Below, piece after piece: positions 1 through 64,000 of a stretch of DNA of 64,000 nucleotides. The notes under the pieces were generated by a model. The model ran no database searches, had not been told where the DNA came from, and was given only the letters and a program-made list of their open reading frames with translations. Origin of the DNA: Salinivenus sp. (GTDB lineage Bacteria; Bacteroidota; Rhodothermia; Rhodothermales; Salinibacteraceae); NCBI GenBank assembly GCA_018609755.1, contig JAHENZ010000222.1, positions 22,327 through 86,326 of the forward strand. The letters run 5' to 3'. The first letter of the stretch is position 1; every line of letters starts with the position of its first letter. The position numbers and the translations under genes are program-made.

Positions 1-325
1 CTCACCTTCGTCGTCAGGGCAGAGGACATTCAGGCGGGGTTGCTCACAACCACACTCATGGGCGTCGTCGTCTCCGAATACGTAGGGGGCTTCTTCTGAC
101 GGAGATCCTCGTTCTCCTCGTGCCCCCTGCAGCGGTGGGTGTCTGCTGCATCGGCGCCAAGCGTACGTGACACGTGCAGGCAGTTCTCGCCTGGCTCGCG
201 CCGCAGACAATTCTTGTTTGGGGAGAACGCAAGCTACAGGGCCTTGCGCGGTAGCATCAGATCCAGGATCCTGACATGGGTTCGTCCCTAGTCAGCACTG
301 ACATCCAACACCCAAAAGCGCTGGG
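1..325 (+). pseudogene. Decayed fragment of a CPA-type cation:proton antiporter, paralogous to the intact gene at 41764..43638
   Basis: Frame-by-frame translation gives LTFVVRAEDIQAGLLTTTLMGVVV, then EILVLLVPPAAVGVCCIG, VQAVLAWLAP and QIQDPDMGSSLVSTDIQ. These match collinear segments of the 41764..43638 protein (LTFVVVAFVGAEAIQHEAGLLTTTLMGVVV, GILVLLVRPVAVIVSCIG, REQAFLAWLAP, QIQDPDMVSSLVSTDVQ) with stops and deletions between them. Confidence 0.8.
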
Positions 326-596
326 GAAACGGTCCACAGAAGCATTCGGGAAAACGTCTGGCACGACATACTGAGAGATGTGAACGGGCTCTGAAAGAAT
401 ACTCGGACCTCGACGCCGCACGGTCTTGGCGATCTAGATCTCCAGCCTCTGAGACCTTCTCTATCGATGAAGTGGTTTTACATACCCGTGCACGAATCAG
501 CACGTAAAAACGAAGAGAGAACCCAAACTCCTCATCCCTTCTGCGTTAGACGGTACATCTTGCAGAGACAGTCATTCGAATTTCGCTTTCGGCAAC

Positions 597-803
597 ATGC
601 CTGAACTTTCCTACCCGTTCACCTACGAGTGCAATTCGTGCGGCGCAGAAACGAGGGTGACGCGAGCCGACGCCCGTGATCGGCATCCGAACCCCGAAAG
701 CCTCGATGCTCCGAAGAACGTTCTTCAGAAGCGAGGGTGGATGCAGCTGCCGATTGGTCGAACCTATTGTCCCTGGTGCACGCCTCCGGAGATGAAAGAC
801 TGA
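597..803 (+). CDS. Small zinc-ribbon-like protein (CxxC...CxxC), paralog of 41471..41698
   Basis: 68-aa ORF with CNSC and CPWC motifs; near-identical second copy in the window. Confidence 0.7.
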   Translation: MPELSYPFTYECNSCGAETRVTRADARDRHPNPESLDAPKNVLQKRGWMQLPIGRTYCPWCTPPEMKD

Positions 804-1062
804 GAGACTGTGTGGCGGGACGCTCTATGAACACCCCAGGGCACTTCTTTCCTTCTCAGGGCACCACGACTTCGTGGATCTCGTGTGAGACAGGGAAAGA
901 TCGTATGCCGACACTGACAATCCTTCCCCCTCGTAAAAATAGAGGGCAGGAGATGTGCTTTTTGTCGATCAACAAATCAAAATCAAGACATAGAAGGCCA
1001 GCACGAGAAGGGACTCGGGCCTCTAATTGAAACCGTCAGACGTGACCGTTCCGTGCGAAGGA

Positions 1063-1764
1063 TCACTGGGCCGAGGCTTTGCCATCTCCGTGCGTGCCCT
1101 GTCCGTAGGTCCACTGCACCGCGTACTGCAGCAGCTCCGACACCGTGTCAAACCCGAGCTTCTCCTTCGCGCGGCGGCGGTACGTCTCGATGGTTTTGCG
1201 ACTCAGGCTCAGGCGGTCCTGGATCTCCTGAACACTGTAGCCCTGACCCAGCATTTGAAAGACCGCCATCTCCCGATCGGTCAACTCGTCGATGGCAAAG
1301 CTCGGCTCCGACGTGCGGCCCATAGCGACCTTGTTGAGAATCCGCGACGACATCTTGCGGCTCAGGTAGACCTCTCCTTCGTGTGCGGAGCGAATGGCTT
1401 CGACGATGGTTTTCGTCGGTTCACTCTTCATGAGATAGCCCGCAGCGCCGGCCCGGATGGCCCGCTCAGCATAGACGTTCTCGTCGTACATGGAGAAAAC
1501 AATCATCCGAACCTCCGGATACTGCGAGCGGACGTTCTGGACGAGATCGAGCCCGTGGGCGTCGTTCAGTGAGATGTCGACGATGGCCACGTCGGGCTTC
1601 AATTCTTCAATCTCACGGAAGGCCTCATCAGAAGAGGAGGTTTCCCCGCAAATCTCCATGTCGATGGTGCCTTCGATGGTGTCGCGAATGGCCTCGCGGA
1701 TCGCGGGATGATCGTCGACGAGGTATACGCGGATGTGATCTGTAGAGCGATCGTTCGACGACAT
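1063..1764 (-). CDS. NarL/FixJ (LuxR-type HTH) response regulator
   Basis: Receiver domain (IRVYLVDDHPAIREAI...VAIVDISL...) plus LuxR HTH (LTDREMAVFQMLGQGYSVQEIQDRLSLSRKTIETYRRRAKEKLG). Start set to MSSNDRS. Confidence 0.9.
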   Translation of the reverse strand: MSSNDRSTDHIRVYLVDDHPAIREAIRDTIEGTIDMEICGETSSSDEAFREIEELKPDVAIVDISLNDAHGLDLVQNVRSQYPEVRMIVFSMYDENVYAERAIRAGAAGYLMKSEPTKTIVEAIRSAHEGEVYLSRKMSSRILNKVAMGRTSEPSFAIDELTDREMAVFQMLGQGYSVQEIQDRLSLSRKTIETYRRRAKEKLGFDTVSELLQYAVQWTYGQGTHGDGKASAQ

Positions 1765-1930
1765 AGGCGTAGGGGAACTTATGAGCGGACGGGGCAAGAT
1801 CCAAAAGTCATAGGACCACGGGTCCCATAAGATAATGGGACATGCGAGAAAAATAACCCTACCATGATCGTTTTCAAATTTATAGGGGGAATCTCCTACA
1901 CCTGCATCATCTTTTGGATGAGATTGGGCC

Positions 1931-1975
1931 AAAACAAAAAAGAGTGAGGCGACCGGGACCGGTCGACCTCACTCT
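1931..1975 (-). terminator. Rho-independent terminator downstream of tRNA-Gly
   Basis: On the minus strand: AGAGTGAGGtCGACCGG-tc-CCGGTCGCCTCACTCT followed by TTTTTTGTTTT; long GC-rich stem with one bulge. Confidence 0.85.
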
Positions 1976-1980
1976 TGAGG

Positions 1981-2053
1981 AGCGGGCGATGGGAGTCGAA
2001 CCCACGACCTTCTGCATGGCAAGCAGATGCTCTAGCCGCTGAGCTACGCCCGC
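1981..2053 (-). tRNA. tRNA-Gly (anticodon GCC)
   Basis: Minus strand GCGGGCGTAGCTCAGCGGCTAGAGCATCTGCTTGCCATGCAGAAGGTCGTGGGTTCGACTCCCATCGCCCGCT; cloverleaf with anticodon loop TTGCCAT. Confidence 0.95.
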
Positions 2054-2086
2054 TTCTGAATTTTAAGCATGGGGTTTGACGGAGCA

Positions 2087-2629
2087 TCAGCTATTCCGTT
2101 CCGACGAAAACCCGATCTTTCCCGATCCTTCGTCGCTTGCGGACGCGTCGGCAACTTCGCCTTCAATCGTAAACGTCATACTGAGCGGGATGGCGTCCTG
2201 CGAGGCCCAGAATGCCCGACCGTCGGCGTTGGAGGTGAGCACGCGCATCCGCACCCGTCGCGCGCCGATTTGGTCGGCCCAGTGCCGAACGGCGCGCACC
2301 AGCTGCGTGCCGTACCCCTGCCGCCGGCTCCCGGGGCGCACGTACAACTCGTCGAGGTACACCTCCGAGCTGTCCTCATAGATGGGCGCGGGCCCCCACC
2401 GGCGGGCCGACGCAAAGCCGACAATCGTATCGTCGTTCTCCGCCACGTAGAGACGGGCGGTGTCGTCGTCGAGCCACATGGGAAAGTCGTTCTCCCACCG
2501 CTCGCGGGCATCTTCTGCCACGCCCACTCGATCGTCCATCTCCGACTGGGAATTCAAAAGCGCCATCCAGAGATCGCCCACCTCTTCCTGGTCGGCGGGC
2601 TGGGCCTGTCGCACGTCGGGGTGGTTCAT
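2087..2629 (-). CDS. GNAT family N-acetyltransferase
   Basis: VRQAQPADQEEVGDL...VYLDELYVRPGSRRQGYGTQLVRAVRHWADQIGARRVRMRVL acetyl-CoA binding motif. Confidence 0.88.
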   Translation of the reverse strand: MNHPDVRQAQPADQEEVGDLWMALLNSQSEMDDRVGVAEDARERWENDFPMWLDDDTARLYVAENDDTIVGFASARRWGPAPIYEDSSEVYLDELYVRPGSRRQGYGTQLVRAVRHWADQIGARRVRMRVLTSNADGRAFWASQDAIPLSMTFTIEGEVADASASDEGSGKIGFSSERNS

Positions 2630-2708
2630 ATCTCGTTCCTCCGATTGTAGAGTGTGTCGTGAGCACGACTTCGCCATCCACCGAAGCGGCGAACCGCCCG
2701 GAGACGGG

Positions 2709-3788
2709 TTATGCGCCCTTCGCCGCCACGGGCGCGGATGCGGGGCGTAGACGTCCTTCCTCCGCAAGCAGCTCCGCGTTCAGAATCGCTCCCCCGGCGG
2801 CCCCACGTACGGTGTTGTGCGACAGCAGGACGAACTTCACGTCGTTAACGGGGCAATCCTGGATGCGGCCCACGGAGACGGTCATGCCGTCGCCGGCGTC
2901 TACGTGACGCTGGGGCTGCGGGGCGTCCGGGGCGTCGAGCACCTGAATGAAGGGATCCGGCAGGCTCGGCAGCGAGCGCCCGGCCAGTGGCGACCGATAG
3001 TCCGTTAGGATCTGCTCCACGTCCGCCGCCTCCACGTCCTCACGGAAGCGGACCGACGTGCAGGCGAGGTGGCCGTTGCGCACCGGCACGCGCGTGCACT
3101 GCGCGCTTACCGTAAGGTCCGCCTGCTCGACGGAATTTCCGTTCAGCGTGCCCAGGATCTTCAGGGGCTCAGTAGCCATCTTGTCCTCCTCGCCGCCGAT
3201 GTAGGGCACGACGTTGCCCACGGCGTCGAGCGAGGGCACGCCCGGATAGCCGGCGCCGGAGAGGGCCTGGAGCATCGTCACCTGCACGGCCTCCACCTCA
3301 AACGCGTCCATCAAGGGCCGCAGGCCGCAGACGAGCCCCACCGTCGAGCAGTTCGGGTTCGTGACGATGAAGCCGTCGCTGCCCCAGTCCTGCTGGTCGA
3401 TGAGCGCCGCGTGGTCGTGATTCACCTCCGGTAGCAGGAGCGGCACGTCGTCGTGAAGACGATAGTTCTTCGCGTTCGAGATCACCGGGAATCCCGCCTC
3501 GGCAAAATCCTTCTCCACCTCACCGGCTATCGACGAGCTGAGCCCCGAAAACACGAAGTCGCAGTCCAATGCTGCCGGCTCGGTCGGTTTTACCTCCAGC
3601 TCCGCCACGTCGGCCGGGATGGGCTTTCCACTCAGCCAGTTGACGGCCTCGCGGTACGATTTTCCGGATGATCGCTCCGACGCCGCCACTTCGACGACGT
3701 TGAACCACGGGTGATCGGAAAGGCGACGGATGAAGGTTTGTCCTACAGCGCCGGTGGCGCCGAGGATGCCGACACGAAAGTTGTCCAT
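2709..3788 (-). CDS. asd: Aspartate-semialdehyde dehydrogenase
   Basis: VGILGATGAVGQTFIRRL N-terminal Rossmann motif; FIVTNPNCSTVGL active-site Cys; archaeal/fungal-like ASADH subfamily. Confidence 0.92.
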   Translation of the reverse strand: MDNFRVGILGATGAVGQTFIRRLSDHPWFNVVEVAASERSSGKSYREAVNWLSGKPIPADVAELEVKPTEPAALDCDFVFSGLSSSIAGEVEKDFAEAGFPVISNAKNYRLHDDVPLLLPEVNHDHAALIDQQDWGSDGFIVTNPNCSTVGLVCGLRPLMDAFEVEAVQVTMLQALSGAGYPGVPSLDAVGNVVPYIGGEEDKMATEPLKILGTLNGNSVEQADLTVSAQCTRVPVRNGHLACTSVRFREDVEAADVEQILTDYRSPLAGRSLPSLPDPFIQVLDAPDAPQPQRHVDAGDGMTVSVGRIQDCPVNDVKFVLLSHNTVRGAAGGAILNAELLAEEGRLRPASAPVAAKGA

Positions 3789-3938
3789 AGTTCTTCTCGG
3801 TAGTCTTCGAATTGGATCTCAACGGAAGAAGCACTCGCGCACTGAGGAAGACGCCCCCAACCCTATCGGACCAACGGGCGGTGTGAGCCAAACGTTCTCG
3901 GACCCGTCGGGTCTCCTCGGCGTCCAGTGCAATTCTAT

Positions 3939-3998
3939 CGCGTATTTCGTATTCCGTAGTGCTTGTGATTCGAAATACGCAACATGAAATACGCAATC
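3939..3998. repeat. Heptamer-type degenerate foldback repeat
   Basis: cgcgtatttcgtattccgtag / cgaaatacgcaacatgaaatacgcaatc: imperfect inverted arms built of 7-nt words. Confidence 0.6.
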
Positions 3999-4164
3999 AA
4001 CAATCTCCTTCTCAGCAGACCGGTTTCGCCGAGCGACGTTCCTTCGTGAAGGAGAATCCAAACAAACCGAATCTCGGCCATTCCCCACCAAAGCTTTGCC
4101 GAGCACCGTTTGGGCTTCGGCGTCGCTTTTGTAGCTTATAACGTGAGTACCGATTACTTCACCA

Positions 4165-5067
4165 ATGCCGCACGTCATGCCTGCTTCCGACACCGCCGCA
4201 CTCATCGACGGACGCGAGATCGCCCAGTCGGTCCGCGATGAGGTCAAGTCCGCTATCGACGACTGGACCGACGACCACCGCCCCCCGTTTCTCTCCGCCG
4301 TCCTCGTAGGCGACGACCCGGCCTCGAAGGCCTACGTGCGGGGCAAGGAAAAAGACGCCGCCGAGGTGGGCATCGAGACGAACACGCTCCACTTCGACGC
4401 CGACCTGCCGGAGGACGAGCTGCTCAACACCGTGCACGAACTCAACGACGACCCGTCGGTGGACGGCATCCTGGTGCAGCTCCCCCTCCCCGACCACGTC
4501 GACGACCGCGGCGTGATCGACGCCATCGATCCGCAGAAGGACGTGGACGGCTTTCACCCGGAAAACCTGGGACGGCTCCTGCTCGGCAACCCGTCGTTCA
4601 TCCCCGCGACGCCCTACGGCATCGTGGAGATGCTGGATCGCTGCGACCTTGACCCGGAGGGCATGGACGCAACGATTGTGGGCCGTTCGAACATCGTGGG
4701 CAAGCCGCTGGCCAACCTCCTCATGCAGCGAGACCAGAACGCGACGGTGACCGTGTGCCACAGCCGCACGCAGGACCTCGCCGCACACGTCCGCCGGGCG
4801 GATCTGGTGGTGGCGGCCCTCGGCCAGGCCGAATTCATTACGGCCGACATGGTGAAGGAGGGCGCCGTGGTCATCGACGTGGGCATCAACCGCGTGGAGG
4901 ATGCGTCCAAGGAGCGCGGCTACCGGCTCGTGGGCGACGTGGACTTCAACGCCGTAAAGGAGAAGGCGTCTTGGATCACCCCCGTACCCGGCGGCGTCGG
5001 ACTCATGACGCGGGCTATGCTGCTCAAGAACACCATGACGGCGGCCCGCCTGCACGCCTCTGAATAA
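4165..5067 (+). CDS. folD: Bifunctional methylenetetrahydrofolate dehydrogenase / methenyltetrahydrofolate cyclohydrolase
   Basis: VDGILVQLPLPDH, DVDGFHPENLGRL, ATIVGRSNIVGKPLANLL, TPVPGGVGLMTRAML motifs. Confidence 0.95.
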   Translation: MPHVMPASDTAALIDGREIAQSVRDEVKSAIDDWTDDHRPPFLSAVLVGDDPASKAYVRGKEKDAAEVGIETNTLHFDADLPEDELLNTVHELNDDPSVDGILVQLPLPDHVDDRGVIDAIDPQKDVDGFHPENLGRLLLGNPSFIPATPYGIVEMLDRCDLDPEGMDATIVGRSNIVGKPLANLLMQRDQNATVTVCHSRTQDLAAHVRRADLVVAALGQAEFITADMVKEGAVVIDVGINRVEDASKERGYRLVGDVDFNAVKEKASWITPVPGGVGLMTRAMLLKNTMTAARLHASE

Positions 5068-5099
5068 TCCCTGCGCTCCCTTCTCGACGGCGGACTCCC

Positions 5100-6131
5100 A
5101 TGGCTCCCCAATCGATCCCCACTTCCCAACCCCAAAGCGCTCCGACTGATACGTCTTCCGTTGGCACGAACGGCGTAAATCAGGCGGTCGACCAGTTTAA
5201 TAATGTATTCAGTAGGGCACTGGAGCACTTCGTGGACGGAAACTGGGAGGCACTCTATACCCTTCTCTCGGAAGGACTCGTGTCGCTCGGGGGAATCTTC
5301 CTTCAACGCGGCCTGCAGGCCATGGCCGCCTTCCTCCTACTCTACCTCATTTACCGGCTCCTTGCAACGACGCTCTTTCGGGTTCTCGACCAGAGCGAAG
5401 GCATCGAGCCGGGCCTCCAGAGCGTCCTCCTCAAAACCTTCCGGGTCGTTACGCTGGTGTTTATCGGCATCATCGTGCTCGACCAACTCGGGCTGAACGT
5501 TACGGTCCTAATTGGTGGGCTGAGTATTGCGGGTGTCATTGCCGGTTTTGCCGCCCGCGATTCCCTCGAAAACTTCATTTCCGGGGTCACCATTCTCGTC
5601 GATCAGCCCTTCCAAGTGGGCGACTACATCGAAATCGAGGACGAGTACGGCCAGGTCGACGAGATTACGCTCCGCTCCACCCGCATCCGCACCGTGCGCA
5701 ATGAGATTATCGTGGTGCCCAACTTGCAAATGATCACCGAGCGACTGATCAATCACACGAAGCGAAATGTGCTGCGCGTGGACGTCGAGTTCGGCATTGC
5801 GTACAAGGAATACCCGGAGGAGGCTCGTGAGGTGCTGCTTCCGCTCACCAAAGACGACGAGCGGATTTTTTCGGAGCCCTCCCCAACGGTGGTCGTCACC
5901 GGCATGAACGACTCCAGCGTGGACATGGCGCTGCGCTTCTACATCCGCGATCCGAGCCAGGAGGTCCCGATCCGCTGGGAGTACACCGAGAAGGTGCGCG
6001 AGACGCTGCGCGAGGCCGACATCGAGATTCCGTTCCCCCACCGCCAGCTGTTCCTGGACGGGGCACAGGCCTTCGAGGGGACGAAGCTACTGTCGCCGGT
6101 TCAGTCCGAGAACGGGGCGTCGGAGGAGTAA
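5100..6131 (+). CDS. MscS-family mechanosensitive ion channel
   Basis: GGLSIAGVIAGFAARDSLENFISGVTILVDQPFQVGDYIE pore/MscS motif. Confidence 0.92.
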   Translation: MAPQSIPTSQPQSAPTDTSSVGTNGVNQAVDQFNNVFSRALEHFVDGNWEALYTLLSEGLVSLGGIFLQRGLQAMAAFLLLYLIYRLLATTLFRVLDQSEGIEPGLQSVLLKTFRVVTLVFIGIIVLDQLGLNVTVLIGGLSIAGVIAGFAARDSLENFISGVTILVDQPFQVGDYIEIEDEYGQVDEITLRSTRIRTVRNEIIVVPNLQMITERLINHTKRNVLRVDVEFGIAYKEYPEEAREVLLPLTKDDERIFSEPSPTVVVTGMNDSSVDMALRFYIRDPSQEVPIRWEYTEKVRETLREADIEIPFPHRQLFLDGAQAFEGTKLLSPVQSENGASEE

Positions 6132-6142
6132 AACCGAATCCA

Positions 6143-6231
6143 AGTGTGGGATTCGGTGTGGACGTACGGAGGTGTGGATGTATGGACGCAAAACACGTCC
6201 CACCCTCCGTTCCTCCATACGTCCAAACTCC
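6143..6231. repeat. Octamer-type degenerate foldback repeat between mscS and yjbQ
   Basis: agtgtgggattcggtgtggacgtacggaggtgtggatgtatggacg / cgtcccaccctccgttcctccatacgtccaaactcc. Confidence 0.65.
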
Positions 6232-6234
6232 AGA

Positions 6235-6651
6235 TCAATCCTGCACCGTGACAACGATCGTCCGCTCGCGCGGCTTCACGTCGCACTCCAGGTGAAAGAT
6301 CTGCTGCCACGTCCCCAGGATGGGATCGCCGTCGCCCACCGGTACGGTGAGGGACGGCCCGAGCGTGGTGGCCTGCACGTGCGAATGGCCGTTGCCGTCG
6401 TGCCAGCGCTGCTCGTGGGCGTAGGTGCGGTCCGGTGGAATGATCTCGTCGAGCAGGTCCGGCAGGTCCCGCTGCAGACCGGGCTCAAACTCGATGGTGC
6501 CCACCGCGCCCGTGCTGCCCACGTTGTGGACGTGCGCGAGCCCCGTCTCAATGCCCGACGCCCGCACGATGTCCGTCACCGCCGCGGTGAGGTCGTGCAT
6601 GTCGCGGTGGCCCGAGGTGGAAATCTCGATGCGGTCCTGATGACTACTCAT
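6235..6651 (-). CDS. YjbQ family (secondary thiamine-phosphate synthase-like) protein
   Basis: HRDMHDLTAAVTDIVRASGIETGLAHVHNVGSTGAVGTIEFEPGLQRDLPDLLDEIIP...GTWQQIFHLECDVKPRERTIVVTVQ. Confidence 0.88.
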   Translation of the reverse strand: MSSHQDRIEISTSGHRDMHDLTAAVTDIVRASGIETGLAHVHNVGSTGAVGTIEFEPGLQRDLPDLLDEIIPPDRTYAHEQRWHDGNGHSHVQATTLGPSLTVPVGDGDPILGTWQQIFHLECDVKPRERTIVVTVQD

Positions 6652-6718
6652 GGCGTTGGCAATTGAAGACTGAGCGTGCAAGGACGCGATGGAGGCTCGA
6701 TTACCCGTGATCTACTAC

Positions 6719-6943
6719 GTATATGCGTTTGGGTGTGTGGGCGTGTGGGCGTAGGAACGTCGTGCCTGGAACGACGCTGGAGCCGACTCCGAACTCACGA
6801 AAAGATCGACAGACCCGCGTCCCGGTCGATTGATAGCAGCAACGAACGGGGGTTCGCCCAATTCAACACCGCGACCGAATTCTGACACACTCACTAGAAA
6901 CGACGAACTCCCACACCCACATACGCACGCACTCCTACACGTG
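6719..6943. repeat. Octamer-type degenerate inverted repeat (arms 6719-6763 and 6902-6943)
   Basis: gtatatgcgtttgggtgtgtgggcgtgtgggcgtaggaacgtcgt / cgacgaactcccacacccacatacgcacgcactcctacac. Confidence 0.55.
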
Positions 6944-6981
6944 GCTCCGTTCGCGGAAGGCAAAGAATCACGAATCCGTCC

Positions 6982-7806
6982 TCACGTTTCATTCGTCTCC
7001 GCCTCGTCCTCGTCGGCGCTCCAGTCCCAATCGCGCAGCGCGTCGAGGGCGTCGTAGGCCGTGAGGTCGTGCTGAATGGGCGTGACGGACACGTAGCCGT
7101 CCTCCACCGCCGCCGTGTCGGTCTGATCTCCGTCGTCCAGATCCACGAAGGTGCCGGCAAGCCAGAAATACTGCCGATCGGCCGGATCCGTGCGCTCGTC
7201 GAAGCCCTCCTCCCACCGCGAGTGAGCCTGCCGCGTGACCGCCACGCCCTGAATCTCCTCGGGGAGCAGGGCCGGGACGTTCACGTTCAACAGGATGCCG
7301 GGCGGAAGGCCGGTGCGCAGCACGAGCCGGGTGATGCGCCGCGCCCACTGGCGGGCCGCCCGAAAGTCGTCGGACGACCAGTCGCAGAGCGAGAACGCAA
7401 TGGCGTCGATGCCCAGTATGGAGCCCTCCGTCGCCGCGCTCACCGTGCCGGAGTAGAGCACGTTCACGGCGGTGTTGGGTCCGTGATTGATGCCGCTCAC
7501 CACCAGGTCCGGTTGCTGGTCGAGCAATTCGTGGCAGGCCAGCTTCACCGAGTCAGTGGGCGTGCCGGACACCGCCCAGGCCGGAATGGGCCCCGACGAC
7601 GTGGAGAACTCCACCTCGTGCGCCCGCACAGGATCACGAACGGTGATAGCGTGCCCCACGGCGCTCTGCTCCGATTCCGGGGCCACCACGTAGAGATCAC
7701 CCACCGAGTCGAGCGCCTCGGCGAGAGCCTGAATGCCCGGTGCGGCAATGCCGTCGTCGTTGCAGAGGAGAATGCGCGGAGTGTCTTCGGGAGACGACTG
7801 ATTCAT
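6982..7806 (-). CDS. surE: 5'/3'-nucleotidase SurE
   Basis: [18 protein letters not shown]...[17 protein letters not shown]...[27 protein letters not shown]. Confidence 0.95.
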
Positions 7807-7861
7807 CAATAGACAAGGGGAGAAAAGAAAGAACAACTGGGTCGCCGCGCCGCCGGGGTCA

Positions 7862-8695
7862 TCAGTAGCTTTCCTCGTCGGAGGGGAATGAACAGCTTCG
7901 GACATCACCTACGTACTCCCCGATGGCCTCGGTAATGGTTTCTTCGAGCTCCGCGTAGCGACGGACGAAGCGGGGATTGAAGTCGGTGGAGAGCCCAAGG
8001 GCGTCGTGGGAGACGAGCACCTGCCCGTCCGTGTCGGCCCCAGCACCAATGCCGATGGTCGGGATGGAGAGCGAGTCTGTAACCTCGGCGGCCAACTCGG
8101 CCGGAATCTTTTCGAGCACGATCGCAAAGCATCCCGCCTCCTCCAGCCGCTTGGCGTCCTCGCGGAGCTGCTGAGCTTCATCCTCGTCCTCCGCCCGCAC
8201 CTGATAGGTCCCAAAATTGTAGATGCTCTGGGGCGTAAGGCCCAGGTGGCCCATCACCGGTACGCCCGCCTCCACGATCCGCTCCACGGTGTCAACCACC
8301 GGCGCGCCCCCTTCCAACTTCACGGCGTGGGCGCCCGCCTCCTTCATCACGCGGATGGCGGAGTTGAGCCCCTCTTTCTCATTGCCCTGATACGACCCAA
8401 ACGGCAGATCCACGACGACCAGGGACCGGCTGATGCCCCGCACCACACACTGCGCGTGATAAATCATGTGGTCGAGCGTCATCGGCAGGGTCGTCTCGTT
8501 GCCCGCCATCACGTTTGAGGCCGAATCGCCGACCAGCAAAATGTCGACGCCTGCCTGATCGTAGAGGCGAGCCGACGTGTAGTCGTACGCCGTGAGGACG
8601 GCGATGGGCACCCCGGCGTCTTTCATTTCCTGAATGGTCTTCGTTGTGACGCGGGGCACGTCAGCAACGTCGGGCGGAGTGGAGTCGGAACCCAT
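7862..8695 (-). CDS. panB: 3-methyl-2-oxobutanoate hydroxymethyltransferase
   Basis: [50 protein letters not shown]...[20 protein letters not shown]. Start set to MGSDSTPPD. Confidence 0.95.
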
Positions 8696-8834
8696 ATCGT
8701 TAGCTGAATCCAAAAAGAGAGAGTTTCCCGATCGGGGAACGAAAACAGCGGGCAAGGCGGCACCCAGTGGGGTACTCAACATAGCAAGGAGGACCGCGTC
8801 CTCCAAACGCCCCTGGAAGGGGATTCCAGTGGGC

Positions 8835-8989
8835 TTGCACAACTGAAAAGCGAGAAATCGCGGATATCGTGACGCTGTTTCCGTCTGTATCTCCTGCGCG
8901 GAATATGCTTGGGATCGCCGCTGCCAGCAAACGGGGACGATTGTGGCGTCAGGGGACCGACGCTCAAAACCGCCAGAGTCGTTGTGCAA
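8835..8989 (-). repeat. ~155-bp TIR-bounded element, copy 1 (MITE-like or conserved 5' leader)
   Basis: Ends TTGCACAAC / GTTGTGCAA; high similarity on the opposite strand to 36733..36888. Confidence 0.75.
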
Positions 8990-9160
8990 GGGCACTAAGT
9001 GACCAGTCAAGAAGAAGGGGTCGAGGGCAGAATCGAAACCACACACTCCGGATCGTATTCAGGGGGCCCGAAAACCACTCGATACAGAACGGCCTCCCGA
9101 CGCGAAAAACAGGAGGTCCCACCACGTCAGGCCTCCCCCATCTCTCCCCAACATACGGAG

Positions 9161-9186
9161 GGCCGGACCCAATCCCGGATCCGGCC
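9161..9186 (-). terminator. Possible terminator hairpin downstream of the skp/ompH operon
   Basis: ggccgga...tccggcc stem; no clear U-tract. Confidence 0.35.
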
Positions 9187-9221
9187 TTCACGTAAGATGT
9201 CACCCGGGGACAGAACGTCCG

Positions 9222-9833
9222 TTACTGGCCTCCGCCCTGCGTGGATGGCGTGCCACTCGGCTGCACCGTGGGCGACGGCTCTTCCGGCGCCTGCTGGAGC
9301 TGAATGCCGAGCTCCTGGGCCACGTCCGGCGAAATGTTGACCACCGAACTGCTATTCTCATCAACGTCCAACAGGGCCTGGCTGCGGAGCACCACGTCTA
9401 GATTCTGCTCCGACGACACCGTCTCGATCGCGCTCTGCAGATCTTCGAGCAGAGGCTGCATCAGTTCACGTTCGCGCTTGCGGAGCTCCTGCTGGCGCTG
9501 CTGCGAAGACTTCTGTAGTCTCTGTTGCATCTGACGGAGCTCACGCTCGCGCTCCGCCCGCGCCGAGTCCGAAAGAAGCGACTGCTGCTGTTGATACTGC
9601 TGCATCTTGCGCTGCAGCTCCTTCTGCTCCTTCTGGAGCTCTTGCTGCTGCTGTCGCGCCTCCTGCTGGAGCTGGCGCTGGATGTCGCTCATTTCCGGCA
9701 TGTTGGCCAGCAGGGCCTCCTGATTGGCATACCCAATCTTTTGTCCCTGCGCGGTCGGTAGCAGGAGAAACGAGGTCAGAACCAGTGCGACAACGGAAGT
9801 ACAAACTCGATTAACCATAGTGGTAAAAGACAT
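9222..9833 (-). CDS. OmpH/Skp family periplasmic chaperone (Gln-rich)
   Basis: Signal peptide, QKIGYANQEALLANMPEM, long Q/E/R coiled coil. Confidence 0.87.
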   Translation of the reverse strand: MSFTTMVNRVCTSVVALVLTSFLLLPTAQGQKIGYANQEALLANMPEMSDIQRQLQQEARQQQQELQKEQKELQRKMQQYQQQQSLLSDSARAERERELRQMQQRLQKSSQQRQQELRKRERELMQPLLEDLQSAIETVSSEQNLDVVLRSQALLDVDENSSSVVNISPDVAQELGIQLQQAPEEPSPTVQPSGTPSTQGGGQ

Positions 9834-9887
9834 TCTCAGGAAAAGCGGTGTGTCGACAGTAGAAAAATCGTGCTTCGTTCAGCGGGT

Positions 9888-10484
9888 CTACTGCTGCCCG
9901 CTTTGCTGGTCAACATTAATGCCAAGTTCTCGGAGAACCCGGTCACTCAGGTCGTGCTCGTCGCTGGCGTACAAGAAAAGAGCCTCCCCCTTTTGGTCCA
10001 TCACGTAGTCGTACCCGTCAGCAGTCGCAACGCTCTGGGTGGCTTCGAGGATGCGCTCTTGCAGGGGCCGCATGAGCTCCTTCTGGCGCGTATACAACTC
10101 CCCTTCCGGCCCGAAGTACCGCTGTCGGAGTTGCTCGACCTCTTTGCGGGCCTTTTGAATGGCCTGCTGCTTCCGCTTTCGCTCTTCTTCGGTGTATAGA
10201 AGCTCTCGGGCCTCAAATTCCTCCTCAAGCGCCTGGACCTTCTGTCGCCTCTGCTCAATCTCCTTCTGCCACTTCTGCTCGAGCTTGTCGAGCTTCTGCT
10301 GAACCGTGGCGTACTCCGGCATCTCGCTCAGCACGTATTCGGTGTCCACGTAGCCAATCTTCTGCTGTGCGGCCGCCGGCACCGACAGCCCAAGGCCGAG
10401 GATCACCCCGGCAAGAACGGCCTGCAGGGCCCGCGGTCCGAGGAAAGATACCTGCATCCAACGCGGAAGGCGAAGTTGAACCAA
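9888..10484 (-). CDS. OmpH/Skp family periplasmic chaperone
   Basis: QQKIGYVDTEYVLSEMPEYATVQQKLDKLEQKWQKEIE; tandem paralog of 9222..9833. Confidence 0.88.
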   Translation of the reverse strand: MVQLRLPRWMQVSFLGPRALQAVLAGVILGLGLSVPAAAQQKIGYVDTEYVLSEMPEYATVQQKLDKLEQKWQKEIEQRRQKVQALEEEFEARELLYTEEERKRKQQAIQKARKEVEQLRQRYFGPEGELYTRQKELMRPLQERILEATQSVATADGYDYVMDQKGEALFLYASDEHDLSDRVLRELGINVDQQSGQQ

Positions 10485-10546
10485 CAGCCCGTACCGTCGA
10501 CGAAAGAGGACACGCAGTGATCAGTCGATCGCTCACCCCCAAGGGG

Positions 10547-13066
10547 TCATCTTCCTCCCCCGCCCTGCCCCAGCGAGAACTGAAACGTCCAACTTGGAGT
10601 CCCTCCTCCCCCTTGAAGCGGCCTGAATTGATCAAAGTTGTATCCGTAGTTGAACTCAAGCATCCCGACGATCGGCAGGAACAGCTTTACGCCGACGCCC
10701 GCTGAGCGGTACAGGTTCGACGGGTTGTAGGTGTCGAGGCCGCCCCACGCCCCCACCGCGTCGAGAAAGAGGTACGGGCGGGCCTGAAGCTGCTGGGATT
10801 CTACGGCCATCCACCGAAACTCGGACGTGTACTTGTTCAGGATTTGCGCCCCTGCGGGCTCCAGCCCCCTATTCGGGCGCTGGGTCTTCGGCCCGATCAC
10901 CCCGCGCGGATACCCCCGCATGTAGATCGGCTCGGTTCCAAAGTTTCGGCCCTGGTAGTCAAAGGCCGTCCCTCCGACCTCGAACTTCTCGTATTCAACG
11001 TTCTCCCCCGTAATCGACCCAATGTATCCGAAGTCCGTCCCCATTCCGAAGGAGAAGTTCTCTCCCAGCGGCACGTTCCAGTTGGTCGTCAGTTTCCACT
11101 TGTGGTACTGTTCGAAGTCTCCCAGCGGCGGGGCTACCTCAACCGAGAGCCGCACGTTCGACCCCGAGCTGGGAAAGCGGGGATTGTCGAGCGAATTCCG
11201 AGTCAGGCTTTGCTGTACACTGATCGACTGGCTACGTCCCGTCGGGATACTGCCAAAAAGGCCCTCGCTCCGCCGGTTGTCGGCCTGGGTAGAGTCGACG
11301 ACGTATCCTCGATTGTTATACAGGCGGTAGCTGACAGTCGTCCCCGTCTGAAACTTGTCGTCCGGCCAGCCGAGGCGCTGCCGCACGAAGAGGTTGGTCG
11401 ACAGGTTCTGGAACAGCCCATTCTGCACCCTGGACCGCCGGCTCCTGTAAAACCCTCGCGTGTACTTCGAATACGAGACGGACCCTCCAATGGGCGTGGG
11501 CCGCCCCCGAAACCACGGCTCCGTGAATGAGAGCGAGTAGTTCTGATAGTAGCGCCCGTTGGTACGCACGTTTACCGACAGCTTCTGGCCGTCGCCGGAG
11601 GGGAGGGGGCGCCACGCGCTGCCGTCAAAGAGCTTCTGAGCCGAGAAGTTGTTGAACTGGAATCCGAGCTGGAGTACGATGCCGAACTGCCCAAAGGTGC
11701 CAGAGAGTTCCAACTGGTCGCTCCCTACCTCCTTCACATCGTAGGTCAGGTTCGCCTTCTTCTCCTCCTCGTCGACACTGACCGACGGTCCCCCCTTCAG
11801 CGACTGCTTGCTGAAGTAGCTGAGCTGGCTCAGCCGTCGAATCGACTCCTGAATGGCGCTCCGGCTGAAGCGCTCGCCCGGCACCGTGTAGAGCTCCCGC
11901 CGGATGACGTAGTCGTTGGTTTTGGTATTACCACTAATTTGGATGTCGCCGAACTCGTACACGTCCCCTTCCCGGACATCAAAGGTGATGGCAAGGGAGT
12001 CCTCGGCGGTCACCTGCACGGTCGGCTGTACGTTGGCCCGCATGTAGCCGCGGTCCATGTATAGGCCCATCACGTCGGTGCCCTTCCGGTTTCCGCGGAG
12101 ATTTTTCTCCATCGCCACGGCATTGTAGACTTCTCCCTTCCGAAGACCAAGGCGATTGGTGAGCGTCTGGTCCGAAAAGACGGTGTTCCCCTCCCAGTCC
12201 ACCTCACTCACGTAGTACTGGTTCCCCTCCCGCACCGTCACGTCAATGCCAATGCCCTCGTCGCTGACGTAGTAGACGGAGTCGGAGACGATCTGCGCGT
12301 CGTAGTACCCGTGCTCGCGGTAGTGATCGATCACCTTCTGGAGGTCCTCTTCAAACGCGTCCTCCATAAACTTCTCCCCTTTCCAGAACCGCCACCAGCG
12401 GTTTTCCCTCGTCTTCTCCATCGCCCCCCGCAGATCTCCGTCGTCAAAGCGCTCGTTTCCAGAAAATTGGATCCGCTCGACCTCAACCTCTTGTTTCCGG
12501 TCCACCTCAAAGGCAAGGACGACGTTGCCCGTTTCTCGCGTCGTCTTGTCCACCGTGACTTCCGTCCGCCGATAGCCCTTGTCGCTGTAAAAGTCCCTGA
12601 TAATTTGCTTCGTGCGCTCCACATCCGAGGGGCGCACAGGCTGGCCCTGGATGAGGGGGATCTTTTCCTTGAGGTCGTCCTCGTGCCGCCCCTTGATGCC
12701 GTTCATCGTGTAGTTCACGAGGGTCGGCTCCGGCGTGACCTCAATCACGAGGTCGATTCGGTTTCCACTCTGGTTTTCTCGGTAAATGGCCACGTCGGAG
12801 AACATGCCGACCTCATAGATCGACCGAATGGCCTCTGCGACCGTGTCGCCCGAGGGGAGGGTAATGGTCTGCCCCGTAGACAGGCCACTGGACTGAATCA
12901 CGAACTGCCGGGTCCGCTGATTCTCAACCCCCTCGACCCGAATGTTCTTAATCATGTAACTGGGCGGCCCGCTCATTCCCCCCGCCGCTCCCCCCGGCGT
13001 TTGGGCAAACAGGGGCATCCCGCCCACAAACAAAGCAAGTAGGAAAACCGAAAGCGTTGAGCGCAT
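10547..13066 (-). CDS. bamA: Outer membrane protein assembly factor BamA
   Basis: Signal peptide, POTRA repeats (IKNIRVEGVENQRTRQFVI..., VERIQFSGNERFDDGDLRGAM), C-terminal barrel with VRGYPRG-like motif and aromatic-rich end. Confidence 0.94.
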   Translation of the reverse strand: MRSTLSVFLLALFVGGMPLFAQTPGGAAGGMSGPPSYMIKNIRVEGVENQRTRQFVIQSSGLSTGQTITLPSGDTVAEAIRSIYEVGMFSDVAIYRENQSGNRIDLVIEVTPEPTLVNYTMNGIKGRHEDDLKEKIPLIQGQPVRPSDVERTKQIIRDFYSDKGYRRTEVTVDKTTRETGNVVLAFEVDRKQEVEVERIQFSGNERFDDGDLRGAMEKTRENRWWRFWKGEKFMEDAFEEDLQKVIDHYREHGYYDAQIVSDSVYYVSDEGIGIDVTVREGNQYYVSEVDWEGNTVFSDQTLTNRLGLRKGEVYNAVAMEKNLRGNRKGTDVMGLYMDRGYMRANVQPTVQVTAEDSLAITFDVREGDVYEFGDIQISGNTKTNDYVIRRELYTVPGERFSRSAIQESIRRLSQLSYFSKQSLKGGPSVSVDEEEKKANLTYDVKEVGSDQLELSGTFGQFGIVLQLGFQFNNFSAQKLFDGSAWRPLPSGDGQKLSVNVRTNGRYYQNYSLSFTEPWFRGRPTPIGGSVSYSKYTRGFYRSRRSRVQNGLFQNLSTNLFVRQRLGWPDDKFQTGTTVSYRLYNNRGYVVDSTQADNRRSEGLFGSIPTGRSQSISVQQSLTRNSLDNPRFPSSGSNVRLSVEVAPPLGDFEQYHKWKLTTNWNVPLGENFSFGMGTDFGYIGSITGENVEYEKFEVGGTAFDYQGRNFGTEPIYMRGYPRGVIGPKTQRPNRGLEPAGAQILNKYTSEFRWMAVESQQLQARPYLFLDAVGAWGGLDTYNPSNLYRSAGVGVKLFLPIVGMLEFNYGYNFDQFRPLQGGGGTPSWTFQFSLGQGGGGR

Positions 13067-13390
13067 ACCGATGGACCACTTGGTGAAGAATCTCGCAGCA
13101 GACGCTTCGGACACGCGAATGCTCGGCTAAAACTGCCCCCGGAACGGGCAGTTTCACGTTCGCCTGGACGATCACGAGCATAACGGAGCTTCCCCGAGAA
13201 TTATTCTCCGGTCGCCCATTCAATCGAGCCTGGAATCGTGAAATCTCCCCAAAGCACGTTCAAAACGCGATCGTTTATCCTTCGATGATGCCCGAGAGTC
13301 CCCGTCAGAATCAGAGACATACAGACCGCCGATCGGGAAGAACGGGACTCGCCGCTCCCTCGTGCTTCCGTCGAACGGCGAAGACCGGCG

Positions 13391-14212
13391 TTACGCGTCA
13401 TTCGGGACTTCTTCGTAGGCCGCCTGGGCAACACGACCGAAGCGACGGTCGCGGTCCTGATAGCTGCGCAGGGCGTCGTAGAGCTGCTCGCGCCGGAAAT
13501 CTGGCCAGTAGTCGTCGGTGATAAAGAGCTCGGTATAGGCGCATTGCCAGAGCAAGAAATTGGAGAGCCGGTACTCGCCTCCCGTGCGAATGAGAAGATC
13601 CGGGTCCGGCAGTTCCGCCGTATCGAGCTGCGTGTCGATCAGCGACTCGTCAATGTCGCCGGGTTGAATGTCGCCTTGCTGCACGCGCTCGGCGAGGGCC
13701 TGCATCGCCTGGACGATTTCGGTGCGGCCACTGTAGGACAGGGCAAGCGTGAGGGTCATCCGGTCGTTGTCCGCCGTATCGGCCTTCGTCTGGTCGAGGG
13801 CGTCCTGGCACGAGGAGGGCAACTCCGAAAGATCCCCAATCGTACGCAGTCGGATGTTATTCTCCATCAGGGTGGCCCGCTCTTCCTGAATCGTATGGAT
13901 GAGCAGCTCCATGAGGGCGTTCACCTCGGCGTCGGGCCGCTCCCAGTTTTCAGTACTGAAGGTGTAGAGCGTGAGGTAGTCGATTCCGATTTCTGCGCAG
14001 GCCTCCGTCACCTCACGGACGGAGGTCACCCCCTCGTGGTGACCGCGGAACCGGGCCTTCTCCCGCCGCTGGGCCCAACGGCCATTGCCGTCCATGATGC
14101 AAGCGATGTGGGTCGGGAGCTCTCCGCGGTCCTTCAGCGCGCGTTGCTGCTGTTCGTCGGACGGGGAGGTTCCGTTGGATGACCCATTCGAGGGGTGTCG
14201 GGAAGAGTCCAT
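13391..14212 (-). CDS. uppS: Isoprenyl transferase (undecaprenyl diphosphate synthase)
   Basis: PTHIACIMDGNGRWAQRREKARFRGHHEGVTSVREV...LTLYTFSTENWERP...LIRTGGEYRLSNFLLWQCAYTELF. Confidence 0.95.
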   Translation of the reverse strand: MDSSRHPSNGSSNGTSPSDEQQQRALKDRGELPTHIACIMDGNGRWAQRREKARFRGHHEGVTSVREVTEACAEIGIDYLTLYTFSTENWERPDAEVNALMELLIHTIQEERATLMENNIRLRTIGDLSELPSSCQDALDQTKADTADNDRMTLTLALSYSGRTEIVQAMQALAERVQQGDIQPGDIDESLIDTQLDTAELPDPDLLIRTGGEYRLSNFLLWQCAYTELFITDDYWPDFRREQLYDALRSYQDRDRRFGRVAQAAYEEVPNDA

Positions 14213-14528
14213 AGCGTGTGTGGATCCGACCAGGCAAAGACGAGTGAGGAGCGCAAGTACCGGGGGCCTCCCGGCACCGTACGCCCTCCGAATTCCAAAT
14301 GTGGGAGGGCGCCGTTGGAGACGTTCCGGCGAACCAATGGGAACAGCGCAATCCCGAACCGGCAACGGCCCCTAACTTCTGACAACAATGTAACATACGA
14401 GCGTCCCCGGCCGAAGGTCAACGGCGGCGCGTGGACATTGCGTCAACACCCCGTTCTGCACCTCTCAGAACCGATCCTTCGCAACAATTCATCTAGTGCC
14501 GTGTCAATGCTTATTCTTCCTGCGCCCT

Positions 14529-14693
14529 GCGATCTCAAAATCCAAGGCAGGTCGCTCCGAGCGAGCCAATCTGAGATTGGCATCGAGGAGCCTCCTTGAA
14601 GAGGGCTGCTCCGACTGGAAGATTTCTCGACGTAGGCAATCTCAGATTGCCATGCTCGAAATGACGTGCGCGGATTTTGGATTTTGAGATCGC
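14529..14693. repeat. BIME-like inverted pair of REP-like hairpins bounded by 17-bp perfect inverted repeats
   Basis: GCGATCTCAAAATCCAA (14529-14545) / TTGGATTTTGAGATCGC (14677-14693); internal hairpins CCAATCTGAGATTGG and GGCAATCTCAGATTGCC. Confidence 0.85.
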
Positions 14694-14724
14694 GCACACC
14701 CGCACAATCACAATTGACGCACCA

Positions 14725-16167
14725 CTAGAGCCGAAGGATGTCGTTGAAAATGAGAAAGGCCATGAAGCCGAGGAGGAGAATCATGCCCACCTGCTGGGCC
14801 ACGAGTCGCACCCGCACCGATGGGCGGCGGCGCGTGACGGCCTCGTAGAGCAAGAACATCAACTGGCCACCGTCCAGCGCGGGAATCGGGAGGATGTTCA
14901 TGATGGCAAGAGTCACGGAAAGAATCGCTACGAGGCGCCAAAACATGATAGCGCCTTGCTGGGCAGCCTCGCTCGTAACCTGCGCAATCATGACGGGGCC
15001 GCCCAGGCTCTCCCGGAAACTGTCCCGCCCGGTGATGACGCGCTTGAGCGTAACCACGATGTTGCGCGTGTTTTCCCATACCGACGTGGCGCCGGCCACC
15101 AGGGCTTCTCCGGGTCCGAAGGACACCTTCTTCACCCCAAGCTCGGAGTAGAGCATCTGCAGCGTCGTGGGATTCGATCGGGGTCCCACCACTCCGAGTA
15201 CGTAGCGATCCTCTTCCTCAAGATGCATCGGCGATGCTGTAGCTTCGTACACGAGCCCGTTCTTCGTTTGCCGCACCAGTACAGCGGGCCCGGCCGACGT
15301 GTCCGCAGTGGCGAGCGAGTCGGGCCGCCGCCAGCGAAAGGTCACCGGCTCGCTCCCTGCATCCTGAATGTATTTGCTCATCTCTTGCCAGAAGCGAACG
15401 GTGTCCCCATCGATGGCAATGATGCGGTCGCCGGTCTGAAGCCCGATCGAGTCGGCCGGAGATCCCTTCCGCACGCCCCCGATGAGGGGGGGCTGGTACC
15501 CGAGCCCAAACCCCTGGTTGTTGTTCTGTGCACGGCTCAGCCGCGTGATAATGTTGGCCGGCCCCACGAGACGCTGCTCCTTTCCGTCCCGCCGGACAGT
15601 GAATGTGAGCGAGTCGGCGGCCACGAGCGCGGACGGATTGATCTGATCGAAGCGCTCGAACGCCCGGCCATTCACCTCCAGAATCTTGTCGCCCGTCCGC
15701 AGGCCGATGTCGTGGGCCACCGACGCCTCTTCCACGTAAATCTGCTCCACATTCTGCGTCGGAATATAGGTATCGCCCTGCACCCACTGAATGCCGGAAA
15801 AGATGATGAGGCCGAGGATGACGTTGAACACGACGCCGGCACTGATGACGACGATGCGCTGCCACACCGGCTTCGCCCGAAATTCCCACGGGTCCGGCTC
15901 CTCTTCTACGTGGTCGGTATCGAGACTCTCGTCGATCATGCCGCTGATCTTCACGTATCCGCCCAACGGCGTGGCCCCGACGACGTACTCGGTATCGCCG
16001 TAGTGCCGCCCAAAGATCGTCGGCGGGAAGCCGATCGAGAAGCGCTCCACCCGCATCCCGAAGTACTTGGCCGTCAGGAAGTGGCCAAGCTCGTGAACGA
16101 ACACCAGGATGGTGATCGCCACGAGAAACCACAGGGTGGACGAGAGGATGCTGATCAAGAGATCCAT
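14725..16167 (-). CDS. rseP: RIP metalloprotease RseP (site-2 protease) with PDZ domains
   Basis: ILVFVHELGHFLTAKYFGMRVERFSIGFPP (HExxH), NILPIPALDGG motif. Confidence 0.95.
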   Translation of the reverse strand: MDLLISILSSTLWFLVAITILVFVHELGHFLTAKYFGMRVERFSIGFPPTIFGRHYGDTEYVVGATPLGGYVKISGMIDESLDTDHVEEEPDPWEFRAKPVWQRIVVISAGVVFNVILGLIIFSGIQWVQGDTYIPTQNVEQIYVEEASVAHDIGLRTGDKILEVNGRAFERFDQINPSALVAADSLTFTVRRDGKEQRLVGPANIITRLSRAQNNNQGFGLGYQPPLIGGVRKGSPADSIGLQTGDRIIAIDGDTVRFWQEMSKYIQDAGSEPVTFRWRRPDSLATADTSAGPAVLVRQTKNGLVYEATASPMHLEEEDRYVLGVVGPRSNPTTLQMLYSELGVKKVSFGPGEALVAGATSVWENTRNIVVTLKRVITGRDSFRESLGGPVMIAQVTSEAAQQGAIMFWRLVAILSVTLAIMNILPIPALDGGQLMFLLYEAVTRRRPSVRVRLVAQQVGMILLLGFMAFLIFNDILRL

Positions 16168-16238
16168 ACAGCGCAGGAACAGTCAAGGATGAAACGGGGT
16201 CGACAGTTCGCCCCAAATCCGACAGGAACAAGGACTCT

Positions 16239-17432
16239 TCAATTCGACGGTGCGGCGGCACGTTCCTCAACGCGGCGGCGCGCCTCCTCGTCCGCCGCCA
16301 CGAGATCATCGAGAGCCGGCGATTCAACGACCGACATTCGACCGAGGGTCTGCTCGATGAGGCGCGGAATGCCCAGGAAGGAGATTTGTTCGTTGAGAAA
16401 AAGCCCCACCGCTGCTTCATTGGCGGCATTGAGAATAGCTGGGGCCGTGCCGCCCGCGTCGAGGGCGTCGTAGGCGAGGCGAAGACACGGGAATTTGCCG
16501 GTGTCGGGTCGCTCAAAGTCCAGGCGCGTGAGCTCGGCCCAGTCCAGCCGTTCGTGGGGAGCGGGCCAGCGGGCCGGATAGCTAAGCGCGTACTGGATGG
16601 GGACCTTCATGTCGGGTACCCCCAGCTCCGCCTTCACCGCCCCATCTGCAAATGCTACCATCGAGTGCACGATGGACTGCGGATGAACCAGCACCTGAAT
16701 CTGCTCTACGTCGACGTCGAAGAGCCGCTGGGCCTCGATCACTTCCAACCCCTTGTTCATCATGGTGGCGGAATCAATCGTGATCTTCGCGCCCATCGAC
16801 CAATTCGGGTGGTCGAGCGCTTCCTCCACCGTGATGTCGTCAAACGTGTTCGCGTCGCGGGTGCGAAACGGCCCCCCGGACGCCGTGAGGATCAGATTCT
16901 CGACCGTTCGCTCCGACTCCCCCGCCAAACATTGAAAGATGGCCGAGTGTTCGCTGTCGACCGGCAGCAGATGAGCGTCGTGGTGGTCGAGCACGTCGTT
17001 GACGAGCGTCCCGCCCACGACCATCGTCTCCTTGTTGGCAAGGGCCACCGTATTTTCTGCTCGTAGCGCCTCCAGTACCGGCACGAGGCCCGCAAATCCG
17101 ACGACGGCCGCCATCACCACGTCCACGTCGCTTCGGGTCGCCGCTGCACAGAGTCCGTCCTGTCCGACTGACACCTCAACGTCCACGTTGGGGAGGAGCG
17201 TCCGAAACTCGTCTGCCCGCTCCTGCGCCCCCACCGCCACCATCTCAGGCCGAAACTCCCGCACCTGCTCAGCGAGCAATTCCACGTTGCCGTCACAGGT
17301 CAGCGCTCGGACGTCGAACCGATCCGGAAAAAGGCGGACCACCTCCAGTGTTTGGGTCCCAATGGACCCGGTGGCCCCGAGGACCGCGAGGCCGCGAGGG
17401 GTCTCCGACGACGGGAACGTGAAGTCAGACAT
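16239..17432 (-). CDS. dxr: 1-deoxy-D-xylulose-5-phosphate reductoisomerase
   Basis: LAVLGATGSIGTQTLEVVR...ANKETMVVGG...PVDSEHSAIFQCL...LTASGGPFR. Confidence 0.96.
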   Translation of the reverse strand: MSDFTFPSSETPRGLAVLGATGSIGTQTLEVVRLFPDRFDVRALTCDGNVELLAEQVREFRPEMVAVGAQERADEFRTLLPNVDVEVSVGQDGLCAAATRSDVDVVMAAVVGFAGLVPVLEALRAENTVALANKETMVVGGTLVNDVLDHHDAHLLPVDSEHSAIFQCLAGESERTVENLILTASGGPFRTRDANTFDDITVEEALDHPNWSMGAKITIDSATMMNKGLEVIEAQRLFDVDVEQIQVLVHPQSIVHSMVAFADGAVKAELGVPDMKVPIQYALSYPARWPAPHERLDWAELTRLDFERPDTGKFPCLRLAYDALDAGGTAPAILNAANEAAVGLFLNEQISFLGIPRLIEQTLGRMSVVESPALDDLVAADEEARRRVEERAAAPSN

Positions 17433-17621
17433 GAACGGACCAGCTTGTCAACAGCAACAACGAACCGTTTTTCTACTCACGAGGATGGCTCCAATTCCGA
17501 CTGCCTGGAAACGCGACCCTCTGATGCTTCGTACGGAGCCTATCCAATGTGATTCCCGCCACTCCTTCCCTGCGGGGCTCGATTGGATTTCTGACGGCGA
17601 TTTTTTCTATCAGACGTTCCT

Positions 17622-19514
17622 GTGGTGCAGAACCTGGGTCTCTTTTCCATTTTTTCCAGCGTGGCCTCGTCCCTCCCGCGGTACGGGATGGCTCTCCTTC
17701 TCGTCCTGCTCGTCGCCGGTCCCGTCAGTGATGCCGTACACGCCCAAGCACAGGACAGCACACAGCTCCGACAGTTCCGCAGGGCGGACGCGCACCTGCG
17801 AGCGGACGAGTACGAAGAGGCCATCGGGATCCTCGAATCGCTCTACGACCAGTCGCCGGACAATGCATCGTTCTACCGGAAACTGAAAGACGCCTACGAG
17901 AGCGTCAAGCGCTACGACGACGCGATTGGACTCGTGGAGGATCGGATCGCGGACAATCCCTCGCCCCACCTTATTGCGGAAAAGGGGCGGTTGCTACACC
18001 AAAAGGGGGACGAGCAGGCCGCCGAGCAGGCGTGGATGCAGGCCATTGAAAGTGCCCCCCACCGGGCCTCCACGTATCGCATCGTCTACCAGTCCCTCGT
18101 CGACGTAAGACGCTTTCGGCGCGCCATTGAGGTGTTGCGGCAGGCCCGCGACCGGCTCGACGATGACACGCTGTTTCGAACGGAGCTCGCCTACCTCTAC
18201 GGCCTGGACGGCCAGCATGGGGAGGCGATGAAGGAATACGTCGCACTCCTTTCTAAGTCCCCCGACCGCCTGGCCCTCGTGCGCAACCGGCTGCAGACGT
18301 TCGTCGAGCAGGGAGAAGGCATCCAATCAAGTGTGAAGGTGCTAAAGGGAGCCGTGGAGGAAAATCCGCTGAATCCCGCCTTCCGCGAGCTCCTGGCCTG
18401 GCTCTACATGAACGAGGACAATTACGCGGCCGCGTACGACGTGTACCGCGCGCTCGACCGCCTCCAGCAACAGCAAGGACAATCGCTCATTCGCTTTGCC
18501 CGAAAGGCTGCGGACGCTGACGCGTTCGAGGTGGCCACTACGGCCTTTGAGGCCATTCTGGAGCGCCATCCGGACGCCTCCGTCGCCCCGGACGCCCAAA
18601 AGGCCCTCGGGACCACCTACGAGCGATGGGCAGAATCGAGTGGCGACAGCGCCTCGCCCGATTCCAGTGCCCGCTACGATGCCGCCCGCTCCGCCTACGA
18701 GACGTTCCTGGAAACGTATCCGAACCACGACGCCTATCCTTCGGTGCTGGCCAAACTCGGAAAGCTCCAATTGGACGTCTACCGAAATCTGGATGCGGCT
18801 CAGCGCACGCTCGAGGAAGTCGTGTCTTCCTACACCGACCGCGAGGCCGCGAACGAGGCCCAATACGACCTTGGCCGTATTGCCCTGCTGCGCAGCGACT
18901 TCGATCGGGCACGACTCCTCTTTTCGCGGCTCGCCAAGCAGTTGCGGAGCGGCGAGCTCGCCGATCGGGCCCGCTTTGAGCTGGCGCTTCTTCAGTACTA
19001 CCAGGGCTCGTTTGAGGCCGCCCGCACGCAGGCCAAGGCCACGAGCGCCAATACGTCGGCGGACGTGACCAACGACGCCATCGACCTCAGCGTTCTCATC
19101 CAGGAAAACAAAGGCCCGGACTCGCTGAACACCCCGTTGCGTGAGTACGCCAAGGCCCAGCTCTCCCTTCGCCAGCACCAGTACCAGGAGGCCGCCGCCC
19201 GGCTCGACTCGCTCCTCCAAACCTACGGCCGCCACTCCCTGGCCGACGACGCCCGCTTCCGCCGGGCCGAAGTCGCACTTGCACAGGGCGACACGGCCGC
19301 TGCCGTGCAGCACTACCGCACGCTTCCGCAGCGGCACCCTCGCAGCGCCTTCGCCGATCGGAGCCTCTTTCGCCTCGGCAAACTCCATGAGGCCCAGGGC
19401 AAAACAGAAAAGGCTGCCGCCCTCTATAACCGCCTGCTCACCAAGTATCCGAGCTCGCTACTTGCGAGCGACGTGCGCACCCGCCTTCGGGCCCTACGCC
19501 GCCCGCAGAGCTGA
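17622..19514 (+). CDS. TPR-repeat protein (exported)
   Basis: Hydrophobic N-terminus and multiple TPR-like repeats (e.g. HSLADDARFRRAEVALAQGDTAAAVQHYRTLPQRHPRSAFADRSLFRLGKLHEAQGKTEKAAALYNRLLTKYP). Confidence 0.85.
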   Translation: MVQNLGLFSIFSSVASSLPRYGMALLLVLLVAGPVSDAVHAQAQDSTQLRQFRRADAHLRADEYEEAIGILESLYDQSPDNASFYRKLKDAYESVKRYDDAIGLVEDRIADNPSPHLIAEKGRLLHQKGDEQAAEQAWMQAIESAPHRASTYRIVYQSLVDVRRFRRAIEVLRQARDRLDDDTLFRTELAYLYGLDGQHGEAMKEYVALLSKSPDRLALVRNRLQTFVEQGEGIQSSVKVLKGAVEENPLNPAFRELLAWLYMNEDNYAAAYDVYRALDRLQQQQGQSLIRFARKAADADAFEVATTAFEAILERHPDASVAPDAQKALGTTYERWAESSGDSASPDSSARYDAARSAYETFLETYPNHDAYPSVLAKLGKLQLDVYRNLDAAQRTLEEVVSSYTDREAANEAQYDLGRIALLRSDFDRARLLFSRLAKQLRSGELADRARFELALLQYYQGSFEAARTQAKATSANTSADVTNDAIDLSVLIQENKGPDSLNTPLREYAKAQLSLRQHQYQEAAARLDSLLQTYGRHSLADDARFRRAEVALAQGDTAAAVQHYRTLPQRHPRSAFADRSLFRLGKLHEAQGKTEKAAALYNRLLTKYPSSLLASDVRTRLRALRRPQS

Positions 19515-19538
19515 CCCTTCACCGATCCTCGACTGCCG

Positions 19539-20819
19539 ATGTCTGCTCGCCTGTTTCTCTGCGCCGGTCTGGTTGCTCTTCTCGCCTGGGGAGGCCTCGC
19601 CCCCACCGGAACGGCCCAGGACGTGCTCATTCCAATGGACGAAAAGCAAAGCAACCACCTGAAGGCGTACGGGGCCGTCTACAGCACCCTGAAGTCCGGA
19701 CAGAAGGTGGACTGGCTGCTCAATTCCCGGGGCGGATCGTTCCTCACCGGAGCCACAAAGACAGTCAAACAAGAGCTCCGCAGCCGAGGCGTCTCGTTTC
19801 AAGAGGTAAGCGGCGCACAGGCGTCTCAGATCATTGCGGAGGTAGAGTCGGACGGAAGCAACATGGCCGCCGTGCCGTTGGAGAAGGCGCCCAAAATTGC
19901 CGTGTACGCCCCGAGCGGAGCCGTCCCGTGGGACGATGCTGTGCGACTCGCGCTCAACTATGCCGACGTGCCGCACGACGTCATCTACGACGATGCGGTA
20001 CTCAACGGTGAGCTCGATCAGTACGACTGGCTCCACCTCCATCACGAGGACTTTACCGGCCAGTTCGGCAAATTCATCCGCTATCGCAACGAGCCCTGGT
20101 ACATCCAGAAGCAGAAGAAGGCCCGTGAACTCGCTCGTGAGCACGGGTACCGAAAAGTGAGTCAGCTCAAACTGGCCGTCACCCAGCGCATCCGCAACTA
20201 CGTGCGGCGCGGCGGCTTCATGTTCTCGATGTGCTCCGGCACCGAAACGTTCGACATTGCCCTCTCTGCCCGGAAGACGGACATCGTGCCGGATGCGTAC
20301 GACGGTGACCCCGTAGACCCCAACGCCCTCGAAAATCTGGATTTTGGTCCCACCCTCGCGTTTACGGACTTTCGCCCCAACCTGAACGCGCAGGAGTACT
20401 CCCACTCGAACATCGACGTAGGGCCTCCGCCCTCCGAGATTCGCGATCCGTCGCTCGACTACTTCACCCTCTTCGATTTTAGCGCCAAATGGGACCCGGT
20501 GCCCACCATGCTCACCCAAAACCACGTAGCCACGGTGAAGGGGTTCGTGGGCCAAACCACAGCCTTTAAGGAGGACCTCGTGAAGGAAGATGTCGTCGTA
20601 CTCGCCAAGCCGCCCGAGCGAGACCAGGTGCGCTACATCCACGGAACGCTCGGACAGGGCACGTTCACCTTCTACTCGGGCCACGACCCCGAAGACTACC
20701 AGCACTTCGTGGGCGATCCACCGACGGACCTGTCCCTTCACCCCAACTCGCCCGGCTACCGTCTCATTCTCAACAACATCCTCTTCCCCGCTGCCAAGAA
20801 GAAAAAGCAGAAAACGTGA
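19539..20819 (+). CDS. Exported protein with class-I glutamine-amidotransferase-like region; function uncertain
   Basis: Signal peptide; DVLIPMDEKQSNHLKAYGAVYSTL; IRNYVRRGGFMFSMCSGTETFDIALSA. Homologs in Bacteroidota-type genomes are, to my recollection, labelled 'asparagine synthetase B'. Confidence 0.6.
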   Translation: MSARLFLCAGLVALLAWGGLAPTGTAQDVLIPMDEKQSNHLKAYGAVYSTLKSGQKVDWLLNSRGGSFLTGATKTVKQELRSRGVSFQEVSGAQASQIIAEVESDGSNMAAVPLEKAPKIAVYAPSGAVPWDDAVRLALNYADVPHDVIYDDAVLNGELDQYDWLHLHHEDFTGQFGKFIRYRNEPWYIQKQKKARELAREHGYRKVSQLKLAVTQRIRNYVRRGGFMFSMCSGTETFDIALSARKTDIVPDAYDGDPVDPNALENLDFGPTLAFTDFRPNLNAQEYSHSNIDVGPPPSEIRDPSLDYFTLFDFSAKWDPVPTMLTQNHVATVKGFVGQTTAFKEDLVKEDVVVLAKPPERDQVRYIHGTLGQGTFTFYSGHDPEDYQHFVGDPPTDLSLHPNSPGYRLILNNILFPAAKKKKQKT

Positions 20820-20891
20820 GGGAAAGAGCCTCACCCCAAAATTGGAGCTCCTCTCTGGGAAGTGCCTAACCTGGGGTGCACTGCCTGGAAA

Positions 20892-20964
20892 TATTTCGTA
20901 TTCCGTATTTCGTATCCTCTTCCGAAACTGAGCGTCACGAAATACGCAATTCGCAATACGCACC
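20892..20964. repeat. Heptamer-type degenerate foldback repeat
   Basis: tatttcgtattccgtatttcgtatcc / acgaaatacgcaattcgcaatacgcacc. Confidence 0.65.
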
Positions 20965-21010
20965 GTCCCCCCGACCCCTCACTCGCACAGCGCAACTGCT
21001 TCTCTCCAAA

Positions 21011-21568
21011 ATGGCTGCCCCCTCCCCCTCCTCTAAGCCCGTCTCGGCCTCCACTTGCATGATGACCGAGATCGTGCTGCCGAACGACACCAACAGTCTC
21101 GGCAACATGATGGGCGGACGCCTGCTCCACCTCATGGACAAGTGTGCGGCCATCTCCGCCCAACGGCACGCCAACCGGGTCTGCGTCACGGCCGCCGTGG
21201 ACAACGTCGAGTTTCAGTCTGCCATCCAGGAAGGGGAGATTGTCGTGGTAAAGAGCCGAGTGAACCGGGCCTTCCATACCTCGATGGAAATTGAGCTCAA
21301 CGTGTGGGCCGAAAATCCGCGCGACGAAACGCAGCGAAAGTGCAACCGCGCGTTCTACACATTCGTCGCCCTTGATGAGGAAGGTGCAACTGTTGACGTG
21401 CCGTCGATCGCACCTGAAAATGACGAGGAGTACGAACGATACACCGCGGCAGCCAAGCGCCGCGACATCCGCCTCGTCCTGGCCGGGCGAAAAGATCTGC
21501 AGAACGCCTCCCACCTGAAAGAAGACATGATCACGGCCCTTCAACATTCGTCCGATGCTCTTGAGTAG
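21011..21568 (+). CDS. Acyl-CoA thioesterase (hotdog fold)
   Basis: MTEIVLPNDTNSLGNMMGGRLLHLMDKCAAISAQRHANRVCVTAAVDNVEFQSAIQEGEIVVVKSRVNRAFHTSMEIELNVWAE. Confidence 0.9.
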   Translation: MAAPSPSSKPVSASTCMMTEIVLPNDTNSLGNMMGGRLLHLMDKCAAISAQRHANRVCVTAAVDNVEFQSAIQEGEIVVVKSRVNRAFHTSMEIELNVWAENPRDETQRKCNRAFYTFVALDEEGATVDVPSIAPENDEEYERYTAAAKRRDIRLVLAGRKDLQNASHLKEDMITALQHSSDALE

Positions 21569-22061
21569 CGCGCTGGACCTCCAGCTTTGGCGGGGAAACC
21601 TCCGACTCGTCATTCTCCTCGCGCTCCTGATTGGAGGTGTTCTATCCAGACCGAGTACTGCGCAACGCGAACCGGGCTCTGTAACGGTCGGACTCGAAGT
21701 CGGCCACCTCGGCGGCGGGACCGCAAAGGTCTACCGCCCGGGGGCGGTCGCCTACAGCTCGCTCCTCACGACCGACGGCGACGACTTTGTCACGCTGTAT
21801 CTCCACCGGCTCCAGGAACGTCCCGTGGCCGACTCCCTCGTGCACCTCTACTACGGACCCGGCCTCTACGGTAGCGGCCAACAACTCGACACGACCCCCA
21901 CCCTCCAGGCAGGCGTTAGCGCGCAGGTGGGCTTCAACTTCTATGACGGTCGATTCGAGGTCTTTCTGCACGCCACCCCAATTCTCCGCGTCCGCCCGTC
22001 GCTGGTGCCACGCCTCGCCGGGAGTGTCGGGCTCCGGTACGATCTCTTTCAGGCAGACTGA
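21555..22061 (+). CDS. Hypothetical exported/outer-membrane protein
   Basis: Signal-like N-terminus, beta-rich sequence; start overlaps the end of the preceding CDS. Confidence 0.6.
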   Translation: MLLSSALDLQLWRGNLRLVILLALLIGGVLSRPSTAQREPGSVTVGLEVGHLGGGTAKVYRPGAVAYSSLLTTDGDDFVTLYLHRLQERPVADSLVHLYYGPGLYGSGQQLDTTPTLQAGVSAQVGFNFYDGRFEVFLHATPILRVRPSLVPRLAGSVGLRYDLFQAD

Positions 22062-22121
22062 CTGGCCCACTGGACGCAACGTGACGGTCCGTATCTCCCA
22101 GATGTCCTCGAATCCGGAGGC

Positions 22122-25100
22122 CTAAGAAGAGAGCTTCTCCTCAGTACGCTGGGCTCGCAGACGCTCTGGATCCCCAAACTGATCGAAGAGGACGGGGACG
22201 ACGACCATATTGAGGACGGTCGAGGTGACGAGTCCCCCAATCGTCACGATGGCGAGGGGGGTCTGAATCTCTTTGCCCGGCTCGCCCCCACCGAGGGCCA
22301 GTGGGACGAGCGCGAGGCCCGCCGTGAGGGCCGTCATGAGGATCGGATTGAGCCGTTCCATCGAGCCCTGCACGACGGCCGTCCGGAGCGAGTTGTCCTG
22401 CTGCAGCAGATCGATGTAGTGGCTCACGAGGAGGATGCCATTCCTCACCGCAATGCCGAAAAGGGTGACGAACCCGACCAGTGCCGCAATGTCGAGCGTG
22501 CCCTCTAGAAACAGGAAAAGGGCGGCCACTCCCCCCGTGAGGGCGAGGGGCAGGTTCACGAGAACCAGCATCGCCGCCCGAGCGCTGCCAAATTCCTGAT
22601 ACAAGAGCAAGAAGACGACGAGCAACGCGACCAGAGAGAGTCCCCCAATCCGCCGGGAGGCCTGCTGGGCGTTTTCGTACTGTCCCCCAATTTCGTAGTA
22701 GTAATTCTCCGGCAGTTCGACCTGATCCCCGATCCGCTGCTGCAGGTCGGCCACAACACTTCCCACGTCCCGCCCGCTGGTGTTGGCCGAGACGACGATC
22801 TTGCGCTGCACGTCTTCCCGGCTGACAGTGTTGGGCCCTCGCTCGTGCTGCACCGTGGCCAAGCGCGAGACCGGCACTTTCGGCCCGGCAGGCGTGTCAA
22901 TGAGGACGTTGCGAATGGACTCGGCCCCGGCCCGCCGGATAGAGTCGAGCTGCACGGTGAGATTGAAGGTCTGCTGCCCCTCGCGCACCTGGGAAACGGC
23001 CTCGCCGCCCACCAGCGCCTCGACGGCGTGGTTGAGCTGGCCCGGTGTGACACCGTACTTGGCCATCTGCTGCCGCTGGGCGTAGAGGCGAAGCTGTGAT
23101 ACGTCGGCCTGCTGCTCGACGGAGAGGTCCACGAGACCATTGGTCCCCGCAATGGCCCCTTGAACCTGCTCTGCAAGGTCGCGCAGTTCGTAGAGGTCCG
23201 GCCCGAAAATCTTTACGGCGATGTCCGTCCGCGTGCCCGACAGCATGTGATCGATGCGGTGTCCGATGGGCTGACCGATCGTGATATTGGTCCCCGGAAT
23301 CGCCGAGAGGCGTGTACGCACGTCGTCGGTAACCGCACGCATGCTCGTGCCCGCGAGGTCGACCTGCACGTCAATCTCAGAGGAGTTGGCGCCCTGTGCG
23401 TGAGCGCTTAGCTCGGCCCGACCGGTGCGTCGGGAGGTGGCCTCCACCGCCGGATGCTCCAGCAGCCGATCCTCGACCTCCTGCGCGATGCCGGTGGAGG
23501 CCTGCAGGCTCGTCCCCGGCGCCGTGACGGCACTGATGACGAGCGTTCCCTCCTGAAAGTCCGGCAGAAAACCACGGCCGAGGAAGGGAAGCACGGCGAG
23601 TGTCACAACCAGGAGAATTGCCGCAGCCCCAAGCACGAACCGGGAGTGCCCCAGTACCCAGTCGAGCGTCGACCGATAGGCCCCGTGCAGCCGCTGCACG
23701 AACCACGTGTCCTCGCCCTCCTGCACCGTCGACGATTCCGGGAGCAGGTAGTAGCAGAGCACGGGCGTCACCGTCACGGCCACGAACAACGAGGCGAGAA
23801 TGGCCACGATGTAGGCCAACCCTAAGGGTTGAAGGAGCCGCCCCTGCACGCCGGAGAGGAAGAAGAGGGGAACGAACACCACGCTGATGATGAGCGTCGC
23901 GTTCAGGATGGGACCGCGTACCTCCATCGACGCTTCGTACACCACCCGGAGAGTGTTCTTCTGCTCCTCTTCGGGCCGTTGTGCATTCTCCTTGAGTCGT
24001 CGGAAGACGTTCTCCACGTCGATAATCGCATCGTCCACGAGCGCCCCGATTGCGATGGCCAGTCCGCCGAGCGTCATGGTGTTGATCGTGACGCCGAGGC
24101 TGTACATCACGACCATCGCCACTGACAACGAGAGTGGAATGGCGAAAATCGAGATCGCGGTCGTCCGTACGTTCCACAAGAAGAGGAACAGGACGAGGAT
24201 GACGAGGAGTGCCCCATCCCGCAGCGCCTCGATCACGTTGTTTACGGCCAACGAGATGAAGTCCGCCTGCCGGAAAATGGAACGGTTGACGTCCATTCCA
24301 GCGGGAAGCTGCTGCTCGATTTGGTCGAGCTCGTCGGCCACTCGCTCGGTGAGTTCGAGGGTGTTGGCCCCGGGCTGCTTCTGGATGGAGACGATCACGG
24401 CCGGCTCCCCATTTACCGATCCCGTCCCGAGACGGGGCCGCTGAGCCCCCACGGTGACCTCCGCCACGTCTCGAAGCCGGATGGGCGTCCCGTCGCGGCT
24501 CGTTACGACCGTCGCTCCGATCTCTTCAATCTCATTGGTTCGTCCAATGCCGCGAACGAGCACTTCGCGCCCGTCTTGCTGATACACGCCCCCCGCCGCA
24601 TTCTCGTTGGATCCTTCCGCCGCCTCCATCACCGCCGACAGGGAAATCCCGAGCGTGCGCATCCGCTCCTGATCGACGATGACCTGATAGGCCTTCACCT
24701 CGCCGCCGTGCGGAATGACCTGTGCCACGCCGTCGACGGCGAGGAGCCGGCGACGCACGACGCGGTCCGCAGCGGTCCGCACCTCGCGCATCGAATGCTC
24801 GTCGCTGGTAACCGAGTCCTCGCGACTCGTTAAGCCGACCAGTAGAATCTCGCCCATGATGGACGTGATCGGGGCCATCACGGGCGCATCCACTCCGTCC
24901 GGCAGCTGGCCGCCGACGAGTTGAAGCTTCTCACTCACAATCTGACGGGCCTGGTAGATGTCAGTGCCCCACTCGAACTCGACCCACACGATGGAGTAGC
25001 CCTGCGCCGAACTGGACCGCACCCGCCGGACGCTCGCCGCCCCGTTCACCGCCGTCTCGATCGGATAGGTCACAAGCTTCTCGACCTCCTCGGGCGCCAT

Positions 25101-25265
25101 GCCGTGCGACTCGGTAATCACCGTCACGCGCGGGGCCGTCAGGTCCGGAAACACGTCCACCGGCATCGTGAAAGCGGCGTATCCCCCTGCCGCAAGCAGA
25201 AGCACGGCCCCGACGAGCGTCGTCAGTCGATTCGTAAGTGCCCACTGAATCGTGCGATCGAGCAT
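22122..25265 (-). CDS. Heavy-metal efflux RND transporter permease (CzcA/CusA family)
   Basis: 1047 aa; PVDVFPDLTAPRVTVITESHGMAPEEVEKLVTYPIETAVNGA; GALVDDAIIDVENVFRRL. Confidence 0.93.
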   Translation of the reverse strand: MLDRTIQWALTNRLTTLVGAVLLLAAGGYAAFTMPVDVFPDLTAPRVTVITESHGMAPEEVEKLVTYPIETAVNGAASVRRVRSSSAQGYSIVWVEFEWGTDIYQARQIVSEKLQLVGGQLPDGVDAPVMAPITSIMGEILLVGLTSREDSVTSDEHSMREVRTAADRVVRRRLLAVDGVAQVIPHGGEVKAYQVIVDQERMRTLGISLSAVMEAAEGSNENAAGGVYQQDGREVLVRGIGRTNEIEEIGATVVTSRDGTPIRLRDVAEVTVGAQRPRLGTGSVNGEPAVIVSIQKQPGANTLELTERVADELDQIEQQLPAGMDVNRSIFRQADFISLAVNNVIEALRDGALLVILVLFLFLWNVRTTAISIFAIPLSLSVAMVVMYSLGVTINTMTLGGLAIAIGALVDDAIIDVENVFRRLKENAQRPEEEQKNTLRVVYEASMEVRGPILNATLIISVVFVPLFFLSGVQGRLLQPLGLAYIVAILASLFVAVTVTPVLCYYLLPESSTVQEGEDTWFVQRLHGAYRSTLDWVLGHSRFVLGAAAILLVVTLAVLPFLGRGFLPDFQEGTLVISAVTAPGTSLQASTGIAQEVEDRLLEHPAVEATSRRTGRAELSAHAQGANSSEIDVQVDLAGTSMRAVTDDVRTRLSAIPGTNITIGQPIGHRIDHMLSGTRTDIAVKIFGPDLYELRDLAEQVQGAIAGTNGLVDLSVEQQADVSQLRLYAQRQQMAKYGVTPGQLNHAVEALVGGEAVSQVREGQQTFNLTVQLDSIRRAGAESIRNVLIDTPAGPKVPVSRLATVQHERGPNTVSREDVQRKIVVSANTSGRDVGSVVADLQQRIGDQVELPENYYYEIGGQYENAQQASRRIGGLSLVALLVVFLLLYQEFGSARAAMLVLVNLPLALTGGVAALFLFLEGTLDIAALVGFVTLFGIAVRNGILLVSHYIDLLQQDNSLRTAVVQGSMERLNPILMTALTAGLALVPLALGGGEPGKEIQTPLAIVTIGGLVTSTVLNMVVVPVLFDQFGDPERLRAQRTEEKLSS

Positions 25266-25274
25266 TGACTACTT

Positions 25275-25410
25275 CGTGTGTGGATGTTTGTAAGTATGAA
25301 TGTATGTAGGTGCACCAATTTTGGAAGGGGAGGCGGGGGCGACCGTCCTCAGAGTGACGTCCTCTGCCACTTTCAGACTTACACACTTCCACACCTACAA
25401 ACGCACAAGC
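25275..25410. repeat. Octamer-type degenerate foldback repeat between czcA-like and czcB-like genes
   Basis: cgtgtgtggatgtttgtaagtatgaatgtatgtaggtgc / gacttacacacttccacacctacaaacgcacaagc. Confidence 0.65.
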
Positions 25411-25414
25411 AAGA

Positions 25415-27001
25415 TCAATGCGGATGTCCGTGCCCGGCCATTTGGCTGCTGTTGAGGGAGGCGAGGTAGACCTGATAGGCCCCAGCAGTGACGACGTGCT
25501 CGCCCGCCTGAACGCCCCGCTCCACGAGGGTGTACTGCCCATCGGTCGGCCCGAGCTGCAGGCGCCGCCGCTCAAACGATTCGCCGCCGGTTTGCACGTA
25601 GGCTACCGGCTGTCCGTCCTCGGTTTGAATGGCTTCGTTGGGAATGGTGACCCCCGTCCGGTCATCCTCTAGAAGAAGCCGCGCATCGGCCATCATGCCG
25701 ATTTTGAGGGCGCCGTTTGGATTGGGTACTCCAAGCCGAACGGACAGCGTTCGGGTGTCCGTGTCAATCGCAGCGTCCGTCGAAACCACCCGGCTCGCCT
25801 CATAAGTTGTGTCGCTTCCCTCTACAGTGAACACGGCCCCGGTCGCCCCACTCACAGCCCCCGCGTGTTCGGCGGGCACCCGGAGGCGAACCCACACGCG
25901 GCTCGGATCGACGATCGTGTAGAGGACCGTCCCCACCTCCACGCGGCTTCCCGGCGCGAGATGGCGCTCCTGAATCTGCCCGCTGATCGGGGCCTTCAGG
26001 TGGTAATTGAATCCGGAGTCGCCGCTAGCGGTCTCGACGGCGGCCGACGCTGCTGGAGGCTCCGCAATTTCGCCCTCTCCGCCCATCGATTCGAGAGCGG
26101 TCCGTGCCAGCTCCAGGTCGTGTTGCGCCTCCACGAGCCGCTTTCGGGGAATCGCCTCGGCCTCCACCAGCCGCTCGGCACGACGCACCTCTCGCTGGAG
26201 CCGTTCGACACGCCCCTTCAATTCGGCGTAGGAGCCCTCTCCCCCTGACGGGCTGAGGATCCCCAGCGTCTGTCCCTTCCGCACCCGGTCGCCGGGGGCG
26301 GGCATGTTCAGGTTCGCCTGGGCGGGCGTAAGGCCGCTCACCGGGACCGACACCTTCGCGAACTGCCCCGCGACCGGCTCAATCGTCCCGGTCGCCTCGA
26401 CCGACCGCTGCACGGCCCGCTCCTGTGCCTCCGCAACCTCAAACGACATGTCCCATTGCTGCTCCTTGGAGTACGAGATCTCCGCTGAACCGCTCCCGGG
26501 CGTAGGCACTGCCGATGTGCTCTCATAGACGGTGAGGTCGCCCACGTCGATGGTATCTTCCACCTGCGCCCCCTCCACAATCATGAAGAGCCGAAAGGTC
26601 CCCGTCTCCGGAATCGAGGGCTGAGGCGTGAAGATCCCGGGCGAGGACGGCTCCTCAACCGTATGCACGTACGCCGCGCCGTCCGGACGGCGGAAGCGCA
26701 GCGTGAGCGATCCCTCCGTGAGGGGGCGGTACTCGCCCAGGCGAGTCACGTGAACGGCCCAGGGTGCGCTGGTCTCCCCAGCAACCATCGGTGGATGCTC
26801 GGCGAATACCTCAACGGCCTCCGACCACACAGTGGCGGTCACCCCGCTTCCATGGCCGTGCTCCTCCGTCGTCTGCGTTGCGGAGTGGCTGTGGGCGTCC
26901 CCTCCGTGCGAGTGCTCATCGGACGATTCGTCTCCACATCCGAAGAGCAACATACTGGTACTAAGCAAAGCGACGAATGCCAGACGGGACATTAAAGTCA
27001 T
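25415..27001 (-). CDS. Efflux RND transporter periplasmic adaptor (CzcB/CusB-like) with His-rich N-terminus
   Basis: Lipoprotein signal LLFGCGD, EHSHGGDAHSHS, HlyD-type biotinyl-lipoyl motifs (KAPISGQIQERHLAPGSRVEVGTVLYTI). Confidence 0.9.
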   Translation of the reverse strand: MTLMSRLAFVALLSTSMLLFGCGDESSDEHSHGGDAHSHSATQTTEEHGHGSGVTATVWSEAVEVFAEHPPMVAGETSAPWAVHVTRLGEYRPLTEGSLTLRFRRPDGAAYVHTVEEPSSPGIFTPQPSIPETGTFRLFMIVEGAQVEDTIDVGDLTVYESTSAVPTPGSGSAEISYSKEQQWDMSFEVAEAQERAVQRSVEATGTIEPVAGQFAKVSVPVSGLTPAQANLNMPAPGDRVRKGQTLGILSPSGGEGSYAELKGRVERLQREVRRAERLVEAEAIPRKRLVEAQHDLELARTALESMGGEGEIAEPPAASAAVETASGDSGFNYHLKAPISGQIQERHLAPGSRVEVGTVLYTIVDPSRVWVRLRVPAEHAGAVSGATGAVFTVEGSDTTYEASRVVSTDAAIDTDTRTLSVRLGVPNPNGALKIGMMADARLLLEDDRTGVTIPNEAIQTEDGQPVAYVQTGGESFERRRLQLGPTDGQYTLVERGVQAGEHVVTAGAYQVYLASLNSSQMAGHGHPH

Positions 27002-27057
27002 GGGGCAAGAACGTTGTGATCGGAGAGCACCTGGATCCACAGGCGAAGCCGCGTCGG

Positions 27058-27357
27058 CTACTCGTGCGAATGCTCTTCGCCGCCGTGGGAATGTCCCCCC
27101 TCCTCATGGCTGTGCTCGCCCTCGGGTCCGTGGGTGCTGTCGGCGTCCATCCCGGACGTGTCGAGTCGAGTCTTCGAGGTATCCTGGTGGGTGTGGCCGC
27201 CATCTTCGTGGCTGTGCTCGCTCCCCTCGGCGTGCGAGTGTGAGTCGCCGTCGTGCGAATGGCTGCCCCCACTTTCGCTACCGCACGCGGGAAGCCCAAT
27301 GGTGAGCGTAAGGACAAAAAGTACGGTGAAAATCGAGGAGGTCCAGCTGCGGTTCAT
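27058..27357 (-). CDS. Small His-rich lipoprotein, predicted metal binding
   Basis: MNRSWTSSIFTVLFVLTLTIGLPACGSESGGSHSHDGDSHSHAEGSEHSHEDGGHTHQ...EGEHSHEEGGHSHGGEEHSHE; lies between efflux genes. Confidence 0.8.
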   Translation of the reverse strand: MNRSWTSSIFTVLFVLTLTIGLPACGSESGGSHSHDGDSHSHAEGSEHSHEDGGHTHQDTSKTRLDTSGMDADSTHGPEGEHSHEEGGHSHGGEEHSHE

Positions 27358-27403
27358 GGGGGCGATTGTTTGGTGAGTGCGTACGTCGAAACGAGAATAC
27401 GGA

Positions 27404-28759
27404 TTACGGAAGACGGATCGGCTCTCCCATGGCCCGGAGCAGTGCAAAGTAGCGGGTCCAGAGATCGGCTCGAAGATCAACGGTCGTAAGGCGGGCGTCG
27501 CGGTACGCGTCCGCCGCGTCGAGGAGTTCCACGAGAGACATCTCGCCTTCGTCGTAGCTCGTCTGCGCGATGCGGAGCAGATCGTCGGCGCCCCGCAGCA
27601 ACTCGTCGCTGAGGAACTGCGATTGTTGACGCGTGGACGTGTACGCCGCGTGGGCACGGCGCACCTCGTTTCTGATTTCGCGGCGGGCGAGAACCTGCTG
27701 GGTCTGCACCCCCTGGAGCCGAGCGGACTCGGCCTCGGCAGCCCCCCGGTTGCGATCGAAAAAGGGAAGGGGAATCCCAAAACCGAGAAAGGCGCCTTCA
27801 AAGCCATTGGATTGCCGCTTGTATCCAGCCGTGACGGACGGATCCGGCCACGCCTCTCGGCGCGCGGCGTGGAGACCCGCTTCTTGGGCCGCGACCTCTG
27901 ACTGCCAGCGGCGCAACTCCCGACGCTGCCGGAGTGCCGTGCGAAGGGCCTTCCGCTCGGAAATGGCCGGCGGAATCGAGGCGGGAAGCGACGCGGCTGC
28001 CACCGACGGCGCATCGTCGGGTAAAATCAGAAGAGCGAGTTGTCGTCGGGCCGTCCGGGCCTCCAGCCGCGCCGCAGCCAGCCGCTGTTCGTACCGCGCC
28101 CGCTCCAGCCGAATGCGCCGGACGGCGTAGCCGGACGCGTCGCCCTCGTCCTCACGCTCGGCCATGCTGGTGTCGGCCCGCCGAAAAACGTGGGTCACCT
28201 GCTCCAAGCGTCGACGCCGTGTGTCTGCCGTAGCGGCCTCGACGTAGGCCTCCGCCACCTGCTGGGCCAGCCGGGCACTGTCCGCTGCTGCCCGGAGGCG
28301 GGCGGCCCTCGCGGCCTTCTGTGCGGACGCAATTCGGGCAGAGCGACCGCTCCACTCGACCTGCTGACTCAGGTTCAGGTACGTCTCCGACACGCGTTGG
28401 CTTCCTCGCCAGAGCGGCTCGTGTGTGGCCCGAAGGGTCGGGTTGGGATAGGCTCCTGCCTGTCGGGCCTCTCCCTGACGTGCCCGTGCCTCCGACTGAA
28501 GCCGCTCCAGGGACAGATTGTTCTCCCGAAAAAGACGAAGCGCCTCACTCAGCCCGACGACCTCAAGCGAATCTGCCGCTTGTCCTGCAGACGGGGCTCT
28601 CATGAACGCTTCGGAATCGAGCCCGGATCGTTGGGAGAATGAAGAAGAATGATCCTGTGCCTGTGAATGGGTTGGAGTTACGACAACCGCAGCAGCGAGA
28701 CAAGACGAGGCAAGGATTTGAGCAATCGGAACGGGAATGCAGCGCAGGGACAGTGTCAT
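27404..28759 (-). CDS. TolC family outer membrane efflux protein (CzcC-like)
   Basis: GLSEALRLFRENNLSLERLQSEARARQGEARQAGAYPNPTLRATHEP; repeated coiled-coil domains. Confidence 0.9.
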   Translation of the reverse strand: MTLSLRCIPVPIAQILASSCLAAAVVVTPTHSQAQDHSSSFSQRSGLDSEAFMRAPSAGQAADSLEVVGLSEALRLFRENNLSLERLQSEARARQGEARQAGAYPNPTLRATHEPLWRGSQRVSETYLNLSQQVEWSGRSARIASAQKAARAARLRAAADSARLAQQVAEAYVEAATADTRRRRLEQVTHVFRRADTSMAEREDEGDASGYAVRRIRLERARYEQRLAAARLEARTARRQLALLILPDDAPSVAAASLPASIPPAISERKALRTALRQRRELRRWQSEVAAQEAGLHAARREAWPDPSVTAGYKRQSNGFEGAFLGFGIPLPFFDRNRGAAEAESARLQGVQTQQVLARREIRNEVRRAHAAYTSTRQQSQFLSDELLRGADDLLRIAQTSYDEGEMSLVELLDAADAYRDARLTTVDLRADLWTRYFALLRAMGEPIRLP

Positions 28760-29119
28760 TCGTGATTGGGTTGGGGTACGAGCGGAATTCCGTATAAGAT
28801 AGTCGTTCCACACTCGACCCCGAATTGTTCACCTCTCCGAACCCGTCCGAAGTCCAGAAGCTGCGCGATAACGTGCAGCAGGTGCGCGCTACCGCACAGT
28901 CAAGTAACGCGGAATTGCCTTCTGCGTGGCGCTAAAGCAATTTGAAGGCAAGACACAGTAGTTTCGACTTGGGATTCGCCGCAATCAACGCCAGGGGACT
29001 GACATCGGAAGGGCCATATGTCTTCTTCTGTTCGTGCAGCAGCACTGGTGAACGGACTGATTCGCCCAAAAGTGGGCGTACATTTTTAGCTAGACACAAA
29101 AGCCTCATGGAAAAATCGG

Positions 29120-29878
29120 CTAATGGACGTAGCTGCCCGCATTTACGTCGATCGTGGCCCCGGTAGCATGGTCAGCGTAGCCGCTGGCAAGGAAGACCAC
29201 GAACGGCGCCACGTCCTCCGGCACCGTCAGGTCGTCGATAGCGAGGTCGCTCGTGGCGTGTGCTTCTCCATACTCGTCGATGAAGTCCTGTGCCATGTCA
29301 GTCCGCACGAAGCCCGGGGCAATCGTGAACGCCTTGACGCCGTCGTCGCCGAAGCCGCGGGCCACCGATCGGGTGAGGGCTACGAGCCCAGCCTTCGAGG
29401 CGGCGTAGGTCATGTAATCCGGCGTGTCTCCCCGGAATGCAGCACGGGACGCAATGCTAATCAGGCGTCCGCCTCCGTGCTCTCGGAAGTGCGGAAGCGC
29501 GTGGCGACACAGCAGCTCCGGCGCCCGCAGGTTTACGTGCATCGTGTCCGTCCAGCTCTCGTGCCAGTCCTCCGTCTCCGCGTCGAGCGGCGTCGGGACG
29601 GCCACCCCGGCGTTCAGCACCAGGGCGTCCACCGGCCCAAATGTGTCCACGACATTTGCGAAGAGCCGATCGGTGGCCTCGAGATCGGAAAGATCGGCCT
29701 GGATCGGCTTCGCCCCGTCTCCGCACTGATCGGCCACCTCCCGTGCCGCCTCTCGACTCTGACCGTAGTGAACCGCCACGGTGGCCCCGGCGTCCGCAAG
29801 AGCGAGGGCCGTAGCGCGTCCTATACCTCGGCTGGCACCGGTGACGAGGATGGTGTGATCGGCGAGCTCCAACTTCAT
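29120..29878 (-). CDS. SDR family oxidoreductase (3-oxoacyl-ACP reductase-like)
   Basis: ILVTGASRGIGRATALALADAGATVAVHYG; YAASKAGLVALTRSVARGFGDDGVKAFTIAPGFVRTDM. Confidence 0.92.
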   Translation of the reverse strand: MKLELADHTILVTGASRGIGRATALALADAGATVAVHYGQSREAAREVADQCGDGAKPIQADLSDLEATDRLFANVVDTFGPVDALVLNAGVAVPTPLDAETEDWHESWTDTMHVNLRAPELLCRHALPHFREHGGGRLISIASRAAFRGDTPDYMTYAASKAGLVALTRSVARGFGDDGVKAFTIAPGFVRTDMAQDFIDEYGEAHATSDLAIDDLTVPEDVAPFVVFLASGYADHATGATIDVNAGSYVH

Positions 29879-29980
29879 GGGCGAAGTGGGATGCATTCGG
29901 TGTGCAGAGAGGAAGAAGGAAGATGCCTCGTGAAGCGCAAAACGTGATCGGTGAGGTCCCCACGCATTACGTCCTACGCA

Positions 29981-31147
29981 TCACTGGTAGCGCCGCGTCG
30001 TGTAGCGCAGCCCCTTCGACGTGTCGGCCTCCACCACGTCGAACCGGATACGCGCAATGGGACGTCGGTCGGGCGTCTCGACGGTCACGCGCCACTCCCC
30101 CGGATGCACGTGTCGTTTGAAGGTCACCCCGCGGTATCCATTGCGCCGCCCGCCGACCACTCGATACCCAATGCGGTCGGTGTCGACCCAGGTGTCTCGC
30201 TTGGCGTCGTAGTATTGCCAGTGGTGGTAAATTTTGGTCTCGAGGTTCGTCGGGGCAAAGATGGCGGCGAAACAGTGAACCGTATCGCCGGGAGCGTAGT
30301 GAAACGGATCATCGTCGGCCTTCCACGGCTGGTACCAGGCCGGCTCTTCGTATTGGAGCACGAACGCCCCATTCTCACGTTCTACGTCGTGGTACACCCC
30401 TCCCTCCTTCATCGCGAGGGGCACTGGGGGGATCCAGTGATTCACGTAGAAGAGAACGACCAGTCCCAGCAACGCCAGCACCGTGCCCACTGCTCCACTG
30501 AAGGCCCACGACGTCTCAAAAACGTCGTGCCTGTCAAGGTACATAATGAGGCTGATGACGAGTCCCGCACTCAGGAACCCACTGGTGAGGAAGACCCCGA
30601 AGCCCATTTTCCCCAGAACCGTGGGGATGAAGAAGGTGAAGTAGCAAAACACCGCCAGGAAGTAGACACCGAGAAGCAGGTAGGAACTCAGGACGCGGCT
30701 CCAGAGAATCTCGTTTGCCACGAGCAAAACGACCAGCACGAGTAGGAAGAGGGACGCCGTGCTAAACGAGGCACTGCGTGTGTAATAAATCACGTAGGCA
30801 CTGAAGAGCCCGCCTGAAAGAAACTGGATGGCCCCGGGCGCCCAATGGCTCAGCTTTTGCAGCGGACGCGGAAGGGGCCGGTCGTTGCGAGCGAGAGTGA
30901 CCAGCACGACGAAGCCGCCGAGCAACACGAGGTAGCTCCCCAGAATGAGGTTGTCCAGCAGGGCGTCAATGCGCTGGAGCGTGAGGGCATCCCAGGTCAC
31001 CCCTCCCAGGAAAAGACTGGGCGGTACGGCGTGCTCGTGGCGATGCAGAAAGCGCCGTGCCCACCGGTAGCGACGATTGTGCTCCAACGCGTTCAGGAGC
31101 GATCCAAGCCATCCCGTGAGGCGAGTCGTCCAAGCCACAATGCTCAT
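29981..31147 (-). CDS. Multi-pass membrane protein with C-terminal DUF2914-like domain
   Basis: ~8 TM segments followed by VHCFAAIFAPTNLETKIYHHWQYYDAKRDTWVDTDRIGYRVVGGRRNGYRGVTFKRHVHPGEWRVTVET. Confidence 0.8.
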   Translation of the reverse strand: MSIVAWTTRLTGWLGSLLNALEHNRRYRWARRFLHRHEHAVPPSLFLGGVTWDALTLQRIDALLDNLILGSYLVLLGGFVVLVTLARNDRPLPRPLQKLSHWAPGAIQFLSGGLFSAYVIYYTRSASFSTASLFLLVLVVLLVANEILWSRVLSSYLLLGVYFLAVFCYFTFFIPTVLGKMGFGVFLTSGFLSAGLVISLIMYLDRHDVFETSWAFSGAVGTVLALLGLVVLFYVNHWIPPVPLAMKEGGVYHDVERENGAFVLQYEEPAWYQPWKADDDPFHYAPGDTVHCFAAIFAPTNLETKIYHHWQYYDAKRDTWVDTDRIGYRVVGGRRNGYRGVTFKRHVHPGEWRVTVETPDRRPIARIRFDVVEADTSKGLRYTTRRYQ

Positions 31148-31150
31148 TGA

Positions 31151-31234
31151 AACGATGCGTGATGCGTCGTGAGTGAAGCGTGAAGAGAACCATCCCCAGA
31201 AGATGGGTCTCACGCATCACGAGTCACGATTCAG
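31151..31234. repeat. Heptamer-type degenerate foldback repeat
   Basis: aacgatgcgtgatgcgtcgtgagtgaagcgtgaagaga / tctcacgcatcacgagtcacgattcag, with nested GAGAACCATC...GATGGGTCTC. Confidence 0.65.
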
Positions 31235-31806
31235 GATCCAGGCGACGGGAGATCCGGCTTTTTGACGCCTACGGCGTTGGTGTCGGGCGTCGGCTTGTCC
31301 TCCTGCGGACGGCGCCAAAGAGGGACGGACGAGCACGGCTCCCCGTACATCAGTTTTCGCGCGACAGCTTGCAGCTTCTGCGTGGCCCGCAGGTACGCCA
31401 TCTCCGGCACGACCTCGCTCCCGCAGCCCTTGACTACGACCGGGCGATCCTCATAGGCCGACCAGTCCACGGTATTGAGCGCCTCCACGTAGTATTCGCG
31501 CCGCAGGTCTTCCTCTCGGCCGAGCGTGGTGGAGGCGGACACCTCCTTCAGTTTTGAGGCGATGAGCATGTAGCCCCAGGTGGGGATGATGGCATCCGTC
31601 GAGCAATAGAGCGCCACGTGCTCATCGTCGTACTGGGACCAGTCATGCTCGTCTACCTCCTCCCGGAACGGCTTCTCCTTCAACATGAGCCCCTCCACCA
31701 GAAAGGTGCTGATGTCGAGCTCCGTGACGGGCCGCTCGTCCCAGAGATCCGCTAGGTTGAAAACCTGAATCTCGCTGTCGGCGACACTATTCTCGATGGG
31801 CTCCAT
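31231..31806 (-). CDS. DUF2480 family protein
   Basis: VFNLADLWDERPVTELDISTFLVEGLMLKEKPFREEVDEHDWSQYDDEHVALYCSTDAIIPTWGYMLIASKL...VVVKGCG. Confidence 0.85.
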   Translation of the reverse strand: MEPIENSVADSEIQVFNLADLWDERPVTELDISTFLVEGLMLKEKPFREEVDEHDWSQYDDEHVALYCSTDAIIPTWGYMLIASKLKEVSASTTLGREEDLRREYYVEALNTVDWSAYEDRPVVVKGCGSEVVPEMAYLRATQKLQAVARKLMYGEPCSSVPLWRRPQEDKPTPDTNAVGVKKPDLPSPGS

Positions 31807-31965
31807 GATCGGCACGTGGGGGCTGTGAAAAGGACCACTGATCGATGTGCTGAACCAGTACAGTGAGAGGTGGGTTTCCCAGTCCCGCTGAATGCTCCGA
31901 GCTTTGCCAAAAACGAGTCTCCAGGCACGTTTTTTCACGTCTCTGCCCAATTCTCTTCCAGGCAA

Positions 31966-32628
31966 ATGGCCCGACCAGCCTCCCTCTCCCTCACGTCCCT
32001 CCGAGTGCCCCGCACGGCCCGCGTGGCCACCCTCGGCTCGCCGGACGCGGCATCCGAATGGTGGATCGTGCTCCACGGCTACGGCCAGTTGGCGGCCGAC
32101 TTCATCGAACCGTTCGAGGCCGTCGCCACGTCGGATCGGTGCATCGTGGCCCCAGAGGCCCTCTCCCGATTCTACGTCGACGGCCTCGACACGCACGAGA
32201 CGGTCGGCGCCTCCTGGATGACCCGGGACGCTCGTGAGGACGAAATTCAAGACTACCTCCGGTACCTCGACCGCGTCGTCGAGCACCTCCGTCCCCCCGG
32301 AGCCGCGCCGACAATTCGCGTGCTCGGCTTCTCCCAGGGCGCCGCCACCGCCAGCCGATGGGCCCTGCACGGCGACACGACGGTCGACCGTCTCGTACTC
32401 TGGGGCGGTGCACTCGCCCACGACCTCGACCTAGAGGCACATGCCGCTCTCCTTCGACAGATGGATCTGACGCTGGTACTGGGAACGGACGATCCGTACG
32501 TGACGGACGAGCACCGATCCGTCGTGCGCGCTCAACTCGCCCGGCACAACATTCCCGCCACCGTCCACACATTCGAGGGCGGCCATCACCTGAACCGTGA
32601 GATGCTGGTGACCCTCATTGGGAAATGA
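31966..32628 (+). CDS. Alpha/beta hydrolase (phospholipase/carboxylesterase family)
   Basis: WWIVLHGYGQLAADFI; VLGFSQGAATASRWAL (GxSxG); FEGGHHLN. Confidence 0.88.
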   Translation: MARPASLSLTSLRVPRTARVATLGSPDAASEWWIVLHGYGQLAADFIEPFEAVATSDRCIVAPEALSRFYVDGLDTHETVGASWMTRDAREDEIQDYLRYLDRVVEHLRPPGAAPTIRVLGFSQGAATASRWALHGDTTVDRLVLWGGALAHDLDLEAHAALLRQMDLTLVLGTDDPYVTDEHRSVVRAQLARHNIPATVHTFEGGHHLNREMLVTLIGK

Positions 32629-32674
32629 AGCTCGCTCCCCCTGCCCCACGCTCTCCACTCCCACGCGCCCACGC

Positions 32675-34453
32675 TCACGAAGCCGCCGGCGTGGCTTCTT
32701 TCTTCTCCGGCTCCGTCGTCGAAAAGTAGCGCTCCACTCGATCCCCGTCGTCCTGGGCATCCCACCGTTCCAACACGTCCACCACCGCTTCGTGCGGATC
32801 GAGGTGAAAGTGGTCCTCTCCCAGCAGCCCGTAGAGCCCCGAGCGCCGCACCACCTCGCGCACCGGCCCAATGAGCCCAGTAATGTGCAGCTCAATGCCC
32901 ATCTCTTCTAGCGACTCGATCACCGAAAAGAGCGCTTCGATGGCCGTCGTGTCCAGGTCGTTTATGCTACTGCCGTCTACCACCACGACCTCCACCTTGC
33001 GCCCCTCCCGCTCACTCTTCTCCAGGATAAAGTCTTTGAAGTATTCGGCATTGGCAAACGAGAAGGAGGCATCCACGCGCAGCACCATGATGTCCTTCAG
33101 GCGGACGGCCTGTTCGAAGCGGTCGAGATCGCGGAAGAGCCGTGTGCCGGGCACGTGACCCAGCTCCGCCACGTTGGGCCGGCTGATCCGGAAGAGCACC
33201 GCCACCACCGACGCCCCAATGCCGAGCAGAATGCCTTCCTGCAGGCCAATGAAGAGAATGCAGAATGCCGTAAAGAGCGCAATGTACCCGTCGCGGCGCC
33301 GGGCGCGGAACAGATTTCTGAGCTCGTGGAAGTCGATGAGGCCCAGCCCTGCGACGATGATGATGGCCGCGAGGGCCGGCACGGGCAGGTAGTAGAAGAG
33401 CGGCGTCAGAAACAGGAGCGTCAGGGCAATGACCATCGCCGCAAACACATTCGCCAGCGGGGTCTTGGCCCCGGCCTGGTCGTTCACTGCGGAGCGGGAA
33501 AAACTGCCGGACGTCGGAATGCTCTGGAAGAGACTGCCGAGGAAGTTGCTCACCCCCACCCCTACGAGCTCCCGATTCGCATCGATGGTGTAGCCGTGCC
33601 GCGCGGCAAAAACGCGGCCCAGCGAAACGTTCTTCATAAACTGCACGAGTGCCAGCGTGATCGCGACCGGCAAGAGCGCGTCGAGGTCCGAAACGCTCGA
33701 CGCCCACACCTCCGGCCTCGGCAGGCCGGTCGGGATCGAACCGATAATTTCCACCCCGTACTCGTCAAGCCTGAAGAACCAGCTGGCCAGCGTGGACCCC
33801 ACGACCACCACCAGGGCCTCCGGCACCAGGGGCATCCAGCGCGGCAGGACCAGCAGGAAAACGATACAGATACTTCCGACGCCGAGGGTTAGAAGGTGCG
33901 TGTTCATCACGTTCTGCACCGCTTCCTGCAGCAGCACGTGCACGTACTGCGAGCGGCCCAACTCCATCCCCAGCAGGTTGCCGAGCTGGCTCGTGCTAAT
34001 GATGAGGGCCGCCGCCGCAGTCAGTCCCGCGATGACGGGCCGCGAGAGCAGGTTCGCCACGAACCCGAGCTGCATCATCCCCATGGCCATCTGCATGAGC
34101 CCGACCATGGCCGTTAGCAGAATGGCGAGGGACACGTACCGCTCCGTGCCGACCTGCGCGAGCGCCCCGATCCCCGCCCCCACAATCAGCATGTCGATGG
34201 CAACAGGCCCAAGCGCCATGTGCCGAGAGCTCCCAAAGAGAGGATACATCAGCAGCGGCACGAGCCCGGCGTACAGCCCGTAAATGGGCGGCATCCCGGC
34301 AATCACGGCGTAGGCCATGCTCTGGGGAATGAGCATTACGCCGACGGTGAGCCCCGCCAGGGCATCGGCCCGCAGCGTTTCACCCGTGTAGTAGGGCACC
34401 CACTCTGCGATGTAAAACGCATTCCGAAGAGTTGCCCACACTCGTTGCCACAT
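32675..34453 (-). CDS. SulP family inorganic anion transporter with STAS domain (copy A)
   Basis: VGVMLIPQSMAYAVIAGMPPIYGLYAGLVPLLMYPLFGSSRHMALGPVA; C-terminal STAS VEVVVVDGSSINDLDTTAIEAL. Confidence 0.95.
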   Translation of the reverse strand: MWQRVWATLRNAFYIAEWVPYYTGETLRADALAGLTVGVMLIPQSMAYAVIAGMPPIYGLYAGLVPLLMYPLFGSSRHMALGPVAIDMLIVGAGIGALAQVGTERYVSLAILLTAMVGLMQMAMGMMQLGFVANLLSRPVIAGLTAAAALIISTSQLGNLLGMELGRSQYVHVLLQEAVQNVMNTHLLTLGVGSICIVFLLVLPRWMPLVPEALVVVVGSTLASWFFRLDEYGVEIIGSIPTGLPRPEVWASSVSDLDALLPVAITLALVQFMKNVSLGRVFAARHGYTIDANRELVGVGVSNFLGSLFQSIPTSGSFSRSAVNDQAGAKTPLANVFAAMVIALTLLFLTPLFYYLPVPALAAIIIVAGLGLIDFHELRNLFRARRRDGYIALFTAFCILFIGLQEGILLGIGASVVAVLFRISRPNVAELGHVPGTRLFRDLDRFEQAVRLKDIMVLRVDASFSFANAEYFKDFILEKSEREGRKVEVVVVDGSSINDLDTTAIEALFSVIESLEEMGIELHITGLIGPVREVVRRSGLYGLLGEDHFHLDPHEAVVDVLERWDAQDDGDRVERYFSTTEPEKKEATPAAS

Positions 34454-34598
34454 AGAATCGTGGGAGCCAGAAACCAAAAATCGGGAGACTGTCGGAAAAG
34501 GAGGGGCGGACGCAATCGTCCGGAATTCCCCATCCCATGCCTCTCATACTGAAACGAGCCGTAGACTTTTCGTACTCGTTCTACAGGCCGGTGGAGCA

Positions 34599-36377
34599 TT
34601 ACGATGCTGCCGGAGTAGATTCCTTCTTCTCTGGTTCCGCCGAAGAAAAATAGCGCTCCACTCGATCCTCGTCGTCCTGGTCATCCCACCGCTCCAGGAC
34701 GCGAACGATGGCCTCATGTGTGTCGAGATGAAAGTGATCTTCTCCCAACAGCCCGTAGAGCCCCGAACGCCGGACGACCTCGCGCACCGGCCCAATGAGC
34801 CCCGTGATGTGCAACTCAATGCCCATCTCTTCCAGGGACTCGATCACTGAAAAGAGCGCTTCGATGGCCGTCGTGTCCAGGTCGTTGATGCTGCTGCCGT
34901 CAACCACCACGACCTCCACGTTACGCCCCTCCCGCTCACTCTTCTCTAAAATGAAGTCTTTGAAGTACTCAGCATTGGCAAACGAGAAGGAGGCGTCCAC
35001 CCGTAGCACCATGATGTCCTTCAGGCGGACGGCCTGTTCGAAGCGATCGAGATCGCGGAAGCGCCGCGTGCCCGGGACGTGCCCAAGCTCCGCCACGTTG
35101 GGCCGACTGATGCGGAAAAGCACGACAATCACCGATGCTCCAATGCCAAGCAAAATGCCCTCCTGCAACCCGACAAAGAGAATGACAAACGCAGTGAAAA
35201 GAGCAATGGAGCCATCCCGTCGCCGGGTCTTGAAGAGAGCACGCAGCTCCCGTAGGTCAATGAGGCCGATGCCCGCCACGACGATGATGGCGGCCAGGGC
35301 CGGAACCGGAAGGTAGTAGAAGAGCGGTGTCAGGAAGAGCAGCGTCAGTCCAATGACGGCTGCCGCAAACACGTTCGCCAGGGGGCTTCGGGCTCCAGAC
35401 TGGTCGTTGACGGCTGAGCGCGAGAAGCTCCCGGATGCCGGAATGCCCTGAAAAAGACTGCCCAAGAAGTTGCCAGCCCCCACGCCCACGAGCTCCCGGT
35501 TGGCATCGATGGTGTAGCCATGCCGGGTGGCAAAGACGCGGCCCAGCGATACGCTGTTCATGAATTGCACGAGCGCCAGCGTGACGGCCGTGGGGAGAAG
35601 GGTATTCAGGTCCGAAAAACTAACAGCCCAAAACTCGGGGGTTGGAAGGCCATCCGGAATATCCCCCACGACTGCCACCCCGTACTGATTAAGTTCAAAG
35701 AACCAGCTGGCAAGCGTAGCCCCTACGACCACGACCAGCGCTTCCGGGACCAAGGGCATCCAGCGGGGAAACACGACGAGTACGCCGATACAGAGCACCC
35801 CGATGCCGAGCGTAAGCAGATGCGCATTGCCCAGATTCTGGACGGCGTCGATCAGCATCACGTGCACGTACTGTGAGCGCCCCAGCTCCACTCCCAGCAG
35901 ATTGCCGAGCTGGCTCGCACTAATGATGAAGGCCGCCGCCGAGGTGAGCCCGGCAATCACCGGCCGCGAGAGCAAATTGGCCACAAAGCCGAGCTGCATC
36001 ACGCCCATCGCCATTTGGATTACGCCCACCATCGCCGTCAGCAAAATGGCGAGGGCCACGTACCGCTCCGTGCCCCCCTGGGCCAGTGCTCCAATCCCCG
36101 CCCCTACGATCAGCATGTCGATGGCGACGGGCCCGAGAGCCAAGTGCCTTGAGCTTCCGAAGAGGGGATACGTAAGCAGCGGCACGAGCCCGGCGTACAG
36201 CCCATAAATGGGCGGCATTCCGGCAATCACGGCGTAGGCCATGCCCTGCGGAATCAGCATGACGCCCACAGTCAGGCCCGCCAGTGCGTCCGCGCGAAGG
36301 GTCCCCGTCGTGTAGTTCGGGAGCCACTCTGTAATGTAGAGTGCGTTTTCCAGCGTTGCCCACACTCGATGCCACAT
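34599..36377 (-). CDS. SulP family inorganic anion transporter with STAS domain (copy B)
   Basis: Same architecture as 32675..34453, near-identical STAS region. Confidence 0.95.
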   Translation of the reverse strand: MWHRVWATLENALYITEWLPNYTTGTLRADALAGLTVGVMLIPQGMAYAVIAGMPPIYGLYAGLVPLLTYPLFGSSRHLALGPVAIDMLIVGAGIGALAQGGTERYVALAILLTAMVGVIQMAMGVMQLGFVANLLSRPVIAGLTSAAAFIISASQLGNLLGVELGRSQYVHVMLIDAVQNLGNAHLLTLGIGVLCIGVLVVFPRWMPLVPEALVVVVGATLASWFFELNQYGVAVVGDIPDGLPTPEFWAVSFSDLNTLLPTAVTLALVQFMNSVSLGRVFATRHGYTIDANRELVGVGAGNFLGSLFQGIPASGSFSRSAVNDQSGARSPLANVFAAAVIGLTLLFLTPLFYYLPVPALAAIIVVAGIGLIDLRELRALFKTRRRDGSIALFTAFVILFVGLQEGILLGIGASVIVVLFRISRPNVAELGHVPGTRRFRDLDRFEQAVRLKDIMVLRVDASFSFANAEYFKDFILEKSEREGRNVEVVVVDGSSINDLDTTAIEALFSVIESLEEMGIELHITGLIGPVREVVRRSGLYGLLGEDHFHLDTHEAIVRVLERWDDQDDEDRVERYFSSAEPEKKESTPAAS

Positions 36378-36732
36378 GGTATTCGACTCGTCAAACGAGC
36401 CGGATGCGCGGAAGAACCTCGCCGGTCTTGAGAGGCCGGGGTTCTATCAAGAACCCGTCTCCGCCGGGCGAGGAGAAGTGCAAATTGTTGAGAAGCGGAA
36501 AATCGGCGGATTGCTCGTTGATCCCCCACCCATGTGAAGTGAATGCAAGAAATTCCTCATCGAGCTGAGAAGACCGTCTGAGAGCTTTTTCAGCACGTGG
36601 ATCGGCCCTCAGTAGTGCCCTACACGTGCACCACGTCCCACCCGAGACGCGATTTATATGTAACAACATAGAATTTTGGGAGCAAGAATTGAACGTGCTG
36701 GAAGCTCCACCAGTCTCTTAGACCTAGTAATC

Positions 36733-36888
36733 TTGCACAACGTCTCTGGCGGTTTCGAGCGTCGGTCCCCCGACGCCACAATCTTCCGCGTTTGCCGGCA
36801 GCGGTCGATACCGAGAATCCTCCACACAGGAGATACAGGCAGAAACAGCGTCACGAGATCTGCGATTTCTCGCGTTTCAGTTGTGCGA
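36733..36888 (+). repeat. ~155-bp TIR-bounded element, copy 2
   Basis: Ends TTGCACAAC / GTTGTGCGA; matches reverse complement of 8835..8989. Confidence 0.75.
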
Positions 36889-36929
36889 ACCCACTAGCAC
36901 TCAGATTCTCACACCAGATCAAACCCCCT

Positions 36930-37451
36930 ATGGCTACCACCACCGCCACCAACCACGCCGAACAGGTACACGAGGCGGCCGAGGAGACGTTCGGCTTCGT
37001 GCCCAACCTAATCCCGGAAATGACGAAAGAAAATCCCGCCGTTGGGGATGCGTATCTGAAGGCGCAAACCCTCATCGAAGAAAACGGGATTCTTTCTTCC
37101 GCAGAGCAGCAGGCCGTCCTGTTGGCCATTTCGACCTACAACGACTGTCACTACTGCACGAAGGCCCACGCGGTAGCGGGACAACAGGCGGGGCTCGACG
37201 CCGACGCCGCTGAATCCCTCCTCGCAGGGGGCTTGCCAGAGAACGAGCGCCTGAAACGTCTCGTGCAGGCCACGCGCCGGATTCTTGGCAAACGGGGCTG
37301 GCTCTCCGACGCCGACGAGGCAGAGTTTGGCGATCTCGGGCTGGGACGTCCGGAGCTCTACGAAATTATCGGCCTGATCGGCGTGAAGACGATGAGCAAT
37401 TACATTAATCACATCGCCAAGACGGACGTGGACGAGCCGTTCCAGCAGTAA
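36930..37451 (+). CDS. Carboxymuconolactone decarboxylase/AhpD-like protein
   Basis: FVPNLIPEMTKENPAVGDAYL...EQQAVLLAISTYNDCHYCTKAHAVAG (CxxCxxxH). Confidence 0.9.
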   Translation: MATTTATNHAEQVHEAAEETFGFVPNLIPEMTKENPAVGDAYLKAQTLIEENGILSSAEQQAVLLAISTYNDCHYCTKAHAVAGQQAGLDADAAESLLAGGLPENERLKRLVQATRRILGKRGWLSDADEAEFGDLGLGRPELYEIIGLIGVKTMSNYINHIAKTDVDEPFQQ

Positions 37452-37843
37452 GACTCTACACAACTCGGAAGAAACGCACCGAATTAAAGCGACGATTATT
37501 CGGTCCGAGACGGTTGACGTCGTAAGAGCCTGGGGTGGACGTAGATATATCGCCAAATAGGCTCTACCGCCACACACACACAGAGATCGTGTGCCCTCGA
37601 CGTGGCAGTCGTCGCTCCTTCCCCCGAACCCGCCTCTTTGACCTAAAAGAGGGGACGACATCAAGTCGTTGCCTTTTTCTACGAACGCTCCGTTCGGCCG
37701 AGGCCTGCTGAAACCCACGTTTCGCCGTCGGCTATCAATCCTCATTCAACTCCTCGGTACCACCGTCCTTCTCGGATCCGTCTGCTTCTTCCGGCCGTAT
37801 CTTATGAGGAGCCAGAACGTTACGCGAACCGAGAAGTGCTCTT

Positions 37844-39760
37844 ATGAACTTCGATCTCCTTCTGACGCTGGGCGTGCTGGTGGCGATCTTTGGGGCGTTG
37901 ATGTTCGATGTGCTCAGTGCCGATGGGGTACTCTTGGGCGGCCTTATGATCGTGGTTCTCGGCGGCGTGATCGATCTGGAACGCGCCCTGAAAGGATTTA
38001 GCAATTCCACACTCCTCGCTCTCGGTTCTCTCTACGTGGTGGCGGCCGGCCTGCGGGAAACGGGGGCCCTGGATCGAGCAAGCAGCTACGTGTTGGGAGA
38101 TGAGAAAAGCATTCGCCGTCTTCTGCTTCGCATGTGCCCATCCGTGACGGTGTATTCTGCTTTTCTCAACAACACCCCCGTGGTAGCGATGGGCATTCCA
38201 GCCATTCGGGGCTGGTGCCGTCGTCACGGGGTCTCGCCGTCGAAATTGCTGATGCCGCTGTCCTTCGCCGCAATCCTGGGGGGCATCTGCACCCTGATCG
38301 GCACCTCGACAAACCTGGTGGTGCACGGTCTGCTGCAATCGCACGGCATGGAGGGGCTCGGGTTCTTCGAGCTGGCGTGGGTGGGCGTGCCCTGCGCCGT
38401 CATCGGCCTGCTCTACGTGATTTTTATTGCCCCAGCCCTTACCCCCGACCGCGCCGACATCCGGGACGAGGAAGAGGAAGAGCGCGCAGACCTCGTGGAG
38501 GTGGAGCTGGCGGCGGACTCGCCCCTGGTCGGCGAAACCGTGCAGGACGCGAACTTCCGGCTGCTGCCTGGCCTGACCCTGGTGCGGATTGACCGGGGCG
38601 CGGAGGAGATTGCCCCGGTGCGTTCGAACGAGTCCCTTCATCCGGGGGATCGGTTGCTGTTTACCACCACAGCGATGGACCCGGAGGACCGGGACTCTTC
38701 CCCTGATGCTTCTGCCCTCGAACAGATCGATGATGATGGCGACACCCGAAAGATGGAAGACTATGAGCGGGTCCAAGAATCTCCCCGCCGCGATCTGGAC
38801 CTCAGTGCCTTTCCGGGCCTTCGTCTTGCGTACACGGACATCAAGCGGGATCAGGACCGGGAACTTCACCAGGTGGTCGTTCGGGAAGGCTCTTCCCTGA
38901 TTGGAGAAGAAATTGAAGACATCCCGTTTCGACAGCGCTTCGGGGCCGCACTGACTGGACTCCGACGCGGCGGTGAGCGGGTGGACCCCCCGTTTACGGA
39001 TGTTCGCATTCGCCCGGGGGACGTATTGCTCTTGGACACCCAGCGCGGCTTCCGCGAAGCGCACGAGACGTCCGAGGAGTTCTTCGTGACGAGTGAGGCC
39101 GGAGGCGAGACGGAAAAGACCGAGGCGGAAGCCCGCGAACAGCGCGAGGAGATGCGACCGCAGGGGGGCGGGTGGCACCTTCAGTTGTCCGTTGCCGTCA
39201 TCGTCAGTATCGTGGGGCTCGTCGGATCGGGCCTCATGCACGTGGCAGTGGCAGGGCCGCTCGGGGCCTTCGCGATCGTGGCGGCCGGGATCCTCTCCCC
39301 CGGGCAGGCCCGCGAGGCTGTAGACTGGAACGTCCTCATCGTGATTGGCGCCGCCCTCGGGCTCGGCCAGGCGATGGAGGCCAGCGGGGCGGCCCGCTTG
39401 ATTGGACGGGGCATCGTGGACGTCACGAAAGCGCTCGGCCCCTACGGCCTCCTCGCAGGCATCGTGCTCGCGACCGCTATTCTCACAAATATTGTCACGA
39501 ACAATGGAGCGGTGGCCCTCATGTTTCCGATTGCTCTCTCCGTTGCCGAGAGTCAACAACTGGCCCCGCGCGCAATGGTGGTCAGTATTACCCTCGCGGC
39601 CTCAATGGCCTTCATCACGCCCATCGGGTATCAAACCAACCTCATGGTGTACGGCCCCGGCAATTACCGCTTCCTCGACTTTACGCGGGTGGGGGGCATT
39701 CTCCAGGTGCTCCTCTGGATCGTGATCCTCATCCTGGCACCGCTCGTGTGGCCGTTCTGA
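37844..39760 (+). CDS. SLC13 family permease with two TrkA-C (RCK_C) domains
   Basis: Twelve-TM layout; STNLVVHG; LTNIVTNNGAVALMFPIALSVA; central RCK_C repeats. Confidence 0.92.
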   Translation: MNFDLLLTLGVLVAIFGALMFDVLSADGVLLGGLMIVVLGGVIDLERALKGFSNSTLLALGSLYVVAAGLRETGALDRASSYVLGDEKSIRRLLLRMCPSVTVYSAFLNNTPVVAMGIPAIRGWCRRHGVSPSKLLMPLSFAAILGGICTLIGTSTNLVVHGLLQSHGMEGLGFFELAWVGVPCAVIGLLYVIFIAPALTPDRADIRDEEEEERADLVEVELAADSPLVGETVQDANFRLLPGLTLVRIDRGAEEIAPVRSNESLHPGDRLLFTTTAMDPEDRDSSPDASALEQIDDDGDTRKMEDYERVQESPRRDLDLSAFPGLRLAYTDIKRDQDRELHQVVVREGSSLIGEEIEDIPFRQRFGAALTGLRRGGERVDPPFTDVRIRPGDVLLLDTQRGFREAHETSEEFFVTSEAGGETEKTEAEAREQREEMRPQGGGWHLQLSVAVIVSIVGLVGSGLMHVAVAGPLGAFAIVAAGILSPGQAREAVDWNVLIVIGAALGLGQAMEASGAARLIGRGIVDVTKALGPYGLLAGIVLATAILTNIVTNNGAVALMFPIALSVAESQQLAPRAMVVSITLAASMAFITPIGYQTNLMVYGPGNYRFLDFTRVGGILQVLLWIVILILAPLVWPF

Positions 39761-39823
39761 TAACAATCCGGGGACGTGCCCCGTGCGAGACCCGCTTTCC
39801 CTTCCCCTTCCTGTCGCACGTCC

Positions 39824-40504
39824 ATGCTTCTGTTCTACGCCGCCCCTGAGGGAATCGACCTCGAGGCTGCCTCACATCAGGGCCTTTCGTCCGACGACGC
39901 GTCGCCCCTTCGGCTGCACGTGTCGCTCGACGCCGCCCGGACGGACGCCACCGGCCCAATCCTGGTCGTCGACGCCTCGGCTCTGCCCTCCCCCCCTACC
40001 GATACGACTGCAACGGGGACGGCCGTACCCCTGGACCACCTTCCCGCGTCGGCGCTCCAGAACGTCGATCCGTACCGCCCCCCCCAGGCCGTTGCCGCCG
40101 GCGGCGGATACGTGGCCCGTCCCGTACCGGAGGACATTGCCCTCCTTCTCATCCACCGGCGCGGGGTGTGGGACCTGCCAAAAGGGCACCAGGACCCCGG
40201 GGAGGACATCGAGTCGTGCGCACTACGGGAGGTGCGGGAAGAAATCGGCATCGACGAGCTCCATCTGCTCCGTCCCCTCGGGACCACGCAGCATGCCTAT
40301 CCCGACGGCGAGACCTACGCCGTAAAAACAACGTACTGGTACCTCATGCGAACGCCGGAGCGCTCCTTTGCACCGGAGCGGGCGGAAGGCATTCGGCGCG
40401 TGGCCTGGGCACGCTGGGCCGTCGCCCGTCGACACGTCGGATACGATACGCTCCGCCGGCACATGGACCGGATCGAAGCCGACGTGCGAAGGGCTCTCAA
40501 ATGA
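39824..40504 (+). CDS. NUDIX hydrolase
   Basis: GVWDLPKGHQDPGEDIESCALREVREEIGID Nudix box. Confidence 0.93.
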   Translation: MLLFYAAPEGIDLEAASHQGLSSDDASPLRLHVSLDAARTDATGPILVVDASALPSPPTDTTATGTAVPLDHLPASALQNVDPYRPPQAVAAGGGYVARPVPEDIALLLIHRRGVWDLPKGHQDPGEDIESCALREVREEIGIDELHLLRPLGTTQHAYPDGETYAVKTTYWYLMRTPERSFAPERAEGIRRVAWARWAVARRHVGYDTLRRHMDRIEADVRRALK

Positions 40505-40623
40505 CGAGGAGCGCCGGGCGCGACGTAACAATCTTCTTTCGCCCTCACGTGAGGACACCGGAAGTTGCATTCTCCGGTGCCAATGATGAATATCGGAGTG
40601 GGTGTCTTTATCTTTTCCTCACG

Positions 40624-41199
40624 ATGCGCCGTCTACTTTCAAAGGTCTTTTTGCTTTCCATGCGTCTCGCTCTCTCGTCCCTCCTGGTTCTGCTCCTTTT
40701 TGTCGGTTGCCAAAGCAGCTCGCAGAGCAGCCTTCAGAACCGGATCGATTCCCTGGAGAGGGTCAATCAGAGTCTGGAACGTGAGGCCCGGCTACTTCGC
40801 GATTCCCTTCGCTCGGCGAATCCGTCGGAGCAGACGCTCTCCCCCCCGGTCTACTTTCCCTCCGGAAGTGCGTGGCTCTTCAACGAAGCAAAGGAGCGGC
40901 TCGACCAGCACGCTCAGACGCTGAAGCAGAAGTACCCGGACGCAGGCTTCCGTATTAAGGGCTATACCGATAGCGTGCCCATAGGCCCGACCCTGCAGGA
41001 CACGTATCCCAGCAACTGGTACCTCTCGTCTCAGCGGGCGGCGGCAGTAGCCCATTACCTTGATAAAGAGCACGACATACGGACCAAGTCACTTGAGATT
41101 GAGGCGTTTGGATCCAAAGCCCCCGTCGCGCCGAACGAGACGTCGCAGGGCCGCCGCCAGAATCGTCGCGTAGAGATTGTCGTGGAAGATGCCCCATAG
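40624..41199 (+). CDS. OmpA family lipoprotein
   Basis: Lipobox LLFVGCQ; FRIKGYTDSVPIG...WYLSSQRAAAVAHYL...IEAFGSKAPVAPNETSQGRRQNRRVEI. Confidence 0.92.
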   Translation: MRRLLSKVFLLSMRLALSSLLVLLLFVGCQSSSQSSLQNRIDSLERVNQSLEREARLLRDSLRSANPSEQTLSPPVYFPSGSAWLFNEAKERLDQHAQTLKQKYPDAGFRIKGYTDSVPIGPTLQDTYPSNWYLSSQRAAAVAHYLDKEHDIRTKSLEIEAFGSKAPVAPNETSQGRRQNRRVEIVVEDAP

Positions 41200-41470
41200 T
41201 ACCCCCGACCTTGCTAGCGGACTTACACAACTGACGTAATGCCGAAGCACAGGAGCGCAAGGTCCGGAATAGGAATGAGCAATCCATCCATCGAGGTCGG
41301 CCTCTCGATCAATTCGTGGAGCTGGAGGACGGAGAGCAGAAACTACAATGCCCGGGTACCGGGTCCGGCGAGTGTAAAGCTGTGGTGCACACGAAAGAGC
41401 AGGTCCGGTACCGGTAGTGACCGCACCTTCCCCGCTCCCATACACCCTTTTCATCCGTGCATGGTTCGGC

Positions 41471-41698
41471 TCAGCTTTTCATCTCCGGAGGCGTGCATTT
41501 GGGACAATACGTCCGGCCAATCGGCAGTTGCATCCATCCTCGCTTCTGGAGAACATTCTCCACTGCATCAAGGTTATCGGGGTTTGGGTGACAGTCGCGA
41601 GCGTCGCCTCGCGTTACCCTCGTCTCTGCGCCGCACGAAGTACACTTGTAAGTGAACGGATAAGAAAGTTCAGGCACGTACCCGAAAGAGTAATTCAA
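41471..41698 (-). CDS. Small zinc-ribbon-like protein (copy 2); true start probably GTG at VPELSYPF
   Basis: CTSC...CPKC; near-identical to 597..803 with conserved upstream sequence. Confidence 0.7.
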   Translation of the reverse strand: MNYSFGYVPELSYPFTYKCTSCGAETRVTRGDARDCHPNPDNLDAVENVLQKRGWMQLPIGRTYCPKCTPPEMKS

Positions 41699-41763
41699 AT
41701 GATCGTCTCTGCAGTCTGGCGTAGGTCCCGGCGTGCTGCCTCCCGACTGTCGATGTGCCCGGT

Positions 41764-43638
41764 TTATCCCGCGTTTTCTCTCTGCTGGACGTCAGTGCTG
41801 ACCAGGGATGAGACCATGTCGGGGTCCTGGATCTGGTTTTGCCGCGCAAGGAAGACAACCTGATCGCCGGGTTGGGGCGTTTCGGACTCGACCTCCGACA
41901 GCACAATGAGGTGCTGATCACGGACGATAAACATCGGAAGTATATCCGTCCCTAGTCGCTCGCGCAGGACCTCGAACGAGACCGGAATGTCCGGCTCTAC
42001 GACGTGCAGACGGTCCCCCCGCCGGAAGCGATCGCGGAGGGTCTTGCAGCTTGCATCCTCCCCGAACAGGAGATGACCGCGCAGGTGGCTTGGGAGCTCT
42101 CCTTCCGCGTAGCGATTGTCGGCGTGCGCCGGAAGCTGGAAGATGTCGGTCGTTTCGAACACCTCCGAGAAGTGAAGCGCAACGAGGGAGGCGACCTCAT
42201 CATCCGGAATCGCAATGAGCAGATGCCCGATGCCACTCAAGTCGAGGTCGTCAAGGACCGACTCGGAAAGGATGTCCACCCGCCGGGCGGGCACGCCCTG
42301 CCTCTTGGCCCACTGGACCCGATCGGGGTTCGAATCGATGAGTTGGACCGTAACGCCAAGTCGCTGCAGAGCCGAGGCGACGGTACATACCCAGCCCTCT
42401 GCCCCGACGAAGAGAATGCCCTGCGGATTGAGATCAGCCATTCCCAGCCTACTTGCGAGAAGGGGAGCCGTCAGGCCGTAAAGGGCGACGGTTCCTACAA
42501 TGACGCTGAACACGACGGGAACGAGCGCGTCGGCCGATTCGGGAGCAACCGCCTGCAGGTCAAACGCAAAAAGCGAGGCCATTGCCGCCGCGACGATGCC
42601 TCGGGGGGCAAGCCAGGCCAGAAACGCCTGCTCGCGCCACGAAAGCCCCGTACCAATGCAGGAAACGATCACCGCCACGGGGCGAACGAGCAGAACGAGA
42701 ATTCCCGTCAGGAGAAGCGTTTGCCCGCCTACGTGTTCGAAGACGGCGAGGTCGAGCCGAGCGCTCAACACGATGAAGAGGGTTCCGATGAGGAGGACCT
42801 GGAGGTTTTCTTTGAACTCGATAATGCGCTGAACCGGGACGTACTCTTGATTCGCAACGACAACGCCCATCAGCGTCGTCGTGAGAAGCCCCGCCTCGTG
42901 CTGAATGGCCTCCGCGCCGACGAAGGCGACGACGACAAAGGTGAGAGTGAGCGGATTGCGCAGGAAATCGGGAACGAGCCGCCGGCGGAGCGTGAAGATG
43001 AGAAGTGCGGCGACACTCCCTCCCACGAGGACACTTCCGCCAAGGGCCAATCCTAGGCCCTTAAGAACGTGGAGCGTGGCTCCGACGACGCCGGGCGATG
43101 AGACCGTCGGGTCGTGCAAAAGCAAGATCACCTCCAGGACGAGGACCGACAGGATCGCGCCGATGGGATCGATCGTGATCCCTTCCCACTTGGCGATCGC
43201 CCCAATTCGCCCCTTCGGCCGAATCTGGCGCAAAAGCGGCACGATTACCGTCGGGCCCGTCACGACGAGAATTGCCCCCGTGAGAAGGGAAAGCTCCAGC
43301 CCGAATCCTTCCGTCCCGTACACAGAGGCAGCTCCGAGGACCCAGGTCACGAGAACCCCAACCGAAATCAGGTTCCGGACCGGCGTTCTGACCTCTTTCA
43401 GCTCTTTAAGCCGCAAGTTGAGCCCGCCTTCGAAGAGGATTATTCCGACGGACACGGACACAAAGGGATAGAGCCAGTCTCCCTGTAGCAGGGCAGGGTC
43501 CACAATTCCGAACACCGGCCCGGCCAGAAACCCTGCGCCGAGCAGTAGAAGAATGGAGGGAAGCTGGTACTGCCAGGCGACCCACTGGGCCCCAATCCCC
43601 AGAACCAAAATAAGTGCACCCGAAAAAAGGATTGTCAC
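41764..43638 (-). CDS. Cation:proton antiporter (CPA1/NhaP-type) with C-terminal RCK-like domain
   Basis: GIILFEGGLNLRLKELKEVRTPVRNLISVGVLVTW; AILVVTGPTVIVPLL; ILFVGAEGWVCTVASALQRLGVTVQLIDSNPDRVQWAKRQGV. Confidence 0.93.
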   Translation of the reverse strand: MTILFSGALILVLGIGAQWVAWQYQLPSILLLLGAGFLAGPVFGIVDPALLQGDWLYPFVSVSVGIILFEGGLNLRLKELKEVRTPVRNLISVGVLVTWVLGAASVYGTEGFGLELSLLTGAILVVTGPTVIVPLLRQIRPKGRIGAIAKWEGITIDPIGAILSVLVLEVILLLHDPTVSSPGVVGATLHVLKGLGLALGGSVLVGGSVAALLIFTLRRRLVPDFLRNPLTLTFVVVAFVGAEAIQHEAGLLTTTLMGVVVANQEYVPVQRIIEFKENLQVLLIGTLFIVLSARLDLAVFEHVGGQTLLLTGILVLLVRPVAVIVSCIGTGLSWREQAFLAWLAPRGIVAAAMASLFAFDLQAVAPESADALVPVVFSVIVGTVALYGLTAPLLASRLGMADLNPQGILFVGAEGWVCTVASALQRLGVTVQLIDSNPDRVQWAKRQGVPARRVDILSESVLDDLDLSGIGHLLIAIPDDEVASLVALHFSEVFETTDIFQLPAHADNRYAEGELPSHLRGHLLFGEDASCKTLRDRFRRGDRLHVVEPDIPVSFEVLRERLGTDILPMFIVRDQHLIVLSEVESETPQPGDQVVFLARQNQIQDPDMVSSLVSTDVQQRENAG

Positions 43639-43915
43639 GAGGGTCTCGCAGCCATTTGCATGTGTGCAAACACGAACGTGAACGCCCGGCAGCGAGGGCT
43701 CTCAGGACTCAGCGGGCACGTCTGTGCTGTCGATGACGACGTACTCAGAAGAACACGTATCGGTTACGTACTCATCAATGCTGTCCGGTCCGGACAACAG
43801 TACGGCGAGAAAGACACTCGCGTATGTCAGCGTAGGCTTGATCCCCCCAACACCCAATCCGATCAGGGAAGCACCCGTCCCGGAGAGAAGGGAGCAAGCA
43901 GTCTCCAGCGGAAAA

Positions 43916-44170
43916 CTACCCCCCATGAATCGCAACGAGCGGCCGAAAGTCGATCGCTGCCACGGCATCTTCCTCCTCGTCAGTCGTCTGGTACTGGTAG
44001 GTTTCAACAGCCGAGCGCTCTGCTTCAGGGCTATCGTCGGAGCTACCGTTGGCCCATTCCTCAAAGTCCTCGACAATTGTGGTGGCCTGCTCGGCCGGGA
44101 CGTTGTAGAGATCCCGAACGTAGTACTCGTCGGCCTGATTGAGGGGTTTGTACACCAGAGAAAGGCGCAT
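43916..44170 (-). CDS. Hypothetical small acidic protein
   Basis: 84 aa from MRLSLVYKPLNQADEYYVRDLYNVPAEQATTIVEDFEEW; no family recognised. Confidence 0.45.
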   Translation of the reverse strand: MRLSLVYKPLNQADEYYVRDLYNVPAEQATTIVEDFEEWANGSSDDSPEAERSAVETYQYQTTDEEEDAVAAIDFRPLVAIHGG

Positions 44171-44424
44171 GAGTAGGCTTTGGCTTCGGTCGTGACAACA
44201 AACAGTGTAGAGTCTCCAGTCTTGAAGAAGGTAAGAGAGATGCGTAACGTCAATCGACGTAGAACAAGGTACGGTCAAGACGATATGGCCAAAACAAGAA
44301 ATTGAGGACGCGTAACACGACACCACCGGGGTCTTTCTGCTCTCGGCTTGAGCGAGACGTCGTGGCTACGTCCGTCTCTCATTCGGTTGAATTCATCCGA
44401 CCCAACGTAAACAACCTACCGGAT

Positions 44425-45060
44425 ATGCGCGCACTTCTCATCATTGACCTCCAGAACGACTTTTGTCCCGGCGGAGCCTTGGCCGTACCGGAGGGCGACG
44501 CCATCGTCCCCACGGTGAATAAGCTGCTGGGAAATTTCGAGCACGTGTTGATGACGCAAGACTGGCACCCGGAGGGGCACCGGTCCTTCGCGTCGTCGCA
44601 TCGGCATTACGAACCCTACGACGTGATCGAGATGGACTACGGCGAGCAGGTGCTGTGGCCCGACCACTGCGTGCAAGGGACCGAAGGAGCCGAGTTTCAC
44701 CCGGACCTCGACACCACGCATTCAGAACTCATCCTCCGCAAGGGCTTTCGCCCCGAGATTGACTCCTACTCGGCCTTCTACGAAAACGACGGCGAAACGC
44801 CAACGGGCCTGGCCGGCTATCTGCACGAGCGGGGCATCGACACGCTCTACCTCTGCGGTCTGGCCACCGACTTTTGCGTGAAGTGGTCGGCCGTGGACGG
44901 GTGCGAGGAAGGCTTCGACATGTATGTGATCGAGGACGCCACACGGGGCATCGACCAGGACGGCTCTCTCCAACAGGCCTGGAGGGAGATGGAAGAAGCC
45001 GGGGTAGAGGCGATCTCTTCCCAAGACGCCGTCAGCAATCAATACCCAAGCGTTTTGTAG
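44425..45060 (+). CDS. pncA: Nicotinamidase (isochorismatase family)
   Basis: MRALLIIDLQNDFCPGGALAVPEGD; DWHPEGHRSFASSH; WPDHCVQGTEGAEFH; LYLCGLATDFCVKWSAVDG. Confidence 0.93.
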   Translation: MRALLIIDLQNDFCPGGALAVPEGDAIVPTVNKLLGNFEHVLMTQDWHPEGHRSFASSHRHYEPYDVIEMDYGEQVLWPDHCVQGTEGAEFHPDLDTTHSELILRKGFRPEIDSYSAFYENDGETPTGLAGYLHERGIDTLYLCGLATDFCVKWSAVDGCEEGFDMYVIEDATRGIDQDGSLQQAWREMEEAGVEAISSQDAVSNQYPSVL

Positions 45061-45337
45061 ACGGCAGTCTGCTGCCACTTTGATTGAAGAGACCAACGTA
45101 CCGCGTAGTGCAGCGTCAACTATGATTTTTCCGGTAGGTCAAATTCGGAAGAGCGACACGTTTTGTAGCGCCGTTGGAGTCCAACGGCGCCACAGGGGCG
45201 ATTTCGGACAGAATCGCCAAACATGTACGCGACGTGTCGCGACTCTTACGTCCAAACATTGAGAGTTGACGTAGCAGTAGGGGCTGTACCTGCGTCCCAT
45301 GGTCTCCTTATACCAGGTGGGGAGTTCCGAAAACAGG

Positions 45338-46729
45338 TCACATTGTACGTTCGAGGCGCTGTCGCGTCTCTTCGAGGCGTCCTTCCATCGCGTCACTAAG
45401 AGCCACGTCGTAGCCTTTCTCGCTGCGGTCGAGAGCGCGCAGTCGGTCTGGAAGTTCGGCCACGCGGGCGGCGGCGTGCTCGCGGATCGATTCGAGCGGG
45501 CGGGGGACGCCGGCCTCCGTCCGGGTCCCCCGCGCCATCACTCGTTCAAGAAGGGACGCGCCGGGAGGCGGGTCCTCTACGGTCGCGATGACGTCGCGCA
45601 CCGCCGTCCCGTTCTCGTACTGCCGAATGACCTGCTTCCGCCCCGGCAGGTTTGACTTCTTGGAGGAGAGCTTCATGCGGGGCGTGCCCGCATAGCCGCA
45701 CAGCTTGTAGGCGCTGTCGAGCGTGGGCTGGTCGGCCGAGGTCCCCATCTTCGTCCCCACCCCGAAGCCGTCGATCGGGGCCTCCCGGTCGAGCAGCCCT
45801 CGAATCTTGTACTCGTCGAGACCACTGCTGGCGAAGATCATCATGTCAGTGAGTCCGGCCTGGTCGAGAAGACGACGTGATTCCTTGGCCAACTCCGCCA
45901 GGTCCCCGGAATCGAGCCGGATGCCCCGCACCTGAAAGTCGTCGCCCTTCTCCTCCGCAAGCTCGATCACCTTCTTCACTCCAGAAATCGTGTCGTAGGT
46001 GTCGACCAGCAGGATCGTCTCCGGATACAGCTCCGCAAACTCGCGGAAGGCGTCCATTTCGGAATCGTGAGCCTCGATGTAGCTGTGCGCCATCGTGCCG
46101 GTAATGGGGAGGTCGTAGGCCTGACCAGCGGCAACGTTGGAGGTGGCGTCCACCCCGGCGATGTACGCGGCGCGAGCTGCCTTCATCGATGCGTCCGTGC
46201 CATGCATGCGGCGCATGCCGAAATCGGCCACCAGTCGCTCGCTGTCCCCACCCCGCGCCGCCTCCACCACCCGGACCGCCTTCGAAGCGATCATCGTCTG
46301 GAACGTAATCTGGTTCAAGAGAAACGTCTCGGCCAGCTGCGCCTCCCCAATCGGGGCCACGACCTCCACGAGCGGCTCGTCCGGGAAGACGGGCGTCCCC
46401 TCCGGCACGGCGTACACGTCGCCGGTAAACTCGAAGTCTTCCAGCCACGTCAGAAAGTCGTCCGAAAACTGGTCCTGTGCCGCGAGGTAGGTTAGCGCCT
46501 CCTCCGAAAAGGAAAGCTCTTCCAGATACTCCAGCGCCTGCTCGAGCCCGCAGGCCAGGAGGTAATTGCGGTCCTTGAGGCGGCGCACGAAGAGATCGAA
46601 CACTGCCGTCTCGTCCATGCCCTCCCGCCAGTAGGCCTGGAGCATCGTCAGCTGGTACAGATCCGTATACAACGGAGCAGTTTCCTCGCCGAACGTTCCC
46701 GGAAACGGTGCAGCGTCAGAATTCATCAT
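45338..46729 (-). CDS. pncB: Nicotinate phosphoribosyltransferase
   Basis: LYTDLYQLTMLQAYW; ADFGMRRMHGTDASMKAARAAYIAGVDATSNV; GTMAHSYI; IRLDSGDL; FASSGLDEYKI; GVGTKMGTS. Confidence 0.94.
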   Translation of the reverse strand: MMNSDAAPFPGTFGEETAPLYTDLYQLTMLQAYWREGMDETAVFDLFVRRLKDRNYLLACGLEQALEYLEELSFSEEALTYLAAQDQFSDDFLTWLEDFEFTGDVYAVPEGTPVFPDEPLVEVVAPIGEAQLAETFLLNQITFQTMIASKAVRVVEAARGGDSERLVADFGMRRMHGTDASMKAARAAYIAGVDATSNVAAGQAYDLPITGTMAHSYIEAHDSEMDAFREFAELYPETILLVDTYDTISGVKKVIELAEEKGDDFQVRGIRLDSGDLAELAKESRRLLDQAGLTDMMIFASSGLDEYKIRGLLDREAPIDGFGVGTKMGTSADQPTLDSAYKLCGYAGTPRMKLSSKKSNLPGRKQVIRQYENGTAVRDVIATVEDPPPGASLLERVMARGTRTEAGVPRPLESIREHAAARVAELPDRLRALDRSEKGYDVALSDAMEGRLEETRQRLERTM

Positions 46730-46789
46730 AATCGATGCCTTCAGCTTAGAAAACAAAACGCCTGTTCGAGTCTGTGCTTCCCCCGGAGA

Positions 46790-47251
46790 TTACTCCGACG
46801 AAAGGTGGTCGGCGAGAGCCTCTAGAACGGCAATGGAAAGCGGACGGCTGTGCAGCGTCTCTCCGGAAGAGGGGTCGTAGGACCGCCACTGGACCCCGAT
46901 AAAGGACTTTTCCTCGGGGCTCTCGACGAGACTTCCGGCTGGATTCACCTCAAAGGAGACTCTCGTATCCACAAAGTCTCCAACCAGCATCTCCTGAACA
47001 GTGAGGCTCATTCCTGTCGGGTCGTGGTCGCTCATGTCCCCGTAGTAGAACTTCCCCGGCCAGGGGCACTCGTGCACCTGCACCTGAAGGGAAGGGACGA
47101 GCTCCTCGGCGTTTTGAAACGCCTCCACACACGCAAGCACTTCCTGGAGGTCCTTCAGGGTGAAGACGATCCCGAAGTACCCGAACGGCGTCTTCACCGG
47201 AGCCGGCTTGTCGAGTTCGAGAAGCACTTCCTTCGCGCGAACGGAATCCAT
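46790..47251 (-). CDS. Hypothetical protein
   Basis: 153 aa from MDSVRAKEVLLELDKPAPVKTPFGYFGIVFTLKDL; no family recognised. Confidence 0.6.
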   Translation of the reverse strand: MDSVRAKEVLLELDKPAPVKTPFGYFGIVFTLKDLQEVLACVEAFQNAEELVPSLQVQVHECPWPGKFYYGDMSDHDPTGMSLTVQEMLVGDFVDTRVSFEVNPAGSLVESPEEKSFIGVQWRSYDPSSGETLHSRPLSIAVLEALADHLSSE

Positions 47252-47451
47252 GGTAGAGAAAAGACGAAAAGGAGAGGGTATACGCGACTTAGAGACTGTT
47301 TTGATTTCACATGCTGGCGTCAGGAGCCTCACGTGACGACTGCAACCTGGTCGATTCCAGCCATTCTTCGCTCCAACATTCCTCGCGAGCCCTCTCGGGT
47401 AAAACGGAACGGCATCGTTAATGAACACGACTCAAAAATCAAAACAGTCTC

Positions 47452-48576
47452 TCAGCCCCTGTGCCAAGGAGAAACGCGGCCGCCCAGGCAATCCTCCGGC
47501 GACGCTGGGTTCCGAGCTGTCCGACATCGAGGAAAGGAAACGCTCTCGCGGAGACGGTCTGCCGTGGAAACGGGGGCGAGCCCCAGTCTTTCCGTTTTGC
47601 CTATTTGCTCCCCTGATCCCTCCGCAGCCGAGTTTGTGTTTTCAAAGGTGGGCCTGCAATTGGTGTCCCTGTGATTCTCGTTCCCTTTCCCAGCGGGAAC
47701 TGCCAGCCGAAGATCGCCGCTCTCTTGACGGATCGTAATGGTGTCGCCGTTTTCAATCAGGCACGTTGAACGGTCGACCCGGAAGAACGCCCGGCCACTG
47801 CGGCTGTAAACGTGGGCCTCAACAATCGAGGCCCCCGGTACGAGCATCGGCCGGGTGGCAAGCGTGTGAGAGGCTACCGGTGTCACGAGCAGGCCGTCTG
47901 TACCGGGAACGACGAGAGGCCCGCCGGCCGAGAGGGATCGGGCCGCCGAGCCGGTGGGCGTGGAGATGACGAGCCCATCGGCTTCGTAGCTCGTAAGTGG
48001 GCGGTCGTTTACCGACAGGTCGATTCGAAGAAGGGCGTCGTTTTCACTTCGCCGGAAGACAACCTCTTCTGCCCCGACGTAACCTTCATTCGAGTTTGAG
48101 ACATCCTCTTGATTCGGCTCCAAGCTACGTTTCTCTTTTCCTCCTGGGCTCTCCTTCTCCGGGTTCAAACCGGCCCCGAGGAGCATCCGGGAGTCGAGAA
48201 CACCTTTCCCCCCGAGAAGCTGTCCTACTGCTTCTGTGAGCTCCTCCTCCCCGATCGCCGGAAATCCTTTTCCTTCTCCGACGAGAAGAACGATCGGGCC
48301 ATGACGAAAAATGAGCCTCAGGCGGCGAAGGAGGGCCTCCGTTCCTCCCCACAGCACGAGAAGGTCGGCTGCGAGGGCCAGGGGCTTTTCGTCACACGCG
48401 TAGAGAGCCCCGATCGAAGCAGGGGAAAGAGCGTCCCGCTGGTGCTGAAAAAACGCCTCGGAAAGACTTGGTCCTCCGTACAGGTCGATGTCACGATCGT
48501 CGAGCCGTTCGATGAGCTCCCATACCTGTACCCATCCCTCCTCTGTCTGTGGCATCCCCCAAAGCCCAATCTTCAT
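47452..48576 (-). CDS. NAD kinase-like protein with degenerate catalytic motifs
   Basis: YEADGLVISTPTGSAARSLSAGGPLVVPGTDGLLVTPVASHTLATRPMLVP is NADK-like, but the GGDGT position reads GGTEA and the C-terminal ~80 aa are not NADK-like. Confidence 0.75.
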   Translation of the reverse strand: MKIGLWGMPQTEEGWVQVWELIERLDDRDIDLYGGPSLSEAFFQHQRDALSPASIGALYACDEKPLALAADLLVLWGGTEALLRRLRLIFRHGPIVLLVGEGKGFPAIGEEELTEAVGQLLGGKGVLDSRMLLGAGLNPEKESPGGKEKRSLEPNQEDVSNSNEGYVGAEEVVFRRSENDALLRIDLSVNDRPLTSYEADGLVISTPTGSAARSLSAGGPLVVPGTDGLLVTPVASHTLATRPMLVPGASIVEAHVYSRSGRAFFRVDRSTCLIENGDTITIRQESGDLRLAVPAGKGNENHRDTNCRPTFENTNSAAEGSGEQIGKTERLGLAPVSTADRLRESVSFPRCRTARNPASPEDCLGGRVSPWHRG

Positions 48577-49124
48577 GGCAGGTCGCGTCTTTGAGGATCA
48601 CGAGTTCACATCCCCCCACGATATTCCTCGGTCGCCCGGTGCCTGCGACCGTCTCCCTCAAAGGGTAAGACAACCTTCCGAGAAGACGTAACAGATTTGG
48701 CTATCAGTCCGGGATAAAGCGCTCATTTCGCGAACAATTAACGCTAAAAGACGAAATGATAATTCCGTTTTGTCTACAAACGGCGTAACAGTCTTCGGAC
48801 GTATTCCCCCGACCCAGGCCCTCGTTTGTTTTCGTAGCCGCCCTCACTTGAGATGAGCCTGACCTGCTTTCGCCACTTCGGGGCCCTAGAGGGAGCTCCT
48901 CCTCTTCCGGACGCACCTCGCCGACCGGCCCGAAAAAGGCGCGTTCTTCTTTTGAGGGAGGGTCCCTTCGAAGAGGTGGGCCGCCCCCGGACGTTTCTGC
49001 CCTACTGCAGGAAGGCCGGAGCCTCGATTCGATCGATCCACTGGGCCCCGAAAAGCAAAAGCGTCGATTGCTCGTTCTTCTCTGCGGGACCGAAAATAAG
49101 TGAGGTCCTCCGGATTCTGAGCAC

Positions 49125-50333
49125 TTAAGCGGTCGGAAGCTCTTCATATTCGCGTCGCTCGGCGGTCGTCGCCTTCGGCGGATCGGTCAAAAGCTCCGAA
49201 TGCACCTCTCTCTTGCCGACGTGCAACGCGGTGGCGACTTCCGACACGGTGGCCGTGCCCGACTCGACCGACCGGCGCGCCTGCTCCAGAATCGAGAGGG
49301 GATAGCGGCTGAGACCGAGGGTCTCCTCTGATCCGACACGGAACTGCCAGGGGTGAAACCCGATGCGACGGGCGAGCCCACTTGGGCTGTAGCGACGCAT
49401 CTCGGCGTGCTCTTCCTCCGTAACGTGGCGCTCGGCGAGAAGGCGTCGGAGGACTGTTGGGTAACTAACCCGGAAGTGAGAGGCCAGCTGGAGGGCCTTA
49501 TACGGGTCGAGCCCTTCTCCCCCCGTCACGTTTGTAACCATTTCTCGCAACTGCTTCCGGGGAACCAGGAAGTGGGAAGCAAAGGTGTTGGCAAAGCGCT
49601 CTACTCGCGCGTCCGCCCCGCGCTCACAAACGATGCCTCGCTCTACGTAGTGAAAGATGGCGTGGGCGTAGGCATGGGCCATCGCGAAGGTTTGGCGACC
49701 GGGACTGGCCGAGGCGTTTACTAACACGCAGAAGCCGAGTTGGGGATGGTTGTAGAACGTGCCGGCCACGCTGGGCTCTTCGTGAAGGGGGCCGAGGGGC
49801 ACCCGGCACGTAAGCACACCGTGTTCGTCGAGGAACGTCCATAGGTTTGGGAGGGCATTTCTGCCGAGCCCGTAATGGTCACGCACCTCGTCGGCCAGGG
49901 TCGGAGCCCGACGGGCGTCGAGGATTGTCTTGCCTCGATCAAGGGAACGAGGAGGCTTGTCGGGTCCCGACGATTTCACGGCGTGTGCCGCTGAAAACTC
50001 AGCCCATCGGTCGAGAAACTCGGTCCACTCTTCGATGCCGCGTTCCGCTTTCGGAGAGTCAGGAACGTCCGAGAGGAAGTCAACCTGCTCCCACTCAGAA
50101 ATAGGCGTCTTTCCTATAAGGAGCCGCTCGGGAACCGAAAGCACGTCTGCCAGCCGCTGACACTGGCCCGGGTTCGGGGTTCGAGACCCGTTTTCCCACA
50201 TGGAGACCAGCTCGCGAGGCACGTCAAGCTGAGAGGCCACCTGCTTCTGCGTGAGGGCCGTGCGAGTCCGAATCGCACGAAGGGCCTCCCCATCAAGGGC
50301 CAGCGATGGGCTCGTAGGGGAGTCAGCTGGCAT
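49125..50333 (-). CDS. XRE-family HTH protein with ImmA/IrrE-like (COG2856) domain, HExxH replaced by HAYAH
   Basis: HTH: LTQKQVASQLDVPRELVSMWENGSRTPNPGQCQRLADVL; peptidase-like RQTFAMAHAYAHAIFHY...FANTFASHFLVP. Confidence 0.88.
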   Translation of the reverse strand: MPADSPTSPSLALDGEALRAIRTRTALTQKQVASQLDVPRELVSMWENGSRTPNPGQCQRLADVLSVPERLLIGKTPISEWEQVDFLSDVPDSPKAERGIEEWTEFLDRWAEFSAAHAVKSSGPDKPPRSLDRGKTILDARRAPTLADEVRDHYGLGRNALPNLWTFLDEHGVLTCRVPLGPLHEEPSVAGTFYNHPQLGFCVLVNASASPGRQTFAMAHAYAHAIFHYVERGIVCERGADARVERFANTFASHFLVPRKQLREMVTNVTGGEGLDPYKALQLASHFRVSYPTVLRRLLAERHVTEEEHAEMRRYSPSGLARRIGFHPWQFRVGSEETLGLSRYPLSILEQARRSVESGTATVSEVATALHVGKREVHSELLTDPPKATTAERREYEELPTA

Positions 50334-50742
50334 GGTCAGTCGACGAAAAGCATTGTCGGAGGAGTTGGCGCTTTCCCTTTTTCCGTTGACCGGATAGTCT
50401 GAACCTGGCTTGCAATGGGCAACTCTTCTTTCGGCGTCACTAGAAACGAGCTATGTGAAGGCTCTGAGCCCCCCAATTAAATCCACTTAGTGCTACGAGA
50501 CGACTCTCTAGAGGATTCTTCTCTTGGAAGGAGGATTCCTTTTCAAGCAGAGGGACGCTAGTGCTGCGTCACGTTTTCCGTGTCGGGTTGAGCGTTTGAC
50601 ATCGAATCGTACCTTTGTAGCAGACAACGACCTCCAGACACAGAGTACGATTCGACACTCGACACCCTCAGCTTGACTGAGCACTAGCTTCCAGCCAGAT
50701 TGCCACGTGGTGAGGGGACTTGAAAAATGGCTCCAGAATACG

Positions 50743-50773
50743 AAAACGGCTCCCGCCATGCAGCGAGAGCCGT
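50743..50773 (-). terminator. Rho-independent terminator downstream of tRNA-Pro
   Basis: Minus strand ACGGCTCtcgctgcatggcggGAGCCGTTTTC. Confidence 0.75.
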
Positions 50774-50784
50774 GTAATGTTCTG

Positions 50785-50858
<74 letters not shown>

Positions 50859-50969
50859 AGGATCCGAAATTGCGTCTATTATAGCCGTCCTACCCGGTCG
50901 GGATCCGACCAACCTCTCCCCTCCGGAACCGTGAACCGGGAGTTCAACGCGAATCCACACGACAGGACT

Positions 50970-51053
50970 GAATGCGGATTGAGGAATGTGGAGTGGGGAG
51001 TTGCATTCTCGTCCTCAAATTCCGCATTCCCTATTCCGCACTCCCCACTCGTC
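50970..51053. repeat. Heptamer-type degenerate foldback repeat
   Basis: gaatgcggattgaggaatgtggagtggggagtt / caaattccgcattccctattccgcactccccactcgtc. Confidence 0.7.
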
Positions 51054-52944
51054 ACTGTCCAAATTCTTCGTACATCGCGTCGATGCGGTCGGCATAGCGC
51101 TCCGTGATGACGTTGCGGCGGAGTTTGAGCGTGGGGGTGAGCGTGCCGTCCTCGACCGTAAACGGCTCGGCGAGAAGGCGAAAGTTGCGAATCTTCTCGT
51201 GGGCCGCCGCCTCCCGATTGAACTCGGTGAAGACCTGATCGATGGCGTCCTGCACGTCGTCGTGCTCGATCAGCTCGTCGTCGCTGTAGGCAGACTCGTC
51301 AATCCCGTGATCTCGGGCGCGCATGCGAAGGGACTCAAAGTCCGGCACCACGAGGGCGGAGAGGAACGGCCGGTCCTCCCCGATCACGATGACCTGATCG
51401 ATCCAGGCTTTCGTCTTGAAGGTTTCCTCGATCGGCCCGGGATAGATGTTCTTCCCCCCTCGGGACACGATCATGTGTTTGATGCGGTCGGTAATCTTGA
51501 GGTAGCCGTCGTCGAACCGCCCCACGTCGCCGGTATGATACCAGCCGTCCGGATCGAAGGCGGCCCGCGTCTCCTCGGGGCGCTCCCAGTAGCCCTTCAT
51601 CACGTTGGGCCCTTTCACCAGAATCTCCCCTTCCTCCGTCGTGGGACGGGTGGGGTAGTCGTTGCCGTTGACCTCTGCGATCCGCTCCTCACTCTCCAGC
51701 GACTGTATGGCCACGGACACGCCCGGCAGGATGTGCCCCACGGTGCCGTACCGGGGGGCATCGAGTGGATTCACGGAAAGCACGGGCGCAGTCTCGGTGA
51801 GACCGTAGCCTTCGACGATGGTCACGCCCGCCGCCTGGAAAAAGGTGCCGATGTCTTCGGGGAGCGCCGCCCCGCCCGACACAGCGAAACGGAGGTTTCC
51901 CCCCAGCTTTTCGTGGAGGGTCGAGAACACGAGCCGGTGCGCCACCGCCTTTTGCGCTTTCAGGAATGGCCCCGCCCCCCCGTTCTGCTCCGCCTCGGCG
52001 TGCTTCTCCCCGGTGCGCACCGCCCACTCGAAGAGCTTTTGCTTCACCGCTCCGCCCTCCCCTACCTTCTTCGTGACCCGGTTATAGACTTTCTCAAACA
52101 TTCGGGGCACAGAAATCATGACGGTGGGCTGCACCTCCTTTAAGTTTTGACTCACCGCCTCCACGCTCTCTGCGTAGCTGATGGTGGCCCCGGCGGCCAG
52201 CACGGCGATGTGACCGGCCGTGCGCTCAAAGGCGTGAGCGAGGGGCAGAAACGACAGGTGGTGATCGTCTTCTCCAAACGGCACGCGCTGGAGTGCCGCC
52301 TTCACGTTCGAGCAAAAGTTGCGATTCGTGAGAATCACACCCTTGGGCTCGCCCGTGGTGCCACTGGTGTAGATGAGCGCACTCGGATCGTCGGGCGTCA
52401 CCTCGTCGGTCAAAGCGTTGAGCTCTGCCTCGTGGGCGTCCCAGTAGTCGCGCCCCGTCGCCAGCGCCTCCTCCCAGTGCATCATGTACGACGGCGGGTC
52501 GTCCGGCAGCTCACTCATCACAATGACGGTCTCGAGCTCCGGGCACTCGTCTGCGATTTCCTCGATCTTCTTGCGCTGCACAGGCACGGACACGACACAG
52601 GCCTTGGCCCCAGAGTCGCGAAGGATGTACCCCACCTTTGAGGGCGGAAGCGAGGTGTAAATGGAAACGTTCACGCCCCCGATGAGCTGGGCCCCGAAGT
52701 CCGTAACGGCCCACTCCGGACGATTTTCGGAGAGCAGGGCCACCCGATCCCCCTTCCGGATGCCACTCTGATGAAGAGCCCCCGCGAGGGCCTCTGCCCG
52801 CGCCTCCACCTCTTCCCAGGTGTGATCATGCCATCCCTCTCCCCGCTCCTTGTGACGCAGCATCGGACGGTCCTGTCCGTGGTAGCGCTTACAAAGGCGG
52901 CGAAACAACTGAGGAATGGTGTCGAACTCGACCTGCGCAGGCAT
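51052..52944 (-). CDS. Long-chain fatty-acid-CoA ligase (AMP-binding)
   Basis: LIYTSGTTGEPKGVILTNRNF; VEGYGLTETAPVLSVNP; WYHTGDVGRFDDGYLKITDRIKHMIVSRGGKNIYP. Confidence 0.95.
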   Translation of the reverse strand: MPAQVEFDTIPQLFRRLCKRYHGQDRPMLRHKERGEGWHDHTWEEVEARAEALAGALHQSGIRKGDRVALLSENRPEWAVTDFGAQLIGGVNVSIYTSLPPSKVGYILRDSGAKACVVSVPVQRKKIEEIADECPELETVIVMSELPDDPPSYMMHWEEALATGRDYWDAHEAELNALTDEVTPDDPSALIYTSGTTGEPKGVILTNRNFCSNVKAALQRVPFGEDDHHLSFLPLAHAFERTAGHIAVLAAGATISYAESVEAVSQNLKEVQPTVMISVPRMFEKVYNRVTKKVGEGGAVKQKLFEWAVRTGEKHAEAEQNGGAGPFLKAQKAVAHRLVFSTLHEKLGGNLRFAVSGGAALPEDIGTFFQAAGVTIVEGYGLTETAPVLSVNPLDAPRYGTVGHILPGVSVAIQSLESEERIAEVNGNDYPTRPTTEEGEILVKGPNVMKGYWERPEETRAAFDPDGWYHTGDVGRFDDGYLKITDRIKHMIVSRGGKNIYPGPIEETFKTKAWIDQVIVIGEDRPFLSALVVPDFESLRMRARDHGIDESAYSDDELIEHDDVQDAIDQVFTEFNREAAAHEKIRNFRLLAEPFTVEDGTLTPTLKLRRNVITERYADRIDAMYEEFGQ

Positions 52945-53065
52945 GGGACCACGTCACATCAGAGAAGAAAACGGGGGTGCGCGTCATAACCACGCGGATC
53001 TACAAACGAGCCCGATCGCTGTTTCTCCTTCTCCCCCCTTCCCCGTCCCAAACGCTCAAAGCGCT

Positions 53066-54166
53066 CTACGCCTTCGTCCCCACCGCATCCTCGACGGACA
53101 CGTGCCCGTCCTCCCGCAACCGGTCCACCAGTCCCTCCTTGATCTGCTTCACGAGGCCGGGGCCTTCGTACACCAGCGCCGTGTAGAGCTGTACGAGAGA
53201 CGCCCCCGCCTGAATCTTCTCGTACGCCGAGTCCGCATCCCGCACGCCGCCCACGCCGACAATCGGAATTTCGCCGTCCGTTGCCCGGTAGAGATAGCGC
53301 ACCAGACCAGTGGCCCGGTTTGCGAGGGGCGGCCCGCTGATGCCTCCCTCCCCGAGCGAGTCCAGTGTAGACGAAGGCGTGTCCAAGCCCTTGCGGTCCG
53401 AAGCCGTGTTGGAGACAACAAAGCCATGCACTCCATGAGCTTGCGCGACCGAGATGATGTCCTCGGTTCGGGTGTCAAAGATGACCCGCTCACTCACCGG
53501 CGGACTCAGCTTCACGAGTACGGGGATTTCCAACCCCGGCGCCTTCTGTTCCGAAAAAATGGTTGCGAGCAAATCGTCGAGGGCACGTGGGTCCTCAAAG
53601 GTCTGCCCGTCACTCGTGTTGGGGCAGGAGACGTTGAGCACTACGTAGCTGGCCTGCGGCGCTAGGAGACGGAAACTCTCTCGAAAGTCTTCCAGGGCCG
53701 CGTCCCCCATCACCCCGGGGTCATGCGTCTTCACCAGATTGATGCCCAGCGGGCGGCTCCGATCGTTCCGCCCAGCCTCCAGCCGCTCGGCCACCGAGGC
53801 AGCGCCCTCGTTGTTGAGCCCCATCCGGTTCAGGAGCGCCTGATCCTCCGGCAGACGAAACGCGCGGGGCTTCGGGTTGCCGTTGGACGCCATCGCACTC
53901 ACGGACCCCACCTCCACAAACCCGAACCCGACGGCCTCCCAGAACTGCACGAGCTTCGCATCCTTGTCTACGCCCGCCGCGAGCCCCACGGGATTGGGAA
54001 AGGTCGTGCCCCAAAGCCGCTGCTTGAGCCGCTCGTCCTCAAAGTGATACTGAGGCTCCACGAACGACGGGGCGATACTTTGTACGAGCTCGGCCGTCCG
54101 GAGACTGACGTCGTGCGCCCGTTCAGCATCCAATTTAAAGAGCAGGGGGCGGAGGAACCGGTACAT
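53066..54166 (-). CDS. pyrD: Dihydroorotate dehydrogenase (quinone), class 2
   Basis: MYRFLRPLLFKLDAERAHDVSLR; NPVGLAAGVDKDAKLV; VEVGSVSAMASNGNPKPRAFRLPEDQALLNRMGLNNEG; VVLNVSCPNT. Confidence 0.96.
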   Translation of the reverse strand: MYRFLRPLLFKLDAERAHDVSLRTAELVQSIAPSFVEPQYHFEDERLKQRLWGTTFPNPVGLAAGVDKDAKLVQFWEAVGFGFVEVGSVSAMASNGNPKPRAFRLPEDQALLNRMGLNNEGAASVAERLEAGRNDRSRPLGINLVKTHDPGVMGDAALEDFRESFRLLAPQASYVVLNVSCPNTSDGQTFEDPRALDDLLATIFSEQKAPGLEIPVLVKLSPPVSERVIFDTRTEDIISVAQAHGVHGFVVSNTASDRKGLDTPSSTLDSLGEGGISGPPLANRATGLVRYLYRATDGEIPIVGVGGVRDADSAYEKIQAGASLVQLYTALVYEGPGLVKQIKEGLVDRLREDGHVSVEDAVGTKA

Positions 54167-54316
54167 GTGCGTCTGGTGGTTCAGGCCTGGAAAAAAGGAG
54201 TTGGGGAGGCAGGGCGCACAATCCCATGTCTGCATCGTCCCTCTGTTGGACCCGGACCGGGGGCATTTCGTTTCTCTCTGCGTCGTGATCGTCTCTTCGA
54301 ACAACAGAGACCGCTC

Positions 54317-55123
54317 ATGTCTCTCCTTCTTTACCAGGTAGATGCCTTTACGAGCGCCCCGTTCGCCGGAAATCCGGCGGCGGTTTGTCTTCTCTCCTCT
54401 CCACGGTCCGAAGAGTGGTACCAGAACGTCGCCGCAGAGATGAATTTGTCGGAGACGGCGTTTCTTCGGCCACAGCCCGACGGCTCGTACCGGTTGCGGT
54501 GGTTTACGCCTACCCACGAGGTCTCCCTCTGCGGTCACGCGACCCTCGCCAGCGCCCACGTGCTCTGGACGGAGGGCCTCCTTTCGCCAGAGGCGGCCGC
54601 TCAATTCGACACCGAGAGCGGTCGCCTCACCGCACGACGGGACGAAAAGTGGACGACCCTGAACTTTCCCGCCGATCCAGTGACGCCGGCGGAGGGGCCT
54701 CCACCAATTCTGAGTGGACTCAACCTCTCCGACCCGGCATTCACCGGGTACGGCAGCCGGGACTACCTCGTGTGCTGCGACGACGCCGCAACGGTCCGCC
54801 GCCTCAGTCCGGACATGGACGCCCTGGCCGACATCGACAAGCGGGGCGTGATCGTGACGGCACCGGCCGACACAGACGCGGCCGATTTCGTGTCGCGGTT
54901 CTTTGCCCCGGGCGTGGGCGTACCAGAAGATCCCGTCACGGGCTCGGCCCACTGCACGCTGGGCCCCTACTGGGCCGAACGAACAGGCCGCACGTCACTA
55001 ACCGGCCGGCAAATCTCTGATCGCGGCGGAACCGTGCGGATCCACCTCGACGCTCCCGACGCCGACCGAATCACCCTCGCAGGCCAGGCCGCCACCGTCG
55101 TTCGGGGTCGCCTAGACACTTGA
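54317..55123 (+). CDS. PhzF family isomerase/epimerase
   Basis: LYQVDAFTSAPFAGNPAAVCLL; AAEMNLSETAFL; YRLRWFTPTHEVSLCGHATLASAHVLW; EDPVTGSAHCTLGPYW. Confidence 0.93.
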   Translation: MSLLLYQVDAFTSAPFAGNPAAVCLLSSPRSEEWYQNVAAEMNLSETAFLRPQPDGSYRLRWFTPTHEVSLCGHATLASAHVLWTEGLLSPEAAAQFDTESGRLTARRDEKWTTLNFPADPVTPAEGPPPILSGLNLSDPAFTGYGSRDYLVCCDDAATVRRLSPDMDALADIDKRGVIVTAPADTDAADFVSRFFAPGVGVPEDPVTGSAHCTLGPYWAERTGRTSLTGRQISDRGGTVRIHLDAPDADRITLAGQAATVVRGRLDT

Positions 55124-55240
55124 CCGACGAGCGACGACAGCCTCCTTCCTTCTCCCACTCTCACACCTCCACTCAACTCGACGGGGGAAAGGCGTCGGAC
55201 ATAGAAGAGTGCCAACGCCCCCGAGGTTCTCTCCCCAATA

Positions 55241-58200
55241 TCACCACCCCGGACGCAGAATGACCCCAAAGTCCCACGGCTGAGAGCGCTGGAAGGTACG
55301 GGCATAAAACATCTCGAAGACGATAGCCCCCAGCAGATTCACGCGGGCCGACACGCCTGCGCTCGTCACCGGCGTCGCGTTCACCACTCCGGATACCCCG
55401 CCCGACTGCTGAGAGGGGACACTGGTGCGGAGCGCAAGGTCGTCGAAGCTTTCCTCCGTCCAGGCAACGCCGGCATCGGCGAAGAGAACGAGATCGGTCG
55501 GCACGTACTCGAAGGTCGAAAGCCCCAGCACCTCCGGCCCCAGCAGCGGCACGCGGATTTCTGCACTGCCCAAAGCCACCCGCGTCCCGTACAGCCGCTC
55601 AATGCCGCAGGAACCGCTCCGGTTGGCCCTGCAGGACGGCTGGTTGTAGAGGGAGTTGAAGCTGTAGCCTCGCACGAAGGCAAGCTGGTAGGGATCTCCC
55701 AGGGTCTCGCGGACGAAGAGGTCTTCATACCCGTTGGTCAGTCCATCATCCGAGTTCGTGCCGTAATTTCCCTGGTGCAATCCGCGGATGGCAAACGTGA
55801 ACGGCTCCCGATAATAGTAGCGGCGGTAATCCGCGAGAAAAGAAACGAAGTTTCGAGAGCCGAACTGGGGCGTCACTTGGAACCGGTAGCGCCCCCCCTG
55901 GAGGGGTGAGGTCAACCCCGAGTTCGAAAAGTCCCCCACGTACGCCAACCCCACCTGGCTCAGGTAGAACGGCTCCGGCAGGCCGCCTCCGAAGCCACCC
56001 TGAACGGCGGACGGGTCAATTTCTCGCCCAAACCGGTCGCGGACGGTAATCCCGAACCCGTACCGTGTCCCCCCCGCGCTAAGCTCAAACCGATTCCGCT
56101 GAGAAAGGGGATAGCTAGCCTGTGTTACAACCTGGGACCGGTAGACTCGCTGGACGACCTGGACGAGTCGGGACCGTCCCTGACTGTCCTGGATGATCCC
56201 GAAATTGCCGAACGCAGAGGGAAGATGTGACACTCCCACGCCGTAATTCATGCGGTTGCCCCGATCGGAATAGAAGGCCCCTCCCCCGATGTCCTTAACG
56301 GTCCCGTTGGCCTGCACCACTACGTTCAAGTTCTGATTGCCCAGGATGTCGCTGAAATAAAACCCCACGCCCCCGGACACCTGCGTACCGAAGGGCCCGC
56401 CCACAGACGTGCCCACGGTAGGCGGAGCAATGCGGTCAAGATAGAGTCGCTCGCTAGCCTTCGACACATTCACCGATTCGAGTTCAGGAAGGCCCGTTAG
56501 CGGATCCTTGAGGTAGTTGCCCACAATGCCAGTTTCCGTCGACTGCACGGGCGGCAGGAGGCCGGCCACCTCCGTTTCTGCAAACGAGGCTGGAGACGTA
56601 ACCTGCTCCCCGTCCGTTTCTCCTTCTGGCAGGGAAACGATCGAGTACCCGCTGTTGGAGAAGACCGAAAACATCATCCGTCCACTCTGTCGGGCCACCG
56701 ACATGGCAGGCGAGGTGGCGGTGATGCCACTCACCCCCGTTTGCAGCTTCGTCACCCGGTAGATGGCCTGTTCATCGAGGCTGTACCGGTAGATGTCCTT
56801 GAAGCCGTCGTGGTCAGAAATGAAGTAAAGGCTCTGCCCGTCGGGGCTAAACTGCGGATTGTGCTGCATTCCCCGGTCGAAGGGGCGAACCGTGCGAACC
56901 TCCTTCGACTCGACGTCGATCAGGCCGAGACGATAGTCGCCGTACTCCAGTGTCCCGAAATTCGTGCCGCCGGGCCCGCGATCCGTCGTGAACGCCAGCG
57001 TCTCCCCATCGGGCGACCAGGTGGGCTGCAGCTCCGCGTACCGGTCGTTGGTGAGCTGGCGGACTTGCTCGTTCTGCAAATCATACAGATAGAGGTCGCT
57101 TAGGCCCCCCTCCAGCCCAGAAAAGGCAATGAACCGGCCGTTGGGCGACCACGCGAGGTTTTGAATGGCCCCCACGCCCTTCACCGCCGTCCGTGTCTGA
57201 ATTTTTCCGGTCTGGACGTTGAACGTATTGATTTCGTTGGTGCCCTCCGCAAACGTCACGAACGCAAACCGCTGCCCGTCCGGCGACCACGAGCCCGCCG
57301 AGTCAATGAACCGCAGCGCGTCGAAGTGCGGATTCGAGCGCGTGCCCTCCAGTTCCTGAACGATTTTGCCCGTCTCCGTATCCGCCACGAAGAGATTGGT
57401 GTTGAAGATATTGCGGCGCGAAATGAAGGCCACGTAGCGCCCGTCCGGACTCACCGCCGGGGAAATGTTCAGTTGATTGTCCTCACCCGGCGTCCCAATG
57501 ACGGCGTTCCCAATCGAATCCACCGACGTTCGTCCCTTGGTCTTCGGCAAGTAGGTATCGCGAACGGACTGTTTCCACTCCGCCGAGAGCGAATCGGTGG
57601 TGATGCCCAGACTATAGACGAAGGCCGAGTCCACCCCTACGCGGCCACTCAATTTGTAAAGGTCCGTGACGGCTGCATCGCCATACTTGCCCCCAACGTA
57701 CGCCATGTACGCCTGTCCATACCGGTAGGGGAAGTAATCCCGCATGTTGCGCGTCATCTGGCGAATCGTGGGCAGATCCTCGCGCAGCGCCGCGTCGCGC
57801 AACCACATGGCGGTGTGCGGGTCCCGGCTTCCAACCGACAGATACTCAGCCATTCCCTCCACCATCCAGAGAGGGAGGTTTCGAAGCGAAAAGCCGCGGG
57901 AGTCCTTGCGAAGTGCAATGTCGTACTGGAAGGAGTGCACGAGCTCATGCCCAAGCACGTGATCGGTCTCCTTGTAGCTCCCGGTGAGGGGCATAATCAC
58001 CCGCTCCTTAATGCTCTCTGTCACCCCTCCGGTCCCTTGTCCGATCTGCCCGCTGATCGCATTCGTCTGCTGAAAATCTGCGCTGTTGGCGTAGAAGATT
58101 AGCGGCTTGCGTTGCTTAAACTCCCGAAGAAACGTGCGCGAATGCCGCTGATACCAGCGCTCGGCCATGCGCCCGGCATCCATTACCGCCTGGCGCTCCT

Positions 58201-58366
58201 CCGGATAAAAATAGATGTCGAAGTTGTCCGTGCTGAACGTCTTGAATTCGAAATTGTCGTACTGCACCTTATTCTGACCGAAGTACTGGGCCGAGGCGGT
58301 CGACGCCCCCCCGAATACCACGAGCACGGCGAGAGCAAGGACAGTGCGCATCGTGAGTCGTCGCAT
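55241..58366 (-). CDS. Exported protein: peptidase MA-like gluzincin domain (HELVH) + TolB/WD40-like propeller + C-terminal BamA/surface-antigen-like barrel
   Basis: DHVLGHELVHSFQYDIALRK; repeated SPDGRYVAF / SWSPDGQRFAF / SPNGRFIAFSG; C-terminal GGVGFYFSDILGNQNLNVVVQ...barrel. Confidence 0.85.
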   Translation of the reverse strand: MRRLTMRTVLALAVLVVFGGASTASAQYFGQNKVQYDNFEFKTFSTDNFDIYFYPEERQAVMDAGRMAERWYQRHSRTFLREFKQRKPLIFYANSADFQQTNAISGQIGQGTGGVTESIKERVIMPLTGSYKETDHVLGHELVHSFQYDIALRKDSRGFSLRNLPLWMVEGMAEYLSVGSRDPHTAMWLRDAALREDLPTIRQMTRNMRDYFPYRYGQAYMAYVGGKYGDAAVTDLYKLSGRVGVDSAFVYSLGITTDSLSAEWKQSVRDTYLPKTKGRTSVDSIGNAVIGTPGEDNQLNISPAVSPDGRYVAFISRRNIFNTNLFVADTETGKIVQELEGTRSNPHFDALRFIDSAGSWSPDGQRFAFVTFAEGTNEINTFNVQTGKIQTRTAVKGVGAIQNLAWSPNGRFIAFSGLEGGLSDLYLYDLQNEQVRQLTNDRYAELQPTWSPDGETLAFTTDRGPGGTNFGTLEYGDYRLGLIDVESKEVRTVRPFDRGMQHNPQFSPDGQSLYFISDHDGFKDIYRYSLDEQAIYRVTKLQTGVSGITATSPAMSVARQSGRMMFSVFSNSGYSIVSLPEGETDGEQVTSPASFAETEVAGLLPPVQSTETGIVGNYLKDPLTGLPELESVNVSKASERLYLDRIAPPTVGTSVGGPFGTQVSGGVGFYFSDILGNQNLNVVVQANGTVKDIGGGAFYSDRGNRMNYGVGVSHLPSAFGNFGIIQDSQGRSRLVQVVQRVYRSQVVTQASYPLSQRNRFELSAGGTRYGFGITVRDRFGREIDPSAVQGGFGGGLPEPFYLSQVGLAYVGDFSNSGLTSPLQGGRYRFQVTPQFGSRNFVSFLADYRRYYYREPFTFAIRGLHQGNYGTNSDDGLTNGYEDLFVRETLGDPYQLAFVRGYSFNSLYNQPSCRANRSGSCGIERLYGTRVALGSAEIRVPLLGPEVLGLSTFEYVPTDLVLFADAGVAWTEESFDDLALRTSVPSQQSGGVSGVVNATPVTSAGVSARVNLLGAIVFEMFYARTFQRSQPWDFGVILRPGW

Positions 58367-58841
58367 GGCGCTGAGGGATCCGGAAAAGCTTAACGAAAAA
58401 TGCACGGCGGAAGGAACGTCCTTTACAATTTCGTGGCCGGGAAAGTTCGACTGTTACGCCCCTTCAGGACGAGTGGCTCGGAACCTCCGTCCCGATCCGG
58501 CAGGATTTTCGCAGGCTCCTCCCATCCAGATAGAGGACTACACTTAAAGAGAAGCAAACGGCCACAAATTCAGGATAAAACCAAAGAAGGTACCCATGCT
58601 TCTTCCTTTACATCGGCTGAGGCTCTGGACGAGGACGCTTAGGTTAGATTTGTCTAACCTCCGGATTTCGCCGATGGTCCGGGCAAGATGGAACGCGTGT
58701 GTATTATGACCCTGCGCATCTGGTCGTGCGCACGCGCGCAACTCACCGCCCAGCCCTCCGTTCGAGAAGAATCCTCGTTCAGAGTTTCGCCCTTCGTGCT
58801 TTCGCTCTACATCACCGGTTTCGCCTGCTCTCCAACGTTCC

Positions 58842-60791
58842 ATGGATGAATATCGACTTCGAGTACGGATCTACGCCGGGGTCGTCCTCACGGTCTTTCT
58901 GATCCTGGGGGTGCGGCTGGCACAGCTCCAGCTCACTGGAACGGATGGCGCGTCGGTCGCCGCCACCAATGCCGTCCGAGAGCGTCCGGTCGAGGCGGCC
59001 CGGGGCGCCATCTACGGTCGCGACGGCACGCTTCTGGCCGACAACCGACCGTCGTACACGATCATGTTGACGCCTCGGTACTTCGATCCATCGAAGGTCC
59101 CTTTGTTGGCGGATCTGCTGGAGGTTCCCGATACGACGGTGCAGCGCAAACTGGAGGAGGCCCGCGAGTGGAGTGCGTTTCGGCCCAGCCGGGCGTTCCG
59201 GGGCGTGTCGTTCGAGACGTTTAGTCGGGTACAGGAACACAAATATGAGCTTCCAGGCGTCTCCCACGAGATCGAACCCCGGCGGCGCTACCACACGAAG
59301 GCACACGCCACCCATGCCCTCGGATACGTTCGGGAGATTGGGAACGCGACCCTCTCCCGCCTGAAGGCTAAGGGCTACCGCCCCGGCGACTACATCGGAA
59401 AGACGGGATTGGAAAAATCGTACGAGTCTTCTCTGCGGGGCGAGCGGGGGAGCGAGTTCGTCTTGGTCAATGTGCGCGGCACGGAAGTCATGCCCTACCG
59501 CAACGGACGTCAGAACGAGCCGCCCGTGGGAGGGTACGATCTCCACCTCGCCCTCGACCACCAGGTGCAGGCCCTCGCCGAATCGCTCTTCGTGGGCAAG
59601 CGAGGCGCCGCTGTGGCCCTCGACCCGGACAATGGGGAGATCATTTCATTCGTCAGCAAGCCGGACTTTCCACCGTCCCTCTTCTCCCGTTCCGTGAGCG
59701 ACGCCGCCTGGGACAGCCTCCAGTCGGCCCGCACCGACCCACTCTACAACCGCGCCACGCGGAGCGGCTTTCCCCCGGGATCGACGTGGAAGCCGTTCAT
59801 GTCGCTCGTGGCTCTCGAAACAGGCCAGATTACCAAACACGAGAAGCTGGACTGCCCGGCGGGCTATCGCATTGGGCGACGCGTCTTCAAAAACCACGGG
59901 GGACAGGACGAGGGCATGATCTCGGTCCGCAAGGCGATTGAGGTGTCGTGCAACACCTTCTTCTACAAGCTGATGGACGAGATGGACCTGGACACTTGGC
60001 ACAAGTGGGCGAAGGAATTTGGATTCGGGCAGAAGGTGCCACTCGACATTGGCGAACAGGCCTCGGGCATGATCCCGGATTCCTCATACTTCGACCGCGC
60101 GTACGGCCGCTGGACGCAGGGCTACACCATCAATCTCGGCATCGGACAGGGCGACATGTCCGCCACGCCGTTGCAGCTGGCCCGGTACGCGGCCGCGCTC
60201 GGCAACGGCGGGACGCTCGTCAGCCCGCACTTTGTACGGAAGATGGTGCATCCCCAAACCGGCACCGTGCGCCGCCCCGACGTGCCCCCTGCCGATCACA
60301 TTCCGATTGACTCTGCCCATTTCGAGACCGTACAGCAAGGCATGCACCGCGTGATGACGGACGGCACGGGCCGATGGGTCCAGATTCCGGGAATCAAGAG
60401 TGCGGGGAAAACCGGGACGGCCCAGAATCCGCATGGGAAGGACCACTCGCTCTTCATCATGTTCGCGCCGTACGACGACCCGGAGATCGCTATTGCCGTG
60501 GCCATCGAAAATGCGGGATACGGCGCCACGGCGGCCGCCCCCATCGCCAGCCTGATGGCCGAACAGTACCTGAACGGGGAGATTGCGGACGAGTGGATGC
60601 GCCAGCATTGGATCCAGCGCATGCGCGACTCGGTGCGGAGCGCCCCGCCGAAGGGCTTTGGCGGGGGCGTGCCGGATAGTACGGAGGCGCCCGTCTCGCC
60701 CCCGGTCGACCGCGTCGACACGGAGACGCCTTCCGATCCTCCCTCCGACACTGTGAGCACTGCGGCGGCCACGTCCCGACGCAACGAATAA
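58842..60791 (+). CDS. mrdA: Penicillin-binding protein 2
   Basis: RGAIYGRDGTLLADNRPSYTI; SGFPPGSTWKPFMSLVALETG; IGQGDMSATPLQLARYAAALGNGG; KSAGKTGTAQNP. Confidence 0.96.
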   Translation: MDEYRLRVRIYAGVVLTVFLILGVRLAQLQLTGTDGASVAATNAVRERPVEAARGAIYGRDGTLLADNRPSYTIMLTPRYFDPSKVPLLADLLEVPDTTVQRKLEEAREWSAFRPSRAFRGVSFETFSRVQEHKYELPGVSHEIEPRRRYHTKAHATHALGYVREIGNATLSRLKAKGYRPGDYIGKTGLEKSYESSLRGERGSEFVLVNVRGTEVMPYRNGRQNEPPVGGYDLHLALDHQVQALAESLFVGKRGAAVALDPDNGEIISFVSKPDFPPSLFSRSVSDAAWDSLQSARTDPLYNRATRSGFPPGSTWKPFMSLVALETGQITKHEKLDCPAGYRIGRRVFKNHGGQDEGMISVRKAIEVSCNTFFYKLMDEMDLDTWHKWAKEFGFGQKVPLDIGEQASGMIPDSSYFDRAYGRWTQGYTINLGIGQGDMSATPLQLARYAAALGNGGTLVSPHFVRKMVHPQTGTVRRPDVPPADHIPIDSAHFETVQQGMHRVMTDGTGRWVQIPGIKSAGKTGTAQNPHGKDHSLFIMFAPYDDPEIAIAVAIENAGYGATAAAPIASLMAEQYLNGEIADEWMRQHWIQRMRDSVRSAPPKGFGGGVPDSTEAPVSPPVDRVDTETPSDPPSDTVSTAAATSRRNE

Positions 60792-60814
60792 CCCCTCACG
60801 CAGCACTCGTTGTC

Positions 60815-62077
60815 ATGCGCAGCTGGAAACAAAATCTTGACGCCTGGACGCTGCTCACGTGGGTGGCGCTCGTTGCGATTGGGCTCCTTGCACTTTACAG
60901 CACCACCCACGGCCCTGCCGCCGAGTACCTGAGCCAGGGCGTGCGGGACAACTTCTACCGCCAGCTGATGTGGGGCGGCCTCTCGACTATCGGCATCGGT
61001 ATCGTTCTGCTGCTGCCAGTGCGGGTTCTGCGGACGCTGGCATACCCCATCTACGGGGTGACCCTCCTGCTGCTCGTCCTTGCCCTCATCTTTGGGGTCG
61101 AGGTACACGGCACGAAGGCGTGGCTCGCACTGGGGCCCCTTCGCCTCCAGGTGTCGGAGTTCGCGAAAGTGGGCACAGTCTTGGCCGTTGCCCAACTTCT
61201 CTCCGAGCGGCACACACACGCGACGGAGAACCTGAGCTACGCCCTGAAGGCAGCTGGTCTCATTGTCGTCCCAGCCCTTCTCATCGTCCTGCAAAATGAC
61301 CTGGGGACGGCTCTCGTCTTCTTCGGCCTCGTCCCCATCATGCTCTTCTGGAGTGAGCTGCCCATTCCGGTCATTCTGCTCCTTATCTCTCCGGCGATAG
61401 CGGGGTACCTGGCCCTCCTCTCCATGCCCGCTGCCATCGGGTTCGCCCTTGTGTTCACCCTCGGCCTGTGGTGGATGTCCGGCCAGCGCGTCATCGGGGC
61501 ACTCGCGGCGACCTTCACCGGCGGCGTGACCGCCATCGTGTCGTTCGTGCTCACCAAAATCCTGCAGCCCTATCAGGTGGACCGCCTGCTCTCCTTCACA
61601 AATCCAGGGGCCGAGCAATTTCGTCAGGGCGTGGGCTTCCACCTCGTGCAGTCGAAGGCCGCCGTCACGTCCGGCGGGCTCTGGGGCATGGGCTTCATGC
61701 AGGGCACCCAGACGCAGGGCGCGTACGTGCCCGAGCAAACGACGGACTTCATCTTCAGCGTGATTGCGGAGGAGTTCGGATTTGTGGGCGCTATTATCGT
61801 TCTGGGCCTCCTGGCCACCCTTCTCCTTCGTCTCGTGAAGCTGGGCTCCGACGTGAAGCATCCGTTCGGAAGCATCGTCGCGGCCGGGGCCGTCGGGGTC
61901 TACCTCCTGCACATCTTTATCAACGTGGGGATGGTGACGGGCATACTGCCGGTCATCGGACTCCCGCTGCCCTTCCTCTCGTACGGCGGCTCGGCCATGC
62001 TCGCCAACACGGCGCTCCTCGCCATCGTGCTCAACACCCACATGCGGCGCGACGACCTGTCGATCTACGGGTATTGA
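60815..62077 (+). CDS. rodA: Rod shape-determining protein RodA (SEDS)
   Basis: ALGPLRLQVSEFAKVGTVLAVA; LQNDLGTALVFFGL; FIFSVIAEEFGFVGAI; LPLPFLSYGGSAMLANTALLAIVLN. Confidence 0.96.
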   Translation: MRSWKQNLDAWTLLTWVALVAIGLLALYSTTHGPAAEYLSQGVRDNFYRQLMWGGLSTIGIGIVLLLPVRVLRTLAYPIYGVTLLLLVLALIFGVEVHGTKAWLALGPLRLQVSEFAKVGTVLAVAQLLSERHTHATENLSYALKAAGLIVVPALLIVLQNDLGTALVFFGLVPIMLFWSELPIPVILLLISPAIAGYLALLSMPAAIGFALVFTLGLWWMSGQRVIGALAATFTGGVTAIVSFVLTKILQPYQVDRLLSFTNPGAEQFRQGVGFHLVQSKAAVTSGGLWGMGFMQGTQTQGAYVPEQTTDFIFSVIAEEFGFVGAIIVLGLLATLLLRLVKLGSDVKHPFGSIVAAGAVGVYLLHIFINVGMVTGILPVIGLPLPFLSYGGSAMLANTALLAIVLNTHMRRDDLSIYGY

Positions 62078-62540
62078 GCCCGAGACAATCGTATGTTCAG
62101 ACGTTGCCTGAGCGGTGGGGGCTCGTCTGCCATGTCTCCTTCGCCTGTGCCGAGTGGTGTGTCCGTATGTGCCGTGCGTCGCCAAAGGTGCTTCGCATAA
62201 AGGACACATCCGAGGCTCCCGCCAAGATGTGATTGCCGTGACGTCCCGGCAAATCGAGGCCCCCAGACGGACGCTCGGTTGTCCGTACCCAATGAACCAG
62301 AAAGCAAAAAAACGCGTGAGGTCGCAGGGGCGCCACCCTTCTTATTCAAGATAATGTCTAATTAACACTGAGGCATAACTATGCTGTTGAATTACTTAAT
62401 TTGAAGTCTATACATTTCGGGTGATCAGACGACTGTGCCGCAACGGAAAACGGACACCCGACCCGTCCCGCCTCCAACGCACAGGCGAACGCCACTTCTC
62501 TTCCGCGCTATTCTGCCCGCCCAGATTTTCTTCCACTTCC

Positions 62541-62956
62541 ATGCGTTCTCGACAATCCTCTGCGCTTTGCCTTGCGCTTCTGTTAAGTGTCGCGTTCGCT
62601 CTCCCTTCTCTAACACGGGCCCAAACCCCAGATGACGGCCCGACATCGGTCGGATTTGCGTCGCCCGACAGCACGCAGCCCATTCGCGACTACCGGCTGC
62701 CCTCGTGGCGATGGTCGCGGTGGACGCTGGACGCGAACGGGGGATCGACGTACCGAGAGTCCTCATTGGGTCGTAACCCGACACGCCGGGAACGGAGTGG
62801 CTATGCAGCCAATCTCTCGCTCCGCCCCAACTACCGCTCGTTCTGGGAAAGTGAGACGCGGCGAGCTCACGTTCGTGTGTCTCCGTCCCTCTCCTTCAAT
62901 CATTCCGGTGATACTGCCTCCTTTCCAGACTCCTCGTCAGAGCACGATCGATCTAG
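62541..62956 (+). pseudogene. 5' part of an exported (outer-membrane-like) protein gene truncated by an IS
   Basis: Signal peptide MRSRQSSALCLALLLSVAFALPSLTRAQ; ORF runs into the IS at CTAG; after virtual excision it reads only ~23 codons to a stop, inside the convergent AhpD-like gene. Confidence 0.7.
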
Positions 62957-63904
62957 GCACTGTTTGAAAAAAGACTCGTTGGCGACACCAGGGTTCTGGT
63001 TCACCAACTTGACTCCTTAGGATGGCACGTCGACGTTTCGAACTCACCGACGAGCAATTTGAACAGATCGAGGACCTGTTGCCAGAGGTTGATGGTCGTG
63101 GACGTCCGTACGAGGACCACCAGAAGATCGTCAACGGCCTTTTCTGGATTTTACGCACCGGGGCTCCGTGGCGAGATCTGCCCGACCGATACGGCGAGTG
63201 GCAGACCGTATATGACCGCTTTCGGACGTGGACACAGGACGGCACGCTTGATCGCATCCTCGATCGGCTCCAGCAAGAGCTCGATCTCAGAGATGAGATC
63301 GATTGGGAGCAATTCAACGTGGACGGTACGACGGTTCCGGCCAGCCGCGCCGCCGCGGGTGGGCCGACCGACGATAAAAAGGGGACCGAATCCAGCGAGA
63401 CGAGGAGGTAGAAGAAGCAGGTTCAAGTCCTGCGCTCGGGTATGGGCGGGGAGGGTTCTCTTCGAAAATCCACCTCGTGACCGATGGAAACGGTCTTCCG
63501 CTCGGGGCCGTGATCAGCGGCGGACAGCGCCACGAATCGGCGTTCTTTACTGACGTGATGAACACCGTTCGGGTGCCTCGGCCCACCGGACGGCCAAAAA
63601 CGCGGCCTGAATCGGTGGCTGGAGACAAAGGCTACGATGCCGCCTGGATCCGACAATGGTGCCTACAGCGAAATATCGAATCGGTGATTCCCGCCCGAAA
63701 GAACACGCGAGAGGGGCCGGGGCGTCCACCGACTTGCGACGAGGAAAAATATAGAGATCGCAACGTCGTCGAGCGGTGCGTGGGGCGTTTGAAAGAGTGC
63801 AGACGGATTGCGACCCGCTTTGAGAAGAAGGCCAGCCACTACAAAGCGATGCTCAAGTGGGCCTTCGTGGCCGATTACCTGAGTCGATAATTCTCAAACA
63901 GAGC
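62957..63904 (+). mobile_element. IS5-family insertion sequence (IS427-like frameshifted transposase)
   Basis: TIRs GCACTGTTTGAAAA / rc of TTCTCAAACAGAGC (GCTCTGTTTGAGAA), flanked on both sides by CTAG; encodes an IS5-type transposase in two overlapping frames. Confidence 0.9.
63022..63890 (+). CDS. IS5 family transposase, two ORFs probably joined by -1 frameshift
   Basis: OrfA MARRRFELTDEQFEQIEDLLPEVDGRGRPYEDHQKIVNGLFWILRTGAPWRDLP (63022..63411); OrfB ...SSPALGYGRGGFSSKIHLVTDGNGLPLGAVISGGQRHES...GDKGYDA...VVERCVGRLKECRRIATRFEK (ends 63890); possible slippery AAA AAG at 63376-63381. Confidence 0.88.
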
Positions 63905-63929
63905 CTAGTAGGGGAATCACGTACGGGGC

Positions 63930-64000
63930 TTACAGCTCAAACTGCGGGTCGACCTCCGTCTGGGCCACGTGGTTCACGTAGTTGCTAAACGTTTTGATGC
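63930..64000 (-). CDS. AhpD/carboxymuconolactone decarboxylase-like protein, C-terminal end only (continues past the window)
   Basis: Minus-strand translation IKTFSNYVNHVAQTEVDPQFEL* matches VKTMSNYINHIAKTDVDEPFQQ* of 36930..37451. Confidence 0.75.
   Translation of the reverse strand, partial: IKTFSNYVNHVAQTEVDPQFEL

Follow-up and report, generated by a model that had tools for sequence, protein, structure and literature searches.

The intergenic region between rseP and uppS, two genes of the same direction in Salinivenus sp. (assembly GCA_018609755.1), carries a pair of inverted hairpins enclosed in a perfect inverted repeat. What kind of element do these hairpins belong to, and how does it move? 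Throughout, we refer to the 64,000-nucleotide stretch of contig JAHENZ010000222.1 that was analyzed as the window. The structure proposed in the original prediction is present: an inverted-repeat search recovered two 17-bp arms, GCGATCTCAAAATCCAA at positions 14529-14545 (plus strand) and its counterpart at 14677-14693 (minus strand), enclosing two hairpin units in opposite orientations. This core inverted repeat, which is common to elements with different outer ends, occurs in the window only as this pair, compared to 0.11 matches at ≤3 mismatches in shuffled sequences, and is not expected by chance. Pattern searches and comparison of copies placed unit B (GTC-GCTCC-GA ... TC-GA-GGAGC, tag GGTC) at 14551-14591 on the plus strand, exactly as predicted, whereas unit A (CGTC tag, ATTTC-GA ... 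TC-GA-GAAAT), at 14622-14665 on the minus strand, is 1 base longer. The tip of each unit is an inner palindrome: GCCAATCTGAGATTGGC in unit B (14565-14581, plus strand), where other copies have a 6-nt loop instead, and GGCAATCTGAGATTGCC in unit A (14635-14651, minus strand; repeat search and copy comparison). As single-stranded DNA, the segment 14460-14745 folds far better than its shuffles (z = -5.85 for the plus strand, none of the shuffles of which folds as well, and -4.76 for the minus strand), and the minimum-energy structure consists of a single long hairpin, not two separate ones.

The element had been predicted to extend from 14529 to 14693. This segment is indeed the core, but the repeated sequence actually reaches from 14497 to 14724, with outer terminal inverted repeats (TIRs) and CTAG flanks that the prediction had missed. 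The complete element of 228 bp (14497-14724) is bounded by CTAG at 14493-14496 and 14725-14728, and its ends are conserved in other copies. The termini are imperfect inverted repeats, TGCCGTGTCAAT / TGGTGCGTCAAT; a repeat search detected the outer inverted repeat at 14492-14515 / 14706-14729, and the left TIR, TGCCGTGTCAATGCTTATT (14497-14515, plus strand), is 75% complementary to the right end, TGGTGCGTCAATTGTGATT (14706-14724, read on the minus strand). Alignment of the locus with that of the sister species G009 revealed an empty site, ...CAACAATTCAT-CTAT-AGCCGAAGGATGTC..., with continuous flanks and a single 4-bp target, against the occupied site, ...CAACAATTCAT-CTAG-[228 bp]-CTAG-AGCCGAAGGATGTC..., in the window. 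A clean empty site was seen at this one locus only, the intergenic regions of C308 and G009 being too divergent to read. The distance between uppS and rseP is 209-503 bp in all 12 congeners, compared to 564 bp in the genome studied here. The stop codon of rseP (TAG, minus strand) falls within the right CTAG, and the insertion thus left rseP intact.

Identical 4-bp flanks were found at 13 of the 17 copies in the own genome for which both ends were readable (CTAG in 10, CTAC in 2 and CTCT in 1). The identical pairs other than CTAG, that is, CTAC/CTAC and CTCT/CTCT, indicate a true target duplication rather than a fixed end of the element. Copies in G009, in G011 and in the Bacteroidetes MAG QS_3_64_15, which is probably the same genome as G011, also have identical 4-bp flanks. 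As for the exceptions, the copy on C91 lacks a clear duplication, and the flanks on C33 and C8 agree at 3 of 4 bases; the copies in Salinivenus iranica and on C308 have divergent ends and an apparent CTNAG target. Nested insertions are in agreement, as on C47, where this MITE is placed at the CTAG terminus of a different MITE. The TIRs, the 4-bp target duplications and the empty site together amount to the behavior of a DDE-type MITE. We therefore conclude, with a probability of roughly 0.87, that the predicted feature is the interior of a 228-bp non-autonomous MITE that inserts at CTAN, mostly CTAG, with a 4-bp duplication. Thus, the predicted hairpins exist, as the internal cargo of a MITE with CTAG as its insertion site.

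The MITE is multi-copy, as had been expected of the hairpin units. The 80 alignments to the element in its own genome (5.0 Mb, 328 contigs) correspond to ~35 core places, several of which are fragments at contig ends. Exact patterns for the two unit types yielded 28 and 25 matches in the genome and none in the controls. All 53 fall on places matching the core of the element, and those inspected with their flanks lie between the arms of the core repeat and the outer ends, except where a copy is interrupted by the end of a contig or by an internal rearrangement. The genome search proposed in the original prediction (GTC-N5-GA ... TCGA-N5 with pairing arms) gave 26 matches within 554 kb of the genome, whereas the reversed control had none; 25 of the 26 are copies of the MITE. 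Among 59 relatives, matches were found in 3 of the 12 congeners, and the 47 genomes beyond this genus had none. When 84,980 species were scanned, possibly without the records of the own genome, only S. iranica CB7 and a Bacteroidetes MAG were returned, and a search of a plasmid collection for the element gave no match. The distribution is confined to a part of a single genus, the Salinibacter/Salinivenus group. A search of the available literature found no relevant work on Salinibacter MITEs.

Copies inspected with their flanks showed the hairpin units arranged as inverted dimers, and 25 cores were compared. The heads are CGTC or TGTC in unit A and mostly GGTC in unit B. The stem of unit A consists of 5 + 2 bp around the GA bulge, starting with A-T and T-A pairs; its ATTTC/GAAAT arms are invariant wherever readable, and are thus uninformative with respect to covariation. 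The stem of unit B displays compensated variation (C-G/T-A) at pairs 2, 4 and 5, with C-G in 14 and T-A in 9 copies at pair 4, these being counts of sequences, not of independent events. With the GA bulge kept in nearly all copies, the conserved bulge and the compensated stems claimed for the hairpins are both borne out. Two kinds of tip occur: a 6-nt loop (GCGNAG, GCAACG and similar) and an added 16-19-nt palindrome, of which there are several self-complementary alleles. Two copies in G009 (L169:1501-1940 and L172) contain a further palindromic insertion at the hairpin tip of unit A (~270 bp in L169), with an apparent TCTGAGA duplication. Because this insertion has ends (ACGSGTTGTGCTA) similar to the ones surrounding a PF01609 transposase gene at G000:C85 (L156), the hairpin tip may be a target of that insertion sequence (IS). 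In S. iranica (L255 / L170), a ~35-bp insert is located in the loop of unit B, and the MITE ends start with TAC, at a CTNAG-like target.

The same core is found between different outer ends. At least 2 sets of ends occur in the own genome: type 1, TGSYGYGTCAA (the window, C71, C33, C162, C110 and C213), and type 2, TGGNCYGTTACA (C47, C62, C154, C169, C121, C240, C263 and C287). A third, TACNYCGTCAA, is present on C308 and in S. iranica, and on C115 one type 2 end is joined to a type 1 half. Segment comparison showed that the outer arms of the C110 copy are of type 1, 83% identical to the window copy, and its core arms are 98% identical, whereas its inner dimer is 93% identical to that of the type 2 copy on C121 and only 69% to that of the window copy. 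In the C263 copy, the outer arms are 100% identical to C121 and the inner dimer is 99% identical to C47. These mosaics indicate that the hairpin dimer has been exchanged between elements with differing ends, most simply, it appears, by recombination or gene conversion via the shared core repeat. The hairpin pair between the core arms travels as cargo of the MITE. Further MITEs combine similar ends and CTAG targets with other interiors. Two very short solo MITEs of ~60 bp lack the core, one flanked by CTAG on both sides (C140:13694, L140) and the other at C225:16448 (L149), and a ~170-bp MITE in G009 (C4:8661, L290) has the same ends and a different interior. The window itself contains a second CTAG-flanked MITE (50558-50687, ~122 bp; TGCTGCGTCACG ... 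GCTTGACTGAGCA), which belongs to a family represented dozens of times in the genome.

The original prediction read the hairpins as REP sequences, a REPIN or BIME, mobilized by a Y1 RAYT (TnpA-REP) transposase. Several features fit a REP reading: multi-copy inverted pairs with a short tag, the GA bulge, compensated stems and a likeness to tagged REP dimers. Furthermore, the genome is not devoid of RAYT-like genes, as the NF047646 profile identified two, on C295 and C119, although they score 53-54 bits where the cut-off is 80. The outcome named in the original prediction as contrary to it, a unique element in a genome lacking RAYT genes, was therefore not seen. Mobilization by RAYT, however, found no support. 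Neither of these genes is flanked by the hairpins of the MITE, with no GTC hairpin or core repeat in their loci of 3.1-3.5 kb. The PF01797 profile added an IS200/IS605 TnpA with TnpB on C68 (L031), rejected as a partner given that it has no GTC hairpins, and a fragment on C206 with one GTC-hairpin match that includes a mismatch and looks like chance; across all four Y1 loci there was no core repeat and no convincing GTC hairpin. The gene on C295 is instead associated with a GTAG...CTAC palindrome, GTAGCGCCGTTGGACTCCAACGGCGCTAC, just downstream, a variant of which lies inside the ORF (L086:1401-1429, 1751-1779); this palindrome occurs 4 times in 554 kb, compared to 0 for a control head. The C119 gene contains an internal REP-like palindrome (L087:1340-1372). 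Both ORFs stay open across their internal palindromes. Judging from these sequences, the RAYT-like genes seem to go with a GTAG repeat rather than with the MITE hairpins, the heads of which (CGTC/TGTC and GGTC) are not of the GTAG or GTGG type. Moreover, the outer ends are part of what moves, insertion duplicates 4 bp of the target, and the empty site already contradicts movement of the hairpins by RAYT, which we thus consider extremely improbable. Little more can be said for a selected RNA element, such as a processing hairpin or an attenuator of the rseP-uppS transcript. The location between two same-direction genes and the folding far beyond that of shuffles would suit such an element, and at this locus the MITE would be transcribed as a strong hairpin, for which a regulatory role is purely hypothetical. 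However, the element is absent from the rseP-uppS locus in the 12 congeners examined and is present at dozens of unrelated sites; a terminator search at the element found no terminator-like site, and an Rfam search returned a sub-threshold chance match only, with none at the gathering score. An RNA function as the reason for its presence is therefore very unlikely.

A different question, which leaves the interpretation of the complete element as a MITE untouched, is whether the interior palindromes are related to CGTC-type REPs or are ordinary self-complementary MITE sequence that resembles them by chance. CGTC-tagged REPs have a CGTC, TGTC or CCTC tag, an 8-9-bp stem starting with A-T pairs and a loop of 4-5 (PMC3733652). 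Unit A has the CGTC/TGTC tag and a tail rich in pyrimidines, and its stem opens with AT; the two units are inverted relative to each other, as dimers that, like those of CGTC REPs, often combine two stem types; and, as among the latter, no flanked transposase gene was found, here at the four Y1 loci examined. The alleles with a short loop (GCGNAG) correspond to the simple REP form, the block is swapped between elements as a module, and a 26-nt match at 96% (E = 0.006) exists in a Sphingobium plasmid, all of which speaks against mere chance. On the other hand, the tag of unit B is GGTC, not CGTC, the 2-nt GA bulge is absent from the published features of the CGTC REP family, the tip has either 6 loop nucleotides or an extra 16-19-nt palindrome, the dimers lie within a MITE, and in the own genome the units were never found outside it. 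A chance likeness is a substantial possibility, though less likely than not. Since the tag and the first A-T pairs of unit A fit, and the GA bulge and the GGTC of unit B do not, we refer to the units as CGTC-REP-like, without assigning them to the CGTC REP superfamily. More tentatively still, CGTC-type dimers, which reportedly have no dedicated transposase, might represent an exchangeable cassette carried by MITEs, where the vehicles would supply DDE transposition and the dimers would pass between vehicles.

Movement of the MITE family itself is probably due to a DDE transposase acting in trans. In the mechanism that we propose, such an enzyme, encoded elsewhere, would recognize the outer TGSYGYGTCAA or type 2 ends. 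Candidate autonomous partners in the own genome, namely 7 PF01609 (IS4/IS5-type) matches and 1 PF13546 (DDE_5) match, were rejected, having no matching ends. A scan of ~1.8 Mb from the own genome and that of G009 for pairs of TIRs 0.7-3 kb apart found no autonomous element with these ends, although the assembly of the own genome is fragmented (328 contigs) and may lack collapsed IS copies; the two relevant matches (L228 and L237) were each two separate small MITEs flanking ordinary genes. Near the right end of the window, at 63450-63863, there is a DDE_Tnp_1 (PF01609) match flanked by GGCACTGTTTGA / GGCTCTGTTTGA repeats adjoining CTA.

The MITE family with its CGTC-REP-like cargo can be compared to several known systems. 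As with RUP, Correia/NEMIS, Chunjie, MITEAba12 and other bacterial MITEs (PMC10969869), the elements are shorter than 300 bp, non-coding, dispersed and hairpin-folding, with TIRs and a short target duplication. Unlike in those, a shared core is combined with several unrelated outer-end types, and the interior is a CGTC-REP-like hairpin pair that is exchanged as a block. QMITE2 of Coxiella burnetii is likewise a MITE carrying a REP, but of the GTAG type, which serves as a target for another insertion sequence (PMC10969869). REPIN/RAYT systems (PMC3116915, PMC2817692) are likewise built on inverted pairs of tagged imperfect palindromes, the stems of which are compensated, whereas here there is no association with RAYT, and movement is TIR-based with a 4-bp target duplication.

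The way in which CGTC-tagged REPs move has been left open, given that these repeats do not flank any transposase gene (Di Nocera et al. 2013, PMC3733652). The CGTC-1 dimers of Halothiobacillus neapolitanus are all located inside 41-bp palindromes (PMC3733652), which, by analogy, is a possible parallel to the MITE-borne dimer. Inverted hairpin pairs with compensated stems are not by themselves evidence of RAYT activity. The occurrence of a CGTC-like dimer within a MITE, complete with TIRs, target duplications and an empty site, implies that dimers in this genus can spread as passengers of MITEs, a route that we offer for a class of REPs the spread of which has been unexplained (PMC3733652).
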